From Brachybacterium endophyticum (GTDB lineage Bacteria > Actinomycetota > Actinomycetes > Actinomycetales > Dermabacteraceae), in the NCBI RefSeq assembly GCF_003130585.1, contig NZ_QFKX01000001.1:558001-622000 (forward strand): a stretch of DNA of 64,000 nucleotides. Direction: 5' to 3'. Under the pieces are notes generated by a model. That model was given only the letters and a program-made list of their open reading frames with translations, did not search any database and was not told the origin of the DNA. Made by a program: the position numbers and the translations under genes. Positions 1 to 64,000 of the stretch are shown here, piece by piece. Every line of letters begins with the position of its first letter. The first letter of the stretch is position 1.

Positions 1-71
1 TCCTCGCGATCATCGGGCTCTTCACCCTGTTGCAGTTCCGCCTGCAGAGGAGGTGGGTCCACTATGAGTGA
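1..71 (+). CDS. sugar ABC transporter permease, C-terminal end (partial)
   Basis: Only the last 22 codons are in the window. They read as a hydrophobic helix (LAIIGLFTLLQF) followed by a short basic tail ending WVHYE, which is the usual ending of the MalF-type (CUT1) membrane subunit. The stop codon lies inside the next permease gene, so the two overlap by 8 bases and are probably translationally coupled. The assignment as the MalF partner rests on this tail and on the neighbour. Confidence 0.75.
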   Translation, partial: LAIIGLFTLLQFRLQRRWVHYE

Positions 72-924
72 GCAGACGACCAGGCCGACGCCCCGGCCCG
101 TGACCCCGCGTTCGCGCCCGCGCTGGGCCACCCACGTGGTGCTGCTGATCGGCGGCATCCTGATGGTCTTCCCGTTCCTGTGGCAGATCAACATGTCGCT
201 GTCCACACAGGCGGAGGTCACCTCCGTCCCGCCCAGCTGGTTCCCCGCGAAGCCCCAGTGGAGCAATTACTCCGCGGTGTTCGAGCAGGTGCCGTTCTTC
301 CGCCAGTTCCTGAACACGGCACTGGTGACGATCGCCCGGGTGATCGGCCAGCTGCTGCTGTGCGCGCTGGCCGGCTACGCCTTCGCCCGCATGCGCTTCC
401 CGGGAAAGAACATCCTGTTCGCCCTGGTGCTCTCGATCCTGATGGTGCCCTACCAGATCTACCTCATCCCCCAGTACGGGGTGATCCAGAACCTGGGGCT
501 GCTGAACACGATCGCGGGCATCGCCGCACCGGGTGTCTTCAGCGCCTTCGGGACGTTCCTCATGCGCCAGCACTTCCTGTCGATGCCGGCCTCGCTCGAG
601 GAGGCTGCGCGCCTGGACGGGGCGAATCCCTGGCAGACGTTCTGGCGGATCATGTTCCCGCTCTCGGGGCCTGCCCTGAGCGCGGTCGCGATCCTCACGG
701 CTCTCGCCTCGTGGAATGACCTGATGTGGCCGCTGATCGCTGCCACCTACGAGGAGAAGACCACCCTCGCGGTGGGGCTCACCTCGATGCAGGGGCAGTT
801 CACGACCGACTACCCCGTGATGATGGCGGCGAGCTTCCTGGCGATGCTGCCGCTGATGATCCTGTTCATCGTGCTGCAGCGCCGCGTCGTCGAGGGTCTC
901 GCGCATTCGGGCATGAAGGGCTGA
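64..924 (+). CDS. carbohydrate ABC transporter permease (MalG/CUT1 type)
   Basis: Inner-membrane subunit of a binding-protein-dependent sugar importer. The 286-residue length is typical for MalG-like permeases. About six transmembrane helices are visible, and the cytoplasmic EAA loop that docks on the ATPase is clear near residue 180 (EEAARLDGANPWQTFWRIMFP region, with the conserved Gly and the closing FP). The protein ends in VVEGLAHSGMKG, a common C-terminus for this family. The ATG overlaps the stop of the upstream permease. No ATPase gene lies nearby, which is common where a shared MsiK-type ATPase is used (inference). The substrate cannot be read from the sequence; the next gene encodes a secreted putative glycoside hydrolase, suggesting a glycan product. 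Confidence 0.92.
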   Translation: MSEQTTRPTPRPVTPRSRPRWATHVVLLIGGILMVFPFLWQINMSLSTQAEVTSVPPSWFPAKPQWSNYSAVFEQVPFFRQFLNTALVTIARVIGQLLLCALAGYAFARMRFPGKNILFALVLSILMVPYQIYLIPQYGVIQNLGLLNTIAGIAAPGVFSAFGTFLMRQHFLSMPASLEEAARLDGANPWQTFWRIMFPLSGPALSAVAILTALASWNDLMWPLIAATYEEKTTLAVGLTSMQGQFTTDYPVMMAASFLAMLPLMILFIVLQRRVVEGLAHSGMKG

Positions 925-1028
925 GGCCCGGACGTTCCGCCCGAATGCCGCGCAGCGGACGAACTCCTCTTCCCACGTGGGCATCCCGCGGTTAGCCTGC
1001 AGGCCCCTCACCCCTCCAGGAGTCGACG

Positions 1029-3092
1029 ATGACCGTGGAACAGCCCTGCCCTTCGCCCCTCACCCGCCGCGCGACGCTCGCCGGAGGTGTCGGTGCCACG
1101 GCTCTCGCCCTCGGCGGCGCCCCGGCTATCGCAGCGGGCCCTGCACCCGCCGGTGGGCATCACGGCGGCCCGCACGGCCCGTCGGCCCCGGCCGTGCACT
1201 GGGAGCGCGGCCACCTGTTCCCGACCTTCGACCGCCCGCAGGGCGCGGTTCGCGTGGCCGACATGCGCGACCTCGACGGCTTCGACCGCCTGCTGCTGGT
1301 GAGCCTGCAGGGACTGGTGAACCGGGTGCGCCCGGAGATCTACCTGATCGCCGACGACGTCGACGCGACCTGGCTCCCCGACCTGGGCGTGCGCACGAGG
1401 TGGGAGAAGGACCCGCTCTCCCTCCTCGAGCGCTTCCGCCGCCGCGTCGAGGGCGCCGTCGTCTACGACATGGACGCCCCGGACACCATCAACCTCGCCA
1501 CCACGATCGCCGCCCGTCGCTCCCTGGTCGTCGCGACCGCCGAGCAGGCCCGCACCCATCACCTGAGGATCGTCGAGGACCTGCGCGGGCGCTTCGACGA
1601 CGAGCCCTCCGCGATCTACGCCTGGGCCGTCGAGAACCTCTGGGAGAAGAGCACCCACCGTCTCCTCGTCGGTCTGCCGCCCACGCAGACCGTCGAGGTC
1701 GAGGGCACGCAATGGACCGAGCTGCTGCGGGAGAAGGACCGCGTCACCGACTCCTCCAACCTCGACACCTACACCGTCGAGCTCGCGGACCGGGTCGGGG
1801 AGGGTGAGGTCTTCGTGAAGCTCTCCGACGCCTTCACCGACGACGGCTGGGGACCCACCGTCCGCCACGCCACCCTCACCATCGACGGCGAGCAGACCGC
1901 GGACTTCACGCCCGGCGGTGACGAGGAGACCCCCTATCTCTTCGACGGCGGCGGGTCCGCGACCGGCGACGGCACACGGTTCGCCGACGGCGGCGCCTCC
2001 TTCATCTACCGCTTCGAGGTCCCTGACGGCGCGAGCGCCGTCAGCCTCGCCCTGCGGATGGAGAACGAGTACGTGGTCTCGGCGACGTCGACCGCTCCCA
2101 CCCGCATCGAACCCTTCGCCTCTTTCCGTGACCTCGCCATCGCGACGAACGCGCTGGTGACCTGGCTGCCGCCCTCGGGGGAGAGCGGGAGCCGGTTCGA
2201 GGAGCTGCTGGAGGCCGTGGAGCCCGGCACCGTCTACGCGGGGTGGTTCTCCAACGACGTCGACGGCGAATGGTCCGGTGTCGAGCTGTGCAGCCGCCAC
2301 GGCGTCATCGTCGTCGCGGCTGACTACTACATGAACGCGTCCGTGCTCTCGGGCATCCCCGCCCCCACCCGGGCGAGACCCTCGAAGCCCTCCCGGCGCC
2401 GCCCGGAGAACCGCACCTACCTCACGCTCACCTTCGGCGAGGGCGACAACATCCAGTTCTGCGAGCGCCACCTGCGCGAGCTATGGGACGACCCGGCGCG
2501 CGGCTCCGTGCCCATGAACTGGACCATCACGCCGCTGCTGGAGGACGTGGGCCCGGCGCTCCTGCACCACTTCCAGCGCACCGCGAGCGAGAACGACCTG
2601 CTGGTGTGCGGACCCTCGGGCGCCGGATACACCTACGGCGACTCCTGGCCGAAGGACCAGCTCGAGGTGTTCACGAAGGCCTCCGGCCGCTACCAGGAGC
2701 GCACGGGCCTGGACGTCGTCTACGCGTACTCGACCCCGGAACCGGGCAAGCCCTCCCCGACGCTGCCGGACCGGGTCCTCGAGTCCTACGCCCAGCACGT
2801 CGACCTGCGCGGCATCATCCAGACCGACGAGAAGGGCTCCATCAGCGACCCCGGTGCAGCCGTCCCGCTGATCGGCACCTTCTACCCCGCGGGCGGCGTC
2901 GAGACGTATCTCGAGGCGCTCACGGAGAAGATCGAGACGGAGGGTGGCGACGGCCCGCTGTTCATCGCCGGTCTCATCAACGCCTGGAACTGGACCCCGG
3001 CCGACGTGAAGACCCTCGTCGAGAGCCTTCCCGGCGACGTCGAGGTGCTCCTCGCCGACGAGTTCTTCGACCTCTTCGCGCGCAGCGCCTGA
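1029..3092 (+). CDS. secreted GxGYxYP-type putative glycoside hydrolase
   Basis: A 687-residue exported protein. The N-terminus has an n-region with a twin arginine (LTRRATLAGG) and an alanine/glycine-rich hydrophobic stretch ending near residue 36, consistent with Tat export. Near residue 530 the sequence GAGYTYGDSWP matches the signature of the GxGYxYP family, with Gly where the name has Pro; these proteins are predicted glycoside hydrolases without a firmly established activity. The start is fixed by an AGGAG motif 8 bases upstream of the ATG, and a TTAGCCT -10-like element lies about 35 bases upstream. It follows the sugar permeases by about 100 bases in the same direction, so it may process or sense the transported glycan (inference). 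Confidence 0.8.
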   Translation: MTVEQPCPSPLTRRATLAGGVGATALALGGAPAIAAGPAPAGGHHGGPHGPSAPAVHWERGHLFPTFDRPQGAVRVADMRDLDGFDRLLLVSLQGLVNRVRPEIYLIADDVDATWLPDLGVRTRWEKDPLSLLERFRRRVEGAVVYDMDAPDTINLATTIAARRSLVVATAEQARTHHLRIVEDLRGRFDDEPSAIYAWAVENLWEKSTHRLLVGLPPTQTVEVEGTQWTELLREKDRVTDSSNLDTYTVELADRVGEGEVFVKLSDAFTDDGWGPTVRHATLTIDGEQTADFTPGGDEETPYLFDGGGSATGDGTRFADGGASFIYRFEVPDGASAVSLALRMENEYVVSATSTAPTRIEPFASFRDLAIATNALVTWLPPSGESGSRFEELLEAVEPGTVYAGWFSNDVDGEWSGVELCSRHGVIVVAADYYMNASVLSGIPAPTRARPSKPSRRRPENRTYLTLTFGEGDNIQFCERHLRELWDDPARGSVPMNWTITPLLEDVGPALLHHFQRTASENDLLVCGPSGAGYTYGDSWPKDQLEVFTKASGRYQERTGLDVVYAYSTPEPGKPSPTLPDRVLESYAQHVDLRGIIQTDEKGSISDPGAAVPLIGTFYPAGGVETYLEALTEKIETEGGDGPLFIAGLINAWNWTPADVKTLVESLPGDVEVLLADEFFDLFARSA

Positions 3093-3128
3093 CGCCGCCC
3101 GGCGGCGGGGACGCAGAGGGACCCGGAG

Positions 3129-3134
3129 TAGCGT
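3129..3134 (+). promoter_or_regulatory. leaderless -10 element (TAGCGT)
   Basis: TAGCGT stands 7 bases before the ATG of the amidohydrolase and no ribosome binding site is visible, so transcription probably starts at or next to the start codon. Confidence 0.5.
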
Positions 3135-3141
3135 CCCCGTC

Positions 3142-4107
3142 ATGGCTTCCGCTGATGACCGCACGACCGACGTCCTGCTGACCGACGTCCACGCCCACTT
3201 CGTCACCGACGACTACGTCGCGGCCGCCCGGGCGGCCGGCATCGAGCACCCCGACGGGATGCCCGCCTGGCCCGACTGGGGTCTCGATGCGCAGCTCGCG
3301 GACATGGACCGGCGCCGGATCGGCCGGGCGATCCTCTCGATCTCCTCACCTGGCGTCCACTTCGGTGACGACGCGGCGGCCGCCGCGCTCGCCCGGGACG
3401 TCAACGATGCGGCCGCGGACCTGGTCGCCGCCCGTCCGGGGCGCCTGTCCTTCTTCGCCTCGCTGCCGCTGCCCGACGTCGAGGCGGCTCGCACCGAGGC
3501 GCGTCGGGCGCTCGCCCTGCCGGGCGCGCGCGGCGTGATCCTCGAGTCCCATGCGCAGGGGCAGTACCTGGGCGATCCCGCGCTCGAGCCGCTCTGGGCG
3601 GACCTGGAGGCGGCCGGAGCGATCGTGTTCGTCCACCCGACCTCGCCCGTCGGCGCCGAGGGCACCGACCTCGGCCGGCCCCGCCCGATGCTCGAGTTCA
3701 TGGCCGACTCCACCCGCAGCATCGTCGACCTGGTCCTCGCCGGGGTGCTCGAGCGCCACCCGGCGCTGCAGGTGGTGGTCCCGCACTCGGGCGCGTCCCT
3801 CGCGCTGCTCAGCGACCGGGTCGCGCTCTTCCAGAGCGCCTTCGGCCTGGGCGGGATGCCCTTCGCCTCGGCGCTGCAGAGGCTCTGGTTCGACCTCGCG
3901 GGAACCCCGTTCCCGCACGCCGCGCCGCTCCTCGCCCGGGTCGCGGGCGAAGAGCACCTGCTCTACGGCAGCGACTCCTGCTGGACACCGGCGCCGGCCG
4001 TCGACGCCCTGCTGGAGAGCATCGAGCAGGCGGATCCGCCGGCGAGCGCCACGAGCTGGCGCGCCCTGACCGCCCGCAACGCCGACAGGCTGCTGGGGGA
4101 GGGATGA
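3142..4107 (+). CDS. amidohydrolase, ACMSD-like (amidohydrolase_2) family
   Basis: A 321-residue TIM-barrel metal-dependent hydrolase or decarboxylase of the aminocarboxymuconate-semialdehyde decarboxylase group. The metal-binding HxH is at His17/His19 (DVHAHF). A third His is at about residue 165 (FVHPTSP), a fourth at about 215 (PHSGA), and the catalytic/metal Asp at about 278 (YGSDSCW), so the active site looks complete. Family members act on 2-hydroxy or carboxylated aromatic acids or related lactones; the substrate here is unknown. The neighbouring minus-strand gene is an isochorismatase-fold hydrolase, so aromatic-acid turnover is a reasonable but weak guess. Confidence 0.85.
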   Translation: MASADDRTTDVLLTDVHAHFVTDDYVAAARAAGIEHPDGMPAWPDWGLDAQLADMDRRRIGRAILSISSPGVHFGDDAAAAALARDVNDAAADLVAARPGRLSFFASLPLPDVEAARTEARRALALPGARGVILESHAQGQYLGDPALEPLWADLEAAGAIVFVHPTSPVGAEGTDLGRPRPMLEFMADSTRSIVDLVLAGVLERHPALQVVVPHSGASLALLSDRVALFQSAFGLGGMPFASALQRLWFDLAGTPFPHAAPLLARVAGEEHLLYGSDSCWTPAPAVDALLESIEQADPPASATSWRALTARNADRLLGEG

Positions 4108-4135
4108 GGGGTGGCCCGGCCCTGCTGACCGCGGC

Positions 4136-4729
4136 TCAGGCGCCGAGCCCGTCCGCCCACTCCTGGACCGTCGTCACCTCGGCCTGACGCGGGAACACCT
4201 TCTGCGTGAGCACGCGGTGGACCTCCTCGTCGGAGTCCGCGCAGGCGTCGGCGAGGACGGTGAGGGTGAAGTCGAGGTCCGCGGCCTGGCGGAGGGTCGA
4301 GAGGACGACGCCGCTGGTGGAGATCCCGGCGAGCACGAGGGAGTCGGCCTGCAGACCGCGCAGCAGCACCTCGAGGTCGCTGCCGGTGAAGGCGCTGATG
4401 CGGCGCTTGACGACGACGGGCTCGTCCTCGCGCGGGGAGAACGACGCGTGGATCGCGGTGGCGGCGGACTGCTCGGTCATCGCATCGCCGGCGCCCGTCA
4501 GGCGGGCGAAGCCCGAGCTGGGGGAGACCTCCGGGTACCCCGGACGGAAGGCGACGCGCACCCACACCACAGGGATGTCCGCGGCCCGGGCGGCGTCGAC
4601 GGCCTCGGCCGCACGATCGAGGACCTCGGTTCCGGCGAAGCGGTCGGCGATGCCGTGCTGGAAGTCCATCGCCAGCAGGACGCGGCGCGGGGCGGAGGCT
4701 GATGCGGGTGCAGATGCGGATGCGGACAT
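4136..4729 (-). CDS. isochorismatase-fold hydrolase without the nucleophilic Cys
   Basis: A 197-residue Rossmann-like hydrolase. The conserved Asp (LLAMDFQHG, near residue 21) and Lys (VVVKRRISAF) are present, but at the position of the usual catalytic Cys the sequence reads GISTSGVVLST, with Val. True isochorismatases such as PhzD also lack a Cys, while nicotinamidases and N-carbamoyl hydrolases need it, so a non-amidase reaction is more likely. The start chosen is the ATG preceded by GAGGAGC; a run of nine identical bases separates this site from the start codon. The gene is divergent from the marR gene and shares its operator. It begins with a low-complexity SASASAPASASA tail. Confidence 0.82.
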   Translation of the reverse strand: MSASASAPASASAPRRVLLAMDFQHGIADRFAGTEVLDRAAEAVDAARAADIPVVWVRVAFRPGYPEVSPSSGFARLTGAGDAMTEQSAATAIHASFSPREDEPVVVKRRISAFTGSDLEVLLRGLQADSLVLAGISTSGVVLSTLRQAADLDFTLTVLADACADSDEEVHRVLTQKVFPRQAEVTTVQEWADGLGA

Positions 4730-4752
4730 GGGGGGGGGCTCCTCGGGTTTGC

Positions 4753-4780
4753 TCAATGAACGTTGATCAACGTACATTGA
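4753..4780. promoter_or_regulatory. 28-bp MarR operator palindrome with overlapping promoter
   Basis: Near-perfect dyad centred between 4766 and 4767: outer arms TCAATG/CATTGA, inner core AACGTTGATCAACGT, with one mismatched pair (positions 7 and 22 of the 28). It fills most of the 55-base gap between the divergent isochorismatase-like and marR genes. For marR a -35-like TTGCTC (4749-4754) and a -10-like TACATT (4773-4778) are separated by 18 bases and followed by 6 bases and the ATG, so the operator covers the whole leaderless promoter. Autorepression and control of both directions are inferred. Confidence 0.75.
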
Positions 4781-4784
4781 CGAC

Positions 4785-5252
4785 ATGGATGGAGCAACTC
4801 CGCAGCCCCGCACCTCGTCCGACCGCCCGGAGTCGGCCGTCGAGGCCGCGCACGCCCTGCGCGGCGTGGTCGGGGGACTGCGGCGTCGGCTCCTCGCGGT
4901 CTCGGGCACCTCCGAGCTGACGCCGGCCCAGGCCTCGACGCTCACCCGCATCGTGCGCGGCGACGCCGACACCGGCTCCGCCCTCGCCCAGGTCGAGCGG
5001 ATCTCCCCGCAGGCGGCGGCCGTGTCGATCTCCGCCCTGGCCGACGCCGGCTACATCGCCCGCACCACCGACCCCACCGACGGGCGCCGCCAGATCATCG
5101 CGCCCACGGATGCCGGGCGAGAGTACGTGCAGAGCGCACGGGACACTCGACAGGCCTGGCTCGAGGAGGGGTTCGTCGAGGACTTCACCGAGGCCGAGCG
5201 GCAGCAGGTCATCGCGGCGACGACGCTGCTGGAGAGGCTGCTGGAGCGATGA
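4785..5252 (+). CDS. MarR-family transcriptional regulator
   Basis: A 155-residue winged-helix repressor. The DNA-binding part reads LTRIVRGDADTGSALAQVERISPQAAAVSISALADAGYIARTTDPTDGRR, where the recognition helix and the wing with the DxRR-type turn (TDPTDGRRQI) are characteristic of the family. The N- and C-terminal helices form the dimer domain. No Shine-Dalgarno sequence precedes the ATG; a TACATT element 6 bases upstream implies a leaderless transcript. Its stop overlaps the start of the MFS gene (ATGA), so both are one operon, and the strong palindrome upstream should be its own operator. The likely job is ligand-responsive control of the pump and of the divergent hydrolase. Confidence 0.92.
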   Translation: MDGATPQPRTSSDRPESAVEAAHALRGVVGGLRRRLLAVSGTSELTPAQASTLTRIVRGDADTGSALAQVERISPQAAAVSISALADAGYIARTTDPTDGRRQIIAPTDAGREYVQSARDTRQAWLEEGFVEDFTEAERQQVIAATTLLERLLER

Positions 5253-6643
5253 CGGCACTCGCCCGCCGTCCTTCCCCGCCAGACCGCTTCGACCCGCGTC
5301 TACTGGCCCCGATGATGCTCGGGTCGATCCTGAACCCGATCAACTCCTCGATCATCGCCGTCGCGCTGGTCCCGATCGGCGTGGCCCTGGGGGCGCCCGC
5401 ACGCGAGACCACGTGGCTGATCACCGGCCTCTACCTCGCCACCGCGATCGGTCAGCCGCTGATGGGACGGCTCGTCGACACCTACGGGGCGCGGCGGATG
5501 TTCCTGGTGGGCTCCGCGCTGACGCTGCTCGCGGGGCTGCTGGGAACCCTCTCGCCGAACATCTGGGTGCTGGTGGTCGCCCGGGTGGTGCTCGGCTTCG
5601 GCACCTGCGCGGGCTACCCCTCGGCGATGCGGCTGATCCGCGAGGAGGGCGAGCGGACGGGTGTCCACAGTCCCGCCCGGGTGCTCAGCGCCCTCAGCAT
5701 CACCACCCAGACCATCTCGGTGATCGGCCCCGTGCTCGGCGGGGCGCTCATCGACATCGGCGGATGGCGCAGCACGCTCGCGATCAACGTGCTGCTCGGC
5801 GCCGCGGGACTCGTGCTCGGCCGCCTCTACCTCCCGGCGCCGCAGGCCCCGGGGCCGTCGGCCGAGCTCCCGTCGGCCGGACGCACCGCGCGAGCGCGCA
5901 TCGACGTGCTCGGCATCGTCCTGTTCGCGATCGGCATGGTCAGCGTCCTGCTGCTGATCATGCAGCCGAGCGTCGCTCGGCTCTGGCTGCTCGTCCCGGG
6001 GGTCGCGGCCGGTGTCGCCTTCGTCGTCCAGGAGCTGCGCGTCGCCGCGCCCTTCATCGACCTGCGGATGCTGCGGTCCTCACCGGCGCTCGTGCGCAGC
6101 TATCTGCGCTCGGTCCTCACGGCCCTGGTCAGCTACGGCTACATGTACGGCTTCACGCAGTGGATGCAGGAGAGCCGCGACCTCTCGCCGTCGCTCTCCG
6201 GGCTCGTGCTCCTGCCCACCTTCCTGGTCGGCATCGGCGTGGTCGCCCTGACCGGGAGGCGCAGCGACCTGCGCAAGAAGCTGCTGGTGGGCTCGATCGC
6301 CCAGATCCTGGCCTGCGCCCTCGTGCTGGTGCTCCACGACGACTCGCCGATCGTGCTGCTGCTCGCGATCGCAGTGGTGCTCGGCATTCCGCAGGGACTG
6401 GTGAACCTCGCCAACCAGAACGCGGTCTACGTCCAGGCGCGCCCCGAGCAGGTGGGGTCGGCCGCGGGTCTGCTGCGTACGTTCATGTACTTCGGGGCGA
6501 TCGGTTCGTCCTCGGCGAGCGGCCTGCTGTTCGGTGACCGGGCGAGCACCGGCGGCATGCACGACCTCGGTCTGGTCATGCTCGTCGCGGCGATCGGCCT
6601 GCTCGTGCTCTCGGCGACCGACCGCTCGCTGCGTCGACGCTGA
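5249..6643 (+). CDS. MFS drug-efflux type transporter (DHA2-like)
   Basis: A 464-residue major facilitator with many hydrophobic helices, consistent with 14 segments. MFS motif A lies between helices 2 and 3 (MGRLVDTYGARRMFLVG), and a GxxxGPxxGG-like motif C is seen at VIGPVLGGALID, which marks drug:H+ antiporters. The ATG overlaps the marR stop by 4 bases. A MarR-MFS operon with an operator in front usually means efflux of a small aromatic or amphipathic compound that also acts as inducer; this is family knowledge and the compound is unknown. The gene ends 5 bases before the convergent small gene. Confidence 0.9.
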   Translation: MTALARRPSPPDRFDPRLLAPMMLGSILNPINSSIIAVALVPIGVALGAPARETTWLITGLYLATAIGQPLMGRLVDTYGARRMFLVGSALTLLAGLLGTLSPNIWVLVVARVVLGFGTCAGYPSAMRLIREEGERTGVHSPARVLSALSITTQTISVIGPVLGGALIDIGGWRSTLAINVLLGAAGLVLGRLYLPAPQAPGPSAELPSAGRTARARIDVLGIVLFAIGMVSVLLLIMQPSVARLWLLVPGVAAGVAFVVQELRVAAPFIDLRMLRSSPALVRSYLRSVLTALVSYGYMYGFTQWMQESRDLSPSLSGLVLLPTFLVGIGVVALTGRRSDLRKKLLVGSIAQILACALVLVLHDDSPIVLLLAIAVVLGIPQGLVNLANQNAVYVQARPEQVGSAAGLLRTFMYFGAIGSSSASGLLFGDRASTGGMHDLGLVMLVAAIGLLVLSATDRSLRRR

Positions 6644-6648
6644 ACCCC

Positions 6649-7116
6649 TCAGTGCAGCTCGCGGTGCAGGTCGGCGAAGCAGTCGGCCCCCGAGGTCCAC
6701 ACCCGCCGGGCGCCGTCGCCGAACTCGCCGAGGCTCGCGATCTCCACGCCGTCGCGCGCGGAGGGTCGCGGGTGGACCCGCAGGGCGGCGTAAGGGAACT
6801 CCAGGCGCAGGCCCACGCCGTGCTGCTCGTAGGTGGTGGTGACGTCCTGCGCGATCAGCTCGCGCAGCGCACCCGCCCAGCGCTCGTCGTCGGGTGTCAG
6901 CACGATGCTCCCGCGGCTGACGGTCGGCATCGCGAGGCATTCCAGCAGCGGCTCCTCGGCCGATCCCGCGGGGTTCTCGAAGCGGATCTGCAACCGGCTG
7001 AGCACGAAGGCGATGCCGCGCACGCGGTAGCCGACCAGCCGGCGGAGCTCGAGCTCCTCGGCGGGGCTGCTCGCGGCGACGGGATCCGAGCCCGTGGTCG
7101 TGGTCGTGGTGTCCAT
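6649..7116 (-). CDS. hypothetical protein, 155 aa
   Basis: I do not recognise this family. The product is soluble, with a low-complexity start (MDTTTTTTGS, from a GTGGTC-type hexanucleotide repeat) and then a globular region with alternating strands and helices (LRRLVGYRVRGIAFVLSRLQIRFE; GVGLRLEFPYAALRVHP). The ATG at 7116 is chosen because GGAAGGAGC lies 7 bases upstream; an in-frame ATG further out lacks such a site. Third-position GC matches its neighbours, supporting real coding. It is divergent from the SRPBCC gene, and an inverted repeat lies in the shared promoter region. Confidence 0.75.
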   Translation of the reverse strand: MDTTTTTTGSDPVAASSPAEELELRRLVGYRVRGIAFVLSRLQIRFENPAGSAEEPLLECLAMPTVSRGSIVLTPDDERWAGALRELIAQDVTTTYEQHGVGLRLEFPYAALRVHPRPSARDGVEIASLGEFGDGARRVWTSGADCFADLHRELH

Positions 7117-7150
7117 GGGGACGCTCCTTCCGGTCGACGCGGGTCCGCCG

Positions 7151-7174
7151 GGAATGCCGGACCCGTCACATTCC
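7151..7174. promoter_or_regulatory. inverted repeat in divergent promoter region
   Basis: GGAATG and CATTCC form a 6-bp dyad with a 12-base spacer between the two divergent genes. A second inverted repeat (GGGTCCG, 7141-7147, with CGGACCC, 7158-7164) overlaps it. A TACAGT element for the minus-strand gene lies just beyond (7178-7183). This could be an operator; the evidence is symmetry only. Confidence 0.3.
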
Positions 7175-7220
7175 GGCACTGTAGACCTCTTGGCGGGACA
7201 CGGCCCTCAGGGAGCACACT

Positions 7221-7709
7221 GTGGGCATGACGGATGCCGATACCGCACCTCAGAGCGCCCTCGAAGACACGCCGCGGGTGGTCAGCGCGAGCCGGGAGAT
7301 CGCCGCGCCCGCGGGCCTGATCTTCGAGCTCATCGCCGATCCCGCCCGGCAGTCCGAGTGGGACGGCAACGACAACCTCGCCGAGGCGGCCTCCGGACAG
7401 CGGGTTCGCGGGGTGGGCGAGGTGTTCTCGACGACCCTGACCACGGGCGCCGTGCGCGAGAACCACGTGGTCGACTTCGACGAGGGCCTGCGGATCGCCT
7501 GGCTCCCCGCCCCCGAGGGCGAGCAGCCGCCCGGCCACCTGTGGCGCTGGGACCTCGAGCCCCTCTCCGAGGGCAGCACCCGGGTGATCCACACCTACGA
7601 CTGGACGGATCTGCACGAGGAGAAGCGCCAGGAACGCGCCCGCGCGACCACTGCGGCGAACCTGCGGGCGTCCCTGGACCGCCTCGCCACGCTCGCCGAG
7701 CAGGGCTGA
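7221..7709 (+). CDS. SRPBCC (START-like/polyketide cyclase) family protein
   Basis: A 162-residue single-domain protein of the Bet v1-like superfamily. The order of elements is typical: an N-terminal strand (RVVSASREIAAP), an early helix (GLIFELIADPARQSEWDG), strands containing NHVVDFDEGLRIAW and RWDLEPLSEGSTRVIHTYDW, and a long C-terminal helix (ANLRASLDRLATLAEQG). Such proteins bind hydrophobic ligands; many actinobacterial ones have no assigned substrate. GTG at 7221 is preferred because AGGGAG lies 6 bases before it; an ATG two codons later would be 12 bases away. Confidence 0.85.
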   Translation: MGMTDADTAPQSALEDTPRVVSASREIAAPAGLIFELIADPARQSEWDGNDNLAEAASGQRVRGVGEVFSTTLTTGAVRENHVVDFDEGLRIAWLPAPEGEQPPGHLWRWDLEPLSEGSTRVIHTYDWTDLHEEKRQERARATTAANLRASLDRLATLAEQG

Positions 7710-7727
7710 CCCCGCCCCGGTCCTGCC

Positions 7728-9269
7728 TCAGCGCGAGAACGCCACCGTCCCCGCGAGCACCGTCGCGAGCGGCCGCACGCTGCGCAGCCGCAGCGCGGCC
7801 TCCCGTGCGGCGGCCTCCTCCATCAGGCCACCGGCGCCGCGGGGCACCGGCGCGAACACGTCCTCGGGCAGCAGAAGGAGGTCCGCGGGCCCGCCCACGG
7901 CGAGCTCGGCGATCCCGTTCGTCGAGGCGGCGAGCGCCTCACGAGGCTGCAGCTGCTGGGCCGGGAACCAGGCCTCCCGCGCATCGGCGCTGCGGTGGAC
8001 GGCGGCCGACATCGCCAGCCACGGATCCACCGGGGCGACGGGGGAGTCCGACCCCATCAGGAGCGGCACGCCGGCATCCAGCAGGTCCCGGAACCGATAG
8101 GCGCAGGCGGTGTCCTCGGGCCACACGTCCTCGGTGGGGTCGCGGTCGTCCAGCAGATGCGCGGGCTGGACCGAGGCCCGGATCCCGAGCGCCGCCATCC
8201 GGGTCACGTCCTCGTCGGCCAGCAGCTGCGCGTGCTCGATCCTGCCGCCGCGACCGCCCCTGGCGGCGAAGGCGTCGAGCACGAGGGAGACCGCGGCGTC
8301 GCCGATCGCGTGGACGGCCGCCTCGAGCCCCCGGGTGGCGGCCTGTTCCAGCAGGGAGGCGAGGTCCTCGGCCATCGGGCTCAGCACGCCGTACCCGCCG
8401 CCGAGGGGCTCCGCACCGGTCTCGCCGGAGAAGGCGTAGGGGTGGCGGCAGTAGGCCGAACGGGAGCCGAGCGAGCCGTCGGCGATGACCTTGAGCGGCC
8501 CCATCGTCACCAGCCCCGAGTCCCCGAGCGGCGTTCCCGTCGGCCCGGGCACCCCCGCCAGGCCCGAGGCGTAGGTCGCGGTGCGTACGCGGATCCGCGG
8601 CGACCGCCTCTGCCAGAGCTCCCAGTTCGTCGCCCATTCCATGTCGGTGATGCCGACGATGCCGCTCGCGAGCGCATCCTCCTGCATCTGCACGATCCCG
8701 GCCTCCAGGCGCCGGGCCACCCCGGGCAGGTCGTCGAGGTGGACGACCGCGTCGAACCACTCGTCCTCGGCGACGATGCCGCGTCGCGGCGCCAGGCCCA
8801 GCCCGCGCAGCGCGGCCGAGCTCATCCAGGCGTGGTGGGCGTCCCCTCCGATCAGCACCACCGGCAGGTCCGGGCCGCAGACGGCGTCGAGCGCGGCGAC
8901 CGTCGGCTCCCCGGCCAGGTCCACGAGCCGGTGCCCGAAGCCGACGAGGGCCTCGAGGCGCTCCTGGGGCGTCCCGGCGCTCTCCCGCTCGGTCAGCGCG
9001 GAGGCGACCGCGCGCAGCACCTCGTCGACCGAGGCGAGGCCCGCGGTGTCCAGGCGCGAATAGCCCTGTGCGGTCTGCCCGGCGTGGACGTGGTGGTCCC
9101 ACAGGCCCGGGACGGCGAGGGCGCCGGCGGCCTCGTGGACCTCCTCGCCGTCGCGCGGTCTCAGGTCCGCGCCGATCGCGGTGATCAGGCCGTCCTCCGC
9201 CCGGAGGGAGACCGGGGCGGGGTGGGAGCTCGGGTCGGCGCCCGGCAGGCGCAGGTCGCGGATCAGCAC
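7728..9269 (-). CDS. amidohydrolase, YtcJ-like metal-dependent hydrolase
   Basis: A 513-residue member of the amidohydrolase_3 group. The composite beta-sandwich begins at residue 1 and resumes at the C-terminus (GGPADLLLLPEDVF). The first metal site is WDHHVHAGQ; a downstream His lies in GGRGGRIEHAQLL, and the metal Asp in LLMGSDSPVAPVDPW, as in YtcJ relatives. These enzymes hydrolyse amide or ester bonds of mostly unknown substrates. Translation starts at GTG, 6 bases downstream of a TAGGCT -10 element with no ribosome binding site, so the transcript is probably leaderless. The gene is divergent from the ABC exporter. Confidence 0.87.
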   Translation of the reverse strand: MLIRDLRLPGADPSSHPAPVSLRAEDGLITAIGADLRPRDGEEVHEAAGALAVPGLWDHHVHAGQTAQGYSRLDTAGLASVDEVLRAVASALTERESAGTPQERLEALVGFGHRLVDLAGEPTVAALDAVCGPDLPVVLIGGDAHHAWMSSAALRGLGLAPRRGIVAEDEWFDAVVHLDDLPGVARRLEAGIVQMQEDALASGIVGITDMEWATNWELWQRRSPRIRVRTATYASGLAGVPGPTGTPLGDSGLVTMGPLKVIADGSLGSRSAYCRHPYAFSGETGAEPLGGGYGVLSPMAEDLASLLEQAATRGLEAAVHAIGDAAVSLVLDAFAARGGRGGRIEHAQLLADEDVTRMAALGIRASVQPAHLLDDRDPTEDVWPEDTACAYRFRDLLDAGVPLLMGSDSPVAPVDPWLAMSAAVHRSADAREAWFPAQQLQPREALAASTNGIAELAVGGPADLLLLPEDVFAPVPRGAGGLMEEAAAREAALRLRSVRPLATVLAGTVAFSR

Positions 9270-9275
9270 AGGGGA

Positions 9276-9281
9276 AGCCTA
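9276..9281 (-). promoter_or_regulatory. leaderless -10 element (TAGGCT)
   Basis: On the minus strand TAGGCT lies 6 bases before the GTG start of the YtcJ-like gene. Confidence 0.5.
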
Positions 9282-9298
9282 GCCAGCGCCGGCACCCC

Positions 9299-9312
9299 AT
9301 GACAGCTGTCAT
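9299..9312. promoter_or_regulatory. 14-bp perfect palindrome, candidate operator
   Basis: ATGACAGCTGTCAT is perfectly self-complementary and lies in the 102-base gap between the divergent amidohydrolase and ABC exporter genes, 18 bases upstream of the amidohydrolase -10 and 47 bases upstream of the exporter -10. Such a position suits a dimeric regulator; which one is unknown. Confidence 0.5.
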
Positions 9313-9359
9313 CCCCGGGTCGTGACGGCGGAGGATGGGGGAGCGGCTCGCTCCTCGAC

Positions 9360-9365
9360 GAGTCT
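9360..9365 (+). promoter_or_regulatory. possible leaderless -10 (GAGTCT)
   Basis: GAGTCT stands 6 bases before the ATG of the ABC ATPase gene. It departs from TANNNT at the first base, and no Shine-Dalgarno sequence is visible. Confidence 0.3.
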
Positions 9366-9371
9366 GGACCC

Positions 9372-10283
9372 ATGAACGAGACGACCCCGGCCCTCGCCCT
9401 CACCGGACTCACCCGACGCTTCGGCTCCCTCACGGCGGTCGACGACCTCGACCTCACCGTCCCCCGTGGCCAGATCCTCGCGCTGCTCGGCCCCAACGGC
9501 GCCGGCAAGTCCACCACCACCGAGATGATGCTGGGGCTCACCACTCCCGACGCCGGCACGGTGGAGGTGCTCGGGACCTCCCCGGTCCTCGCCGCCCAGC
9601 AGGGGCTGGTGGGCGCCATGCTCCAGAACGGCGCCCTGCTCGAGGACGTCCCGGTGCGCGCCATGCTGCACCTGGTCGCCGGGGTCTGCGCGCACCCTCT
9701 GCCCCTGGGCGAGGTGATCGAGCGCGCCGACATCGCCCCGCTGCTACGCCGGAGCACCTCGAAGCTGTCGGGCGGCGAGGCCCAGCGCGTCCGCTTCGCC
9801 CTCGCCCTGCTGCCCGACCCGGAGGTGATCCTGCTGGACGAGCCGACGGTCGCCATGGACGTCGAGACCCGTCGGCGCTTCTGGGAGCGCATGCGACACG
9901 TCGCCGCCGGCGGCCGCACCATCGTCTTCGCCACCCACTACCTGGAGGAGGCCGATCAGCAGGCCGGACGCGTGGTGGTCATGGACGAGGGCCGCATCGT
10001 CGCCGACGGCACCGGCACCGAGATCAAGGAGCGCATCGGCGGCCGCGCGATCACCCTGGCGGTGGACGACACGGGCCGGGCCGACGGCCTCGCCCGCCTC
10101 CCCGGGGTCACCGCCGTGGACCTGCTCGAGGACGGCCGGCTGCGCCTGGCGACCTCCGATTCCGACGCCACGCTGCGCGCCCTGTTCGCCGAGGGCGGCC
10201 CCGGCGCGAGCGGCCTCGTCCACGACGTGGGCGTGAGCACCCCCAGCCTCGAGGACGCCTTCCTCGAGCTCACCGGCCACTGA
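9372..10283 (+). CDS. ABC exporter ATP-binding protein (DrrA-like)
   Basis: A 303-residue ATPase for an ABC-2 type exporter. Walker A is GPNGAGKST near residue 40, the signature is LSGGEAQRV near 133, Walker B is VILLDEPTVAMD, and the switch His follows in FATHYLEEADQ. A C-terminal extension of about 90 residues after the ATPase core (TLAVDDTGRADGLARL onwards) is the accessory domain seen in DrrA/CcmA-like exporters. The permease gene follows after 35 bases, then a sensor kinase and response regulator, so the four genes look like one stress- or drug-responsive module. The specificity is unknown. Confidence 0.93.
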   Translation: MNETTPALALTGLTRRFGSLTAVDDLDLTVPRGQILALLGPNGAGKSTTTEMMLGLTTPDAGTVEVLGTSPVLAAQQGLVGAMLQNGALLEDVPVRAMLHLVAGVCAHPLPLGEVIERADIAPLLRRSTSKLSGGEAQRVRFALALLPDPEVILLDEPTVAMDVETRRRFWERMRHVAAGGRTIVFATHYLEEADQQAGRVVVMDEGRIVADGTGTEIKERIGGRAITLAVDDTGRADGLARLPGVTAVDLLEDGRLRLATSDSDATLRALFAEGGPGASGLVHDVGVSTPSLEDAFLELTGH

Positions 10284-10318
10284 TCCGCTCTCCACCCCGT
10301 TCCCCGAAGGAGCACCCG

Positions 10319-11152
10319 ATGACCACCGCACCCGTCCCCTCGGCCCTCGCCGACGCCGAGCCCGCCGCACGCGTCCACCCCCACCGCGGGGCCCCGGCGA
10401 GCCAGCTCGCCCGTACGGCCCGCTTCGCGCTCTCGTCCACGACGATCACCCTGCGCAAGGGCATGTTCGTTTTCTTCACGGTCGCGCTGCCGATCCTGAT
10501 GTTCCTGATGTTCCACCAGATCTTCGGCTCCCAGATCGAGGGCGGCGAGAGCGTCAGCACCCTGATCATGGTGCGCATGGCCGCCTACGGCGGCCTCGGC
10601 GCCGCCGTCAACGCCGGAGCGATCATCCAGCTCGAGCGCACCAACGGCTGGTTGCGTCAGCTGATGGTCGCAGGGCTGACCCCGCGCAGCTTCGTGATCG
10701 GCAAGATGGTCGCCGCGATGGTCATCGTGCTGCCGGCCCTGCTGGGGGTCTTCGCCGCCGGGGTGCTGCTCGCGGGGGTCGACCTCAGCGCCCTCGAGGC
10801 GGTCCGTTCCCTGCTCGCCCTCTGGGTCGGGATGCTGCCGCTGGTGCTGCTGGGACTCGTCGTGGGCCTCGCCCTGAAGCCCAGCGCCGTGGGCGCCGCG
10901 ACCACCATCGGCATGATGCTGCTCGCCGTCGCCGGCGGCCTCTGGTTCCCCTACGAGATGTTCCCGTCCTGGCTGCAGACGGTCTCCCGCTTCACCCCGA
11001 CCTACTGGGTCGGGGAGCTCGGCACCTGGGGCATCGTGGGAGACGACCTCCCGGTGCGCGGGGTGGTCACTCTCGCCGCCTGGACCCTGGGCCTGGCCGT
11101 CGTGGCCGCCCTGCTACTGGGCCGTGCGGCCCGCAGCGCGTCCCGGCGCTGA
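10319..11152 (+). CDS. ABC-2 type transporter permease
   Basis: A 277-residue integral membrane protein that pairs with the ATPase just upstream. After a 45-residue cytoplasmic N-terminus there are about six transmembrane helices (for example KGMFVFFTVALPILMFLMFH, VLPALLGVFAAGVLLAG, MLPLVLLGLVVGLAL). The region SWLQTVSRFTPTYWVGELGTWG resembles the conserved loop of ABC-2 permeases, where PxxW/Y motifs precede the last helix. The ATG is preceded by GAAGGAG at an appropriate distance. It probably exports a hydrophobic or peptide compound, given the linked two-component system; this is inference. Confidence 0.9.
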   Translation: MTTAPVPSALADAEPAARVHPHRGAPASQLARTARFALSSTTITLRKGMFVFFTVALPILMFLMFHQIFGSQIEGGESVSTLIMVRMAAYGGLGAAVNAGAIIQLERTNGWLRQLMVAGLTPRSFVIGKMVAAMVIVLPALLGVFAAGVLLAGVDLSALEAVRSLLALWVGMLPLVLLGLVVGLALKPSAVGAATTIGMMLLAVAGGLWFPYEMFPSWLQTVSRFTPTYWVGELGTWGIVGDDLPVRGVVTLAAWTLGLAVVAALLLGRAARSASRR

Positions 11153-11210
11153 GCAACCGCGCCCGCACGGCAGGGGATGCTGACAGAATCGCACCGGGAG
11201 GAGACCGGCC

Positions 11211-12443
11211 ATGAGCGAGAGCAGGAGCAGGCGCCTGCGGGACGCCACGACGGCGGGTCCCGTGACCAGGCCCGACGAGCCCTACCCCCGCACGCCGCGG
11301 GGCCTGCACCGGGCCGGGATCGAGTCGGGTGCCATGTGGTACACGGCGCCCTCGCTGTTGTTCATGCTGTTCGTGATCATCCCGGCGTTCAATGCGCCCA
11401 GCGTGCTGCGCACCCTCGCGATCATCGTGCTCGCGCTCGTGTTCAGCGCGATGTTCCTCTACCTGCCGGGGATGAAGCGCTTCAGCACCGAGGTGGGCGT
11501 CGGCTACATCGGCGTGATGTGGGTGGTGCTCGCCCTGCTCACGCTCGTGATCGGCTCGAACGTGCTGTACATGGTGATGTTCGTGCAGATCTCGCACACC
11601 ATCGCCCTGCCGTGGAAACTGGCGCGCGCCGTCGTCCTGCCGATCACGCTGCTGGTCTGCGGCGGCGCCGTGCTCTTCGAGCAGTGGACGGCGATCATCC
11701 TCGCGGTGGTCGGGCTGCTGATCTCCCTGGGGGTGGGCTACGGGATCGAGCGGGAGATCTTGCGCGAACGCCTGGCCCGCGCCGAGCAGCGCAATGCCGT
11801 CCTCGCCGTCGCCGCCGAGCGCGAGCGGATCGGCCGCGACATCCACGACATCCTCGGCCACTCGCTGACCACCATCACCGTCTCCGCGCAGCTCGCCCAG
11901 CGCCTGGCCGCGACCGACCCCGACGCGGCGCGTGCGCAGATGGCGGAGGTGGAGCGGATCTCCCGCCAGTCCCTGGCCGACGTCCGTGCGACCGTCAGCG
12001 GCATGCAGGAGGTGCGCGCGGCGACCGAGATCGCCTCCGCCCGCAGCGTGCTGACCGCAGCGGGCATCGAGGCCGACGTCCCCGCCGCCCTCCCGGACCT
12101 CGACGACGCCCGCGCCGAGCTGTTCGGCTACGTGATCCGCGAGGCCGTCACCAACGTGGTGCGCCACTCCCGCGCCACCCGCTGCAGCATCCGCGTCGAA
12201 CCCTGCTCGGTGAGCGTGGCCGACGACGGCGTGGGCATCCCGCGCGGCCGCTCCCGCTCAGGCCTGGACGGACTCGCCCGCCGGGTGGCCGAGGGCGGGG
12301 GAGAGCTCACGGTCCTCTCCGGTGAGGAGACCGATTCAGGGACCGGCACCGTGCTCACGGCCCGGCTCGCATCGGATGCCCGCGACGCCGACGCGGACGC
12401 CGACGCCCGACGCCCGCTCGACGAAGGAGCCCGCCGTGGCTGA
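11211..12443 (+). CDS. sensor histidine kinase (HisKA_3, DesK-like)
   Basis: A 410-residue membrane sensor kinase. Residues 40-180 contain about five to six transmembrane helices with almost no periplasmic loops, as in intramembrane-sensing kinases. The phospho-acceptor His is in the H-box ERIGRDIHDILGHS (near residue 213), the N-box region is EAVTNVVRHSRAT, and the ATP lid contains DDGVGIPRGRSRSGLDG. GGGAGGAG lies upstream of the ATG. The last codons overlap the GTG of the response regulator by 8 bases. Together with the exporter genes it suggests sensing of membrane or antibiotic stress, with the exporter as output (inference). Confidence 0.93.
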   Translation: MSESRSRRLRDATTAGPVTRPDEPYPRTPRGLHRAGIESGAMWYTAPSLLFMLFVIIPAFNAPSVLRTLAIIVLALVFSAMFLYLPGMKRFSTEVGVGYIGVMWVVLALLTLVIGSNVLYMVMFVQISHTIALPWKLARAVVLPITLLVCGGAVLFEQWTAIILAVVGLLISLGVGYGIEREILRERLARAEQRNAVLAVAAERERIGRDIHDILGHSLTTITVSAQLAQRLAATDPDAARAQMAEVERISRQSLADVRATVSGMQEVRAATEIASARSVLTAAGIEADVPAALPDLDDARAELFGYVIREAVTNVVRHSRATRCSIRVEPCSVSVADDGVGIPRGRSRSGLDGLARRVAEGGGELTVLSGEETDSGTGTVLTARLASDARDADADADARRPLDEGARRG

Positions 12444-13086
12444 GACGCCCGCCGCCCCGATCCGCATCGCGCTCGCCGACGACCAGGCACTCCTGCGCTC
12501 GGGCCTCGCGGCTCTGCTGCGTCTCGAGGCCGACGTGGAGGTGGTCGGCGAGGCCTCCGACGGCGCGGGGGCGCTGGCCCTGGTCGCCGAGCAGCATCCC
12601 GACGTGCTGCTGCTGGACGTCCAGATGCCCGCGGGCGCCGGTCCGGACGGCGATCCCGGCCCTGCCGACGGTCTCGAGGCCGCCGAGCGCCTGCGGGGGT
12701 CGGGCACGCGGATCATCGTGCTGACGACCTTCGGCCGCGCCGGCTACCTGCGGCGCACCCTCGAGGCCGGGGCCGACGGCTTCATGGTCAAGGACGCCCC
12801 CGTGGACCGGCTGGTCGACGCGATCCGCCGTGTCCACCAGGGGCTGCGCGTGGTCGACCCGGAGCTCGCGGCGCAGTCCCTCGCCGCGGGCCCGAACCCG
12901 CTGTCGGCCAAGGAGACGGAGGTGCTGCGCGCCTGCTCCGTCGGCGGGTCCACGGCCGACGTCGCCGCTCGGGTGTTCCTCTCCGAGGGCACCGTGCGCA
13001 ACCACATCTCGAGTGCGATCGGGAAGCTCGGCGTCGCCAACCGCGCCGAGGCAGTGCGCCGCGCGACCGACAACGGGTGGTTGTAG
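12436..13086 (+). CDS. NarL/FixJ-family response regulator
   Basis: A 216-residue two-domain regulator. The receiver has the acidic pair (IALADDQALL), the phospho-acceptor Asp in DVLLLDVQMP, the Thr in IIVLTTFG and the Lys in FMVKDAP. A proline/glycine-rich insertion of about 15 residues follows the phospho-acceptor strand, which is unusual but seen in some actinobacterial members. The C-terminal LuxR-type helix-turn-helix is LSAKETEVLR to LGVANRAEAVRRATDNGWL. GTG at 12436 is preferred because GAAGGAG lies 6 bases before it. It partners the kinase it overlaps; the likely target is the adjacent exporter operon. Confidence 0.93.
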   Translation: MAETPAAPIRIALADDQALLRSGLAALLRLEADVEVVGEASDGAGALALVAEQHPDVLLLDVQMPAGAGPDGDPGPADGLEAAERLRGSGTRIIVLTTFGRAGYLRRTLEAGADGFMVKDAPVDRLVDAIRRVHQGLRVVDPELAAQSLAAGPNPLSAKETEVLRACSVGGSTADVAARVFLSEGTVRNHISSAIGKLGVANRAEAVRRATDNGWL

Positions 13087-13101
13087 GTCGCGCGGCGATC
13101 C

Positions 13102-14226
13102 TCAGAGCGTCGCGGCGAAGGGATCGAAGTCGACGGGGACCGTCGGCACCTCGCTCACGGAGCTCTCCACGGTCACGAACTCCTCGCTGGCGGCGGACTC
13201 CTCCGCCGAGAGCATGACGTCCAGGACGTGGTAGCCGAGCTCGCCGCTGGCCACGTGGGGGCGGTCCTCGGCGATCGCGCGCACCAGGTCCAGCAGGCCC
13301 AGGCCGCGGCCGGTGACCGTGCCCTCCTGCGGGATGTCGATGCGCTCCTGGACGGGCGGCGCCTCGCCGAAGGACTCGAAGGGCCGCACGTAGCTGATCG
13401 TGCCCTCGAACATGTTCGGGTCGGGCAGGAAGATCGAGCCCTCGGTGCCGTGGACCTCGACGATGCCCTGGCGGGCGAGCGGCGAGTCGAAGCTGACCAG
13501 GGAGTTGGCCTGCTGGCCGGCCTCGAAGGTGGTGAGCAGCGAGAGCGTGGAGGGGACTTCGACGGGGAAGGTCTCCCCGGCGCGGTCGCCCACCTGGATG
13601 CGGCGCTCGAGCTGCGCGCGCAGGCCCATCGCGGCCACCGTGTTCACGGTGCCGAACAGGCTCACCAGGGCGGTGATGTAGTACGGGCCGATGTCCAGCA
13701 GCGGGCCGGCGCCCTTGGCGAACAGGAACCCGGGGTTCGGGTGGAACACCTCGGGCCCCTGCCACTGCATCGAGGTCTGGGCGAACAGCGGGGTGCCGAT
13801 GGTGCCCTTGAGGATCTCGCGCTTGGCGGTCTGGAAGCCCGGGCCGAGCACGGTGTCGGGCGCGCAGCCCACCCGCAGGCCGCGGGCCGCCGCGTCCTGC
13901 AGTAGGGAGGCGGTGGACTCCCGGTCGAGGCCCAGGGGCTTCTCGGTCCACACGTGCTTGCCGGCGGCGATCGCGCTCGCGGAGACCTCGGCGTGCACGG
14001 CGGGGATGGTCAGGTTGACCACGACCTGCACGTCCGGGTGGTCCAGGACGTCCTGCGCGGTGCCCGCGGCGGGCACGCCGTGCTTGGCCGCCTGGGACTT
14101 CGCGCGCTCCACGTCGAGGTCGCCGAGGATCTTCACGTCCACGTCGGGGAAGGAGGCGAGGTTCTCCAGGTAGGTGTCGGAGATGACGCCGACGCCGATG
14201 AAGCCGATGCCGATGGGGCTGCTCAT
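13102..14226 (-). CDS. Gfo/Idh/MocA-family oxidoreductase
   Basis: A 374-residue NAD(P)-dependent sugar or inositol dehydrogenase. The Rossmann domain starts with IGIGFIGVGVISDTYL, the EKP motif that holds the catalytic Lys is in VWTEKPLGLD, and a DIGPYY motif with the downstream His-containing strand follows in the C-terminal domain. Its start overlaps the stop of the sugar phosphate isomerase gene by 4 bases, so the two enzymes probably act in one pathway, such as interconversion of a keto-inositol or 3-keto sugar (pathway is inference). It faces the response regulator gene end to end. Confidence 0.92.
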   Translation of the reverse strand: MSSPIGIGFIGVGVISDTYLENLASFPDVDVKILGDLDVERAKSQAAKHGVPAAGTAQDVLDHPDVQVVVNLTIPAVHAEVSASAIAAGKHVWTEKPLGLDRESTASLLQDAAARGLRVGCAPDTVLGPGFQTAKREILKGTIGTPLFAQTSMQWQGPEVFHPNPGFLFAKGAGPLLDIGPYYITALVSLFGTVNTVAAMGLRAQLERRIQVGDRAGETFPVEVPSTLSLLTTFEAGQQANSLVSFDSPLARQGIVEVHGTEGSIFLPDPNMFEGTISYVRPFESFGEAPPVQERIDIPQEGTVTGRGLGLLDLVRAIAEDRPHVASGELGYHVLDVMLSAEESAASEEFVTVESSVSEVPTVPVDFDPFAATL

Positions 14227-15050
14227 GCGATGAAACCTCCCTCGCGCAGGAACGCGTAGCTCGCGGCGACGTCCTCGAAGACGTCACCGGGGGTGTGGTC
14301 GTACTCGATGACGGCGTACTGCAGGGAGTCGCCGGCGGCCTTCAGCGCGGGCTCGGTGGGCACGTCGCCGTCGCCGGGGTGGCGCTGGTCCAGGCTCGCC
14401 GAGTCGAAGGAGGGCGCGTCGGGCGCGAAGGGGTTCGAGGGCGGGACCACGCCGTCCTTGACGTGGACGGCGACCAGGCGGTCACCCAGTCGCTGCACCA
14501 GCTCGACGGCGTCCTGGCCGCCCGCGAGGGCCCAGAACAGGTCGAGCTCGATGACGACGCTCGGGTCGAGCAGGGAGACCATGTACTCGTAGGCGCTCTT
14601 GCCCTCGAAGTCCGCGAGGAACTCCTGGGCGTGGTTGTGGTAGCCGACGCTCAGCCCGAAGCCCTTCGCGGTCTCCGCGGCGGCGTTCAGACGCTCGGCG
14701 ATGTCCTTCACGCCGTCCTGCGTGGTCCACCGCTCGACCGGCACGAAGGGGTCGATGACGGTGGTCATGCCGATGGCGGCGGCCGCTTCGAAGACGACCT
14801 CGTTGGCCGGGGTGGGGATGGAGCCGTCCGGCGTCCAGAGCTCGTCGGAGAGCAGGGGAGCGTGGCCGGTCGGGGAGGCCAGTCCGCTGGCGTCGAGCGC
14901 GGAGCGGATCTCCTGCGGGCGGCGCACGAAGTCGAAGGCCTCGACGTTCCTGAGGCCGATCGCGGCGAGCTTGTCGAGCGAGCCGCCCATGTCGTCGGAG
15001 AACTGCTGGGCCAGGGTGTACAGCTGCACGGAGCCGAGGGGGAGAGCCAC
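14223..15050 (-). CDS. sugar phosphate isomerase/epimerase (xylose-isomerase-like TIM barrel)
   Basis: A 275-residue TIM barrel of the AP endonuclease 2/IolE-IolI group. Metal-ligand motifs are visible: a Glu early (NVEAFDFV), a His in VGYHNHAQEF, the Glu-Asp pair in VIELDLFWALAGG, His in VAVHVKDG and a final Glu in VIEYDHTPGD. The start is GTG. A TAGCGT -10-like element on the minus strand near 15113-15118 would give a leader of about 55 bases. It is the first gene of a two-gene operon with the Gfo/Idh/MocA oxidoreductase, and it is divergent from a tetR gene that is a good candidate regulator. Confidence 0.9.
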   Translation of the reverse strand: MALPLGSVQLYTLAQQFSDDMGGSLDKLAAIGLRNVEAFDFVRRPQEIRSALDASGLASPTGHAPLLSDELWTPDGSIPTPANEVVFEAAAAIGMTTVIDPFVPVERWTTQDGVKDIAERLNAAAETAKGFGLSVGYHNHAQEFLADFEGKSAYEYMVSLLDPSVVIELDLFWALAGGQDAVELVQRLGDRLVAVHVKDGVVPPSNPFAPDAPSFDSASLDQRHPGDGDVPTEPALKAAGDSLQYAVIEYDHTPGDVFEDVAASYAFLREGGFIA

Positions 15051-15152
15051 GATGCCCTGCCTTCCATTGATGTGGTCGAAGTGCGGTGAAGGGTTCGACG
15101 TGCGGTCGCGGTCACGCTAGCACGAAAAGTACCGGGTGGAGGTTTTGGGGCG

Positions 15153-15158
15153 TACGGT
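15153..15158 (+). promoter_or_regulatory. leaderless -10 element (TACGGT)
   Basis: TACGGT lies 7 bases before the ATG of the tetR gene and no ribosome binding site lies between them. Confidence 0.5.
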
Positions 15159-15165
15159 GGTCGCC

Positions 15166-15786
15166 ATGACGACCGAGGAGACCGCCGTGCCCGCCGGGGA
15201 GCCCACCATCGGCCGACCGGGCGCCTACGCCAAGGGCATGGCGCGGCGGCGCCAGATCCTGGACCGTGCGATCGAGGTGTTCCGCGAGCGCGGGGCCGAC
15301 GGCACCTCCCTGCGCCGCATCGCCGAGGCGATCGGCGTCTCCCACGCCGCGCTGCGCCACTACTTCGACTCCCTCGAGCAGCTCCTGGTCGCTGTCTACG
15401 AGCACAGCGAGACCGCCCGGCACGAGGACCCCGACAGCCTCGAGCCCACCTCGGCGGTCGACGTCATGGTCACCTCCGCCGTCCAGAACCTCGAGGTGCC
15501 GGGCCTGGTCCAGCTCTACTCGACGCTGGTCGCCGCCTCCCTCGAGTCCCGTTCGACCGAGGCCCGGGAGTACTTCACCCGTCGCTTCGAGACCGTGCGG
15601 ACATCGCTCGTCGAGCGCGTCCGCGAGGAGCAGGAGGCGGGAGACCTGCGGGGCGACGTCGATGCCGCCCGGATCGCGGCGCTCCTGATCGCGGCTTCCG
15701 ACGGTCTGCAGATCCAGTGGCTGCTCGAGCCCTCGATCGACCTCGAGGGGACGCTGAGCGAGTTCCACACGCTGCTGCGTCCGTGA
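15166..15786 (+). CDS. TetR-family transcriptional regulator
   Basis: A 206-residue regulator. The N-terminal helix-turn-helix is canonical (RRRQILDRAIEVFRERGADG, then SLRRIAEAIGVSHAALRHYF), and the C-terminal helical domain has the TetR_C-like run SVLTREYFTRRFETVRTSLVERV-type helix pair (residues about 130-160). The ATG at 15166 is chosen because it sits 7 bases after a TACGGT -10 element; a GTG 30 bases further upstream has no such support. It is divergent from the sugar isomerase/oxidoreductase operon, which it may control, and is followed by a transporter gene. Confidence 0.9.
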   Translation: MTTEETAVPAGEPTIGRPGAYAKGMARRRQILDRAIEVFRERGADGTSLRRIAEAIGVSHAALRHYFDSLEQLLVAVYEHSETARHEDPDSLEPTSAVDVMVTSAVQNLEVPGLVQLYSTLVAASLESRSTEAREYFTRRFETVRTSLVERVREEQEAGDLRGDVDAARIAALLIAASDGLQIQWLLEPSIDLEGTLSEFHTLLRP

Positions 15787-15805
15787 GGGTGGGGAGCCGC
15801 GGGCA

Positions 15806-15811
15806 TACGCT
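15806..15811 (+). promoter_or_regulatory. leaderless -10 element (TACGCT)
   Basis: TACGCT lies 6 bases before the GTG start of the SBF-type transporter gene. Confidence 0.5.
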
Positions 15812-15817
15812 GAACCC

Positions 15818-16765
15818 GTGCTGAGCGCGATCGAGGATCTCCTGCAGCTGGTCATCGCCGTCGCCGTCCCCGCCTTCGCGATCGCGAGCATGCTCTCGAT
15901 GGGGCTGCGCACCCCCGTGGACACCTTCGCCCGCCAGCTGCGCGACCGTCGCAGCGTGATCGCCGTGCTGATGGCGAACTTCATCGTGGTCCCGGCGGTG
16001 GGCACCCTCATCGTCTGGATGCTCAGCCCCTGGGTCCCGTCGGCCGTCTCCGAGGGGTTCGTGATCGTGCTGTGCGCGGCCGGCGCCCCGTTCGTCCTCC
16101 AGCTGGGCGCCATGGCGCGCATCCCCTTCGACGAGTCGGCCGGTCCGATGGCGGTGCTGCTGGTCGGGACCGTCCTCTACATGCCGATCGTGGTCCCGCT
16201 GCTGATGCGCGACGTGCAGGTGGACGCGTTCGCCGTGGCCGGGCTCCTGCTGGGGACGATGCTCGCGCCGATGGTGATCGGCATCGGGATCGCCGGTGCC
16301 CTGCCGCAGCGCGCCGAGCAGCTGGGGAGGATCGCGGGCGGGGTCGCCGCCGTCGCCGCGGTGCTCATGTTCCTCTCGGGCTTCGGTGCGAACTCGGGGT
16401 TCGTGCTGGACCTCCTGCTCTCGCCCTCGCTGCTGGTCGCGATCGGGATCATCGCCCTCGCCTTCGTCGCCGGCCGGATCGCCGGCGAGCAGGCCGGCCC
16501 CACCCTGCGGGTGCCCGACGGTCCCGGCATCCTCACCAGCCAGCGCAACATCGCGGCCGCCCTGCTGGTCGCGCGGGGAGCGGAGCACCACGGCGAGATC
16601 GTGGTCGCCATCCTGCTCACCAGCGCCGTCGGCTTCGTGATGCTCGTGCCGTACGCCGTCGCCACCGGACTGGTGCGTCGACGTCGGGCGGGGGAGCGGA
16701 CGACGCTGGCTCGCCTGATCGGCGTCGGCCGCGATCCCGGGGCCGAGCGTCGGCCGGGACGGTAG
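15818..16765 (+). CDS. bile acid:sodium symporter-like (SBF/Acr3 superfamily) transporter
   Basis: A 315-residue membrane protein with about nine to ten hydrophobic helices. The segments LMANFIVVPAVGTLIVWML and VIVLCAAGAPFVLQLGAMA, with paired glycines and prolines in broken helices, match the crossover region of the SBF fold. The substrate cannot be told; members carry bile acids, pantoate, arsenite or organic anions. The GTG start follows a TACGCT element by 6 bases, suggesting a leaderless transcript. It sits between a tetR gene and an ABC exporter, each with its own promoter. Confidence 0.82.
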   Translation: MLSAIEDLLQLVIAVAVPAFAIASMLSMGLRTPVDTFARQLRDRRSVIAVLMANFIVVPAVGTLIVWMLSPWVPSAVSEGFVIVLCAAGAPFVLQLGAMARIPFDESAGPMAVLLVGTVLYMPIVVPLLMRDVQVDAFAVAGLLLGTMLAPMVIGIGIAGALPQRAEQLGRIAGGVAAVAAVLMFLSGFGANSGFVLDLLLSPSLLVAIGIIALAFVAGRIAGEQAGPTLRVPDGPGILTSQRNIAAALLVARGAEHHGEIVVAILLTSAVGFVMLVPYAVATGLVRRRRAGERTTLARLIGVGRDPGAERRPGR

Positions 16766-16820
16766 CGCCCCGCCGCTACGCCCGCAGCGGATCCCGATCC
16801 GCCCCGTCCCACCCCGCCCC

Positions 16821-16826
16821 TAGGGT
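16821..16826 (+). promoter_or_regulatory. leaderless -10 element (TAGGGT)
   Basis: TAGGGT lies 6 bases before the GTG start of the ABC exporter gene. Confidence 0.45.
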
Positions 16827-16832
16827 GGACGG

Positions 16833-18641
16833 GTGTCGTCCCTGCTGCGCATCGTGCGCTTCACCCGTGAGCTCTCCCCTCTCTACCTGCTGATCATCGC
16901 CTGCTCCGTCGTCACGGCGGGGACCGGCCTGGCCGTCCCGTTCCTGATCGGGCACGCGACCGACGTGGTCAGCAACGCCGTGGGCGGGAAGATCACCGCG
17001 GGATCCGCGACCCGCACCGTGCTGTGGCTCGCCTTCGCCCTGCTCCTGGCGGAGCTCGCCAACACCGTGCTGTCCAACGTGGGTGGCTACTTCGGCGACC
17101 GGATGAGCAACCGCCTGCGCACGATCCTCTCGGTGCGCTACTTCGACAAGCTGCTCGCCCTGCCGCAGCGCTGGTTCGACACCGAGCTCACCGGCACGAT
17201 CGTCTCGCGCCTGAACCGCTCGATCGCCGAGATCTCCGCCTTCGCGAAGACCTTCTCGAACGCCTTCGCGACGATGCTCATCACCACCTTCGCGGTGCTG
17301 GTCATCTCGGCCTACTACTTCTGGCCGCTCGCAGTGCTGCTGCTGATCATCTTCCCCGTCTACGTCTGGCTGACGGCGCTCACCTCGAAGAAGTGGCAGC
17401 GCATCGAGGGGGAGAAGAACGAGCACGTCGACCACGCGGGTGGACGTTTCGCCGAGGTGATCGGCCAGATCCGCGTCGTGAAGTCCTTCGTGCGCGAGGG
17501 CTCGGAGCTCTCGGGCTTCCGCTCCCGCTTCGAGGCGACAGACGACCTCACCCGCGAGCAGTCGGCCCACTGGCATCGCATGGACGTGCTGCGCCGCGGC
17601 GTCCTGAACCTCATCTTCTTCGTCATCTACGCGATCATCTTCGTGCTCACCGCGCGCGGGCAGTTCTCGCTCGGGCAGATGGTCCTGCTGATCCAGCTGA
17701 TGAACATGGCCCGCGACCCCGTGCAGTCCATGAGCTGGGTCATCGACGCCTCCCAGCGGGCGATCGCGGGCTCGCGCGACTACTTCCGGGTGATGGAGAC
17801 CCCGGTCGACCCGCGCACGCCCCACGTGATCGAGTCCCACGGCGACTCCGACCCGCTCCCGGAGCCCGTTCCCGACGCCCCGATGATCGCCTTCCGCGAC
17901 GTCCGCTTCGCCTACGAGAAGGACGAGGACGTCCTGCACGGCATCGGCTTCGACGTCCGCGCAGGGGAGAAGGTCGCCCTGGTCGGGGAGTCCGGCGGCG
18001 GCAAGTCCACGATCGTGAACCTGCTGCTGGGCCTGTACGAGGCGCGCACCGGCAGCGTCGAGATCGCCGGCCATCCGATCGACTCCCTGCCGCTGGCCGA
18101 GCTGCGCCGCGACGTCGGCGTCGTCTTCCAGGACGCCTCGCTGTTCTCCGGCACGATCCGGGAGAACATCGCCTACGGCAGGCCCGATGCGACCGACGAG
18201 GAGATCCGCGAGGCCGCCCGTCGCGCGAACGCCGACCGCTTCGTGGAGCGTTTCTCGGCCGGCTACGACACGGTGATCGGCGAGCGGGGACTGCGGCTCT
18301 CCGGCGGGCAGCGCCAGCGCATCGCGGTGGCCCGGGCGATGCTCAAGGACGCCCCGCTGCTGGTGCTCGACGAGGCCACCTCCGCCCTAGACACGAAGGC
18401 GGAGCGGCAGGTCCAGGCGGGCCTGGACGAGCTGATGGCGGGCCGCACCTCGCTGATCATCGCCCACCGTCTGTCGACCATCGCCAACGTCGACACGATC
18501 GTCACCCTGCGCGACGGCCACGTCGACGAGATCGGGTCGCCCGAGCAGCTCGCGAGCTCCGGCGGCATCTACGCCGAGCTGCTCTCGCTGCAGGACTCGG
18601 GGCGGAAGAAGGACCTCGCGCGGTTCGGGTTCCGCGTGTAG
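16833..18641 (+). CDS. ABC transporter, fused permease and ATPase (type IV exporter)
   Basis: A 602-residue half-transporter. Residues 1-320 hold six transmembrane helices (for example LLIIACSVVTAGTGLAVPFL), and residues about 350-585 hold the nucleotide-binding domain: A-loop Tyr in VRFAYEKDEDVL, Walker A GESGGGKST, Q-loop VVFQDASLFSG, signature LSGGQRQR, Walker B LLVLDEATSALD and the H-loop AHRLS. All catalytic motifs are intact. It likely works as a homodimer, because no partner gene is adjacent. The substrate (drug, lipid or peptide) is unknown. A 6-bp hairpin follows the stop. Confidence 0.93.
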   Translation: MSSLLRIVRFTRELSPLYLLIIACSVVTAGTGLAVPFLIGHATDVVSNAVGGKITAGSATRTVLWLAFALLLAELANTVLSNVGGYFGDRMSNRLRTILSVRYFDKLLALPQRWFDTELTGTIVSRLNRSIAEISAFAKTFSNAFATMLITTFAVLVISAYYFWPLAVLLLIIFPVYVWLTALTSKKWQRIEGEKNEHVDHAGGRFAEVIGQIRVVKSFVREGSELSGFRSRFEATDDLTREQSAHWHRMDVLRRGVLNLIFFVIYAIIFVLTARGQFSLGQMVLLIQLMNMARDPVQSMSWVIDASQRAIAGSRDYFRVMETPVDPRTPHVIESHGDSDPLPEPVPDAPMIAFRDVRFAYEKDEDVLHGIGFDVRAGEKVALVGESGGGKSTIVNLLLGLYEARTGSVEIAGHPIDSLPLAELRRDVGVVFQDASLFSGTIRENIAYGRPDATDEEIREAARRANADRFVERFSAGYDTVIGERGLRLSGGQRQRIAVARAMLKDAPLLVLDEATSALDTKAERQVQAGLDELMAGRTSLIIAHRLSTIANVDTIVTLRDGHVDEIGSPEQLASSGGIYAELLSLQDSGRKKDLARFGFRV

Positions 18642-18657
18642 GAGAAAACAATTCTCC
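18641..18657 (+). terminator. weak hairpin after ABC exporter
   Basis: GGAGAA and TTCTCC form a 6-bp stem around a 5-base loop immediately at the stop codon. There is no T-tract, so termination is uncertain. Confidence 0.3.
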
Positions 18658-18982
18658 GGATGGAATAATCGAAGGGAAGAGATTTCTCGGCGCCTTGTGT
18701 AATTCAGGGTGGCGATGTTCCCTGGGGAATGAGGGTCGATCGGGTCCGGGGTCGGCGCGACGCTGTGTGCGCAGCTTCGTCGGGCGCTACGGGGCTGCGC
18801 GTTGTGGGGGTGGGCGCTATGAAGCCGAGCGGTGCCGACAAGTCCAGAGTTCCTCCCCATTTCGAGTTATCCACAAAGTCTGTTGTTGCTCTGGTCGCGC
18901 GCCATTCCTTCCCATAAAATAGATCTCACCGAACAGGTCGTCACGACCTCGGCATCAACGGCGATGAGGGAAGGCGGTGAGG
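18642..18982. other. 341-bp AT-richer intergenic region with a DnaA-box-like site
   Basis: This gap is clearly less GC-rich than the surrounding genes. It holds TTATCCACA (18867-18875), identical to the consensus DnaA box, a CATAAAAT -10-like element near 18913, and a 15-base dyad (AGGTCGT-C-ACGACCT, 18935-18949) just upstream of the HNH gene. Only one such box is present and no replication genes are near, so it is not an origin. I see no open reading frame with coding character. Confidence 0.55.
18867..18875 (+). promoter_or_regulatory. TTATCCACA box upstream of HNH gene
   Basis: This 9-mer lies 107 bases before the preferred start of the first DUF222/HNH gene. A one-mismatch copy (TTCTCCACA) lies 104 bases before the start of the second one, in the same orientation relative to its gene. 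Confidence 0.5.
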
Positions 18983-20758
18983 ATGGTGGCGCAGAACGAG
19001 CTCGACACCTGCCAGGGTGCCCTCGACATCTCCGTGGAGCCTTCCGTCTTCGCGATCCTCGACGAGCTCGAGACCCTCACCCCCGCCCAGCGCGAGAAGC
19101 TCGCCGCACCCGACCCTGCCGAGGCCGACAGACTGCTGCCCGAGGGGGTGAAGCCTCTGCGACGGGTGACCGCCACCAAACCGCTCACCCGCGAGTCCGC
19201 CCCGCGCCGGGTGGCGATCCGCCCGGACATCGAGGTCGTGGACCGTGTGCACCATCTCTGGGACGACGGCGTCGAGGAGTCCTGTGCCCTCGCCCGTCGC
19301 TTCCTGATGCTCGCGCCCTCCTGGATGGACCGCGACTGCCCCGAGGTCGACGAGCTCGAGGTGGAGGCCGAGGACCTCGCCGTCGCGACCTCGCTGCGCT
19401 GCACCCTGGGCGCGGCCCGTGATCGCGTCCGCGACGCCCACCGCGCGATCCACCTGCTCCCTCGCTGCACGGGGGCCCTCGAGGAGGGCGAGTTCCCCGC
19501 GGACTGGTTCCGCCGATTCCTCGAGCGCACCCGCGACCTCACCGACGAGGAGATGTTCCTCGTCGACACCACCGTGTGCACCTGGGCCCTGGGCATCACC
19601 CCCGAGACCTTCACGAGGGAGCTGAACCGGCTCGTCGCCACGATCCTCTCCGCCCGCGAACGACCTCCCCACCTCGAGCCCGAGGCGAGGCGCCGCATGA
19701 CGGTGACTCCCGGGAAGGCCGCGGGTACGGCCTGCCTGCGGATCATCGGCCCGGTCCCGGAGATCCAGGCCCTCTCGCGACGGTTCGACGAGACCGCGCG
19801 CGCCGTCCAGGACGCGCAGCGCCAGGCCCTGCGCGACGGCACTGAGATCCCGTGTGATCCCGACGGGCAGGTCGAGCGGGAAGGGATGCCGCTCTCCCTG
19901 AACCTCCTGCGCTACCACCTCGCCCACGGCGCCACCCTCGACGCCCACGGAGTCGACGTCCCCGCGAGCCGCTTCCGTCTGAACGTGATGGTCCCGTTCC
20001 TGACCCTGATGGGCGGTGACGAGGTTCCAGCGACGATGGAGGACGGCACCCCGATCCCCGCCGACATGGCCCGCGACCTCGCCGGCTCCTGCCCGGACTG
20101 GCACCGCGTGCTCACCGACCCCTCCGACGGCGAGTTCCTGCCGCTCAAGCCCACCACCTACCGGCCGACGCAGTCGATGCTCGAGCACCTGCGCCTGCGC
20201 AACCGCTCCTGCGCGGTGCCCGGGTGCGCCCGCTCGACCTCTGCCGCCAGCGAGGCCGACCACATCGTCGAGTACGACCACGAGGACCCGCGCGCCGGTG
20301 GCCTCACCGAGATCGAGAACCTGCACCTGTTGTGCTGGCACCACCACGCGATGAAGACCGCGGGACTGCTCGACCCCGAGCGGATCAGCGCCGAGGACTC
20401 ACCGACCGGACGGCGCGGCACCCGCTGGAGCATCCGCGAGCAGGTGACGGTCTTCCGGGAGGACGACGCCGACCTGCTGACCCCCGAGGTCGCCACCGAG
20501 CTCATCGAGGTCTGGGAGGATTTCGAGCGGCGCCTCGCGACGCACCAGGCGGCTGCCGCGCCTCCCCGCAGGACCGACGCCCCCGATCCGGCGACCGTTC
20601 ACGAGGCGTGGACCAGGCCCAGCATGATCGAGCACGAGGTCACCTGGCGCCAGTTCCTCGCCCACGCCTGCCCGGAACCGGAGCCGGATCCCGATTCCCC
20701 GTCGCCCCACCGGCCATCCGGACCCACCGACACCGACGTCGGACCCCCGCCGTTCTGA
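18983..20758 (+). CDS. DUF222/13E12-type HNH endonuclease (first copy)
   Basis: A 591-residue protein of the 13E12 repeat family. A long helical DUF222 region is followed by an HNH nuclease motif near residues 405-455: zinc Cys pair in SCAVPGCARS, the catalytic His in SEADHIVEY, Asn in EIENLHLLC and the final His in WHHHAMK, so it looks active. An ATG at 18983 is preferred, as GGGAAGG lies 8 bases upstream; an in-frame GTG at 18977 would be too close. Such proteins are abundant in actinobacteria and in places serve as phage integration sites, but their role is not established. A strong hairpin follows the stop. Confidence 0.9.
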   Translation: MVAQNELDTCQGALDISVEPSVFAILDELETLTPAQREKLAAPDPAEADRLLPEGVKPLRRVTATKPLTRESAPRRVAIRPDIEVVDRVHHLWDDGVEESCALARRFLMLAPSWMDRDCPEVDELEVEAEDLAVATSLRCTLGAARDRVRDAHRAIHLLPRCTGALEEGEFPADWFRRFLERTRDLTDEEMFLVDTTVCTWALGITPETFTRELNRLVATILSARERPPHLEPEARRRMTVTPGKAAGTACLRIIGPVPEIQALSRRFDETARAVQDAQRQALRDGTEIPCDPDGQVEREGMPLSLNLLRYHLAHGATLDAHGVDVPASRFRLNVMVPFLTLMGGDEVPATMEDGTPIPADMARDLAGSCPDWHRVLTDPSDGEFLPLKPTTYRPTQSMLEHLRLRNRSCAVPGCARSTSAASEADHIVEYDHEDPRAGGLTEIENLHLLCWHHHAMKTAGLLDPERISAEDSPTGRRGTRWSIREQVTVFREDDADLLTPEVATELIEVWEDFERRLATHQAAAAPPRRTDAPDPATVHEAWTRPSMIEHEVTWRQFLAHACPEPEPDPDSPSPHRPSGPTDTDVGPPPF

Positions 20759-20787
20759 CCTCGTCGTCGCCCACGAAACCCCCCACC

Positions 20788-20815
20788 GCGAGGGGCACGT
20801 CACCGTGCCCCTCGC
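20788..20815 (+). terminator. strong hairpin terminator after HNH gene
   Basis: A perfect 12-bp stem (GCGAGGGGCACG with CGTGCCCCTCGC) closes on the 4-base loop TCAC, 30 bases after the HNH stop codon. There is no T-tract, as is common in actinobacterial terminators. Confidence 0.7.
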
Positions 20816-20877
20816 ACAGGCATGCCCGCGTAGCATCGCCACGACTCCAACCTCACCCTCCGGAAGGACTGACCACC

Positions 20878-21477
20878 ATGGGCAAGCGCATCCTCGTCGT
20901 CGGCGCGGGCGGCCTCATCGGCAGCGAAGCCGCCTCTGCTCTCGAGGCCTCCGGCCACGAGATCATCCGTGCCTCGCGCAGCACCGGAGAACAAGTGGAC
21001 CTCACCGACCCCACCTCGATCGAGGCGCTCTTCGCCCGCATCGGAGACGTCGACGCGGTCGTCGCGACCACCGGTGTCGTCCCCTTCAAGCCCCTCGACG
21101 AGCTGACCCTCGAGGACTTCCGCGACGGGATCGCTGACAAGGCCCTCGGCCAGATCGGCCTGGTCACCATCGCCACGCCCCACGTGCGCGACGGTGGCTC
21201 CTTCACGCTGACCAGCGGTGTCCTCTCGCGTGAGCCGATCGAGACCGGCGCGGTCGCCTCCGCGGCGAACGGTGCGCTGGATTCCTTCGCCATCGCCGCC
21301 GCTGCTGGACTTCCGCGCGGCATCCGCATCAACACCGTCAGCCCGAGCGTCATCGCCGAGGCCACCGGCTATCACTCGAGCTTCCCCGGTTTCCCGCAGA
21401 CCCCGGTCTCCGAGGCCGCCCGAGCCATCGTGCGCTCGGTCGATGGCGTCGAGACGGGACAGGTCTTCTCGGTCTGA
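20878..21477 (+). CDS. short-chain dehydrogenase/reductase, atypical (no YxxxK)
   Basis: A 199-residue Rossmann protein. The NAD(P) motif is ILVVGAGGLIGSEAA (GxxGxIG), and the Asp after strand three is in VDLTDPTSIEALF. The Ser of the active site is in LTSGVLSREP, but at the Tyr-x-x-x-Lys position the sequence reads GAVASAANGALDSF, so both catalytic residues are missing. A group of short SDR-like proteins shares this feature; they may bind a dinucleotide without classical catalysis. GGAAGGA precedes the ATG by about 9 bases, and a TAGCAT -10-like element lies some 40 bases upstream. Confidence 0.85.
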   Translation: MGKRILVVGAGGLIGSEAASALEASGHEIIRASRSTGEQVDLTDPTSIEALFARIGDVDAVVATTGVVPFKPLDELTLEDFRDGIADKALGQIGLVTIATPHVRDGGSFTLTSGVLSREPIETGAVASAANGALDSFAIAAAAGLPRGIRINTVSPSVIAEATGYHSSFPGFPQTPVSEAARAIVRSVDGVETGQVFSV

Positions 21478-21558
21478 GCCCAGCTGCTCCCCAGCTGCCC
21501 GGATAGCATGGTCGGCGTCACATGACGACCGGCCTCCCGGGGGACGAAGGAGATCAGC

Positions 21559-22785
<1,227 letters not shown>

Positions 22786-22828
22786 CCGGGCCCCGGTACG
22801 AGCGAGCCAGGGAACCTGGGAAGCCGCG

Positions 22829-24124
22829 ATGAGCCAGCCGCCCGGCGATCCCGCGCACCCGTCCGGGTCCGCGGAGCAGCGACCTGCCCAGCCGGCGGAG
22901 CCTGCCCAGCCGGCCTCTGATCCCGCGCCCGACGAACGGATCATCGACACCGACCGCGGCAAGAAGCACGGTCTGGACAAGTGTCCGCGCTGCGGTTCGT
23001 CGGACATCCACTACCGCGTGGAGTCCCGTGCCCTGGTCTGCTCGTACTGCCGTCACGCGTGGAACGAGGACAACGCCGAGCGGGCCTTCCGGCTCGACAC
23101 CCCGATCCAGGAGCTGAGCGGCGAGAACGTCGCGTCCGGTGCCCAGGACGTCCAGGCCGGCGACGCGATGGTCACCATCAAGTGCCAGGGCTGCGGGGCC
23201 GAGGTCGTCGTGAAGTCCGACGAGACCTTGCAGGCCCGCTGCCACTGGTGCCGCCAGGTGCTCTCGATCAACCACCAGATCCCCAACGGTGCGGTGCCCG
23301 ACGCGGTGCTGCCCTTCACGCTGACCCGCGAGCAGGCGGTCGAGCAGATCCAGGGCTTCGTCTCCTCGCGCAGGACCTTCGCCAACCGCGCCTTCGTGCG
23401 CGAGTTCGTGCCCGAGAACGTCAAGGGCGTCTACATGCCCTGCATGGTGGTCGACGGGAACCTGCACACGGACCTGCGCGGCACCGGCGAGATCACGACC
23501 CGCACCTACACCGTCCAGCGCCGCGTGAGCAGGGATCGGACCGTCTCCGAGCGGTACTGGGATGCGAGCGTCCACGAGCTGGGCCGCAGCTTCGACATCC
23601 TGGTCGACGACCTCACGGCCGGATCATCGCGGCAGTACGACCGCACCGACTCCTCGCAGGCCACCAACTACATCCTCGATGCGGTGCAGCCCTACGACAC
23701 CCGTGAGGCGCTGGTGTTCAACTCCAACTACCTCTCGGGCTTCACCTCCGAGCGGCGCGACCTCGACATCGACGATCTCGACGAGCGGGTGGAGGACAAG
23801 TTCCTCTCGATCGCCCGCGAGAAGGCCCGTCCCACCATCGCCCAGTACGACCGCGGCGTGCGCTGGGAGCGCGAGGGCATCGCCATCCGCGGCACCCGCT
23901 GGGTGACGATGTACGTGCCGGTGTGGCTCTACAGCTACTACCACCGCACCGCGAAGGGGTCCTACGTGCACTACATCGCGGTCAACGGCCGCACCGGCAA
24001 GACCATGGGCTCGGTCCCCGTGTCCCATCCGCGGATCTTCGCCCTGGCCTGCGCGGGCGGCGCGGTCGCGACCGCCGCCTCCGCGGTGGTCGGCTGGGGC
24101 GTCTTCCTGAGCAACGGGTTCTGA
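22829..24124 (+). CDS. double zinc-ribbon membrane protein (YdjG-like)
   Basis: A 431-residue protein with a proline-rich start, a TFIIB-type zinc ribbon at about residues 51-75 (CPRCGSSD, then CSYC) and a second one at about 118-145 (CQGCGAEV, then CHWC). A long soluble alpha/beta region follows, with FVREFVPENVKGVYMPCMVV and VPVWLYSYYH as conserved-looking strands. One transmembrane helix is at the extreme C-terminus (LACAGGAVATAASAVVGWGVF). Gene order and domain makeup match the partner of YdjI-type SPFH proteins, so it probably anchors or recruits the SPFH assembly at the membrane (inference from B. subtilis). It is 43 bases downstream of the SPFH gene. Confidence 0.85.
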   Translation: MSQPPGDPAHPSGSAEQRPAQPAEPAQPASDPAPDERIIDTDRGKKHGLDKCPRCGSSDIHYRVESRALVCSYCRHAWNEDNAERAFRLDTPIQELSGENVASGAQDVQAGDAMVTIKCQGCGAEVVVKSDETLQARCHWCRQVLSINHQIPNGAVPDAVLPFTLTREQAVEQIQGFVSSRRTFANRAFVREFVPENVKGVYMPCMVVDGNLHTDLRGTGEITTRTYTVQRRVSRDRTVSERYWDASVHELGRSFDILVDDLTAGSSRQYDRTDSSQATNYILDAVQPYDTREALVFNSNYLSGFTSERRDLDIDDLDERVEDKFLSIAREKARPTIAQYDRGVRWEREGIAIRGTRWVTMYVPVWLYSYYHRTAKGSYVHYIAVNGRTGKTMGSVPVSHPRIFALACAGGAVATAASAVVGWGVFLSNGF

Positions 24125-24139
24125 GAGGGAGGAGCGCGC

Positions 24140-24448
24140 ATGGAGAGCGTCCTGGCGGCACAGGTCCTGCTGGCCGACGGCGGCAGCAGCGAGGGCGGAC
24201 TGTTCGCGCTCGCCCTGCCCTTCGTCGTCGGCCCGGCGGTGTTCGGCGCGATCTACGGCGGCATCTACCGCTACTACCGCAACAAGGACAAGCGCTTCAC
24301 CTACGAGCGCGAGACCGACATCCACGTCGGCAACCTCCAGGCCTTCGACCACCATGCGGGAAGCAAGAACCGCCAGCGCAGCGCGACCATGTCGGGGGCG
24401 AACCAGGACGACCCGCTGACCCGGGTGGGACGGATGGAGGTCCGATGA
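24140..24448 (+). CDS. small single-span membrane protein, SPFH operon
   Basis: A 102-residue protein with one hydrophobic helix (GLFALALPFVVGPAVFGAIY, about residues 20-40) followed by a basic, Tyr-rich stretch (YRYYRNKDKRFTYERETD) and a polar tail. I do not recognise a named family. The GGAGGAGCG ribosome binding site, 15-base spacing from the zinc-ribbon gene and 4-base overlap with the next gene place it in the operon. It may play the role of the third membrane component of YdjGHI-type systems; there is no visible homology to support more. Confidence 0.75.
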   Translation: MESVLAAQVLLADGGSSEGGLFALALPFVVGPAVFGAIYGGIYRYYRNKDKRFTYERETDIHVGNLQAFDHHAGSKNRQRSATMSGANQDDPLTRVGRMEVR

Positions 24449-26136
24449 GCGCAGGGGCGCAGCGCAGCGACGGGACCACCGCCGCCGACGCGATCGTCGT
24501 CGGCGCGGGCCTCGCGGGGATCGTCGCCGCCTGCGAGATCGCCGATGCCGGCCGCAGCGTGCTGCTGATCGAGCGCGAGGGCGAGCAGGACCTGGGCGGT
24601 CAGGCGCACTGGAGCTTCGGCGGCCTGTTCCTCGTCGACTCCCCGGAGCAGCGGCGACTCGGGATCCGCGACTCCCTCGCGCTCGCCCGTCAGGACTGGA
24701 TGGGCTCGGCGCGCTTCGAACGTCCGGAGGACCACTGGCCCCGCGCCTGGGCCGAGGCCTACCTGCGCTTCGCCGCGGGGGAGAAGCGGGCCTGGCTGCA
24801 CGAACGGGGCGTGCGGTTCTTCCCCGTGGTGGGCTGGGCCGAGCGCGGCGACGGCACGGCCGAGGGGCACGGCAACTCGGTGCCGCGCTTCCACATCACC
24901 TGGGGCACCGGCCCCGGGGTCCTCGACCCCTTCCTGCGCCGCCTCGCCGAGCACCGCGCGGCGGGCCGCATCCGGGTGCTGCTGCGCCATGCCGTCGAGG
25001 AGCTCGTGATCGAGGGCGGCCGCGTCATCGGCGTGCGCGGGCACGTCCTCGCGCCCGATCCGACGCCCCGCGGCGTGGCCTCGACGCGCGAGGTCACGGG
25101 GGACTTCGAGGCGTCGGCCGGGGCGGTGCTGCTCGCGACCGGCGGCATCGGCGGGAACCCCGACCTGGTGCGCGAGGTGTGGCCGCAGAGACTCGGCCGG
25201 ATGCCGGCCGACGTGGTCCACGGCGTGCCCGCGAGCGTCGACGGCGCGGGGATGGTGATGGCGCGCGAGGCCGGCGCCCACTGGATCAACACCGACCGCA
25301 TGTGGCACTACACCGAGGGTCTGCGCAACTGGGATCCGGTGTGGGAGAACCACGGGATCCGGATCCTGCCCGGTCCCTCCTCGCTGTGGGTCGACGCGCG
25401 CGGGGAGCGCCTGCCCGCTCCCGCCTTCCCGGGGTTCGACACCACCGGCACCCTGCGGATCCTGCGCGAGCGCGGCCACGACCACTCCTGGTTCGTGCTC
25501 ACCCGCAAGATCATCGAGAAGGAGTTCGTGCTCTCGGGCAGCGAGCAGAACCCCGACCTCACCGGGAAGGACCTGCGCGGCGTCCTGGGGCGGGTCCGCC
25601 CCGGTGCGCCCGCCCCGGTGCAGGCCTTCCTCGACCGCGGCGAGGACTTCGTCCAGGCCAGCGACGTGGCCGGCCTGGTGGGGCGGATGAACGCCCTGGT
25701 CGGCGAGGACCTCGTGGACGCCGAGCGGCTCGAGACGCAGATCCGTGCCCGCGACGCCGAGGTCGTCAACCGCTTCTCCAAGGACACCCAGATGACCGCG
25801 ATCCGCGGGGCCCGTCGCTACCTCGGGGACCGGCTGATCCGCACCGCCTCACCCCACCGGCTGCTCGACGAGTCCGCCGGGCCGCTGATCGCCGTGCGCC
25901 TGCACGTCCTGCTGCGCAAGACCCTCGGCGGGCTGGAGACGGACCTCGAGGGGCGCGTGCAGAGGGCCCCGTCGGCCGGTGCCGGCGGCTTCGACGGGCT
26001 GTTCGCGGCGGGCGAGGCCTCCGGCTTCGGCGGGGGCGGCTACCACGGGAACTCCGCGCTCGAGGGCACGTTCCTGGGCGGCTGCCTGTTCTCGGGCCGT
26101 CAGGCAGGGCGCGGCGTCGTGGAGGAGCTGCGCTGA
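24445..26136 (+). CDS. FAD-binding dehydrogenase (KstD/fumarate reductase-like)
   Basis: A 563-residue flavoprotein. The dinucleotide-binding motif is DAIVVGAGLAGIVAACEIA, with the acidic residue at the end of strand two (LLIEREGEQDLGG), and a second FAD-contacting motif is near the end (GLFAAGEASGFGGGGYHGNSALEG). The middle contains the substrate cap. The family includes 3-ketosteroid dehydrogenase-like enzymes and an uncharacterised actinobacterial group of about 560 residues which this protein resembles in length. Its ATG overlaps the stop of the small membrane gene, so it is co-transcribed with the SPFH genes; the functional link is unknown. Confidence 0.9.
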   Translation: MSAGAQRSDGTTAADAIVVGAGLAGIVAACEIADAGRSVLLIEREGEQDLGGQAHWSFGGLFLVDSPEQRRLGIRDSLALARQDWMGSARFERPEDHWPRAWAEAYLRFAAGEKRAWLHERGVRFFPVVGWAERGDGTAEGHGNSVPRFHITWGTGPGVLDPFLRRLAEHRAAGRIRVLLRHAVEELVIEGGRVIGVRGHVLAPDPTPRGVASTREVTGDFEASAGAVLLATGGIGGNPDLVREVWPQRLGRMPADVVHGVPASVDGAGMVMAREAGAHWINTDRMWHYTEGLRNWDPVWENHGIRILPGPSSLWVDARGERLPAPAFPGFDTTGTLRILRERGHDHSWFVLTRKIIEKEFVLSGSEQNPDLTGKDLRGVLGRVRPGAPAPVQAFLDRGEDFVQASDVAGLVGRMNALVGEDLVDAERLETQIRARDAEVVNRFSKDTQMTAIRGARRYLGDRLIRTASPHRLLDESAGPLIAVRLHVLLRKTLGGLETDLEGRVQRAPSAGAGGFDGLFAAGEASGFGGGGYHGNSALEGTFLGGCLFSGRQAGRGVVEELR

Positions 26137-26143
26137 GGCGCGC

Positions 26144-27007
26144 TCATCCGTCCTGCTCGCCCTGTCCGTCCTGCTCGCCCGGCACCAGCATCGCCGAGAA
26201 GTCGTGATCGCCGCGGCCGGCGTGCTGCTGGCCCTCGAGGGAGCCCAGGGCCGCGTGCAGCGCCGGCAGGTCGCCGCCGACGGTGTCGAGCATGAGCCGG
26301 GCGTCCTTCGCGATCGCGTCGACCGTGAAGTCGCCGCCGTCGGTGCTGCGCTCGCCGCGCACGAACGGCCCCTTCATCCCGGCGATGAACGCCAGGCCCG
26401 TGGACCCCAGCATGTCGAGGGTCTGCTCGGGCGTGACGCCGCAGGCATCACCCAGGGCGAGTGCCTCCCGGAGGCCCTGTGCGCTCACCGCGAGGGCCAG
26501 GTTCGCCAGCAGCTTGCCGGTCGCGGCCGCGCGGGCCGAGTCCACCTGCTGGAGACGGTCCGGGTCGGCCCAGGGGGCGACGAGCTCGGCGACCTGTGCG
26601 CGACGCTCCGCGTCGTGCGTGCCGACGTACACCCCGAGGGACCCGTTCCGGGCCGGGCCGAGGGTGCCGACGACCGGCGCGGCGACGTAGGAGTCGACCG
26701 CCGCGGCGAACTCGTCGGCGTAGGCAGGGGAGACGGTGGTGGTGTCCACCCAGGTGACGCCGTCGGGGACCAGGCCCGGGCCGGTGACGACCTCGCGCAC
26801 GGTGTCCGGTCCGAACAGGCTTGTGACGATCAGCTCGGCACCATCGACGGCGGCGCCCGGGGAGCCTGCGACTTCCGCGCCCGCCTCGGCGACGCGCTCG
26901 GTGCGCTCGCGGGTGCGGTTCCACGCCGTCAGCTCGTGGCCCGCCCCGATCAGCTGCAGGGCCAGCTCCGTGCCCATCCGTCCGGTGCCCAGGAATGCGA
27001 TCTTCAT
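26144..27007 (-). CDS. NAD(P)-dependent beta-hydroxyacid dehydrogenase-like protein
   Basis: A 287-residue member of the 3-hydroxyisobutyrate dehydrogenase/GlxR group. The N-terminal dinucleotide motif is KIAFLGTGRMGTELALQL, the Arg after strand two is in AWNRTRERTERV, and the substrate region contains DTTTVSPAYADE. In the C-terminal helical domain the catalytic Lys is expected in ARAAATGKLLANLALAV, where a Lys is present. The product ends with a short repeated Gly-Glu-Gln-Asp-Gly tail. The start codon is 7 bases after a CAGACT element on the minus strand, and 41 bases separate it from the divergent sulfurtransferase start. Confidence 0.9.
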   Translation of the reverse strand: MKIAFLGTGRMGTELALQLIGAGHELTAWNRTRERTERVAEAGAEVAGSPGAAVDGAELIVTSLFGPDTVREVVTGPGLVPDGVTWVDTTTVSPAYADEFAAAVDSYVAAPVVGTLGPARNGSLGVYVGTHDAERRAQVAELVAPWADPDRLQQVDSARAAATGKLLANLALAVSAQGLREALALGDACGVTPEQTLDMLGSTGLAFIAGMKGPFVRGERSTDGGDFTVDAIAKDARLMLDTVGGDLPALHAALGSLEGQQHAGRGDHDFSAMLVPGEQDGQGEQDG

Positions 27008-27014
27008 GCTGCCC

Positions 27015-27042
27015 AGTCTGACAGGATGCGCGCCCGTACAGT
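27015..27042. promoter_or_regulatory. divergent leaderless promoter pair
   Basis: For the plus-strand sulfurtransferase, TACAGT (27037-27042) is followed by 6 bases and the ATG. For the minus-strand dehydrogenase, CAGACT (27020-27015) is followed by 7 bases and its ATG. The two -10 elements are only 16 bases apart, so each -35 region must lie in or beyond the other promoter. Confidence 0.45.
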
Positions 27043-27048
27043 GGCGCC

Positions 27049-27903
27049 ATGGCTCCGTCGCTCACCCTGCCCCCGGTCATCGACATCGACCGCTTCCGCG
27101 CCCTGCGCGAGCGCCCCGACGTGCGCGTCGCCGAGGTGCGCTGGGCGCTCGACGGCTCGAAGGACCGCTCCACCTACCTCGCCGGGCACGTGCCCGGCTC
27201 GGTGTACATCGACCTCGACACCGAGCTGGCGGCCCCTGCCCGGCAGGGCGCCGGCCGACACCCGCTGCCGGAGCCCGATGACTTCGCCGCCGCGCTGTCC
27301 CGCGCCGGAATCGGGGACGGGGACACGGTGCTCGTCCTCGACGACACGGACGGCTCCCAGGGCTCGCGCCTGGTGTGGATGCTGCGCGCCCTCGACGTCG
27401 AGGCCGCTCTGCTCGACGGCGGGCTCGCCACCTGGACCGACGACGGCGGCGATCTGTCGGCCGAGGATCCGCAGCCCGCGCCCGCCACGTTCACCCCGCG
27501 TCGCTGGGCGAGCGACGCGATCGCCACCGCCGACGAGGTCGCCGTGGCCGGGTCGGCCGAGGGCGCCAGCGTCGTCGACGCCCGCGCCGCCGATCGCTTC
27601 CGCGGCGAGTGGGAGCCCAAGGGAGCCCGCCCCGGCCACGTGCCCGGGGCGGTCAACGTCCCCTTCGCGGGCAACGTCGACGAGAACGGCCGCTTCCTCT
27701 CCCCGTCGGCGCTGCGCGAGAGGTATGCCGCCGTCGGCGTCGAGGAGAGCGAGGACGTGATCGTCTACTGCGGCTCCGGCGTCACAGCGACCCACGACCT
27801 GCTCGCCCTCGAACGGGCGGGCATCACCGGCGCACGGCTGTTCCCCGGCTCGTGGTCGCAGTGGAGCGCGGACGAGCACCGCGAGGTCGCGACGGGGGAC
27901 TGA
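27049..27903 (+). CDS. sulfurtransferase (tandem rhodanese, SseA-like)
   Basis: A 284-residue protein made of two rhodanese domains. The N-terminal one is inactive, with Asp-rich LVLDDTDGSQGSR in place of the active loop. The C-terminal one has the catalytic Cys in IVYCGSGVTATHD near residue 243. The loop CGSGVTA is the form found in both thiosulfate and 3-mercaptopyruvate sulfurtransferases, so the donor is not certain. The linker strand DARAADRFRGEWEPKGARPGHVPGA is typical. The ATG follows TACAGT by 6 bases with no ribosome binding site. A dyad at the stop codon separates it from the convergent membrane hydrolase gene. Confidence 0.92.
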   Translation: MAPSLTLPPVIDIDRFRALRERPDVRVAEVRWALDGSKDRSTYLAGHVPGSVYIDLDTELAAPARQGAGRHPLPEPDDFAAALSRAGIGDGDTVLVLDDTDGSQGSRLVWMLRALDVEAALLDGGLATWTDDGGDLSAEDPQPAPATFTPRRWASDAIATADEVAVAGSAEGASVVDARAADRFRGEWEPKGARPGHVPGAVNVPFAGNVDENGRFLSPSALRERYAAVGVEESEDVIVYCGSGVTATHDLLALERAGITGARLFPGSWSQWSADEHREVATGD

Positions 27904-27928
27904 GCCCGCGAGCCCGCGAGCCTCAGTC
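27898..27928. terminator. bidirectional terminator between convergent genes
   Basis: GACTGAG (27898-27904) and CTCAGTC (27922-27928) form a 7-bp stem with a 17-base loop that contains two copies of CCCGCGAG. The stem includes the stop codons of both convergent genes. Confidence 0.45.
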
Positions 27929-29707
27929 GACACCCATCCGCCGACGGATCGCCCGCACGATCCGCGAGCGGTCCTCCTCGAGGTCCATCCCCAGCACGCC
28001 CGCCCACACCTGCACGAGCTCCTCGTGGTAGCTGTGGCCGTGCCCTCCGGCGACCTCGCCGGACAGCGGCATGTCGGCCGCGATCTGCCAGAAGGTGATC
28101 CAGGGCGCCCAGCCCACCGCCGCGGCGACGTCGCGCCCGGCCCGTTCGTGCAGCCAGTCCGGCCTGCGCACCAGCAGGGACGGCTTCCACCACACCACCG
28201 GGTCCGAGGCGTGCTGGACGTAGGCGATGCGCGGCGCCCGCCAGGGCCCGAAGGCGGGGCCTATCCCGCGGAAGGGCCGCTGCAGGTCGGCGGGTTCGGT
28301 GACGAAGCGGATGTGCTCGCCCTCGTCCACCACGGGCGCGATCTCCGGGGTCCCGGCCCGCCGTGACGAGGTCAGCTCGCGCCAGTGAGGGGTGAAGCCG
28401 GGGGTGCCGGTCCACACCGCGCCGTCCACGCGCTCGAGCATCTGGTCGACGTCGTCGAAGGCCGCCTGCCCGGCGAAGGACCCCAGCGACTCCCCGGCGA
28501 CGTAGAAGCGCGGACGCTCCGCCGGGTCCATCGCCTGCAGGCGCGCGTGCACGGCCTCGAACAGCAGCCTGCCCGCACGCTGCGGGGTGCGCCGGTCCAG
28601 GACGTAGTTCAGCGCGCTCGAGTACGCCGAGTACTGCAGGGACGCGGTCGCGCAGTCGCCCCCGGTGAGGAACTCGATCGAGGACAGCGACCACTCCTGC
28701 AGCCAGCCGGTCCCGGTCCCGGTGAACACCACCAACACCTCGCGCTCCCAGGCCCGCGTGCGGTCCAGCTCGGCGAGCACCGCCTGCACGGTCTGCTCGA
28801 GGGAGCGGTCCGAGCGCTTGCCGGCGTAGACGCGGATGGGCGGGATCGCGGGCGCCTCCGTCGCGCGGGAGATCGCCCGCTCGCTCGCGACCGCCGAGAC
28901 GATCCGTCGGCCCGCGGCGCCCAGGGCCTCCCAGGCCTCCAGCGAGCCGGGCCCGCCGGAGACCAGGGCAGAGGTGGGACGACGCAGGTCGGGGGAGAGG
29001 AGCCGGTTCGCGGCCTCGGCCTTCTCGATCATCCGCTCGAGCAGCGTCCCGCGCACCAGGCGGTCCGTGACCAGTGCGAGCGTGGCACCGGTGAGCGCGA
29101 CGGAACCGACCCCCACCCCGAGCGGCGGCAGATAGGGACGCAGCAGCACCCGGTACAGGCGCGCGGTCGTTCCCACGGCGCGCACGGCCAGCAGCGCCCC
29201 GGCGAACATCCCCAGACCTGCCGCCGTCCCCACCGCGTGCGTCGCGAGGTTCTTCGGCTCCTGCTCCACCAGGACGCTGATCTCGCGCTGGCGCATCGCC
29301 CCGCGCGTCCACGAGTAGGCCGTGATCGCCGTCAGCGCGGCCGCCCCGCCCCAGCGCAGGACCTCGCGGCCTCGCGGGGTGAGCGGCCGACGCGCCGCCG
29401 GGTGGGGGAGACGGCGCACCAGCAGCCGGCCGACGCGACCGAGCCCCACCCCGGAGGCGTAGCCGTAGGTGGTGGAGAGCCCGTAGTTCAGCGCCCACAT
29501 CCACCAGGTGCGCGGCAGCAGGCTCGGGGAGGTGGCGATCCAGCCGGCCATCGACGCACCCAGGAAGCCCGAGGCGCTGAGCGGGGTGCGGGTCGCGACC
29601 TGGCGCGCGGCGTGGCCGATCCTGCGGCGGATACGGCGTGGGGCGAGGTCGGCGAGACCGGGGAGGGAGGGGGCGCGGCGCGGGCGGAGGGCCGGGCCGA
29701 TGCGCAT
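27923..29707 (-). CDS. membrane-anchored alpha/beta hydrolase (Abhydrolase_9 type)
   Basis: A 594-residue protein with about five transmembrane helices in residues 45-240 and a cytoplasmic or periplasmic hydrolase domain from about 270. The nucleophile Ser is in FYVAGESLGSFAG (GESLG), and the preceding strand carries VFTGTGTGWLQEW. This matches the actinobacterial alpha/beta-hydrolase membrane family with unknown substrate, possibly a lipid. The start is the ATG at 29707, 6 bases after a TACCCT element; upstream in-frame sequence continues into the divergent dehydrogenase gene and is not coding. Its promoter is back to back with that of the neighbour. Confidence 0.85.
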   Translation of the reverse strand: MRIGPALRPRRAPSLPGLADLAPRRIRRRIGHAARQVATRTPLSASGFLGASMAGWIATSPSLLPRTWWMWALNYGLSTTYGYASGVGLGRVGRLLVRRLPHPAARRPLTPRGREVLRWGGAAALTAITAYSWTRGAMRQREISVLVEQEPKNLATHAVGTAAGLGMFAGALLAVRAVGTTARLYRVLLRPYLPPLGVGVGSVALTGATLALVTDRLVRGTLLERMIEKAEAANRLLSPDLRRPTSALVSGGPGSLEAWEALGAAGRRIVSAVASERAISRATEAPAIPPIRVYAGKRSDRSLEQTVQAVLAELDRTRAWEREVLVVFTGTGTGWLQEWSLSSIEFLTGGDCATASLQYSAYSSALNYVLDRRTPQRAGRLLFEAVHARLQAMDPAERPRFYVAGESLGSFAGQAAFDDVDQMLERVDGAVWTGTPGFTPHWRELTSSRRAGTPEIAPVVDEGEHIRFVTEPADLQRPFRGIGPAFGPWRAPRIAYVQHASDPVVWWKPSLLVRRPDWLHERAGRDVAAAVGWAPWITFWQIAADMPLSGEVAGGHGHSYHEELVQVWAGVLGMDLEEDRSRIVRAIRRRMGVD

Positions 29708-29713
29708 GACCCC

Positions 29714-29734
29714 AGGGTAGTCGTCGCCTAGCCT
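29714..29734. promoter_or_regulatory. back-to-back leaderless -10 elements
   Basis: Minus-strand TACCCT (29719-29714) lies 6 bases before the hydrolase ATG, and plus-strand TAGCCT (29729-29734) lies 6 bases before the dehydrogenase ATG. The two hexamers are 9 bases apart and the start codons 33 bases apart, so the -35 region of each must overlap the start of the other gene. Confidence 0.55.
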
Positions 29735-29740
29735 GTCCTC

Positions 29741-30682
29741 ATGAAGATCCTGCTGCCCGACACCATGGACCTCGACCCGACGCTTCCCGAGGGGTGGGAG
29801 GCCGCCGTCGTCGACGCCCGCGAGGAGATCCCCGCCGAGCACCACGACGCCGCCGCGCTCGTGGTCTGGGGCGCCTCCCGGCGTCACCTCGCCTCCGCCG
29901 CCCAGAACCTCCACGACCTGCGCCTGGTGCAGTCGCTCTCGGCCGGGGTCGACGGCATCCTCGCCGCGGGCTTCGCCCCCGAGGCGCCGATCGCGACCGG
30001 CGCCGGCCTGCACTCGGCCACCGTGTCCGAGCACGCTCTGGCGCTGCTGCTGTCGCTGGTGCGCCGTCTCCCCGAGGCCCGCATCGCCCAGGAGCACCAC
30101 GAGTGGTCCGACGAGCTCGGGGGCCTGCAGCCGCTGCACCCGCAGGGCCGGGTCACAACCTTGCTCGAGGCGCGCGTGCTGATCTGGGGCTTCGGCGAGA
30201 TCGGCCAGACGCTCGCCCCGGTGCTGAAGTCCCTCGGCGCCCACGTGCGCGGCGTGGCCCGCAGCGCGGGCGAGCGCTCGGGCTTCGAGGTGATCGCCGC
30301 CGACGACGTCCTGGACGCCCTCCCGGAGACGGACGTGCTGATCGACATCCTGCCGGCCTCCGAGCAGAGCACGGGCGCGCTCGGCCGCGAGGTCTTCGAG
30401 GCCCTGCCCGACCACGCGATCGTGCTGAACGTGGGTCGCGGGACGACCATCGACCAGGCCGCTCTGCTGGAGGCGCTCGAGGAGGGCCGGATCGGATCGG
30501 CCGGCATCGACGTCACCGACCCGGAGCCGCTTCCGGCCGAGGACCCGCTGTGGGACGCCCCGCGCCTGCTGATCACCCCGCACGGCGCCGGCGGACGACC
30601 CGTCGGCGCCGACGAGCGCATCACCCGCAACCTCGGCGCCCTCGCGGCGGGGGAGGAGATCCTGCACACGGCCGCCCGCTGA
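29741..30682 (+). CDS. D-isomer-specific 2-hydroxyacid dehydrogenase
   Basis: A 313-residue NAD-dependent dehydrogenase. The Rossmann motif is LIWGFGEIGQTLAPVL, followed by catalytic Arg in LNVGRGTTID, Glu in DVTDPEPLPAEDPLW and His in ITPHGAGG, so the triad is complete. These enzymes interconvert 2-keto acids and D-2-hydroxy acids; relatives act on glyoxylate, phosphoglycerate or phosphonates, and the substrate is not evident. The ATG is 6 bases downstream of TAGCCT, which implies a leaderless transcript. Confidence 0.92.
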   Translation: MKILLPDTMDLDPTLPEGWEAAVVDAREEIPAEHHDAAALVVWGASRRHLASAAQNLHDLRLVQSLSAGVDGILAAGFAPEAPIATGAGLHSATVSEHALALLLSLVRRLPEARIAQEHHEWSDELGGLQPLHPQGRVTTLLEARVLIWGFGEIGQTLAPVLKSLGAHVRGVARSAGERSGFEVIAADDVLDALPETDVLIDILPASEQSTGALGREVFEALPDHAIVLNVGRGTTIDQAALLEALEEGRIGSAGIDVTDPEPLPAEDPLWDAPRLLITPHGAGGRPVGADERITRNLGALAAGEEILHTAAR

Positions 30683-30795
30683 TCGGGGCCGCGGGGCTGG
30701 GCCCCGAGCGCGCCCCCGGGCTATCGTACGTTTGTCCCTCACCCCCTTAGTACGAAAGGACGCGCGGCTGCGTTCCCCCGCGCCGCGACCCGCGT

Positions 30796-32688
30796 ATGAG
30801 CAGCGATACCGACACCCATCAGCTCCTCGAGCAGCTCGATGCCGCCAAGGCCTCGGCCGAGAACCCGCCGCCCCGTCGGAAGGGACTCGACAAGTTCGTG
30901 TTCTTCCCGGCCGCGGTCCTCGCGGTCGCCTTCGTGCTCTGGGGCGTCATCAGCCCCGCAGGACTGGGCAGCACGGCGACCAAGATGCTGAACGGCACCA
31001 TGTCCAACTTCGGTTGGCTGTTCGTGATCGCCGGATCGGTCTTCACGATCTTCGTCATCGTCGTCGCCTTCAGCCGCTTCGGCTCGATCCCCCTGGGCAA
31101 GGACGACGAGGAACCGGAGTTCAAGACCAGCTCGTGGATCGCGATGATGTTCGCGACCGGCATGGGCATCGGCCTGATCTTCTACGGGGTGGGCGAGCCG
31201 CTCTTCTTCTACCTCTCCCCGCCGCCCAACACGGTCGAGCCGGAGGCCGCGCAGGCCGCTGCGATCGCCATGGGTCAGACGGCGTTCCACTGGACCCTCT
31301 ACCCGTGGGCAATGTACGCGATCGTCGGCCTGGGCGTCGCCTACGGCTCGTTCCGCCTGGGCCGCTCCCAGCTGTTCTCCTCGATGTTCACCGGCCTGTT
31401 CGGCGAGCGCGCCGTGAACGGCGTCGGCGGCAAGATCATCAACATCCTCGCGATCCTCGCGACCCTGTTCGGCTCCGCCTGCTCCCTGGGCCTCGGCGCC
31501 CTGCAGATCGGCGGCGGCATCACCGCCTCCGGCCTCATGGACAAGGTGACCAGCCCGATCCTGGTGATCATCATCGCCGTTCTCACCGCCTGCTTCGTGG
31601 CCTCGGCCGTCTCGGGCATCGAGAAGGGCATCCAGATGCTCTCGAACATCAACATGGTGCTCGCGGTGCTGCTCGCCGTCATCGTCTTCATCGGCGGGCC
31701 GACGCTGTTCATCCTGAACATCATCCCCTCGACCATCGGCGAGTTCATCAAGGACCTCCCGGCGATGGCCTCCCGCACCTCCGCCAACGGCGGCGGTGAC
31801 GTCCAGACGTGGCTGTCCACCTGGACCGTCTTCTACTGGGCGTGGTGGATCTCCTGGTCGCCCTTCGTGGGCCTGTTCATCGCCCGCATCTCCCGCGGGC
31901 GCACCGTGCGCCAGTTCGTGACCGGCGTGCTGCTGGTCCCCTCCGCGATCTCGATCATCTGGTTCGCGATCTTCGGCGGCGGCGCCATCGGCCTGCAGGA
32001 GCGGGCCGAGCAGGCGAAGAATTCGGCGGGCATGCTCGCCAAGAGCGGTGACGACATCAACTTCGACACCGTGCTGTTCGACCTCCTCGGCAACATGCCG
32101 GTGCCCAACTGGGTGTACATCATCCTGGTCGTGCTCTCGGTGGTCCTGGTGGCGATCTTCTTCGTCACCGGCGCGGACTCCGCCTCGATCGTGATGGGCG
32201 GCCTCGCCGAGAACGGCGCCGAGGAGCCCCGCAAGTTCCAGGTCATCTTCTGGGGCGTCGCCACCGGCGCCGTCGCGGCGGTGATGCTGCTCGCGGGCGG
32301 CGACGACCCGGCGGAGGCGCTGAACGGCCTGAAGAACATCACCATCGTCTCCGCGCTGCCCTTCGTGATCGTCATGCTGCTGCTGTGCATCTCGGTCTGG
32401 AAGGACATGTCGCGCGACCCGATGGTGCTGCAGAACCGTCTGGCCCGCGCCGTGCTGGTCGACTCGGTCTCCGCCGGGCTCGACATCCACGACGGCGAGG
32501 TGTTCCAGCTGCGCACCCACCAGGCGCCCTCGGACGCGGACGACGAGCCCGAGCTCGTCCCCTCCGGCCGACAGGCCGACGGGGGGAAGAGCGCAGAGGG
32601 CACGAAGAGCTCCGGCTCCGAGGCGGCTGCGGACGCTGCGGACGTGCCGGGGGATCCGGACGCCCCGGAGAACCCCTCCGGTCGCTGA
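30796..32688 (+). CDS. BCCT-family osmolyte transporter (glycine betaine/choline/carnitine)
   Basis: A 630-residue secondary transporter with about 12 helices. The glycine-rich Na+-site helix is MFATGMGIGLIFYGVGEPLFFY, and the family hallmark WTVFYWAWWISWSPFVG is complete, with the aromatic box Trp residues present. The N-terminal 40 residues are polar, and the C-terminal 90-residue tail is acidic and hydrophilic; such tails sense osmolarity in BetP. The only in-frame start is the ATG at 30796, since a stop lies 16 codons upstream; the GAAAGGA motif is too far away (35 bases) to serve it, so translation initiation is unclear. A strong terminator follows. Confidence 0.93.
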   Translation: MSSDTDTHQLLEQLDAAKASAENPPPRRKGLDKFVFFPAAVLAVAFVLWGVISPAGLGSTATKMLNGTMSNFGWLFVIAGSVFTIFVIVVAFSRFGSIPLGKDDEEPEFKTSSWIAMMFATGMGIGLIFYGVGEPLFFYLSPPPNTVEPEAAQAAAIAMGQTAFHWTLYPWAMYAIVGLGVAYGSFRLGRSQLFSSMFTGLFGERAVNGVGGKIINILAILATLFGSACSLGLGALQIGGGITASGLMDKVTSPILVIIIAVLTACFVASAVSGIEKGIQMLSNINMVLAVLLAVIVFIGGPTLFILNIIPSTIGEFIKDLPAMASRTSANGGGDVQTWLSTWTVFYWAWWISWSPFVGLFIARISRGRTVRQFVTGVLLVPSAISIIWFAIFGGGAIGLQERAEQAKNSAGMLAKSGDDINFDTVLFDLLGNMPVPNWVYIILVVLSVVLVAIFFVTGADSASIVMGGLAENGAEEPRKFQVIFWGVATGAVAAVMLLAGGDDPAEALNGLKNITIVSALPFVIVMLLLCISVWKDMSRDPMVLQNRLARAVLVDSVSAGLDIHDGEVFQLRTHQAPSDADDEPELVPSGRQADGGKSAEGTKSSGSEAAADAADVPGDPDAPENPSGR

Positions 32689-32721
32689 CCCCGGGACCGG
32701 CCGACGCCCGGTCCCTCGAGC

Positions 32722-32760
32722 AAGGCCCCCGGCCCGCGTGCAGCGGACCGGGGGCCTTTC
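32722..32760. terminator. strong intrinsic terminator, likely bidirectional
   Basis: AAGGCCCCCGG (32722-32732) and CCGGGGGCCTT (32748-32758) form an 11-bp stem with a 15-base loop, with A residues before and T residues after the stem. It lies between the convergent BCCT and nucleosidase genes and suits both strands. Confidence 0.8.
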
Positions 32761-32794
32761 TCATGCCCGGGGAGGCCTCCGATGGCCTCGTGCC

Positions 32795-33586
32795 CTAGGC
32801 CTCGCGCCCCTCGACCTCGCCCAGGCCCTCGACCTCGCCCAGACCCTCGAGCAGGCGGCAGACGGCGCGGGCCGAGGTCTCGGCGACCACGTCGAGCTCG
32901 AGGTGGAACTGCTCGTCGGCCTCGGGTCCGCAGAGGTCCGAGATCGCGCGCATCGCCAGGAACGGCACGCCCCACGAGGCACAGGTCTGGGCGATCGCGG
33001 TGGACTCCATGTCGGCGCTCAGCGCCCCCGGGAAGCGCTCCCGCAGCGGGTCGGCGATCTCGGCGGTGACGAAGGCGTCGCCGGAGAGCATGAGTCCGCG
33101 GCGCACGCTCTGCCCGGCCGCCGAGTCCGTCCCCGCGCGTTCAGCGATCTCGACGAGACGGGGATCCGTGGTGAAGCGCACGGGGCCGCCGGGCACCTGG
33201 CCCGGGGCGTAGCCGAAGGCGGTGGCGTCGGCGAGCGAGTAGGTGAAGCTCTCGCCGATCACCAGGGTGCCCACGCCGATCCCGGAGGCGAGGCCGCCCG
33301 CGGAGCCCGCGCTGATCACCAGGCGCGGCTGATGGCTGATGATCCCCCAGGTGGCGACGGCGCTCGCGGCAGCGACGCCGATCCCGCTGGTCGCGACCAC
33401 CACGTCGCGACCGCCCAGGGTGCCCCGCCAGGCGTGCGCGGGAGCGGCCATCGGCAGGTCCGCGCGCCGGGGCTCCACCAGGCGCTCGACGAGCGGGGAG
33501 GCCTCCTCGTCCATCGCGGTGAGGACCAGCACTGGGCCGGTCGGGCGCAGGGCGGGGCGGGGGGAGCGCGCAGCGGGGGAGGTCAT
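32795..33586 (-). CDS. mtnN: 5'-methylthioadenosine/S-adenosylhomocysteine nucleosidase
   Basis: A 263-residue nucleosidase that cleaves MTA, SAH or 5'-deoxyadenosine to adenine and a thioribose. The early Glu-rich motif LTAMDEEASPLVERL, the purine-binding stretch VISAGSAGGL, the ribose Glu in LSADMESTAIAQ and the catalytic Asp in AISDLCG are all present. It is longer than the usual 230 residues because of an N-terminal extension and a C-terminal repeat GLGEVEGLGEVEG. The ATG lies 7 bases after TAGCCT, with no ribosome binding site. It feeds the methionine salvage and SAM cycle; no other salvage gene is near. Confidence 0.88.
   Translation of the reverse strand: MTSPAARSPRPALRPTGPVLVLTAMDEEASPLVERLVEPRRADLPMAAPAHAWRGTLGGRDVVVATSGIGVAAASAVATWGIISHQPRLVISAGSAGGLASGIGVGTLVIGESFTYSLADATAFGYAPGQVPGGPVRFTTDPRLVEIAERAGTDSAAGQSVRRGLMLSGDAFVTAEIADPLRERFPGALSADMESTAIAQTCASWGVPFLAMRAISDLCGPEADEQFHLELDVVAETSARAVCRLLEGLGEVEGLGEVEGREA
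32808..32843. repeat. two tandem 18-bp copies inside the nucleosidase gene
   Basis: The unit CCCTCGACCTCGCCCAGR occurs twice in direct succession and encodes the duplicated GLGEVE at the protein C-terminus. One base differs between the copies, so the duplication is recent or kept uniform. Confidence 0.8.
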
Positions 33587-33593
33587 GGCGTGC

Positions 33594-33599
33594 AGGCTA
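33594..33599 (-). promoter_or_regulatory. leaderless -10 element (TAGCCT)
   Basis: On the minus strand TAGCCT lies 7 bases before the ATG of the nucleosidase gene. Confidence 0.45.
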
Positions 33600-33670
33600 C
33601 CGGTGGCGGGAGTCGTTAGGCTGGAGAGGTCGCCGTCACCGGCGACGAGACCACAGGGACAGGAGACGTG

Positions 33671-34585
33671 ATGAGTCGGATCCGCGACGCCGTGATGATG
33701 GCGGGGCGCACGGTGCGCCGGCTGCCGCTGCCCAAGGCCTTCTACACCCACACGCTGCGCGAGGCCCGTCGGCCGATGCCCGGCGGGGGAGTGCTCAAGC
33801 GTCACGCGGTGGACGTCGAGATGGTCGATCGCACCCGCTGCGTCTGGCTGGACCGCCACCACGCCTCCGAGGGCGTCATCGTCCACCTGCACGGGGGAGC
33901 CTTCGTCTCCGGCCCCTTCGCCGGCGACTGGGCCTGGCTCTCCCACCAGGTCGACGCGCGACGCTGCGCCGGTGTGCTCGTGGACTACCGCACCGCCCCC
34001 GACCACCAGCACCCCGTCGCCCTCGAGGACGTCGAGGCGGTGCTGGTCGAGCTCTCCCGCAGCGGTGTGCTCGGCGATGCCCCGTGGGTGCTCTCGGCGC
34101 ACAACGCGGGTGCCGGGCTCGCGCTCGCCCTGGTCCGCCGGATCCGCGACGGGCACGGTCCGCTGAAGGACGTGCCCGCGCCCTCGCTGGTGGTGATGAT
34201 GTCGCCGTGGGCCGATCTCGAGCTCGCCAACACCGGCATGACCGAGACCGGCCGCAAGGACTTCCCGCAGGAGCGGCGGATGCTCGGCGTCGCCGCGCAG
34301 GCCTATGCGGGGCGCACACCGCTGGACGACCCGGACCTCTCGCCCGTGAACGCGCACCTGCACGAGCTGCCGCCGATGCACCTGAGCGTCGGCACCTCCG
34401 ACATCTTCCTCACCGACGCGCGGGTCCTGCGCCTGCAGCTCGAGGAGGCGGGGCCGGAGGTCGCCTACCGGGAGGTCCACGGCCGACTGGCCCTGCTCTC
34501 GGGGCTGCGCGGCGGCGAGGAGATGGGGCGGCTGCTCGGCGAGCAGCGCGCGGCGATCGCGACGGCGCTCAGCCCTCGACGATGA
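33671..34585 (+). CDS. HSL-fold alpha/beta hydrolase homologue lacking the nucleophile
   Basis: A 304-residue protein of the hormone-sensitive-lipase group. The oxyanion-hole motif is complete (VIVHLHGGAFVSGP, near residue 75), and the Asp-region SVGTSDIFLTDAR is present. However, where HSL proteins have GDSAGGxLA this sequence reads SAHNAGAGLALAL, so the catalytic Ser is Asn and the preceding Asp is His. The usual HGF near the end is replaced by VHGRLALLSGL. It is therefore probably not an esterase of the classical type. ATG at 33671 is preferred, with AGGAG 5 bases upstream, over a GTG one codon earlier. It overlaps the convergent YhhN gene by 17 bases. Confidence 0.82.
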   Translation: MSRIRDAVMMAGRTVRRLPLPKAFYTHTLREARRPMPGGGVLKRHAVDVEMVDRTRCVWLDRHHASEGVIVHLHGGAFVSGPFAGDWAWLSHQVDARRCAGVLVDYRTAPDHQHPVALEDVEAVLVELSRSGVLGDAPWVLSAHNAGAGLALALVRRIRDGHGPLKDVPAPSLVVMMSPWADLELANTGMTETGRKDFPQERRMLGVAAQAYAGRTPLDDPDLSPVNAHLHELPPMHLSVGTSDIFLTDARVLRLQLEEAGPEVAYREVHGRLALLSGLRGGEEMGRLLGEQRAAIATALSPRR

Positions 34586-35273
34586 CCAGCGAGGCCCCGG
34601 CGGGCTCCGGGGCCCAGCGGCGCGCCGAGACGGTGCGCAGGATGCCCAGGACCAGGAGCGCCTGCCCGGTGAGGTAGGAGCCCATCACCCAGAGGTCGGA
34701 CTGCGGGATCCACGCCCCGGGCAGGAACCACGACATGCCCAGCACGGAGCTCGAGAACAGCAGCAGCGTCCCGCCGATCCAGGTCAGCGGATTCACCCCG
34801 GCGGAGAGGAACGCGACCGCGGCCAGCACGATCGCATAGACGACCAGGAGCGGCAGGAGCGGGCCCGCGCCGCCCGCGCAGGCCAGGAACAGCCCGATCA
34901 CGACGCCCCCGTAGGGGATCGCCAGCAGCAGGTGCAGGCCGTCGAGCTCCCGCACCCAGTGCGGGGCGAGGGTAATCGCGTAGACCGCGAGCGCCAGCAT
35001 GAACAGCAGCGGATCCAGTCCGTGGGACCAGGGCGTGAAGCCCGGGACCACGTCGTTGAGGAAGGCGAGGACCAGCGCGAGGGTCAGCCACCGGGCGGTG
35101 GGCTGGCGCCGCGGGAGGGCGCTCAGAACCACCACGATCAGTAGCGGAGCGATCAACGCCTTGGTGGCCAGGGCGAGGCCGGGAAGGTTCGCCGCGAGGG
35201 CCGCCATGTGGACGCACGCCATCACGGCGTAGGCCGCCCATGCGGCCGCGTGCGTCTTCCGGCTTCTCACCAC
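34569..35273 (-). CDS. YhhN/TMEM86-family membrane protein (lysoplasmalogenase-like)
   Basis: A 234-residue protein with about eight transmembrane helices. The conserved positions of the YhhN family are recognisable: TKALIAPLLIVVVL near the start, an Asp in LAFLNDVVPGF, and the aromatic helix FMLALAVYAITLAPHW. Eukaryotic relatives hydrolyse lysoplasmalogens; the bacterial role is not settled, and most bacteria of this kind have no plasmalogens. The stop lies within the end of the convergent HSL-like gene. Its upstream region holds a tandem repeat and a 16-bp palindrome. Confidence 0.75.
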   Translation of the reverse strand: MVRSRKTHAAAWAAYAVMACVHMAALAANLPGLALATKALIAPLLIVVVLSALPRRQPTARWLTLALVLAFLNDVVPGFTPWSHGLDPLLFMLALAVYAITLAPHWVRELDGLHLLLAIPYGGVVIGLFLACAGGAGPLLPLLVVYAIVLAAVAFLSAGVNPLTWIGGTLLLFSSSVLGMSWFLPGAWIPQSDLWVMGSYLTGQALLVLGILRTVSARRWAPEPAGASLVIVEG

Positions 35274-35332
35274 TCGTCCAGGCTACGGAGGCTCCACCCG
35301 GTACGACCAGGGCGTTCCACGGCACGGCAGGA

Positions 35333-35368
35333 CACGGTTAGGTCACGACCGGGCACGGTTGGGTCACG
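35333..35368. repeat. two 15-bp direct repeats upstream of the YhhN gene
   Basis: CACGGTTAGGTCACG (35333-35347) and CACGGTTGGGTCACG (35354-35368) differ at one base and are spaced 21 bases apart, that is two helical turns. They lie 60-95 bases upstream of the YhhN start and may bind a regulator. Confidence 0.5.
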
Positions 35369-35381
35369 GGCGGCGGATGGG

Positions 35382-35397
35382 TCCGGACATGTCCGGA
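35382..35397. promoter_or_regulatory. 16-bp perfect palindrome between argS and YhhN genes
   Basis: TCCGGACATGTCCGGA is perfectly self-complementary. It has no loop, so a dimeric protein site is more likely than a terminator. It lies 109 bases upstream of the YhhN start. Confidence 0.5.
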
Positions 35398-35403
35398 TGG
35401 CGG

Positions 35404-35430
35404 GACGGGGCGGTCGTGCCGCGCCCCGTC
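35404..35430 (-). terminator. hairpin just after argS
   Basis: GACGGGGCG (35404-35412) and CGCCCCGTC (35422-35430) form a perfect 9-bp stem with a 9-base loop starting one base after the argS stop. No T-tract follows. Confidence 0.55.
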
Positions 35431-35431
35431 G

Positions 35432-37171
35432 TCACATCCGCTGCGGCGCGCGCACCCCGAGCGCGTCCAGGCCCTCGACGAGCACCCGCTCGGCGAGCTG
35501 CGCGAGGGCCAGACGGCCCGCGCGCACCTGCGAATCCGACTCCTTGAGGATCGGGGAGGCGTCGTAGAAGGACGTGAAGTCCTGGGCGAGGGCGAAGAGG
35601 TAGGCGCACAGGCGGTGGGGCTCGTAGGCGGCGCCGACCTGCTCGAGCGTCGGCGCGAACTGCAGCAGCTGCAGGGCGAGGGCGCGCTCGGCGTCGTTGT
35701 CCACCAGCGGCGCCGCGTCCGCGACGACGCCCTGCTCCTGCGCACGGCGCGAGATCGAACGGATCCGCGCCACCGCGTACTGCAGGTACGGGGCGGTGTT
35801 GCCCGTCAGCGCGAGCATCCGGTCGAGGTCGAAGACGTAGTCGGAGTCGTGCGCGGTCGAGAGGTCCGCGTACTTCACGCCGCCGATGCCGACGTCGCGC
35901 GCGATCTGCGCGCGCTCGCCCTCGGGCAGGTCGGGGCGGAGCTCGTCGATCACCGTGCGGGCCTTCTCGACGGCCTCGGTGAGCAGGGCCATCAGGCGCA
36001 GCGACTCACCCGAACGGGTGCGCAGGATCTTGCCGTCCTCGCCGAGCACGGAGCCGACCTTCACGTGGGTCGCCTCGACGGCGTCGGTCAGCCAGCCCGC
36101 CTCCCGTGCGGTCTCGAAGACCATCGTCATGTGCAGCTCCTGGGCCGTGCCGATCACGTACGCGATGCGGTCGGCGCCCAGGTCCTCGATGCGGTGGCGG
36201 ATCGCCGCGAGATCCGTCGTGCCGTAGCCGTAGCCGCCGTCGGACTTGCGGATGATCAGCGGCAGCGGCTTCTCGTCGCGCCCGAGGAAGCCCTCGGGGA
36301 ACACGCACAGCGCGCCGTCGGAGATCCGGGCCAGGCCGTCGGCCTCGAGCTGCTTGGTGACGATCGGGAGCTGGTCGTTGTACGTGGACTCGCCGGCGAG
36401 GTCGTCGTCGGTGAGGGTCACGTCGAGCATGTCGTAGATGCGATGGAAGTACTGCTTGGACAGCTCCACCAGGCGGGTCCAGATGACGAGGGTCTGCTCG
36501 TCCCCGGCCTGCAGGGTGACCACGCGCCGGCGGGCGCGGTCCGCGAACGCCTCGTCGCCGTCGAACTTCGCGCGGGCGTGCTGGTAGAAGGCGTTCGGGT
36601 CGCTCTCCAGGAGCTTCGCCTCGTCGCTGTCCTCGCCCACGTCCAGCAGGTGCTCGATGAGCATGCCGAAGGGCGTCCCCCAGTCCCCGATGTGGTTCTG
36701 GCGCACGACCGTGTGGCCGAGCTTCTCGAGCGAACGGGCGAGCGCGTCCCCGATCACCGTGGTGCGCAGGTGGCCGACGTGCATCTCCTTGGCGACGTTC
36801 GGCGCCGAGTAGTCGATCACCACGGTGTCGGCGTGCTCCGGATCGGTCAGGCCCAGCTGCGCGGACGGCTCGGCGATCCCTGCGACCTGGGCGGCGATCC
36901 AGTCGCGGCGCAGACGGATGTTCAGGAACCCGGGACCGGCGACCTCGAGCGGCTCGGCCACGTCCTCCAGGTCCACCGCCTCGACGATGCGCTGGGCGAT
37001 GTCGCGGGGCTTCGCACCCAGGCGCTTGGCCAGGCCCATCGCGGCGTTGCACTGGAAGTCGGCGAACTGCGAGGGACGGATGATCGGATCCGCGTCGCGG
37101 TACTCGGGGCCGAAGGCCTCGGCGAAGGCGGACTGGAAGCGTTCGGTCAGCGCGATCTCGGGTGCGGGCAT
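35432..37171 (-). CDS. argS: arginyl-tRNA synthetase
   Basis: A 579-residue class I synthetase that charges tRNA-Arg. The N-terminal Arg-S domain (residues 1-100) is followed by the HIGH-equivalent HVGH in SAPNVAKEMHVGHLRTT and by the usual ArgRS sequence RQNHIGDWGTPFGMLIEHL. The KMSKS position is relaxed, as in most ArgRS (GKILRTRSGE). The C-terminal DALR anticodon-binding domain ends in ALGVRAPQRM. The ATG at 37171 comes 7 bases after a TACCCT element with no Shine-Dalgarno sequence, so the transcript is probably leaderless. It is a single-copy essential gene by family knowledge. Confidence 0.96.
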   Translation of the reverse strand: MPAPEIALTERFQSAFAEAFGPEYRDADPIIRPSQFADFQCNAAMGLAKRLGAKPRDIAQRIVEAVDLEDVAEPLEVAGPGFLNIRLRRDWIAAQVAGIAEPSAQLGLTDPEHADTVVIDYSAPNVAKEMHVGHLRTTVIGDALARSLEKLGHTVVRQNHIGDWGTPFGMLIEHLLDVGEDSDEAKLLESDPNAFYQHARAKFDGDEAFADRARRRVVTLQAGDEQTLVIWTRLVELSKQYFHRIYDMLDVTLTDDDLAGESTYNDQLPIVTKQLEADGLARISDGALCVFPEGFLGRDEKPLPLIIRKSDGGYGYGTTDLAAIRHRIEDLGADRIAYVIGTAQELHMTMVFETAREAGWLTDAVEATHVKVGSVLGEDGKILRTRSGESLRLMALLTEAVEKARTVIDELRPDLPEGERAQIARDVGIGGVKYADLSTAHDSDYVFDLDRMLALTGNTAPYLQYAVARIRSISRRAQEQGVVADAAPLVDNDAERALALQLLQFAPTLEQVGAAYEPHRLCAYLFALAQDFTSFYDASPILKESDSQVRAGRLALAQLAERVLVEGLDALGVRAPQRM

Positions 37172-37178
37172 GCCGTCC

Positions 37179-37184
37179 AGGGTA
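37179..37184 (-). promoter_or_regulatory. leaderless -10 element (TACCCT)
   Basis: On the minus strand TACCCT lies 7 bases before the argS ATG. Confidence 0.5.
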
Positions 37185-37371
37185 GTGGCGAGAGCCCCGG
37201 GCCCGCGCGCTCGCGCAGCCGCGTGCGACCACGGCCACGTCGGCATCGCACCGGCCGACGGCGCGCCCCGCTCCCCGGCGACGCCGCCCCGCCTAGACTC
37301 TGCCTGTCAGGGCTCCGGCCGACGTGCCGACCGGCGCGCGACCGGAGGGACCGGAACGCAGGGAGGACCGG

Positions 37372-39096
37372 ATGGCAGGCCACCGCCGCAGCTCGCGCAG
37401 CGGGGACGACGACTGGATCTTCGCAGCCGACCCCGGCACCGCGTCGACCGAGAAGCTGCCCAGCCGCGAGGAGGTCGAGCTGCTCGCCGCCGAGCGCGAG
37501 GAGAGGCCCCGCCACCGCCGGCCGGTGAGGGACCAGCGGGACCAGCGGGACCTCCGGAACACGCGCACCGGCGCCCTGCCCGCCCTCGACGAGGACGGCG
37601 AGGAGATCGGCGCCGACTGGGACCGCGAGGGCGACGACGCCGGCGAGATCGCCCCGCACGGCGAGGACGCCCCCGCCCCGGTGCACGGATCGCCCTCCTA
37701 CGCCCGCTCGGGCACGACGCCCAACGCGCAGGACGCGCCCGGCCGCGGCGCCTCCATCCCCGCTCGTTTCGCCGACCTCGGCGCCTTCGACGCCCTGCGC
37801 GACGTCACCGCCTTCGTCTGCCTGGTCGCGGCGATGTCCACGACCTACACCCACGCCGGGTTCGTGCCCCTGGACGTGATCGGCCGCATCGGCGTGGGGC
37901 TCGCCCTGCTGGTGCTGGTCGTCGTGCACGTGCTGCGCTGGCTGCCCGCGACCCCGCACCTGCAGCTCGTGCGCACCGTGCGCGTGGCCGGGCTCGCGCC
38001 CGTGCTGGTGATCGCTGTGGGCACCGTCGTCACCGATCTGGTGCTCTCGCTCCCCGTGCTGTTCGCGCCCCTGCCCGAGGGTCCGCCGGTGGGGCTCGGC
38101 GCGGGCGTCTGCCTGCTGCTGGCCGGGGTCATCGTCGGCATCGAACCGCGGGCCCACGAGGGATACCTGCCCTCCGCGCTCGCCCGGCGCCGCTCCCGCA
38201 CGGTGCTCGCGGTGATCGCGCTGCTCGCGGCGCTCGCCTTCGCCTTCTCGCTGGTGATGCTGGTGGGCCGCGTGTTCACCACCGGCTGGGCCTACTCGCT
38301 GCTGACCTTCGCCTCGGCCCTGGTCTCCGCGCTGGTGCTGGTGCTGCTGATCGGTGCGGCCCTGCGCCGGGACCGCTCCTGGTTCGTGTTCACCGCGGCC
38401 GCCGCCTCGGGGCTCGTGGTGCTCGCGATCGCCGACGCCTCCCTGCGTCTGGAGTTCGCGGCGCCCACTTCCTTCGCCACCGACTTCGTGTACCTGCCCT
38501 TCGTGTTCGCCGCCTGGGGCGTGATGGTCTCGCGCTCGTTCGTGCGCACCATGCCGCTGAGCTTCCACCGCGTGGACTGGATCCTGTACGCGGTGCGGGC
38601 CTTCGAGTTCAGCGTGGTCGTGCACGTGGCCGCGATGGTGTGGAACCTGCTGGCCGCCGTCGCGGCGATCGGGGGAGCGGGCCTGGGCGGTCCGGTCATC
38701 CACGTCATGGACCTCGTGGTCTCCGCCTGCTTCGTGGCGATCTCGCTGTTCGCCCGGCGCTGCCTGCTCGAGCGTCCGGCCGACGTCGCCCGCTCCAGCG
38801 CGGTCATCGCGGGCGTGGTCATGCTCGTGGTCGGCTTCCTCGACGTGATCGTGAACTCGCTGGCCACCGGTGCCGGCGCCGGACTGATGACGGGCGGCGT
38901 CGCCCTCGCGATCGGCGTGGCGGCCGCGCTCATGCTCACCGTCCCCGCCCCGGTGCGCGACGACTACGGCGCCCCGGACCTCGGGCGCATGTTCGCCGAC
39001 TTCCGCACCCGCAACACGCCGGGCACCTCGGCCTCCCCGGAGCTGATCCCCGACGTCTCCGAGGAGCGTGCCCGGATCAAGGTCTTCCCCGGCTGA
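37372..39096 (+). CDS. polytopic membrane protein of unknown function, 574 aa
   Basis: I do not recognise the family. The first 130 residues are hydrophilic and charged (Arg-rich, then Asp/Glu/Pro-rich, likely disordered), followed by about 12 transmembrane helices with very short loops (for example IGVGLALLVLVVVHVLRWL, AVIALLAALAFAFSLVMLVG, AGVVMLVVGFLDVIVNSL) and a 50-residue cytoplasmic tail containing GAPDLGRMFADFRTRNTPG. GGGAGGA lies 4-5 bases before the ATG, and a TAGACT -10-like element at 37294-37299 gives a leader of about 65 bases. It is 44 bases upstream of the NCS2 permease gene and might be co-transcribed with it. No motif suggests transport of a defined substrate. Confidence 0.8.
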   Translation: MAGHRRSSRSGDDDWIFAADPGTASTEKLPSREEVELLAAEREERPRHRRPVRDQRDQRDLRNTRTGALPALDEDGEEIGADWDREGDDAGEIAPHGEDAPAPVHGSPSYARSGTTPNAQDAPGRGASIPARFADLGAFDALRDVTAFVCLVAAMSTTYTHAGFVPLDVIGRIGVGLALLVLVVVHVLRWLPATPHLQLVRTVRVAGLAPVLVIAVGTVVTDLVLSLPVLFAPLPEGPPVGLGAGVCLLLAGVIVGIEPRAHEGYLPSALARRRSRTVLAVIALLAALAFAFSLVMLVGRVFTTGWAYSLLTFASALVSALVLVLLIGAALRRDRSWFVFTAAAASGLVVLAIADASLRLEFAAPTSFATDFVYLPFVFAAWGVMVSRSFVRTMPLSFHRVDWILYAVRAFEFSVVVHVAAMVWNLLAAVAAIGGAGLGGPVIHVMDLVVSACFVAISLFARRCLLERPADVARSSAVIAGVVMLVVGFLDVIVNSLATGAGAGLMTGGVALAIGVAAALMLTVPAPVRDDYGAPDLGRMFADFRTRNTPGTSASPELIPDVSEERARIKVFPG

Positions 39097-39140
39097 GCCC
39101 GGGCCCGTCCAGTCCGTCCCTCACACCCCCTGGAGTCCGC

Positions 39141-40448
39141 ATGCCGCTGTGGTCCCTGCACGGCGACGGCCGCACCGTCGCGCCCGGCGCGATCGTGCGC
39201 CCCGAGGAGCGCCTGGCCTGGCCGCTGACGATCGGCATCGGCGCCCAGCACGTGGTGGCCATGTTCGGCGCGACCTTCCTGGTCCCGCTGCTGACCGGCT
39301 TCCCGCCCTCGACCACCCTGCTGTTCAGCGGCATCGGCACCCTGCTGTTCCTGACCATCACCCGCAACCGGGTGCCCAGCTACCTGGGCTCCTCCTTCGC
39401 GTTCATCGCCCCCATCACGGCCTCCACCCAGGCCGGGTCGATGTCGGCCGCGCTCGGCGGGGTCCTGATCATCGGGATCGCCATGGCCCTGCTCGGCCTG
39501 CTCGTGCAGGCCGTCGGCACCCGCTGGATCGGGCTGCTGATGCCGCCGGTGGTGATGGGGTCGATCGTCGCCCTGATCGGCTTCAACCTCGCGCCGACCG
39601 CCTACGGGAACTTCCAGAAGTCCGCCGTCACCGCGACGATCACCCTGTTCGCGGTGGTGCTGTGCACGGCCCTGTTCAAGGGGATCCTCGGTCGCGTCTC
39701 CGTGCTGCTGGGCGTGATCGTCGGCTACCTGGTCGCCGTGGCCCGCGACGAGGTCCACTTCGACGCGGTGCGCGAGGCGCCCTGGCTGGGCCTGCCGCAG
39801 TTCCACCACCCCAGCTTCGACCTCTCGCTGCTGCCGATGTTCCTGCCGGTGATCGTGGTGCTGCTCGCCGAGAACGTGGGGCACGTGACCAGCGTCGGCC
39901 TGATGACGGCGCGGAACCTCGACCACATGGTCGGGCGCACCCTCGCTTCCGACGGCATCGCCACCGCGCTCTCCGCCGTCTTCGGCGGCTCGCCGACCAC
40001 CACCTACGGCGAGAACATCGGCGTCATGTCGGCGACGAAGGTCTACTCGACCGCCGCCTACTGGGTCGCCGGGATCGTCGCGATCCTGCTCTCCCTCTCC
40101 CCGAAGATCGGGGCGCTCATCAACACCGTCCCGCCCGGCGTGCTGGGCGGCGTCACCTTCGTGCTCTACGGACTGATCGGCATCGTGGGCGTGCGCATGT
40201 GGGTCGACGGCCGCGTGGACTTCTCCCGCCCCAAGAACCAGATCACGGCGGGCGTGGCCCTCGTGGTCGGGATCGCGAACGTCACCTGGACCTTCGGCGG
40301 CATCCAGCTCACCGGCATCGCGCTCGGCACCCTCGCCGCGCTCGTCATCTACCACCTGATGGCGGGCCTCGGACGGCTGACGGGGACCGACCGGGCGGAG
40401 GAGCCGGAGCCGGAGCCCGAGACGGTCGAGGAGCCCGCTTCGCGATGA
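39141..40448 (+). CDS. uracil/xanthine permease (NCS2 family)
   Basis: A 435-residue nucleobase:cation symporter, with the uracil-type branch favoured. The N-terminal region RLAWPLTIGIGAQHVVAMFGATFLVPLLTG is the classical UraA/PyrP opening, helix 8 carries LLAENVGHVTSV, and the family signature is GSPTTTYGENIGVMSATKVYS. About 14 helices are expected. The C-terminal tail is a run of Glu-Pro repeats (EEPEPEPETVEEPASR). The ATG is preceded by TGGAGTC. Its stop overlaps the ATG of the GNAT-ParB-like gene, so these two are co-transcribed. Confidence 0.93.
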   Translation: MPLWSLHGDGRTVAPGAIVRPEERLAWPLTIGIGAQHVVAMFGATFLVPLLTGFPPSTTLLFSGIGTLLFLTITRNRVPSYLGSSFAFIAPITASTQAGSMSAALGGVLIIGIAMALLGLLVQAVGTRWIGLLMPPVVMGSIVALIGFNLAPTAYGNFQKSAVTATITLFAVVLCTALFKGILGRVSVLLGVIVGYLVAVARDEVHFDAVREAPWLGLPQFHHPSFDLSLLPMFLPVIVVLLAENVGHVTSVGLMTARNLDHMVGRTLASDGIATALSAVFGGSPTTTYGENIGVMSATKVYSTAAYWVAGIVAILLSLSPKIGALINTVPPGVLGGVTFVLYGLIGIVGVRMWVDGRVDFSRPKNQITAGVALVVGIANVTWTFGGIQLTGIALGTLAALVIYHLMAGLGRLTGTDRAEEPEPEPETVEEPASR

Positions 40449-41278
40449 GTGTCCCGAGCACCCGTCTCGCGGTCCCCGCGGATCGCGAGCTGGTGCGACG
40501 TCTGCGGCTGCGCACTCTGCGCGAGAGCTTCGAGGCGTTCCGGACGCAGGCCGAGGACGTCCTCGTCCAGGAGGCGCAGGACCCGCAGTACTGGGACCGA
40601 TTCCTCGCGGACGGCGCCTGCCTCCTCGTCACCCCCGAGGGCGCACCGGAACCCCTCGGCCTCGCCCGCATCGTCCCCTCCGCGACGGCCGGGGAGCCGG
40701 CGAGCATCCACTCCGTCTGGGTCGCCCCCGAGACCCGCGGCAGCGGCGCCGGCAGGGCGCTCGTCGACGCCTGCATCGACTGGGCCGAGGAGCACCTGCC
40801 CGGCGTGCGGCTGCGGCTGCACGTGATGGAGCAGAACGCCGCCGCGCGCCGGCTCTACGAGCACTGCGGCTTCGGGGAGGTCGCGCCGGATCCCGAGCGC
40901 CCCGGGCAGATCAGGATGGAGCGGCGCTCCGGACGTGCGCGTCCCGCCGTGCTGCTGTCCACCGAGCTCCTCGTCCGCTATCGCGCGGTGGACCGCGAGC
41001 AGGTGGGCTCGCCGCACCGGGACACCGCCGCCCATCTCGACGCCCTCGAGGCCGACGCCCGCCTCCACGGGATCCGCATCCCGCTCGATCTCGCCGTCGC
41101 CGAGGAGTTCGCGACCCTGGACGGGAACCATCGGCTCGCCGTCGCGCTGCGCCTCGGGCTCACCGAGGTCCCCGTGCACGTGACCCGTCGGCCCTCCAGC
41201 CCCCGGCCCGAGCACGCGCAGCCGCTGCAGCCCGGCGACCGCGAGCTGCTGGAGGAGGCGCTCGCTCAGGAGGAGTGA
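40445..41278 (+). CDS. GNAT acetyltransferase fused to a ParB/sulfiredoxin-like domain
   Basis: A 277-residue two-domain protein. Residues 1-155 are a GNAT acetyltransferase: the beta-4 strand SIHSVWVAPETRGSGAGRAL contains the acetyl-CoA loop (RGSGAG), followed by HVMEQNAAARRLYEHCGFGEV. Residues about 170-255 resemble a ParB-like nuclease fold: STELLVRYRAVDREQV, then IPLDLAVAEEF and the signature LDGNHRLAVALRLGLTEVPVHV, which in ParB/Srx proteins forms the nucleotide-binding loop. The combination is unusual. The start overlaps the permease stop by 4 bases. The last 13 bases overlap the convergent G6PDH gene. Confidence 0.82.
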   Translation: MSVPSTRLAVPADRELVRRLRLRTLRESFEAFRTQAEDVLVQEAQDPQYWDRFLADGACLLVTPEGAPEPLGLARIVPSATAGEPASIHSVWVAPETRGSGAGRALVDACIDWAEEHLPGVRLRLHVMEQNAAARRLYEHCGFGEVAPDPERPGQIRMERRSGRARPAVLLSTELLVRYRAVDREQVGSPHRDTAAHLDALEADARLHGIRIPLDLAVAEEFATLDGNHRLAVALRLGLTEVPVHVTRRPSSPRPEHAQPLQPGDRELLEEALAQEE

Positions 41279-42654
41279 ACGGCGGTCTCCTGCTCCCAGC
41301 CCGTCGGCCCCTCGGACCCGGCCGGGTAGGTGTCCATCGGGGTCCTGCCCTGCTGCCAGGCGGCAAGGATCGGCTCGCAGATCCGCCACATCTGCTCGGC
41401 CACGTCGCCGCGCACTCCGAGCGCCTCGTCGCCGTCGAAGACAGCCTGCAGCACCTGGCCGTAGGGCCACAGGTGCACCGCCTGGTCCTCGCCGCGGAGC
41501 TCGAGGGGCCCGGTGCCGCGCCAGTCGGTGCCGCCGGTGGCGAGGCGTAGGGCGATCTCCTGGGTGTCGAGGTCGATCACCAGGCGGTCCGCGGGGCCGT
41601 CGCCCACCGGGCGGAACCTCACCACGGTCTCGAAGCGGTTCCGCGCGAGGGCCTTCCCCGAGCGCAGGGTGAAGGGCACGCCCCGCCACCGGGGCGTGTC
41701 GACCTCGACGGTCACCGCGGCCAGCGTCTCGGTGTCGTTCGCGGCCTCGACGCCGTCCTCGGCGAGGTAGTCGGGCACCGTGCGCTCGCCGATGCTCCCC
41801 GCGGTGTAGCGGGCCCGGCGGGAGCTGGTGCCGGGGTCGCCGGTGAACGGTCGCACCGCCCGCAGCGCCGCGAGCTGGGCGTCGTGCACGGCCTGCGCGC
41901 CGAGGTCCGCGGGCTCCTCCATCGCCAGCAGCGCCAGCGTGATCAGCAGGTGGCTCTGGACCATGTCGCGCAGGGCGCCCGCGCGGTCGTAGTAGCCCGC
42001 CCGCCCCTCGAGGGTGAGGGACTCGTCGTAGACCACGTCGATGCTCTCCACCTGGCGGGCGTCCCACACCCCGCGCAGCAGCGGGTTCGCCGTCCGCAGC
42101 GGCAGCAGCCTCAGCACCGGCGCGGTGCCCAGGAAGTGGTCGACGCGGAACACGCGCGAGGAGTCCTCCACCAGGTCCTCGAGCAGCGTGTTCAGCTCCC
42201 TCGCCGACGCCTCGTCCTCGCCGAAGGGCTTCTCGAGCGCGAGCCGCACCTGGTGGGGCAGCCCGATGCGCGCGAGGATCTGGCACACCGAGCGGGTGAT
42301 CGACGGGGGCAGCGCGAAGTACAGCACCGTCGGCCCGTCGACCGTCGCCATCAGGTCCCGCAGCTGCGCCTCGTCGAGCAGGTCGAGGGTGCGGTAGTCG
42401 GAGGTCTGTGCGATCTGCGCGGAACGCTCGCTGCTGGCGCCGCCCTCCCGCAGCGCGTCCTGGACGCGCGAGCTCCAGACCTTCGGCGTGAGCTCCCGAC
42501 GGTCGGCGCCGGTCAGGGAGATTCTCCGCTCGCCCTGCTGGGCGAGCAAGGACCCGAGGCCGGGCAGCAGCAGGCGCCGGGTGAGGTCGCCCGAGGCGCC
42601 CAGGACGATCAGGCGCTGGGGCGCGGGGAGCGGGGTGGGGACGGCAGCGGTCAT
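41266..42654 (-). CDS. glucose-6-phosphate dehydrogenase-like protein (divergent paralogue)
   Basis: A 462-residue member of the G6PDH family, shorter than the usual 490-515. The NADP motif (VLGASGDLTRRLLLP), the EKPFG motif and the region GRAGYYDRAGALRDMVQSHLL are all present. The active-site peptide normally reading RIDHYLGKE is RVDHFLGTA here, so the His is kept but the following Lys, which contacts substrate phosphate, is Thr. It may therefore have altered specificity or low activity. GAAAGGGA is placed well before the ATG. No other pentose-phosphate gene is adjacent, and a standard zwf probably exists elsewhere in the genome (inference). Confidence 0.85.
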   Translation of the reverse strand: MTAAVPTPLPAPQRLIVLGASGDLTRRLLLPGLGSLLAQQGERRISLTGADRRELTPKVWSSRVQDALREGGASSERSAQIAQTSDYRTLDLLDEAQLRDLMATVDGPTVLYFALPPSITRSVCQILARIGLPHQVRLALEKPFGEDEASARELNTLLEDLVEDSSRVFRVDHFLGTAPVLRLLPLRTANPLLRGVWDARQVESIDVVYDESLTLEGRAGYYDRAGALRDMVQSHLLITLALLAMEEPADLGAQAVHDAQLAALRAVRPFTGDPGTSSRRARYTAGSIGERTVPDYLAEDGVEAANDTETLAAVTVEVDTPRWRGVPFTLRSGKALARNRFETVVRFRPVGDGPADRLVIDLDTQEIALRLATGGTDWRGTGPLELRGEDQAVHLWPYGQVLQAVFDGDEALGVRGDVAEQMWRICEPILAAWQQGRTPMDTYPAGSEGPTGWEQETAVHSS

Positions 42655-42716
42655 CGGATCCCTTTCTCGGGCCGGCGGGGCCTCGTGGCTGATCGGCCCA
42701 TTATGACCGCAGCGGG

Positions 42717-42722
42717 TACGGT
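42717..42722 (+). promoter_or_regulatory. leaderless -10 element (TACGGT)
   Basis: TACGGT lies 7 bases before the GTG start chosen for the glutaminase gene. Confidence 0.45.
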
Positions 42723-42729
42723 CGCTGGT

Positions 42730-43707
42730 GTGACCAGCGCACTGAGCACCTACTTCGAGCGTCAGCTGACAGCCCTCGCCGCCGCTCCCGTGGACGGGGA
42801 CATCCCGGACCTCTCGCGCTCCTCCGGGGCCCGGGAAGAGCACCTGGGCATCGCCCTGTGCTCGGCCGAGGGGGAGGTCCTGACCGCGGGGACGGACCGG
42901 CCCTTCCCGATCCAGTCGATCTCCAAGGCCTTCGCGTACGGTGCCGGGATCGACCTGCACGGCCTCGAGTACGTCGACTCGATCGTCGACGAGGAGCCCA
43001 CGGGCGAGCAGTTCAACGCCCTCAGCCTCGATGCCTGGACGAAGAAGCCCAAGAACCCCCTGGTGAACATCGGGGCGATCCGCACCCACGCGATGCTCGG
43101 CCCCACCCAGGAGGAGCGCTCGCAGCGGCTGCGGTCGGTCCTGCACGCCGCCGCCGGTCATCCCCTCGAGCTGCACGAGCAGACCCGTCGCGAGGAGCTC
43201 GAGGCGGCCGACCGCAACCTCGCGCTCGCCTACATGCTGCGGGCGGCGGGATCGATGACGGAGGAGGCCCACGAGGTGGTCGCCGGGTACATCGAGGGCT
43301 GCGCGGTGACGGCCACCGTCACCGACCTGGCGGTGATGGCCGCGACCCTCGCCGCAGGTGGCACCAACCCGCTGACCGGCGAGGAGGTGTTCTCGCGGGT
43401 CGCCGCCCGCAAGACCCTCTCGGTGATGCTCACCTGCGGGATGTACGACAACGCGGGCGACTGGGTCAGCGACGTCGGGCTGCCCGCGAAGTCCGGCGTG
43501 GGCGGTGGCATCATCGCCGCCCTTCCCTCTCGCTGCGGGATCGCCACCTACGCCCCTCAGCTGGACCTGCACGGCAACTCGGTGCGCGGCACCCTGCTGT
43601 TCGAGCGCTTCAGCCAGGACTTCGCCCTGCACATGCTCGACGGCGTCGCGTCGATGGATCTCGAGCAGCGCGCGGCCGAGCTCGTGGAGGCCGGCGGCGC
43701 GTACTGA
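42730..43707 (+). CDS. glsA: glutaminase
   Basis: A 325-residue serine-dependent beta-lactamase-like glutaminase that hydrolyses glutamine to glutamate and ammonia. The Ser-x-x-Lys catalytic motif is in RPFPIQSISKAFAYG, followed by Asn and Ile of NPLVNIGAI, Tyr-containing LALAYMLRAAG and the conserved KSGVGGGIIAALP near the end. GTG at 42730 is chosen because TACGGT stands 7 bases upstream; an in-frame ATG nine codons earlier lies upstream of that element and would be lost in a leaderless transcript. The length is close to the family norm of about 305. Confidence 0.92.
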   Translation: MTSALSTYFERQLTALAAAPVDGDIPDLSRSSGAREEHLGIALCSAEGEVLTAGTDRPFPIQSISKAFAYGAGIDLHGLEYVDSIVDEEPTGEQFNALSLDAWTKKPKNPLVNIGAIRTHAMLGPTQEERSQRLRSVLHAAAGHPLELHEQTRREELEAADRNLALAYMLRAAGSMTEEAHEVVAGYIEGCAVTATVTDLAVMAATLAAGGTNPLTGEEVFSRVAARKTLSVMLTCGMYDNAGDWVSDVGLPAKSGVGGGIIAALPSRCGIATYAPQLDLHGNSVRGTLLFERFSQDFALHMLDGVASMDLEQRAAELVEAGGAY

Positions 43708-43796
43708 GAGCGGCCCGGGGAACCGCCCGCCCGGGAGCGGCACCGCAGGCGCTGTGAGCCACGGCACAGCGTTCCGGACTAGGGGCGAACTGTCCG

Positions 43797-43815
43797 GAAG
43801 GTTAGGCTCTCCTTC
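43797..43815. promoter_or_regulatory. DtxR/IdeR-like iron box over a leaderless promoter
   Basis: The 19 bases directly before the ATG match the iron box TTAGGTTAGGCTAACCTAA at 13 positions by my count and are nearly symmetrical (GAAGG and CCTTC arms). They contain the -10 element TAGGCT (43803-43808), 7 bases before the start codon. Repression by an iron-loaded DtxR-type protein would block the siderophore uptake operon. Confidence 0.6.
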
Positions 43816-44670
43816 ATGAGCATCGACCTCGCCGAGCAGGAGTCCGCCACGGGATCCCCGTTCGCGAGCTTCCGTGGACCGGTGCACGAGCTCGACGCCC
43901 GCGCCCTCGTGCTGCGCTACGGCCGCACCGCGGTGGTCCACGGGGTCGATCTGCAGATCCGCCCCGGCGAGGTCACCGTCCTGCTCGGACCCAACGGCAG
44001 CGGCAAGTCGACCGTGCTGCGCGCCGTCTCCCGCCTGCACCCGCTGGGCAGCGGGAGCGTGCGGATCGCCGAGCGCGAGACGTCCCTGATGGGCGCGCGC
44101 GAGTTCGCCTGCGCGCTCACCCTGTTCTCCCAGAGCCGTGGTCTCCCGCAGGGGCTCACCGTCCGGGAGGTCGTCGCCTTCGGGCGCCACCCCCACCGGC
44201 GCCGCTTCGCCGCGCTGAGCGAGGACGACCACGCCGCGATCGACCGCGCGCTCGAGCTCACCGGCACCGCCGGGTTCGCGCACCGCGGGATCAGCGAGCT
44301 CTCGGGCGGCGAGGTGCAGCGCGTCTGGCTCGCCTCGTGCCTCGCACAGGACACCGGCATCGTGCTCCTGGACGAGCCCACCAACCACTTGGATCTCCGC
44401 TACCAGATCGAGACCCTCGACCTGGTGAGGGAGCTCGCCCGCGAGCACGGCACCGCGATCGGCGTGGTCCTGCACGACCTCGGTCAGGCCGCGCGCATCG
44501 CCGACCGTGTCGTGCTGCTCGAGCACGGCGAGGTCCACGCCGCCGGCACCGTGGACGAGGTGCTGACCGACGAGCACCTCAGCGCCGTCTACGAGATCCC
44601 GATCGAGGTCAGCAAAGACCCCTGGAGCGGGCGCCATCGCGTCAAGGTCGCCGATCGCCGATCGTCCTGA
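43816..44670 (+). CDS. iron-siderophore ABC transporter ATPase (FecE/FhuC-like)
   Basis: A 284-residue ATPase that energises ferric-siderophore import. Walker A is LLGPNGSGKST near residue 61, the signature LSGGEVQRVW, Walker B VLLDEPTNHLDLRYQ and the switch His in GVVLHDLGQAARIAD; the NHLDLRYQ sequence is characteristic of FecE-type ATPases. A 40-residue N-terminal extension precedes the core. It is the first gene of an uptake operon with a binding lipoprotein and a fused permease, controlled by the iron-box-like promoter in front. Confidence 0.94.
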   Translation: MSIDLAEQESATGSPFASFRGPVHELDARALVLRYGRTAVVHGVDLQIRPGEVTVLLGPNGSGKSTVLRAVSRLHPLGSGSVRIAERETSLMGAREFACALTLFSQSRGLPQGLTVREVVAFGRHPHRRRFAALSEDDHAAIDRALELTGTAGFAHRGISELSGGEVQRVWLASCLAQDTGIVLLDEPTNHLDLRYQIETLDLVRELAREHGTAIGVVLHDLGQAARIADRVVLLEHGEVHAAGTVDEVLTDEHLSAVYEIPIEVSKDPWSGRHRVKVADRRSS

Positions 44671-44751
44671 ACCCTGCTCGACCTACTCCTGAACCACCCC
44701 GACACACCCTCCGACGCACCCGACCCATCCCTGTCGATCCCCCGGAGAACC

Positions 44752-45795
44752 ATGACCGCCACCGCTCTGCGCCGTCTCGTCGTCACCCTCACCCTGACCC
44801 TGACCGCGGTCTCCCTCGGTGCCTGCGGGACCACCGACGTCGGCGGCTCGGGGGAGAAGTCCTCCGACTCCTCCGCCGTCTCGAAGGACTGCGCCGAGGA
44901 CTCCACGAAGACCTCGTCCGGCCCCGTCGAGGTGACGGATGACTTCGGGCGCACGGTGAAGCTCGACGAGCCCGCGAAGCGCGTCGCCGTCCTCGAGTGG
45001 CAGCAGACCGAGGACCTCCTCAGCCTGTGCGTGACGCCCGTCGGGGCATCGGACACCGAGGGGTTCTCCACCTGGGACACCGCCGAGAAGCTCCCCGAGG
45101 GCGTGACCGACGTGGGCGAGCGCGGCAAGCCCGACATGGACACGCTCTACGGCACCGACCCCGACCTCATCATCGTCGAGGCCTCGAGCAAGGACGACGA
45201 GATCATCGGACAGCTCGAGAAGCGCGGCGTCCCGGTGCTCGCCACCCAGGGCGCGGACGCGAAGGACCCCATCGGCACGATGAAGTCCCTGTTCTCCACG
45301 ATCGGTGAGGTCACCGGGCGCAGCGACCGGGCCGACGCCGTGCTCGAGGACTTCGACGAGCATCTCGCGCAGGCGAAGAGCGAGGTCGAGGCGGCCGACC
45401 TCCCCACCAAGAAGTTCGTCTACTTCGACGGCTGGGTCGAGGGCGGCAACGTGACCATCCGCCCCTTCGGCAAGGGTGCCCTGTTCAGCGCGCTGGGCGA
45501 GGAGCTCGGCCTGCAGAACGCCTGGAAGGGCAGCACCGACCCGATCTACGGCCTCGGCCAGACGGACATCGAGGGCCTCAGCAAGGTCGGCGACGCGGAG
45601 CTCTTCTACACCTCGACCGACGACCCCAACGGCAACTACGCCACCGAGCTGACCAAGAACGACATCTGGACCTCGCTGCCCGCCGTCAAGGAGAAGCGCA
45701 CGCACGCCTTCCCCTCGAGCATCTGGACGTTCGGCGGACCGAAGTCGTCCGAGCAGGCCGTCGACGCGTACGTCGACGCGCTCACCCAGAAGTGA
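44752..45795 (+). CDS. iron-siderophore-binding lipoprotein
   Basis: A 347-residue substrate-binding protein of the FecB/FhuD class. The N-terminus is a lipoprotein signal peptide with lipobox SLGAC, so the mature protein is anchored at Cys near residue 24. A Gly/Ser-rich linker follows. The first lobe starts with VEVTDDFGRTVKLDEPAKRVAVLEWQ, the family's usual entry, and a long helix links the lobes. It delivers an iron chelate to the permease encoded just downstream. GGAGAACC precedes the ATG. Confidence 0.93.
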   Translation: MTATALRRLVVTLTLTLTAVSLGACGTTDVGGSGEKSSDSSAVSKDCAEDSTKTSSGPVEVTDDFGRTVKLDEPAKRVAVLEWQQTEDLLSLCVTPVGASDTEGFSTWDTAEKLPEGVTDVGERGKPDMDTLYGTDPDLIIVEASSKDDEIIGQLEKRGVPVLATQGADAKDPIGTMKSLFSTIGEVTGRSDRADAVLEDFDEHLAQAKSEVEAADLPTKKFVYFDGWVEGGNVTIRPFGKGALFSALGEELGLQNAWKGSTDPIYGLGQTDIEGLSKVGDAELFYTSTDDPNGNYATELTKNDIWTSLPAVKEKRTHAFPSSIWTFGGPKSSEQAVDAYVDALTQK

Positions 45796-45802
45796 TCGCC
45801 GC

Positions 45803-47932
45803 GTGAGCGCGGCGACGACGCGCTCCCGGACCGACGCCGGGGTCACGGAGGCGCCTGCCCGCACCCCACGCCGGGTGGGGCCCCGCGCCCTCGCCTCCGG
45901 CGGGGTCGGGCTGGTGCTGCTCGTGGCCGTGCTCGTCCTGGTGGGCGCCTGGCACCTCACCCAGGGCACCTCGGGCGTCGGCCTGGGGGACCTGCTGGGC
46001 GCCGCGCTCGGCCACGAGGACCCCCGCGCCGAGGTCCCCGTCTCCGCGATCCTCTCCGCCTCGCGCCTCCCGCGCCTGCTCGCAGGCGTCGCCGTGGGCT
46101 TCGCCCTCGGCGTGGCCGGTGCCGTGCTGCAGTCCCTGGCCCGCAACGCGCTCGCCTCCCCGGACACGCTCGCGGTCACCTCCGGCTCCTACCTCGCACT
46201 GGTCCTGGTCGCGGCGTTCGAGCTGTCCGTGCCGCTGTGGGCCTCGGGGGCCGTGGCCTTCGCCGGGGGACTCGCCGCGGCCGCCCTCGTCCTCACGATC
46301 GCCGGTGGGTCGGGCACCTCGACCACGCGTCTCGTGCTCGCGGGCTCCGCCGTCGCGCTCGCCCTGCAGGCGGCGACCTCCGCCCTGCTGATCCTCTTCC
46401 AGGTCCAGACCACGGGGCTGTTCGCCTGGGGGAGCGGATCCCTCGCGCAGCTGAACCTCGACGCCTCCCTGCGGGCGATGCCGGTGATCGCCGTGCTGCT
46501 CGCCCTCGCCCTGGTCCTCGCACGCCGCCTGGACGTGCTGGGGCTCGGCGACGACGCCGCCGCGTCCCTCGGCATCTCCGTGCGCCGCACCCGGATGATC
46601 GGGGTCCTGATCGCGGTGCTGCTGACGGCGATCGCCGTGACCGTGGCCGGGCCCGTCGGCTTCGTGGGCCTGGGCGCGCCGGTGCTGGCCCGTCTGCTCG
46701 CCTCCCTGCTGCCGGGTCTGCACCGCCACCTGCTGCTGCTTCCCGCCTCCGGGTTGCTGGGTGCGATCACCGTGATCACGGCCGACGCCCTGCTGCGGGC
46801 CCTGATGGGGGCGCAGGACGCGGCGAAGATCCCGACCGGCATCGCGACCTCGATGGTCGGGGCCGTGATCATGGTGGTGCTCGCCCGACGCCTGCGCGAC
46901 TCGGGTCCCGCCGAGCAGCCGCCGCAGACCCGCACCCCGCCGCGCTCCTCCCGCAGGGCGCTCGCCGTCGGCAGCGGAGCGCTCCTCGCCCTCATCGGCG
47001 CCGCCCTGCTCGGACTGCTCGCGGGCAGCCTCTGGCTGCGCACCGGTGACCTGGTCCTCTGGGCCACCGGCAGCGCCCCCGCACCGATCCGCTTCGCCCT
47101 GGACGAGCGGCTGCCCCGGGTGCTCGCGGCGATCGTGGGCGGCGCCGCCCTCGCGCTCGCCGGCACCGTGGTCCAGTCCACGGTGCGCAACCCCCTGGCC
47201 GAGCCCGGCATCCTGGGCATCACCGCCGGCGCGGGCCTCGGCGCGGTCACCGCCCTCACCCTCGGCGGGGCGGCCGGGGCGAGCCGCCCGGTGATGATCA
47301 GCGCCGCCGTGGCGGCGGGCCTGGTCACCTTCGCGGTCATCTACCTGCTGTCGTGGCGACGCGGGATCCGCCCGGAGCGTCTCGTGCTGGTCGGCATCGG
47401 CATGGGCTTCGGCCTCAGCTCGCTGACCGCGCTGCTGCTGCTGGCGAGCAACCCCTGGGACACCCCGCGCCTGCTGACCTGGCTCTCGGGCACCACCTAC
47501 GGGCGTGCCCTGCCGGACGTCGCCGTGGTGGGCGTCGTGCTGGTGCTCGCCGTCCCGCTCGTGCTGGGGCTCTCGCGCGAGCTCGATCTGCTGGCGCTGG
47601 ACGAGGACTCCCCGAGGATCGTCGGCGTGCGGCTGGAGCGGGTGCGTCTGGCCGTGATCGTGCTGGCGGCCGTGGTCGCCTCGATCAGCGTGGTCGCCGT
47701 CGGCACCGTCGGCTTCGTCGGGCTGGTGGCACCGCACCTGGCGCGGGGCCTGGTGGGCTCTCGTCACGCCCGTACGGTGCCGCTCGCGATGCTGCTGGGC
47801 GGGCTGCTGGTCTCGGTCGCGGACACGCTGGGCCGAACCCTCATCGCCCCCGCCCAGATGCCCGCGGGACTCGTGGTCGCCGTGATCGGCGCCCCGTACT
47901 TCGTCTGGCTGCTCTGGCGCTCACGCGCCTGA
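45803..47932 (+). CDS. fused double FecCD-type siderophore permease (FhuB-like)
   Basis: A 709-residue protein made of two FecCD permease halves of about 10 helices each. Each half has its own signature: RLPRLLAGVAVGFALGVAGAVLQSLARNALA near residue 90 and RLPRVLAAIVGGAALALAGTVVQSTVRNPLA near 435. The ends of the halves are also duplicated (GPVGFVGLGAPVLARLL, then GTVGFVGLVAPHLARGL). This is the FhuB-like arrangement, so one polypeptide forms the entire membrane channel. A GTG start lies 7 bases after the lipoprotein stop. The last 12 bases overlap the convergent ctlX gene. Confidence 0.95.
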   Translation: MSAATTRSRTDAGVTEAPARTPRRVGPRALASGGVGLVLLVAVLVLVGAWHLTQGTSGVGLGDLLGAALGHEDPRAEVPVSAILSASRLPRLLAGVAVGFALGVAGAVLQSLARNALASPDTLAVTSGSYLALVLVAAFELSVPLWASGAVAFAGGLAAAALVLTIAGGSGTSTTRLVLAGSAVALALQAATSALLILFQVQTTGLFAWGSGSLAQLNLDASLRAMPVIAVLLALALVLARRLDVLGLGDDAAASLGISVRRTRMIGVLIAVLLTAIAVTVAGPVGFVGLGAPVLARLLASLLPGLHRHLLLLPASGLLGAITVITADALLRALMGAQDAAKIPTGIATSMVGAVIMVVLARRLRDSGPAEQPPQTRTPPRSSRRALAVGSGALLALIGAALLGLLAGSLWLRTGDLVLWATGSAPAPIRFALDERLPRVLAAIVGGAALALAGTVVQSTVRNPLAEPGILGITAGAGLGAVTALTLGGAAGASRPVMISAAVAAGLVTFAVIYLLSWRRGIRPERLVLVGIGMGFGLSSLTALLLLASNPWDTPRLLTWLSGTTYGRALPDVAVVGVVLVLAVPLVLGLSRELDLLALDEDSPRIVGVRLERVRLAVIVLAAVVASISVVAVGTVGFVGLVAPHLARGLVGSRHARTVPLAMLLGGLLVSVADTLGRTLIAPAQMPAGLVVAVIGAPYFVWLLWRSRA

Positions 47933-48898
47933 GAGCACGCGGGCGTCCTGGGTGTCGCGAACCGCCGTCCGATCCTCGGCGGCCTCCAGGTGCACGCCCG
48001 CGATCATGCAGCGCACCGATCCACCGGCGGTCTCGATCGTCGGCACCGGGACCGCGACGATCCGGCACGAGCGCTCGATGTCCCTCCGCTGCTCCGGGGT
48101 CAGGGACGCCTCGGCCGTGGCCGACATCAGCAGGCAGTGCCCGTCACGTCCCTCGACCTCCAGGCAGTTGCCGAGGAAGGAGCGCACCTGGGACTCGTCG
48201 ATCTCGACGACCGTGCGCCCGCCCTCGCGCAGACGCGCGAGCACCCGCTCCCTCTCGGCCCGGTCGCGGATCATCCCGCTGCCCACCACGGCGAGGTCGG
48301 TCCCGATGCTCATCAGCACGTTCGTGTGGTACACGGGCACGCCGTCGGTGTCGGTCGCGGTGAACAGCAGCGGCTCGTAGCCGAGGTCCGCGCAGACCTC
48401 CTCGAGGAGGGCGGGGCTCAGGCGCCGGGAGCGGCAGGCGAAGGCCAGGCGGTTCACGTGGTCCAGGACCATCGCCCCGGTGCCCTCGAGGAAGCGGTCG
48501 TCGTGCTCCCCGCAGGAGTAGTCCACGACCCGGCGCACCCGGAAGCGCGACAGCACGTGGTCGACGATGTCGCGGCGGCGCTCGGCGCGCCGGCTCGGGG
48601 CGTACATCGGGAACAGGGCCAGGGTGCCGTCGGGATGCGTGCTCAGCCAGTTGTTGGGGAAGACGCTGTCGGGCGTGGTGGCGCCGTCGTCGTCGAAGAC
48701 GTCGACCTCGACGCCGATCGCCCGCAGCGCGCCGGCCAGCTCCGTGACCTCGCGCCGCGCCCGGGCGGCGAGCACCCGCGGAGGGATACCCCCCACCCCG
48801 GCGATGTCCTCGAAGGCGTTGTCGAGAGCTGTCTCCGGGTTCGCCGTGAAATGGTGCGGACGCACCAGGATCGCGCGGGACGGTGCCTGCGCGCTCAT
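47921..48898 (-). CDS. ctlX: citrulline utilization hydrolase CtlX-type amidinotransferase
   Basis: A 325-residue protein of the guanidine-modifying (amidinotransferase) fold. Motifs: SVFPNNWLSTHPDGTLALFPMYAPSRRAERR near residue 80, the acidic residue in RFLEGTGAMVLDH, the catalytic His in VYHTNVLMSIG and the Cys in TAGGSVRCMIAGVHL near the C-terminus. The set matches CtlX, which is linked to citrulline degradation to ornithine. Its ATG overlaps the stop of the ornithine cyclodeaminase gene, so the two likely convert citrulline through ornithine to proline (inference). The divergent Lrp/AsnC gene is a likely regulator. Confidence 0.88.
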   Translation of the reverse strand: MSAQAPSRAILVRPHHFTANPETALDNAFEDIAGVGGIPPRVLAARARREVTELAGALRAIGVEVDVFDDDGATTPDSVFPNNWLSTHPDGTLALFPMYAPSRRAERRRDIVDHVLSRFRVRRVVDYSCGEHDDRFLEGTGAMVLDHVNRLAFACRSRRLSPALLEEVCADLGYEPLLFTATDTDGVPVYHTNVLMSIGTDLAVVGSGMIRDRAERERVLARLREGGRTVVEIDESQVRSFLGNCLEVEGRDGHCLLMSATAEASLTPEQRRDIERSCRIVAVPVPTIETAGGSVRCMIAGVHLEAAEDRTAVRDTQDARVLSGA

Positions 48899-49929
48899 CG
48901 GGGTCCGATCGGCGCCAGGCTGGTGACCAGCGAGAACAGATCCTTGGGGTCTTCTGGCGAGGCGACCAGGTCCACGTCCGAGACCAGCTCCGTGCCGCCC
49001 GTGGCCTCCCTCGCGCAGCACAGCGCCGAGAAGTCGGAGATCGCGAAGCCCACCGAGTCGAACACCGTGATCTCCTCGGCCGACGTGCGAGCCGCGGCGC
49101 TGCCCGTGAGCACCTCCCACAGCTCGGTGACGGGGAAGTCGGCCGCCATCTGCTGGATCTCGCCCTCGATGCGGGTCTGCGGGGTGAACTCGACGAACAC
49201 CCGGGCGTCCTCGAGGATCCTGGGGTCGAGCTCGGTCTTGCCGGGGCAGTCGCCGCCGATCGCGTTGATGTGCACGCCCGGCTGCACGTCGGCCAGGTCC
49301 AGCACGTGGTTCTGCGCCTTGTCGGCCGTGCAGGTGGTGATGACGTCGGCGCCGAGGGTCGCCTCCGCGGCCGATGCGGCCTCGTGGATCCGGAAGCCGA
49401 GCGGCTCGAGGTTGCGACGCACCTTCGCGACGGCCTCCGGGTCGATGTCGAACACGCGCAGGTCCTCGATGCCCAGCACCCCGCGGAAGGCGAGGGCCTG
49501 GAACTCCGACTGCGAGCCCGCGCCGATCAGGGCGAGGACGCGGGAGTCCGGCCGGGCGAGGGCGCGCGCCGCCATCGCCGAGGCCGCGGCGGTGCGCAGG
49601 GCCGTCAGCAGCGTCATCTCGGCGAGGAACACGGGGTATCCGTTGTCGACGTCGGCCAGGACGCCGAACGCGGTGACGGTCTGGAACCCGCGCGCGGGAT
49701 TGGACGGATGGCCGTTGACGTACTTGAAGGAGTAGGTGACCCCGTCGGACGTCGGCATCAGCTCGATGACGCCGAAGGGCGTGTGGCTCGCGATGCGGGG
49801 GATCCGCTCGAAGCTCTGCCACCGGGCGAAGTCCGCCTGGAGGCGCTCGGTCATCGTGGTGAGGATGTGCTGGGCGCCGTCCCGCTGGATCCAGCGGGCC
49901 ATGTTCGCCACGTCGAGAAGCTGTGTCAT
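48895..49929 (-). CDS. ornithine cyclodeaminase
   Basis: A 344-residue member of the ornithine cyclodeaminase/mu-crystallin family, which uses NAD to convert ornithine to proline and ammonia. The substrate region shows YSFKYVNGHPSNPARG, the Rossmann motif is ALIGAGSQSEFQALAF, and VITTCTADKAQ and HINAIGGDCPGKTELD follow; the Asp of the latter is the expected catalytic residue. The ATG at 49929 has AGGAGA 9 bases upstream; longer in-frame starts lack such a site. It is the first gene of the ocd-ctlX pair and divergent from the Lrp/AsnC gene. Confidence 0.9.
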   Translation of the reverse strand: MTQLLDVANMARWIQRDGAQHILTTMTERLQADFARWQSFERIPRIASHTPFGVIELMPTSDGVTYSFKYVNGHPSNPARGFQTVTAFGVLADVDNGYPVFLAEMTLLTALRTAAASAMAARALARPDSRVLALIGAGSQSEFQALAFRGVLGIEDLRVFDIDPEAVAKVRRNLEPLGFRIHEAASAAEATLGADVITTCTADKAQNHVLDLADVQPGVHINAIGGDCPGKTELDPRILEDARVFVEFTPQTRIEGEIQQMAADFPVTELWEVLTGSAAARTSAEEITVFDSVGFAISDFSALCCAREATGGTELVSDVDLVASPEDPKDLFSLVTSLAPIGPR

Positions 49930-50047
49930 CGTCGATCGTCTCCTGGTCATCGCCGATGGCCCGGCGTCCGCGGGATCGCGGACGTCCTGACCCTGACCAG
50001 GCCAGAGTAGATTTCGCAGATGGCAGGAGTAAGAGGCGAGACGCTCC

Positions 50048-50097
50048 ACTTCTGTGAAGTCGGTGCGCAGAATGTGGCCCTCTGATTAGCATTCTGC
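50048..50097. promoter_or_regulatory. two dyads in the ocd-lrp divergent region
   Basis: ACTTC-TGT-GAAGT (50048-50060) is a perfect 13-base dyad. GCAGAATG (50067-50074) and CATTCTGC (50090-50097) form a perfect 8-bp inverted repeat with a 15-base spacer that covers the lrp -10 element TAGCAT (50087-50092). The second site ends 2 bases before the lrp ATG, so occupancy would shut off lrp; both are probable Lrp sites. Confidence 0.6.
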
Positions 50098-50099
50098 TC

Positions 50100-50543
50100 A
50101 TGGAGAGTGCTCGTGATCGTCTGACCGACCTGGATCACCGTCTGCTGGCGGAGCTGCGCCGTGACGGCCGCGCCCCGATCGCGACGCTCGCCTCGCGCCT
50201 CGGCGTCTCCCGGGCGACGGTCACCCACCGTCTCGAGCGGCTGACCACGCAGGGTGTGATCGTGGGCTTCACCGTGCGGGTGCGGGACTACGTGCAGGAG
50301 GCCGCGGTGCGGGCGATCTCCTTCATCGAGGTCGAGGGACGCACCACCGACCGGGTGATCGAGAACCTGCGCGGCTTCGCGGAGATCCAGAACCTCCACA
50401 CCACCAACGGCGGCTGGGACCTGGTGGCGGAGATCGCGTGCCCGGACCTGCCGGCCTTCGACGAGGTGCTGCGCAGGGTCCGCGGCATCGACGGCGTCGT
50501 GAACTCCGAGACCAGTCTGCTGCTGAGCTCCGTGGTGCGGTGA
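50100..50543 (+). CDS. Lrp/AsnC-family transcriptional regulator
   Basis: A 147-residue regulator. The N-terminal helix-turn-helix reads LTDLDHRLLAELRRDGRAPIATLASRLGVSRATVTHRLERLTTQGVI, and the C-terminal ligand-binding ACT-like RAM domain contains IENLRGFAEIQNLHTTNGGWDLVAEIACPDL. The ATG is 7 bases after TAGCAT with no ribosome binding site, so the transcript is likely leaderless. Its position opposite ocd-ctlX suggests that it responds to an amino acid of that pathway, such as ornithine, citrulline or proline (inference). Confidence 0.93.
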   Translation: MESARDRLTDLDHRLLAELRRDGRAPIATLASRLGVSRATVTHRLERLTTQGVIVGFTVRVRDYVQEAAVRAISFIEVEGRTTDRVIENLRGFAEIQNLHTTNGGWDLVAEIACPDLPAFDEVLRRVRGIDGVVNSETSLLLSSVVR

Positions 50544-50556
50544 GGACGTCGGCGGC

Positions 50557-50580
50557 GCCCGGGGCGATCCGCGCCCGGGC
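50557..50580 (+). terminator. hairpin after lrp
   Basis: GCCCGGG (50557-50563) and CCCGGGC (50574-50580) form a 7-bp stem with a 10-base loop, 13 bases after the lrp stop. No T-tract. Confidence 0.45.
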
Positions 50581-50586
50581 ATGGGC

Positions 50587-50646
50587 GGACCCGCAGGCCG
50601 CGCTGGTGCGCCTGCCGGATGGACGAGGTCCGGCGCCTGCGGGTCC
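50587..50646. other. 60-base inverted-repeat element that can fold as a three-way junction
   Basis: Outer arms GGACCCGCAGGC (50587-50598) and GCCTGCGGGTCC (50635-50646) are perfect 12-bp complements. Inside are two small hairpins: GCGC-TGGT-GCGC (50600-50611) and GCCGGA with TCCGGC (50614-50634). Only 1, 2 and 0 bases join the three stems. In a genome this rich in GC, long inverted repeats also arise by chance, so the structure is a proposal. It lies on the minus strand downstream of the small ORF described below. Confidence 0.4.
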
Positions 50647-50690
50647 GGGCAGCTCGGTGGGATTCGCTGCACGTCCCTCGATCTGGTGGT

Positions 50691-50707
50691 CGGCGGGATG
50701 CCCGCCG
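50691..50707. other. GC-rich hairpin downstream of the small ORF
   Basis: CGGCGGG and CCCGCCG form a 7-bp stem with a 3-base loop. On the minus strand it begins 20 bases after the stop of the 12-codon ORF, a place where attenuator or terminator stems occur. Confidence 0.4.
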
Positions 50708-50726
50708 GGTCAGGTCGATGGTCGCC

Positions 50727-50765
50727 TCAGCGGCGAGCCACCTCACACGTCCGCGAATTCTTCAT
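50727..50765 (-). CDS. candidate 12-residue leader peptide with a perfect Shine-Dalgarno sequence
   Basis: The frame encodes MKNSRTCEVARR and a stop. Eleven bases after AGGAGG comes its ATG; the whole site AAGGAGGTGATCC (50783-50771 on the minus strand) is complementary over 13 bases to the 3' end of 16S rRNA as found in nearly all bacteria. A promoter-like pair precedes it: TTGCCG (50827-50822), an 18-base spacer and TACGCT (50803-50798). A single Cys codon and a dense Arg pair are the only notable residues. No gene follows on this strand before the 3' end of lrp, so what it would control is unclear. Confidence 0.45.
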   Translation of the reverse strand: MKNSRTCEVARR

Positions 50766-50770
50766 CCGTC

Positions 50771-50827
50771 GGATCACCTCCTTCCCTGTGTCCGACGAGC
50801 GTAGATCCGGCCGGGAACGAGCGGCAA
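50771..50827 (-). promoter_or_regulatory. promoter and ribosome binding site for the 12-codon ORF
   Basis: On the minus strand: -35 TTGCCG, 18 bases, -10 TACGCT, then 14 bases and the 13-base ribosome binding site AAGGAGGTGATCC. The last is by far the longest anti-Shine-Dalgarno match I noticed in the window. Confidence 0.5.
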
Positions 50828-50861
50828 GGGAATTACGCCGTGGGCGCGACAGGTCCGGCGG

Positions 50862-50867
50862 TAGGTT
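50862..50867 (+). promoter_or_regulatory. leaderless -10 element (TAGGTT)
   Basis: TAGGTT lies 6 bases before the GTG start of the GNAT gene. Confidence 0.5.
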
Positions 50868-50873
50868 GACCCG

Positions 50874-51353
50874 GTGATCAGCGCGCGACGACTCGGGCCC
50901 GAGGACTGGGAGATCTGGCGGGGGCTGCGCCTGCGCGCGCTCGACCAGGCACCCGAGGCCTTCGGGACCACCCTGGAGGAGGCGGTCGGAGCCGACTCCC
51001 CGTCCCACTGGCGCGCCGCGCTCGAGGGGGCGATGACCGGCTTCGTCGTGGAGGACGACGGTGTGCCGGCCGCGATCGGGAGGCTCCTGATCGAGGTGGA
51101 CCCCGATGCTCCCGTGGAATTGATCTCGGTCTGGGTGGATCCCGCCCACCGGGGCCGCGGCCTCGGCCGGGCGCTGATCGCCGCGGCCCTCGACCACCTG
51201 GCCGCACGCCGCCCCGGCACCCGCCTGCGGCTCGCGGTCGTCGAGACCAACGCTCCCGCCCGCCGGCTCTACGAGTCCTGTGGGTTCGCGGTGATCGGAC
51301 CCAATCCGGAGGACGATGCCGAGCTGCTCATGGAGCACGCGGGCGCTCGGTAG
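50874..51353 (+). CDS. GNAT-family N-acetyltransferase
   Basis: A 159-residue single-domain acetyltransferase. The beta-4 strand and acetyl-CoA loop read ELISVWVDPAHRGRGLGRALI (Q/RxxGxG/A form), followed by the usual LAVVETNAPARRLYESCGFAVIGPN. The first helices (WEIWRGLRLRALDQAPEAFGTTLEE) match the group of GNATs that opens with a LRLxAL-APxAFGSTxxxE motif. The acceptor substrate is unknown. The GTG start is leaderless. Its TAG stop is the first half of the -10 element of the DUF5926 gene. Confidence 0.92.
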   Translation: MISARRLGPEDWEIWRGLRLRALDQAPEAFGTTLEEAVGADSPSHWRAALEGAMTGFVVEDDGVPAAIGRLLIEVDPDAPVELISVWVDPAHRGRGLGRALIAAALDHLAARRPGTRLRLAVVETNAPARRLYESCGFAVIGPNPEDDAELLMEHAGAR

Positions 51354-51356
51354 ACT
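51351..51356 (+). promoter_or_regulatory. leaderless -10 element (TAGACT) overlapping a stop codon
   Basis: TAGACT lies 7 bases before the ATG of the DUF5926 gene; its first three bases are the stop codon of the GNAT gene. Confidence 0.5.
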
Positions 51357-51363
51357 CCCCGCC

Positions 51364-52190
51364 ATGAGTTCTGCCCCGAACAACGACCTGGTCCTCCGGC
51401 CCTTCGAGGGGCTGCCGAACGAACAGGACCTGGTGGCGATGCGCCAGCTGATCCCCGCGGCGACCATCACCACGGCCACCACTGCCGAGCACGGCGGACA
51501 GAGGGTCACCCTCGCCACGATCCTGCCGATGAACTGGCCGGCGATCCGCCGGTCCGACGGCTCGGTCGTGGTGGGCCTGCAGGCGAGCGTGCCCGGTGGG
51601 GACCTCTCGCGGGCCTTCGGACAGGCGATCGTGCAGGCCCTCGCCGAGGAGCCCGGGTCGCCGGTGCCCGCGGTCGAGCTCGCCGCCGATTCCCCGCGGC
51701 TGCAGGACGTGCTCGAGGTGAGCGGCGGCCTCGACATCGAGGTCCACGACTCCTTCGAGTTCTGGGTGGACCCCGACGCGGACCGCACGCCCGAGGTCGA
51801 GGCGTCCCTGCGCGAGTCCAACGACAAGATCATGCCGACGGCCCCCGTCGAGGGTCTCGAGCACGCCTACTGGGTCGACGCCGGCCCCAAGGAGCACCTG
51901 CGCTGGGTCCTCGACGCCGATGAGGACCGGGTGATCGACGCCGTCGCCCGCCTGCACGCGCGCCGCGAGTCCGGCATCGCCGAGGGCACCAAGTACGTCG
52001 GCTCCTTCCGGGCCGAGGGGATGACGATCCCCGTCTGGGACCTGCCCTCGGGCTTCGGCGCCGAGGGCGTCGAGGAGCACGCGGAGGCCTTCCGGACCCG
52101 CTTCCTCGAGGCCCTGGAGACCACCGAGCCGCTGAGCGTGCTGGAGCGGCGCGCCCGCGGCGGCATCGTCGCCCGGCAGGTGACGCTGCG

Positions 52191-52194
<4 letters not shown>
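51364..52194 (+). CDS. DUF5926-type actinobacterial protein
   Basis: A 276-residue soluble protein matching, in my recognition, the actinobacterial DUF5926 family: LRPFEGLPNEQDLVAMRQLIPAATITT near the start, TLATILPMNWPAIRRSDGSVVVGLQ and TKYVGSFRAEGMTIPVWDLPSGFGAE. It is acidic, without a signal peptide or membrane segments, and has no motif that suggests a reaction. The ATG at 51364 follows TAGACT by 7 bases. Its stop overlaps the ATG of a glycosyltransferase gene by 4 bases, so both are made together; family function is unknown. Confidence 0.8.
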
Positions 52195-53891
<1,697 letters not shown>

Positions 53892-53898
53892 GACGTCG

Positions 53899-55965
53899 TC
53901 AGCCGCGCGCTGATCCCCGGGCGGCCGACGGCGATGGCTCCTCCGGTGCGGCCGGATCCGGCAGCATCGCCGTGATCAGCGCGAACGAGACCACCAGGGC
54001 GGCGAGCAGCAGCATCGCGCCGGTGTCGTTGGTGGCGTAGCCGATCCACGCGCCGATCCCGAGGGCGACCCGCACGGGACGTGCGACCGGGTGCTGCTCG
54101 TCGAAGGCAGCCAGGCGGTGCATCCCGGTGCGCTGCGGGATCAGCGAGCACACCCAGAGGACCATCGCGAGGACGAGCACGAACGCGAGCGGCCAGAACG
54201 TCGTCACCTGGTCGATGTTCTGCTGCAGCTTGCCGCCGACCACCGAGATCAGCTCCCCGGAGAGCACCTGGTCCACGAACCGACCCAGGTGCGAGCGCTG
54301 CTCGGGCGGGCGGGTCCAGTCGAGCAGCGAGACCCCGCCGACGATCACCACGGCGGCGACGGCGATGGTCAGCAGGTGCCAGGCGCGCACGCGGATCCCG
54401 CTCAGCATCAGGGCGAGCACCCCGATCGAGGGGACCAGCACGAACACGCTGCCGAAGTCCGCGCCCATCGTCGGCGCGGCGCTCACTGCCATCACCATCA
54501 CACCGATGCCGATCACGGCCGGCACCCGGTGGCGGGGCCGGCGCAGGCGCGCGCACAGGGCGAGGAGAGCGATCATCGTGCCGGCCAGGACCATGCCCGA
54601 CAGGTGGTTGGAGAGTCCGTAGAAGCGTCCGCCGCGGATGGCCTGGGCGCCGAGTGGCGCACCCAGCTGCAGGTGGGAACCGGTCGCCACCTCCAGCAGC
54701 AGCACCAGGGCGAGCAGGGCGCCGGCCACCCCGGGCGGCCCGTAGCGCCGTCGCCGCCAGGGCCCCAGCAGCGTGATCGCGCTGAGCACCAGGGCGATGC
54801 CCCACACCACCGCGGTCAGGGCGAGGGCGGGATGATCGGCGCGCCACCAGGGGACCGCCCCTGCCAGGATCCCGGCAGCGGGACCCAGCGGCAGGCATGC
54901 CAGAGCCGCGCGCGAGAAGGTGGCCGGGGTGCGGCGTCGGGCGAGGGAGGGCAGGAGCAGGACGAGCATGCCGAGCACGGGCAGCACGAGCCAGGAGCCG
55001 AGCGCCCAGAAACTCGCGCCGTCGACCTGGGCGTTCGCGGCCGAGCGGTCCGTCGCGAGCTGCACCCCCGAGGTGCCCTTCGCGACCTCGGCGCCCGAGG
55101 ACGAGTCGGAAGAGGTGGTGGCGTCGGTGGAGGTGCCCTCGAGGACCTGCCCCGGCAGCCCCGAGGGGACGTCCTCGCCGTGGCTCGCGAGAACCGTCGG
55201 GACGATGTCGGTCAGCAGCACGACGCCCTCTTGGTGGGTGGACCCACTGGTCAGGGAGCCGCTGGCGAATCCGGAATCCATCACGACCTGCAACCGGCCG
55301 GGCCCCGGCGCCTCCGCGCGACCCTCCTCGACGGCCGGGGAGTCGGCGGGGTCGTAGGGCGCGACCGAGACCAGGAGCACCCGGCTCATCCTCGGGGAGT
55401 CGCAGCCGCCCTCGTCCGCGACCAGGTCACCGACCCGCTGATCGAGCTCGGCGAGCGCCTCCCCGCGCGCCGAGGAGGGGTCCACCGGATCCTCGTCGGC
55501 CCCGCGAGGTGGCAGCGCCCCGAGGTCCGCGACCTCCACACGGTCGGTGGATCCGGAGGGCCCGCCCGCTGTCGAGAGCAGATCCTTCGCCGGCTGCGGG
55601 GAGCGTGAGGCCGCGTGCGACTGGCTCGCGAGCCCGAGATAGCCGCTGTGCAGGGTCTCCATGCCCTGGCGCTTCGTGGGGGTCAGCGGGGTCATCGAGG
55701 AGATGCTCATCGCGGCGGTGCCGGACCGTTCGGCGAGGCATTGCAGGTGCGGCGTCTGCTCGCTGATGTCCTCCCAGGTCAGGCCCGCGATCGCGATCAC
55801 CAGGCCGACCGGCTCCTTCGAGGGCCCCCGAGCGGGCTCGTCGGCGCGCGCGCCGGCAGGAGCCACCATCAGCGCGAGCAGGGTGACCACGAACGCGAGC
55901 ACGAGGAGCCGTGACCTCACGGCGCGCACGGCGGACGTTCGAGGGGACGTCGGTGCGGGGATCAC
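53899..55965 (-). CDS. exported polytopic membrane protein with phosphatase-like ectodomain
   Basis: A 688-residue protein. After a signal or anchor helix (LLVLAFVVTLLALMVAPAG), about 300 residues form an outside domain starting VGLVIAIAGLTWEDISEQTPHLQ, with LLTDIVPTVLASHG later. These strings resemble the core strand and DxxPTxL motif of alkaline-phosphatase-superfamily membrane proteins, but metal ligands are not obvious. Then follow about 10 transmembrane helices, including GGRFYGLSNHLSGMVLAG and IGYATNDTGAMLLLAAL. The role is unknown; cell-envelope work is a guess from topology. Its GTG start is 6 bases after TAGGAT. It converges on the glycosyltransferase gene, 7 bases apart. Confidence 0.78.
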   Translation of the reverse strand: MIPAPTSPRTSAVRAVRSRLLVLAFVVTLLALMVAPAGARADEPARGPSKEPVGLVIAIAGLTWEDISEQTPHLQCLAERSGTAAMSISSMTPLTPTKRQGMETLHSGYLGLASQSHAASRSPQPAKDLLSTAGGPSGSTDRVEVADLGALPPRGADEDPVDPSSARGEALAELDQRVGDLVADEGGCDSPRMSRVLLVSVAPYDPADSPAVEEGRAEAPGPGRLQVVMDSGFASGSLTSGSTHQEGVVLLTDIVPTVLASHGEDVPSGLPGQVLEGTSTDATTSSDSSSGAEVAKGTSGVQLATDRSAANAQVDGASFWALGSWLVLPVLGMLVLLLPSLARRRTPATFSRAALACLPLGPAAGILAGAVPWWRADHPALALTAVVWGIALVLSAITLLGPWRRRRYGPPGVAGALLALVLLLEVATGSHLQLGAPLGAQAIRGGRFYGLSNHLSGMVLAGTMIALLALCARLRRPRHRVPAVIGIGVMVMAVSAAPTMGADFGSVFVLVPSIGVLALMLSGIRVRAWHLLTIAVAAVVIVGGVSLLDWTRPPEQRSHLGRFVDQVLSGELISVVGGKLQQNIDQVTTFWPLAFVLVLAMVLWVCSLIPQRTGMHRLAAFDEQHPVARPVRVALGIGAWIGYATNDTGAMLLLAALVVSFALITAMLPDPAAPEEPSPSAARGSARG

Positions 55966-55971
55966 CCGTCA

Positions 55972-56020
55972 ATCCTAGGAGAGGGGAGGTGAGCCCCCGG
56001 TGTGTCCGGGCCGGTACGGT
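55972..56020. promoter_or_regulatory. divergent leaderless promoter pair
   Basis: Minus-strand TAGGAT (55977-55972) lies 6 bases before the GTG of the membrane protein, and plus-strand TACGGT (56015-56020) lies 6 bases before the GTG of the GNAT gene. The 61 bases between the two start codons hold nothing else obvious. Confidence 0.45.
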
Positions 56021-56026
56021 CGGTCC

Positions 56027-56590
56027 GTGCACCTCGTCCCCCTCGAATCCCGTCACGCCGAGGCGATCCTCGCGGGACAGGACGACGCGCTCGCCCGGGA
56101 GGTCTTCGGTCGGCGCTGGGAGCGCGGTGCCCTGATCGCCTTCCTGCACCGGGTCGAGAACTGGACCGCCGACGGGCCCTTGCGGGAGTTCGCCGCGGAG
56201 GATGCCGCCGGAGGGGGTTCGACGGGTGGGCTCGTCGGCGGGGGAGGGCTCCACCTCGTCGGCCACGGCCTCGAGCGGGGGCAGGCGGAGCTCACCTACT
56301 GGGTCCTGCCACCGCATCGGGGGCGCGGGCTCGGCACGGAGATCGCGCGCTCGCTGGTGGCACATGCCGCGAGGGAGCCCCGCATCGCCGAGGCCGTCCT
56401 GCGGATCGCGCCGGAGAACCACGCCTCCCAGGCGGTGGCTCGCGCACTCGGTGCAAGGTGCACGGAGCCCCCCGAACGCCACCCGGCCGACGTCGCTCGC
56501 ACCGTCGAGCGCTGGGTGCTGAGCACACCGCTCCCACCAGGCGGGGTGGTGCCGAGCGGGACAGCCTCCGGCCACCGGGCCGCCCACTAG
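56027..56590 (+). CDS. GNAT-family N-acetyltransferase (RimJ/RimL-like)
   Basis: A 187-residue acetyltransferase. It opens with LVPLESRHAEAILAGQDDALAREVFG, a RimJ/RimL-like start, and the acetyl-CoA site is ELTYWVLPPHRGRGLGTEIARSLVAHA, followed by APENHASQAVARALGARCTE. A Gly/Ser-rich loop with GGGSTGGLVGGGG interrupts the sheet. The last 25 residues are low in complexity. GTG at 56027 is preferred because TACGGT stands 6 bases upstream; a frame start 27 bases earlier precedes that element. Its TAG stop is shared with the -10 of the next gene. Confidence 0.88.
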   Translation: MHLVPLESRHAEAILAGQDDALAREVFGRRWERGALIAFLHRVENWTADGPLREFAAEDAAGGGSTGGLVGGGGLHLVGHGLERGQAELTYWVLPPHRGRGLGTEIARSLVAHAAREPRIAEAVLRIAPENHASQAVARALGARCTEPPERHPADVARTVERWVLSTPLPPGGVVPSGTASGHRAAH

Positions 56591-56593
56591 TGT
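56588..56593 (+). promoter_or_regulatory. leaderless -10 element (TAGTGT) overlapping a stop codon
   Basis: TAGTGT lies 6 bases before the ATG of the second GNAT gene, and its TAG is the stop codon of the first. Confidence 0.5.
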
Positions 56594-56599
56594 GAGGCG

Positions 56600-57157
56600 A
56601 TGATCCGGCTGACAGCCCCTGACCCTGCTCGCTTCGAGGCCTGGCGCGACTGCCTGCTCGACTTCGCGGGCGGCCCCGTCGACGGCTCCGGATACATCGC
56701 AGGGCAGGTCCCGGAGCCCACCCGGGACGAGTTCGTGCGGTACCTCTCCGCGAGGTCCGGCGAGGAGGACCCCTCGGTGCCGCTCCCACCCGGGCGCGTG
56801 CGCTGCTCGAACCGGTGGATCATCGAGGACTCCTGGGAGGACGGCGGCCCGGTGCTCGGGTTCCTCTCCATCCGACACGTGCTCAACGACTTCCTGCTCC
56901 GTCTGGGTGGCCATATCGGCTACTCCGTGCGACCCTCACAGCGCCGCAAGGGCATCGCCTCCGGCGCGCTGACGGCCGGACTGCAGGAGGCCCGCGAGCG
57001 GGGGATCGATCCGGTGCTCGTCACCTGCGAGGAGGGCAATCTGGCCTCTCGCCTCACGATCGAGCATCGCGGCGGACAGTACGAGAACTCGATCGAGGAC
57101 CATCGCCGGTACTGGTTCGGTGCGCCTCCGTGGCCGAGCGACGTGGGCATGGGCTGA
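56600..57157 (+). CDS. GNAT-family N-acetyltransferase
   Basis: A 185-residue protein. The acetyl-CoA region is GGHIGYSVRPSQRRKGIASGALTAGLQEARERGIDPVLVTCEEGNLASRLTIE, matching the YjdJ-like branch of GNATs in which VRPSxRxxGxA precedes CxxxNxAS. The early part has a Trp-rich helix (FEAWRDCLLDFAGGPVDGSGY) typical of that branch. The end DHRRYWF is also common in it. It was not derived from the preceding GNAT, since the two share little sequence. The acceptor is unknown. Confidence 0.9.
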   Translation: MIRLTAPDPARFEAWRDCLLDFAGGPVDGSGYIAGQVPEPTRDEFVRYLSARSGEEDPSVPLPPGRVRCSNRWIIEDSWEDGGPVLGFLSIRHVLNDFLLRLGGHIGYSVRPSQRRKGIASGALTAGLQEARERGIDPVLVTCEEGNLASRLTIEHRGGQYENSIEDHRRYWFGAPPWPSDVGMG

Positions 57158-57222
57158 GCCGCTCCGGCGGTGGACCGACCGGTTCCCCCTGGACCGACCG
57201 GCTCCGCACCGCGGCCTGCGGA

Positions 57223-57228
57223 TACCCT
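57223..57228 (+). promoter_or_regulatory. leaderless -10 element (TACCCT)
   Basis: TACCCT lies 6 bases before the ATG of pheA. Confidence 0.5.
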
Positions 57229-57234
57229 GCCTCC

Positions 57235-58194
57235 ATGCGCTTCGGATACCTCGGCCCCGAGACGACCTTCACCCATCAGGCGCTCCTGCAGGCCCTCGAG
57301 CAGGCGCCCGAGGAGCTCAGCGAGAACGCCGAGCTGGTGCCCTTCACCTCGGTCGCGACGGCGACCAATGCCCTGGTGGAGGGGGAGATCGATGCGATCA
57401 CCGCCCCGATCGAGAACTCCGTGGAGGGCGGCGTCTCCGGCACGCTCGACGTGCTCGCCTCCCACGACCGGATCACGATCGTCGCCGAGCAGATCGTGCC
57501 GATCACCTTCGTCCTGGCGGCCAAGAAGCCCATGGACCTGGCCGACGTGCGCGAGGTCGCCTCCCACACGCACGCGCAGGCGCAGGTCCAGGGATGGATC
57601 CGCGAGCACCTGCCCGACGTCGCCATCGAGCCGGCGTCCTCGACGGCCGGCGCCGCCAGCACGCTCGCCGAGGCCACCGAGGAGGAGGCCGCGGGACGCG
57701 CCGCGATCTGCTCCCCGCTCGCCGCCGAGCACTTCGGTCTCGAGGTGCTGGCGAGCGGCATCGAGGACACCGTGGGCGCCCAGACGCGCTTCGTGATCGT
57801 CACCCGCAATCATCGGATCCCCGCGCGCACGGGCGCCGACAAGACCACGCTCGTCGTCCATCTGCCGCACAACCGCTCGGGCGCGCTGCTGGAGATGCTC
57901 GAGCAGTTCAGCGCCAACGGGGTGAACCTCTCGCGGATCGAATCGCGCCCCATCGGCGACACCCTGGGCCGGTACTCGTTCTCGATCGACGCGGAGGGGC
58001 ACCTGGAGGATCGCCGGGTCGCGAGCGCTCTGCGGGGTCTGCATCGCATGTGCCCCAAGGTCATCTACCTGGGGTCCTATCCGCGCGCGGACCGCCTGCG
58101 CATAACGGTCGACGCCGCCACGGCCGACTCCTCCTACGACGACGCCAGCAGGTGGGTCGCCGACCTGGGACGGTTGATCAGCTCGCAGGAGTGA
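57235..58194 (+). CDS. pheA: prephenate dehydratase
   Basis: A 319-residue enzyme that converts prephenate to phenylpyruvate in phenylalanine synthesis. The catalytic PDT domain (1-185) shows FGYLGPETTFTHQAL, AITAPIENSVEGGVSGTLD and the TRF motif in VGAQTRFVIV. The C-terminal ACT domain carries the phenylalanine-binding sequences GALLEMLEQFSANGVNLSRIESRP, so feedback inhibition is expected. It is the monofunctional type with no chorismate mutase domain. The ATG follows TACCCT by 6 bases with no ribosome binding site. A tandem repeat array lies between it and the convergent lipid kinase. Confidence 0.96.
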   Translation: MRFGYLGPETTFTHQALLQALEQAPEELSENAELVPFTSVATATNALVEGEIDAITAPIENSVEGGVSGTLDVLASHDRITIVAEQIVPITFVLAAKKPMDLADVREVASHTHAQAQVQGWIREHLPDVAIEPASSTAGAASTLAEATEEEAAGRAAICSPLAAEHFGLEVLASGIEDTVGAQTRFVIVTRNHRIPARTGADKTTLVVHLPHNRSGALLEMLEQFSANGVNLSRIESRPIGDTLGRYSFSIDAEGHLEDRRVASALRGLHRMCPKVIYLGSYPRADRLRITVDAATADSSYDDASRWVADLGRLISSQE

Positions 58195-58220
58195 GCGCGG
58201 CGTTCCGGCTCAGATGTGAA

Positions 58221-58318
58221 CCCGCGGGCGCCGGCCCGCGAGTGCCGCCCCGCAGGCGTCGACCCACAGGCGCCGCCCCGCAGGCATCGACCCGCGGGCG
58301 CCGACCCGGGGGACGGCC
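58221..58318. repeat. seven tandem 14-bp repeats between pheA and lipid kinase gene
   Basis: Seven units of exactly 14 bases with consensus CCCGCRGGCGCCGM follow each other without gaps; the last unit is the most degenerate. The array lies between two convergent genes, 27 bases after the pheA stop and 7 bases before the kinase stop. Each unit contains palindromic pieces such as GGCGCC, so the RNA could form hairpins and act as a shared terminator. No spacers exist, so it is not a CRISPR array. Confidence 0.85.
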
Positions 58319-58324
58319 TGACCC

Positions 58325-59527
58325 TCAGGACTTCTCCGCGGCGCCCTGCTGGGTCTGGGTCTCGACGGGGTCGGAGCCGGAGACGTGCGGGCCGATCCGT
58401 GCTGCCTCGTCGTCGCTGGCGCGGTCCTCGGGACGGGCGGGCGTGCGCATCATCAGGGCGCCGGGGTCGACCTCGGCGAGCAGGTGGGTGGCCCGGCCCT
58501 CGGTGTCGCCGTCGAGCTGCACCGGCTGGGGCTTCGAGGTCACCAGTCGCACGCTGGTCGTGAGCGCCTGCTCCATCGTGGACAGCTGCGGCCGCGGGTT
58601 CACCGCCGGACGCACGAGCCGGGCGATGATCTGGCTGAGTCCGGCGGCGCCGCGCCAGGAGAGCACGAGCACGTCGAGCCGGTGGTTGTCGGAGACGGCG
58701 TCGGGCATGAGCGTGATCCCGCCGGGGAGGCGGCCCACGTTCCCGATCAGCACCGTGCGCGCCTCCATGTCGGCCTGGCGACCGGAGGGGAGGGAGACGC
58801 TCACCTCGAAGGCGCGCCCGGTGATCTTGTTCAGCCCCGCCACCACGTAGGCGGGCCAGCCGATCCGGCGCTTCATCTTCGCGTCGGTCGCGCCGATCAC
58901 CTCGGCGTCGGCGCCCACGCCGGCGATCACGAGGAAGGCGCGCTTCTCGGCGTTCTCCAGCGCGTCCTCGCCGTCGCCGATGCGCATCCAGCCCATGTCG
59001 ACGAGGCTGTCACGGCCGAGCAGGGCGACCCGCAGGGCCTTCTCGAGGTCGTCGAGCGGAAGGTCGAGATTCCGCGCGAGCAGGTTGCCGGTGCCCACGG
59101 GCAGGATCGCCATCCGGACACCGGTGTGGGCGAGCGCCGCGGCGACCTCCCGCACCGTCCCGTCACCGCCCGCCGCGATCACCAGGTCCGCGCCGTCCTC
59201 GAGGGCCTGTACCGCCTGCCCGTACCCGGGGTCCTCGCGCGTGGTGTCCAGGAAGTGGACCTCGATGCCCGCCAGACGGTCGGCCAGAGTGCGTACCCGC
59301 TCGCGGAAGAGTTCCGGATCATCGTGCTTGCTCGGGTTCATCACGACGGCGAGATGGGAGAACAGGGGGCCTTCGTCGACCTCTCCGAGCCCCGTGCTCC
59401 GGCGTCGCGTGAGCTCGTCGACCGCTCGGCGCTGGGCCTTCACGTTCACGATCGCCACCACGAGCAGGACGACGACGATCAGGATGAGGGCGATCGCGAT
59501 GATCGCGAGCACAGCGGTCAGATCCAT
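58325..59527 (-). CDS. diacylglycerol/lipid kinase (DgkB/YegS type)
   Basis: A 400-residue protein. One N-terminal transmembrane helix (AVLAIIAIALILIVVVLLVVAIV) is followed by the catalytic domain with VVMNPSKHDD, the nucleotide loop LVIAAGGDGTVREVAAAL (GGDGT) and ILPVGTGNLLARNLDLPLD, all intact. The C-terminal sandwich holds the QLDGDTEG motif. It phosphorylates a diacylglycerol-like lipid or a related sphingosine-type substrate at the membrane; the membrane anchor at the N-terminus is common in actinobacterial members. The last 50 residues are polar. The ATG is 6 bases after TAGTCT on the minus strand. Confidence 0.92.
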   Translation of the reverse strand: MDLTAVLAIIAIALILIVVVLLVVAIVNVKAQRRAVDELTRRRSTGLGEVDEGPLFSHLAVVMNPSKHDDPELFRERVRTLADRLAGIEVHFLDTTREDPGYGQAVQALEDGADLVIAAGGDGTVREVAAALAHTGVRMAILPVGTGNLLARNLDLPLDDLEKALRVALLGRDSLVDMGWMRIGDGEDALENAEKRAFLVIAGVGADAEVIGATDAKMKRRIGWPAYVVAGLNKITGRAFEVSVSLPSGRQADMEARTVLIGNVGRLPGGITLMPDAVSDNHRLDVLVLSWRGAAGLSQIIARLVRPAVNPRPQLSTMEQALTTSVRLVTSKPQPVQLDGDTEGRATHLLAEVDPGALMMRTPARPEDRASDDEAARIGPHVSGSDPVETQTQQGAAEKS

Positions 59528-59533
59528 GGTCAG

Positions 59534-59539
59534 AGACTA
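59534..59539 (-). promoter_or_regulatory. leaderless -10 element (TAGTCT)
   Basis: On the minus strand TAGTCT lies 6 bases before the ATG of the lipid kinase gene. Confidence 0.5.
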
Positions 59540-59601
59540 CTGGGCACTCCTCGGGACCCGGGCACGCAGGAGCGGCTGGTGAGGGATGTGACCCACCCGG
59601 G

Positions 59602-61116
59602 TCAGCCGCCGTCGGCGCCGTCGACGCCGCTCGTCCCGTCGGAATCCTTCCGGTCGCCGATGTCGGATCGGGCCCGAGGTCTGCGCAGCGGCGGGGCGGT
59701 GCTGGTGTACGTGCGCCCGCTGGGTGTCGTCAGGGCGAGCGACCTGTCCGCAGCCGGCGCACGGCCGGATCTCGTCACCCTGGCCGTCCAGCCCGGGACC
59801 TCCATCAGGTAGTTGCAGGCCTCGCAGCGTCCGGTGCCGTTGTCCGTGGTCGTGGCGCCGCCGTCGGCATGCCTCTCGACGTGGTCGAGGTGGCGGATCC
59901 TCGCCCCGCACCACGGGGTGCGACAGCGCTGGTCGGCGAGGCGGATGAAGCGGCGGTCCTGGCCGGTGAAGCGACGGCGCCGGGCATCGGCATCCGTCAG
60001 CTGCCCGATGACCGGATCGGTGTACAGACGGCGGACGAAGCGTCGGCCGGGGCCGTCACTGTCGGCGCGGCCATCGCCGGACTCCTGGGCATCACCGCCC
60101 AGGGCGAGCCTTCGCGCGATCTCGGCGGGCACCGGAGTCCCCTCGATCCAGGCCGCCTCGCGCCCGTCGCCGAGCAGGGCCTCGTCGGTCATCAGCAGCT
60201 GGATCTCGACGTCCACCTCGTCGGCCGCGTTGAGTCCGGTGACCCGGGAGAAGAGCGCCTCGGTCATGTGCCGACCGCGGCCGCCTGCCTCACCTCTCGC
60301 ACGCGCGGAGCTCGCCGCGTCGTCGAGCGCCTTGTACACCGCGATCCCCTCGACCATCGGCATCAGCGCACTGAGGTGCACCATCGCATCGGATGCGGGG
60401 CGGATCGTGACGCGGCTGTCCGCTGCCTCGTGCTCGTGGCGCGCGAGGGCGGCACGCTGGTCGATCTCGTCGGCGCGGGCCCTGGCCAGGGCTCCTGCGC
60501 GCGGGGGCGAGAGGGTGGGCAGCTGTTCGGCGATGTCACGGTCGACCTGCGCTCGGTCCTCGTCATCGAGGCAGAGCGCCGCCTTGGCCACCTCGTCGGC
60601 CGTCCAGGAGCTGATCTCGCCGCGAGCCAGCAGGTCGAGGGTCGAGGGCATCGAGTCCACCACGACCCGTTCGAGGGCGAGCTTGTTCGCCGTGCGGGCG
60701 GGGGAGGAACGGCGGGCCAGGGCGATCTCCTGGGGCACGCCCTTTCCGAGGTCCTGACGCGGAATGCCGGCCGCCCGCTGCTGGGCGATCCTGGCCTCAC
60801 GGAAAGCGACCGACGCCCGCATCTGGGTGGCGCCGGTGAGCGCGAGGATCCGTTCGCTCGTCTCGATCGTCCCGAGCAGCGCGTCGAGATCGGCGGGCTG
60901 CTGCGACGCGGGATCCGCGAGGGAGGTGTACGCCTCCTCGATCAGAGCGTGCGCCCGCGCGAGCTTCTGCTGCGGATCCTCTGCGACCTCCGGAGCGGCC
61001 GGCAGCGCGAACGACGGGGCCGACATGTGGTCGAGCGCGGCGAACTCCGCTTCCTGCCCGGACGCCGCCGCCCGGTGTGCTGTCGTGTGATCACGATGCG
61101 CCGCCTGTGCGCTCAT
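59602..61116 (-). CDS. DUF222/13E12-type HNH endonuclease (second copy)
   Basis: A 504-residue member of the same family as the protein at 19-20.8 kb, but not a recent duplicate, as the sequences differ widely. The DUF222 helical part includes [16 protein letters not shown] and [19 protein letters not shown]. The HNH motif near residues 395-440 has [24 protein letters not shown] and GRCEACNYL, giving the Cys pair, the His and the final Asn; the usual last His is replaced in CNYL. ATG at 61116 is preferred, with GGAGG 8 bases upstream. A TTCTCCACA box lies 104 bases before the start. Confidence 0.87.
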
Positions 61117-61220
61117 CCCGGTCACCTCCGCCCGTCCAGATCCGGTCTTCACCTGCGTTTCTCTTCGTCGCCACCCACGTTAGGGCGCCGCGGCGAGCGG
61201 TGGGACGACTGCCCGCCGGA

Positions 61221-61229
61221 TGTGGAGAA
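61221..61229 (-). promoter_or_regulatory. TTCTCCACA box upstream of the second HNH gene
   Basis: One base different from the TTATCCACA box upstream of the first DUF222/HNH gene, in the same orientation relative to its gene and at nearly the same distance from the start. Confidence 0.45.
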
Positions 61230-61278
61230 CCCGGCTGGGGGAGGACCCGCGCGGATACGGACACTGACGAGACCCCGG

Positions 61279-61332
61279 AACTCGAACCTGAACCCGGACG
61301 CGAACCCGAACACGAACCCGAACCCGGACACA
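61279..61332. repeat. imperfect GAACCC/GAACCT repeat tract
   Basis: About eight partly degenerate hexamers of the GAACCN/GGACNC type lie in line. On the minus strand this reads as GGGTTC repeats. Similar to the CCGGAG run in the glycosyltransferase gene, it looks like product of slippage, here in noncoding DNA upstream of serS. Confidence 0.6.
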
Positions 61333-61430
61333 CCTGGCATCCCCCTTTCCCAGCCCGATCACCGCCTCCGATCACGCCGTCCTCCCCACCCCGTCGTCCC
61401 CACCCCGTCAGATCACCCCGCCGCCCCCGG

Positions 61431-61436
61431 TACGCT
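61431..61436 (+). promoter_or_regulatory. leaderless -10 element (TACGCT)
   Basis: TACGCT lies 6 bases before the serS ATG. GGAGG lies between them but only 1 base from the ATG, too close to work as a ribosome binding site. Confidence 0.5.
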
Positions 61437-61442
61437 GGAGGC

Positions 61443-62705
61443 ATGATCGATCTGCGGCTCCTGCGCGAGAATCCCGACCTGGTCCGTGACGCCCAGAAGG
61501 CCCGTCGGCGCGACCCCTCCACCGTGGATGCCGTGCTCGAGGCCGATGCGCGCTGGCGCGAGGCGACCACCTCCTTCGAGAACGCGCGCGCCGAGCAGAA
61601 GTCCTTCGGCAAGCAGGTCGCGCAGGCCCAGGGCGAGGAGAAGCAGCAGCTGCTCGCGCAGGTCAAGGATCTCGCTGCACGCGTGAAGACGCTGCAGTCC
61701 GAGGCCGACGAGGCCTCCGCCGCCCGCGACCGCGCCCTGCGCGTCATCCCCAACGTCGCCGAGGGTGCCCCCGAGGGTCTCGAGGAGGACTTCGTCGTCC
61801 GCGAGACCGTCGGCGAGAACCCGACCTTCGACTTCGAGGTCAAGGACCACCTGGAGATCGCCGAGGGGCTGCGCGCACTCGACATGGCACGCGGCGCGAA
61901 GGTCTCCGGGGCCCGCTTCTACTTCCTGCGCGGCATCGGCGCCCAGCTCGAGCTCGCGATCCTCAACTCGGCGATCGACCAGGCCACGAAGGCCGGGTTC
62001 ACGCCGATGATCACGCCCAGCCTGGTGCTCCCGGAGGCGATGGAGGGCACGGGCTTCCTCGGCGAGCACGCCGACGAGGTCTACCACCTCGACAAGGACG
62101 ACGACCTCTACCTGGTGGGAACGAGCGAGGTCGCGCTGGCGGGCTACCACCGCGACGAGGTCCTGGACCTCTCGGACGGCCCGCTGCGCTACGCCGGTTG
62201 GTCGACCTGCTACCGCCGCGAGGCGGGGAGCTACGGGAAAGACACCCGCGGGATCATCCGCGTCCACCAGTTCCAGAAGGTCGAGATGTTCTCGTTCTGC
62301 CGGATCGAGGACTCCTACGAGGAGCACGAGCGCCTGCTGGACTGGGAGCGGGAGATGATGGCGCGGATCGACGTGCCCTACCGCATCATCGACACCGCCG
62401 CCGGCGACCTCGGCACGAGCGCGGCCCGCAAGTTCGACTGCGAGGCGTGGATGCCCAGCCAGGACACCTACCGCGAGCTCACCTCGACCTCGAACACGAC
62501 CCAGTTCCAGGCCCGTCGGCTGAACATCCGTGAGCGCGCCGAGGACGGACTGCGCCACGTCGCGACTCTCAACGGCACGCTCGGGACCACGCGTTTCATC
62601 GCCGCGATCCTGGAGAACCACCAGCAGGCCGACGGGTCCGTGATCGTGCCCGAGGGGCTGCGGCCCTACCTCGGCGGCCGCGAGGTCTTCGAGGTGCAGG
62701 CCTGA
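61443..62705 (+). CDS. serS: seryl-tRNA synthetase
   Basis: A 420-residue class II synthetase. The N-terminal long coiled-coil arm that holds tRNA-Ser spans residues 30-105 ([20 protein letters not shown] onwards). Motif 2 is [22 protein letters not shown] with FQKVEMFSF, and motif 3 is [19 protein letters not shown], where the invariant Arg is kept. The first residues [18 protein letters not shown] are typical of bacterial SerRS and confirm the start. The transcript looks leaderless. The HAD gene starts one base after the stop. Confidence 0.96.
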
Positions 62706-62706
62706 G

Positions 62707-63684
62707 ATGGGTCGAGGACGTTCCCGCACGCCCGGGGTGTGGCGTCGACTGCGCCGACGCCTGCCCTTCCCCCGTACGCCGAGGAGAGATGACAACCTCG
62801 TGGGCATGACCGACATCGATTCCGCGCCCGAGAGCAGCGCCGCGACCGAGCACACGCGCCGGAAGCTGCACCGGGCCCTCGAATCGCTGCGCGAGGGGAC
62901 CCTGCTGTTCGGGCTCGATGTCGACGGGACCCTCGTGGACCACGACGGCGTCATGTCCGAGGGGGTGCACGACGCCCTGATCACGGCCGCGTCCGCCCAC
63001 CGCGTGGTGATCGCGACGGGGCGTTCTCTCGGCGCCACGCTGCCGATCGCGCGGATGGCCGGGATCGAGCGCGGTTTCGCCGTGTGCTCGAACGGCGCGG
63101 TGACCGTGGAGCTCGACCCCGAGGCGGAGGACGGCTGGCGCGTGCTGGAGACTCGTGCCTTCCAGCCCGAGGAGGCCCTGAGCACGCTGCGCGAGGTCGC
63201 TCCTGAGGCCCACTACGCGGTCGAGACCGTCGACGGCGCCTTCTACGCCACGCCCGGATTCCAGGACGCGAGCTTCGGCGTCGAGGCCCGGGCCACCGAG
63301 CTCGACGACCTGCTCACCCTCGAGGCCGTGCGCGTGGTCGTGCACGTCCCAGACCTCACGCCACAGGAGTTCGCGCAGCTCATCGAGCAGTCCGGGGTGC
63401 ACGGGGTGCAGTACGCGATCGGCTGGACGGCCTGGCTCGACATGGCCGCGCCCGGCGTCTCGAAGGCGACCGCGCTGGAGTCCGTGCGAGCCCGCCTGAA
63501 CATCGAGCAGGGCCGCACGGTCTCGGTGGGCGACGGCTTCAACGACGTCGAGATGCTGCGCTGGGCCGGCGTGGGCATCGCCATGGGGCAGGCGGTCGAC
63601 GGGGTCAAGGAGAACGCCGACCTGGTGACGCTGGACGTCTGGCACGACGGCGCCGCCGAGGTGCTGCGCAGCGTCGTCGACTGA
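62707..63684 (+). CDS. HAD-superfamily phosphatase (Cof/YbjI-like)
   Basis: A 325-residue protein if the first ATG is used. The HAD motifs are complete: FGLDVDGTLVD (motif I), VVIATGRSL (II), the Lys in PGVSKATALESV (III) and VGDGFNDVEMLRWAG followed by VGIAMGQA (IV). The C2 cap is of the Cof type. These are sugar-phosphate or flavin-related phosphatases with broad specificity. The first 33 residues are Arg-rich and unlike the family, so translation may instead begin at GTG 62800 or ATG 62806. It is coupled to serS, its stop being one base away. Confidence 0.9.
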   Translation: MGRGRSRTPGVWRRLRRRLPFPRTPRRDDNLVGMTDIDSAPESSAATEHTRRKLHRALESLREGTLLFGLDVDGTLVDHDGVMSEGVHDALITAASAHRVVIATGRSLGATLPIARMAGIERGFAVCSNGAVTVELDPEAEDGWRVLETRAFQPEEALSTLREVAPEAHYAVETVDGAFYATPGFQDASFGVEARATELDDLLTLEAVRVVVHVPDLTPQEFAQLIEQSGVHGVQYAIGWTAWLDMAAPGVSKATALESVRARLNIEQGRTVSVGDGFNDVEMLRWAGVGIAMGQAVDGVKENADLVTLDVWHDGAAEVLRSVVD

Positions 63685-63725
63685 CGGGCCCGCGGGCCTC
63701 GCTCACCGCGCACGCCCCGCGGCGC

Positions 63726-64000
63726 TCAGGCCCTGACGTCGAGGATGACCTTGCCCAGGTGACCGCCCTGCTGCAGGACCTGGTGCGCCTCGCCCGCGCG
63801 CTCCATCGGGACGTGCGCCTGCACCGGCACCCGCACGCTGCCGTCCTCCAGCATCGGCCAGACCAGCTCACGGGTGAGCTGCAGGATCAGGTGCTTCTCG
63901 GCCGACGAGCGCGAGCGCAGCGTCGTGCCGATGACCCGCGATCGCCGCGCCATCAGCGCGCCCAAGTCGAGCTCCCCTCGGGGCCCGCCGATGGTGCCGA
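63726..64000 (-). CDS. zinc-type alcohol dehydrogenase/quinone oxidoreductase, C-terminal part
   Basis: Ninety-one codons of a gene that runs out of the window at the right edge. The visible part reads GTIGGPRGELDLGALMARRSRVIGTTLRSR and later VPVQAHVPMERAGEAHQVLQQGGHLGKVIL. This is the ending of NAD(P)H:quinone oxidoreductases of the PIG3 type (GTTLRSR and GKxVL motifs), a branch of the medium-chain dehydrogenases without catalytic zinc. It converges on the HAD gene with 41 bases between stops. Confidence 0.88.
   Translation of the reverse strand, partial: GTIGGPRGELDLGALMARRSRVIGTTLRSRSSAEKHLILQLTRELVWPMLEDGSVRVPVQAHVPMERAGEAHQVLQQGGHLGKVILDVRA

Follow-up and report, generated by a model that had tools for sequence, protein, structure and literature searches.

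By sequence comparison, a short minus-strand element in the genome of Brachybacterium endophyticum is the local copy of a widespread actinobacterial small RNA, Ms_IGR-5 (Rfam RF02471), and not a product of chance. On balance, we consider it probable that this molecule is a translated regulatory RNA, driven by WhiB7 and gated by the ribosome. The DNA studied (assembly GCF_003130585.1, contig NZ_QFKX01000001.1, positions 558,001-622,000 of the forward strand) is a 64-kb stretch, called the window here, and all positions are counted within it. The original prediction had described on the minus strand TTGCCG, an 18-base spacer, TACGCT, AAGGAGGTGATCC, an ORF of 12 codons, a GC hairpin and, 3′ of it, a strong stem-loop, every one of which is present. 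The features of the element are as follows.

50580..50791, minus strand: whole RNA, full-length Ms_IGR-5 homologue (cmscan)
50831..50836, minus strand: A/T block GTAATT of WhiB7/WblC type, 3 bp upstream of the -35 hexamer (match to published consensus)
50822..50827, minus strand: -35 hexamer TTGCCG (sequence)
50798..50803, minus strand: -10 hexamer TACGCT, with the predicted RNA start at about 50791, 7 bp downstream (sequence)
50787..50790, minus strand: 5′ strand of helix P1, CACA, at the RNA 5′ end, pairing with 50747-50744 (covariation)
50771..50783, minus strand: Shine-Dalgarno (SD) site AAGGAGGTGATCC, 13 nt (full complementarity to the 16S tail)
50727..50765, minus strand: ORF MKNSRTCEVARR, 12 codons, ATG to TGA (start, frame and stop conserved)
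50749..50752, minus strand: pseudoknot (PK) ORF strand GGAC, codons 5-6, +14 to +17, pairing with the loop of the 3′ stem (GGAU/AUCC co-change)
50744..50747, minus strand: 3′ strand of P1, TGTG, codons 7-8 (covariation)
50734..50742, minus strand: 5′ strand of helix P2, GGTGGCTCG, codons 8-11 (covariation)
50722..50736, minus strand: local hairpin TCGCC/GGCGA over the ORF end and stop codon, competing with P2 (pairing counts)
50668..50726, minus strand: linker from stop codon to 3′ block, variable and foldable, 7-100 nt in the family (locus comparison)
50660..50667, minus strand: conserved GCGAATCC, unpaired in the model (alignment column counts)
50648..50656, minus strand: 3′ strand of P2, conserved block CGAGCTGCC (covariation)
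50588..50645, minus strand: terminator-like 3′ stem-loop, its outer stem pairing 50645-50636 with 50597-50588 (pairing conserved)
50621..50624, minus strand: GTCC, the PK strand that lies in the loop of the 3′ stem (co-change)

A cmscan search matched 50580-50791 (-) to RF02471 over the full model (1-184 of 184) with 61.4 bits and an E value of 3.3e-11, above the gathering score of 45 that decides membership of Ms_IGR-5. This was the sole match in the 64 kb at gathering thresholds and the one copy in the genome. The element is thus no orphan, as had been proposed, but belongs to a known Rfam family with homologues reported as transcribed and ribosome-protected. A homologue is transcribed in S. 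lividans (PMC8079986), forms an sRNA unit in S. avermitilis (PMC8780764) and overlaps ncMSMEG15794c in M. smegmatis (PMC10454040), and ribosome protection of homologues is reported for both M. abscessus and M. smegmatis (PMC4974804), the authors of the last study cautioning that ribosome-protected ncRNAs may reflect RNP complexes, without clear evidence of translation. The portions of the literature at hand on these four species' homologues state no function for RF02471, and a literature search for the peptide string TREVAAR gave no match. Set against the literature found, our results suggest that the conserved mini-ORF, the fold in which that ORF has three partners and the WhiB7-type promoter are new features of RF02471. 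A tRNA/tmRNA search found none, and a plus-strand reading of GGATCACCTCCTT as a 16S fragment was dropped, the Rfam scan having given no rRNA match.

RF02471 was found in 68 of 118 relatives, in 192 of 296 genomes of a sample of the class and in 227 of 248 genomes of a Mycobacterium sample (the genus of G391, a label taken from the match of its element DNA to named Mycobacterium records). Because family searches of more than 40 genomes used stricter filters by which weak matches are lost, the absences are upper bounds. Some genomes gave two or more matches (four in G536), and the extra ones examined in Mycobacterium were opposite-strand partial matches to the 3′ stem. Two loci from 3.3-Mb single-contig genomes of the Mycobacterium sample (L189 in G462 and L190 in G497) had low RF02471 scores, 86.9 and 61.8 bits; L190 was without the motif as defined by the search pattern, and L189 reads TAG at the Glu codon, at a place picked by that pattern. 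These are possibly decaying copies in reduced genomes. The main alignment comprised 185 rows, from which we had left out duplicates, the degenerate L189, L139 with an N in its sequence and L190, where the motif was not matched; because the rows are related, the loci counted below are not independent events.

The SD site and the mini-ORF are the first conserved parts of the RNA. In its wobble form, RRGGAGGTGRTYY, the 13-mer occurs once in the window against 0.10 occurrences expected from shuffles, which agrees with the earlier view that so long a match is rare by chance. With wobble allowed, all 13 pairs to what we take to be the sequence of the 16S tail are kept in 183 of 185 aligned loci. A first ORF table of 158 loci gave a length of 12 codons in 151, and the start stood 10-13 nt past GGAGG with four exceptions. 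Three of these, L084, L087 and L140, had been placed too far upstream (CTG) by the script, and L082 was without a start. The aligned starts are those of the 185-row alignment, where AUG, GUG or UUG stands in 184 rows (UUG 81, GUG 52, AUG 51, AUU 1). The stops are UAG in 141 rows, UGA in 41 and UAA in one; of the two departing cells, one is gapped in the alignment but TGA in the locus table (L068), and the other reads CAG followed by TAG (L118). Internal stops were found in none of the 185 rows, while the two other frames had stops in 159 and 175 rows, and composition alone would lead us to expect them in about 34 rows within codons 2-4. The reading frame therefore has the conserved start, openness and stop of a translated small ORF. 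Conservation of the ORF and SD site across the family is supported by these comparisons, and the ORF is predicted to be translated in this organism.

Mutual information, calculated with no structure assumed, placed three sets of pairs at the top: the 3′ stem, P2 (the ORF end with the block before the stem) and P1 (the RNA 5′ end with codons 7-8). Some other high-scoring pairs are not complementary and look like the result of shared ancestry. The 3′ stem is paired in 1466 of 1480 cells against a shuffled maximum of 82.6%; the reservation that such arms could arise by chance in GC-rich DNA does not hold for this big stem, because it is conserved. P2, tested over ten pairs, is formed in 1752 of 1838 cells (95.3%), with a mean of 84.4% and a maximum of 85.8% in shuffles and at most 57.5% when slid. 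For P1, a short helix, five tested pairs gave 749 of 900 cells (shuffled maximum 80.1%); four of them are formed in 690 of 715 cells, and the fifth (9-47) is unsupported at 59 of 185. Within the 32 rows of the window's genus, P2 is paired in 288 of 288 cells over nine pairs and P1 in 118 of 121. An element tree, built from fewer than 300 nt and noisy, shows repeated compensatory changes for both P1 and P2. Relatives had been named in the original prediction as the place to look for conservation of the ORF, SD site and stems and for compensatory changes in the stems, and all of these were found there.

This overlap of frame and fold bears on whether the dodecapeptide is itself the product, with the RNA structure only tuning its synthesis. 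The conserved start, frame, length and stop speak for such a small-peptide gene, as does a C-terminal part like RT[RC]EV that is common to most of the ORF peptides. Codons 2-4, however, vary freely (120 distinct strings in 185 rows), the Arg/Cys at codon 7 switches together with the RNA 5′ end (GC/AU, columns 8-48), and the invariant Glu-Val codons lie in P1/P2. With codons 2-4 free and the majority of conserved residues encoded by bases that pair, the bioactive peptide offered as one option in the original prediction is doubtful, and we regard a peptide gene as improbable.

The small GC hairpin first described at the end of the ORF is present, and stood the comparison in part: the 32 loci of the genus keep TCGCC/GGCGA in 153 of 160 cells, all 185 rows together in 507 of 920, which marks the hairpin as a feature of the genus and not of the family as far as aligned sequences tell. 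Another register, which suits loci of the UAG type, is paired in 851 of 1289 cells; shuffles gave 64.9% on average and 65.7% at most. Because the local hairpin uses bases of codons 10-12 it excludes P2, and the ORF end therefore has two possible partners in the window's genus. The ORF overlaps P1, P2 and the pseudoknot, with a competing hairpin conserved in the genus only.

The Rfam structure of RF02471 differs from this model in leaving the 3′ block unpaired and in pairing the SD site with codons 10-11, and P1, P2 and the pseudoknot are absent from it. The Rfam stem between SD and codons 10-11 (stem 1) is formed in 957 of 1110 cells over the 185 rows and fits the window's genus poorly, at 101 of 192. 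For the window copy alone, RNAfold gave a minimum free energy of -106.8 kcal/mol; forcing P1 and P2 changed this to -106.4 kcal/mol. Pair probabilities were about 0.62 for P2 and 0.05 for P1, and energy folding of this single copy decides neither for nor against the model. At 50551-50587 (-), beyond the 3′ stem, and at the same place in related loci lies a partly conserved stretch of the form cc.tg.ccgg; the window copy has no U-run after the stem. This stretch could be the RNA 3′ end, a site of further pairing or a terminator variant.

The third partner of the ORF is the loop of the 3′ stem. In the alignment, GGAC in the ORF and GUCC in the loop are invariant but for five rows that hint at co-change. 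A search of one family for another base at the C of GGAC, with the SD fixed, found it in 33 of 294 genomes, all with GGAU; as the pattern fixed the SD, its unchanged state in these loci is by construction. Thirty of the 33 were fetched (three of them, L202, L211 and L220, from genomes already in the alignment), and the loop region carried AUCC in 29 and kept GUCC in one (L217); AUCC stood in the aligned columns in 27 of the 30, L211 and L213 being out of register. With the SD left free, the search returned 74 matches in 294 genomes; judged by sequence, three of these (in G815, G807 and G780) are something other than the element, and in the remaining 71 the SD reads GUCC in 36 and AUCC in 35. 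Thirty-eight of these elements were new, and the 20 fetched all had AUCC in the loop region, which brings the total for fetched GGAU loci to 49 of 50.

Counted by distinct rows, an ORF with GGAC (n=180) goes with GUCC alone in the loop in 167, with both motifs in 12, with another in one and with AUCC alone in none, and the loop region of the window, GTCCATCC, is of the kind with both motifs. An ORF with GGAU (n=51) goes with AUCC alone in 48 rows, both in one and GUCC in two. The loop base follows the ORF whether the SD reads AUCC or GUCC. Before the last 20 loci were included, the pair 46-150 was formed in 210 of 212 distinct rows, compared with 187.0 on average and at most 194 in shuffles. 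An extension pair, 47-149, was formed in 121 of 211 rows, the shuffles giving a mean of 91.9 and a maximum of 111; in the window's genus 7 of 32 rows have it, and the pseudoknot itself is paired there in 128 of 128 cells. On the element tree the pseudoknot shows two joint changes from CG to UA and two from UA to CG. Because three of its four core pairs are nearly invariant, the covariation rests on one position, and all GGAU cases but one row (L129) come from a single family, in which they occupy three genera. P2 and the loop lie 19-26 nt apart, a narrow range that would be expected of a loop obliged to reach back to the ORF; from loop to 3′ arm the distance is 13-57 nt, and from stop to block 7-100 nt. 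A stem between the SD and codons 5-6 (H1), both strands of which are nearly invariant, is a possible alternative. Overall, the comparative evidence supports a fold in which codons 5-11 act as a splint with three partners, namely the loop, the RNA 5′ end and the 3′ block.

Our analysis also identified the probable source of control. The promoter pair given in the original prediction is present, and the A/T block GTAATT upstream of it, the telling part of the promoter, had been missed. The WblC/WhiB7 consensus consists of GAAAWY, a -35 TKGMNN and a -10 TANNNT at a spacing of 16-19 (PMC7157823), the same WhiB7-type layout being published in PMC10727445, and the window reads GTAATT-CCC-TTGCCG-18-TACGCT, which fits it. 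Among 188 of the 189 loci (L189 left out), TANNNT is at the right place in 187, and TKG together with at least three of four A/T in the block occurs in 155, against a mean of 0.16 and a maximum of 2 in 200 shuffles; the A/T block is found at 7 of 102 other promoter-like sites of these loci. The assignment of the promoter of the RNA to the WhiB7/WblC type is supported by these sequence patterns, and control by WhiB7 in this organism is predicted from them.

The distribution of WhiB7 fits such control. A WhiB7 signature was present in 186 of 192 RNA-bearing genomes of the class sample (six without) and in 65 of 68 such relatives, the three exceptions among the relatives being assemblies less than 90% complete. 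Genomes with no detected RNA carried the signature in 30 of 104 cases in the class sample and 12 of 50 among the relatives; expressed the other way, 30 of 216 and 12 of 77 WhiB7-positive genomes were without the RNA. In the Mycobacterium sample, 21 of 248 genomes were without an RF02471 match, and the WhiB7 signature was found in at least two of these (G311 and G344); a genome can thus have WhiB7 without having the RNA. The window's own genome (G000) encodes WhiB7, with one signature match and RGRP in an open frame (L194), and RGRP was found in all ten fetched signature frames. Four of the ten WhiB7 loci (L191-L200) have a promoter of WhiB7 type no more than about 760 bases upstream of the signature, which self-activation would predict; with the strict pattern, none was found upstream of WhiB7 in the window's genome (L194).

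A possible link to published expression data comes from M. abscessus ncRNA1 (736028 in ATCC 19977), a stand-alone ncRNA at a WhiB7 peak that resembles the element in its WhiB7-type motif and convergent neighbour, and that was about 100-fold down in a whiB7 deletion (PMC10727445). In three single-contig Mycobacterium genomes, 165-nt RF02471 copies lie on the plus strand at 646-696 kb, and in a fourth at 854 kb; the position and convergent neighbour of ncRNA1 resemble those of RF02471 copies in related genomes. A scan of named records with a pattern drawn from other species gave no M. abscessus record. We infer that ncRNA1 is probably the same RNA as the RF02471 copy, and the ncRNA1 literature, in the parts available, makes no connection to Ms_IGR-5.

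The neighbourhood of the RNA varies. In the window it is flanked by lrp (AsnC family) and a GNAT acetyltransferase gene; lrp is the next gene after the element and lies on the opposite strand. A long ORF at 47921-50101 (-), called ctlX originally, carries a dimethylarginine dimethylhydrolase-like domain (PF19420, residues 418-703). A rough ORF caller placed the neighbour convergently in 72 of 184 loci and on the same strand in 112 of 184, the latter count including some ORFs that start inside the element. By Pfam names, the convergent gene is THAP4-like in 51 of 189 loci and PNPOx-like in 27 of 189. On the same strand, 3′ of the RNA, stand an esterase-like gene in 24 of 189 loci, mostly close, with 23 of the 24 matches starting 188-311 nt after the SD (query L014, from the window's genus); a gene in 11 of 189 that is presumably phosphoglycerate-mutase-like, a finer name than the histidine-phosphatase domain behind it; and citrate synthase in 21 of 189, matched at least 1.2 kb away. 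At L014, the esterase-like gene stands where the window has the opposite-strand lrp. None of these five families is near most loci, which argues for a gene in its own right and against one fixed partner.

These arrangements weigh on two cis-acting alternatives. The sequence of SD, mini-ORF, alternative pairing and terminator-like hairpin is the layout of an attenuator, as was originally noted, and the close esterase-like and mutase-like genes could be what such a leader controls. In the window, however, the next gene is on the other strand, each close same-strand family occupies a minority of loci and the citrate synthase match is distant, which makes a cis attenuator or leader of a downstream gene the least probable account considered here, although some relatives have a close same-strand gene and a leader role is possible in species with the esterase-like gene. 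What stood of that first description is the attenuator-like layout, the translated and structured small RNA and the lack of a gene of its own downstream in the window. A second alternative makes the RNA an antisense regulator of a convergent neighbour. In the window this would be lrp, and in M. abscessus the 3′ UTR of a neighbour, an idea put forward for ncRNA1, which is reported to be complementary to the MAB_0732c 3′ UTR (PMC10727445). The convergent layout in the window, in 72 loci by the rough caller and with the THAP4-like and PNPOx-like genes is in keeping with this, but the convergent gene differs between clades and, by the rough caller, other loci have a same-strand neighbour. The predicted RNA also stops near 50580, some 37 bases before it would reach the stop codon of lrp (50541-50543). 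Antisense action on the ocd-ctlX/lrp locus, as originally suggested, is therefore unsupported as a conserved function, since neighbours differ by clade and the RNA ends before lrp, and we hold the antisense explanation to be very unlikely.

A trans-acting sRNA, whose 3′ block and loop GUCC would act on mRNAs while the ORF lets ribosomes control RNA lifetime, has more in its favour and is still unlikely. No downstream partner is common to the clades, a conserved GCGAAUnCC lies next to P2 and four independent intergenic ncRNAs of the S. coelicolor WblC regulon have been proposed to act in trans (PMC7157823). Against this, the most conserved 3′ segments are already explained by pairing with the ORF.

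The preferred model is one in which a WhiB7-driven RNA is gated by the ribosome. Made from a promoter of WhiB7 type, the RNA would appear under ribosome stress. In the folded molecule codons 5-11 would form one continuous splint, with GGAC (+14 to +17) paired to the loop of the 3′ stem, YGUG (+19 to +22) to the RNA 5′ end and GGUGnCUnCC (+24 to +33) to the 3′ block, whereas the SD, start codon and codons 2-4, which have no covarying partner, would be a landing pad for the 30S subunit. The leading edge of a ribosome with the start codon in its P site lies at about +15, and a ribosome at the start codon would there meet the knot that begins at +14. Its movement to the stop codon would strip the splint from its three partners and so release the 5′ end, the loop and the 3′ block. 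With codons 5-11 inside three helices, translation would have to take the fold apart, so the presence and progress of the ribosome would set the shape of the RNA, and in the window's genus the local hairpin at the ORF end would offer a second shape. As output, the freed segments may act on other RNAs, or the RNA may hold initiating ribosomes; this switch and its output are predicted from the pairing pattern.

With a fold that the ribosome would undo, the RNA is probably a sensor or a trap of ribosomes. We put forward tentatively the fuller proposal of a stand-alone sensor or trap, in which the 13-bp SD duplex and the pseudoknot at +14 would grip the initiating ribosome, the codons would be a removable splint and the act of translation would be the signal, rather than the peptide or a downstream gene. 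SgrS/SgrT is a dual-function sRNA with an internal ORF, and its ORF and pairing region are separate; the element likewise has an internal ORF, but its own codons would be the structural core. The attenuator uORF of whiB7 shares with the element a strong SD, a short ORF, a stem-loop and the same stress pathway (PMC4128351); it is a leader of whiB7, whereas no gene follows the element on its strand and the ORF lies within a pseudoknotted fold. The antibiotic-sensing uORF upstream of topAI-yjhQ in E. coli is similar in that its signal is the stalling of a ribosome on a short ORF, and differs in acting in cis on a downstream operon (PMC12121999).

If the proposal is correct and this ribosome sensor or trap acts in trans, it would represent a type of translation-stress RNA that is new, and one that much of an actinobacterial class has in common. 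It would also be unusual as a regulatory RNA whose structural core consists of codons. The link between WhiB7, a mini-ORF and a pseudoknot would give RF02471 a testable mechanism in a pathway of intrinsic antibiotic tolerance in actinobacteria.
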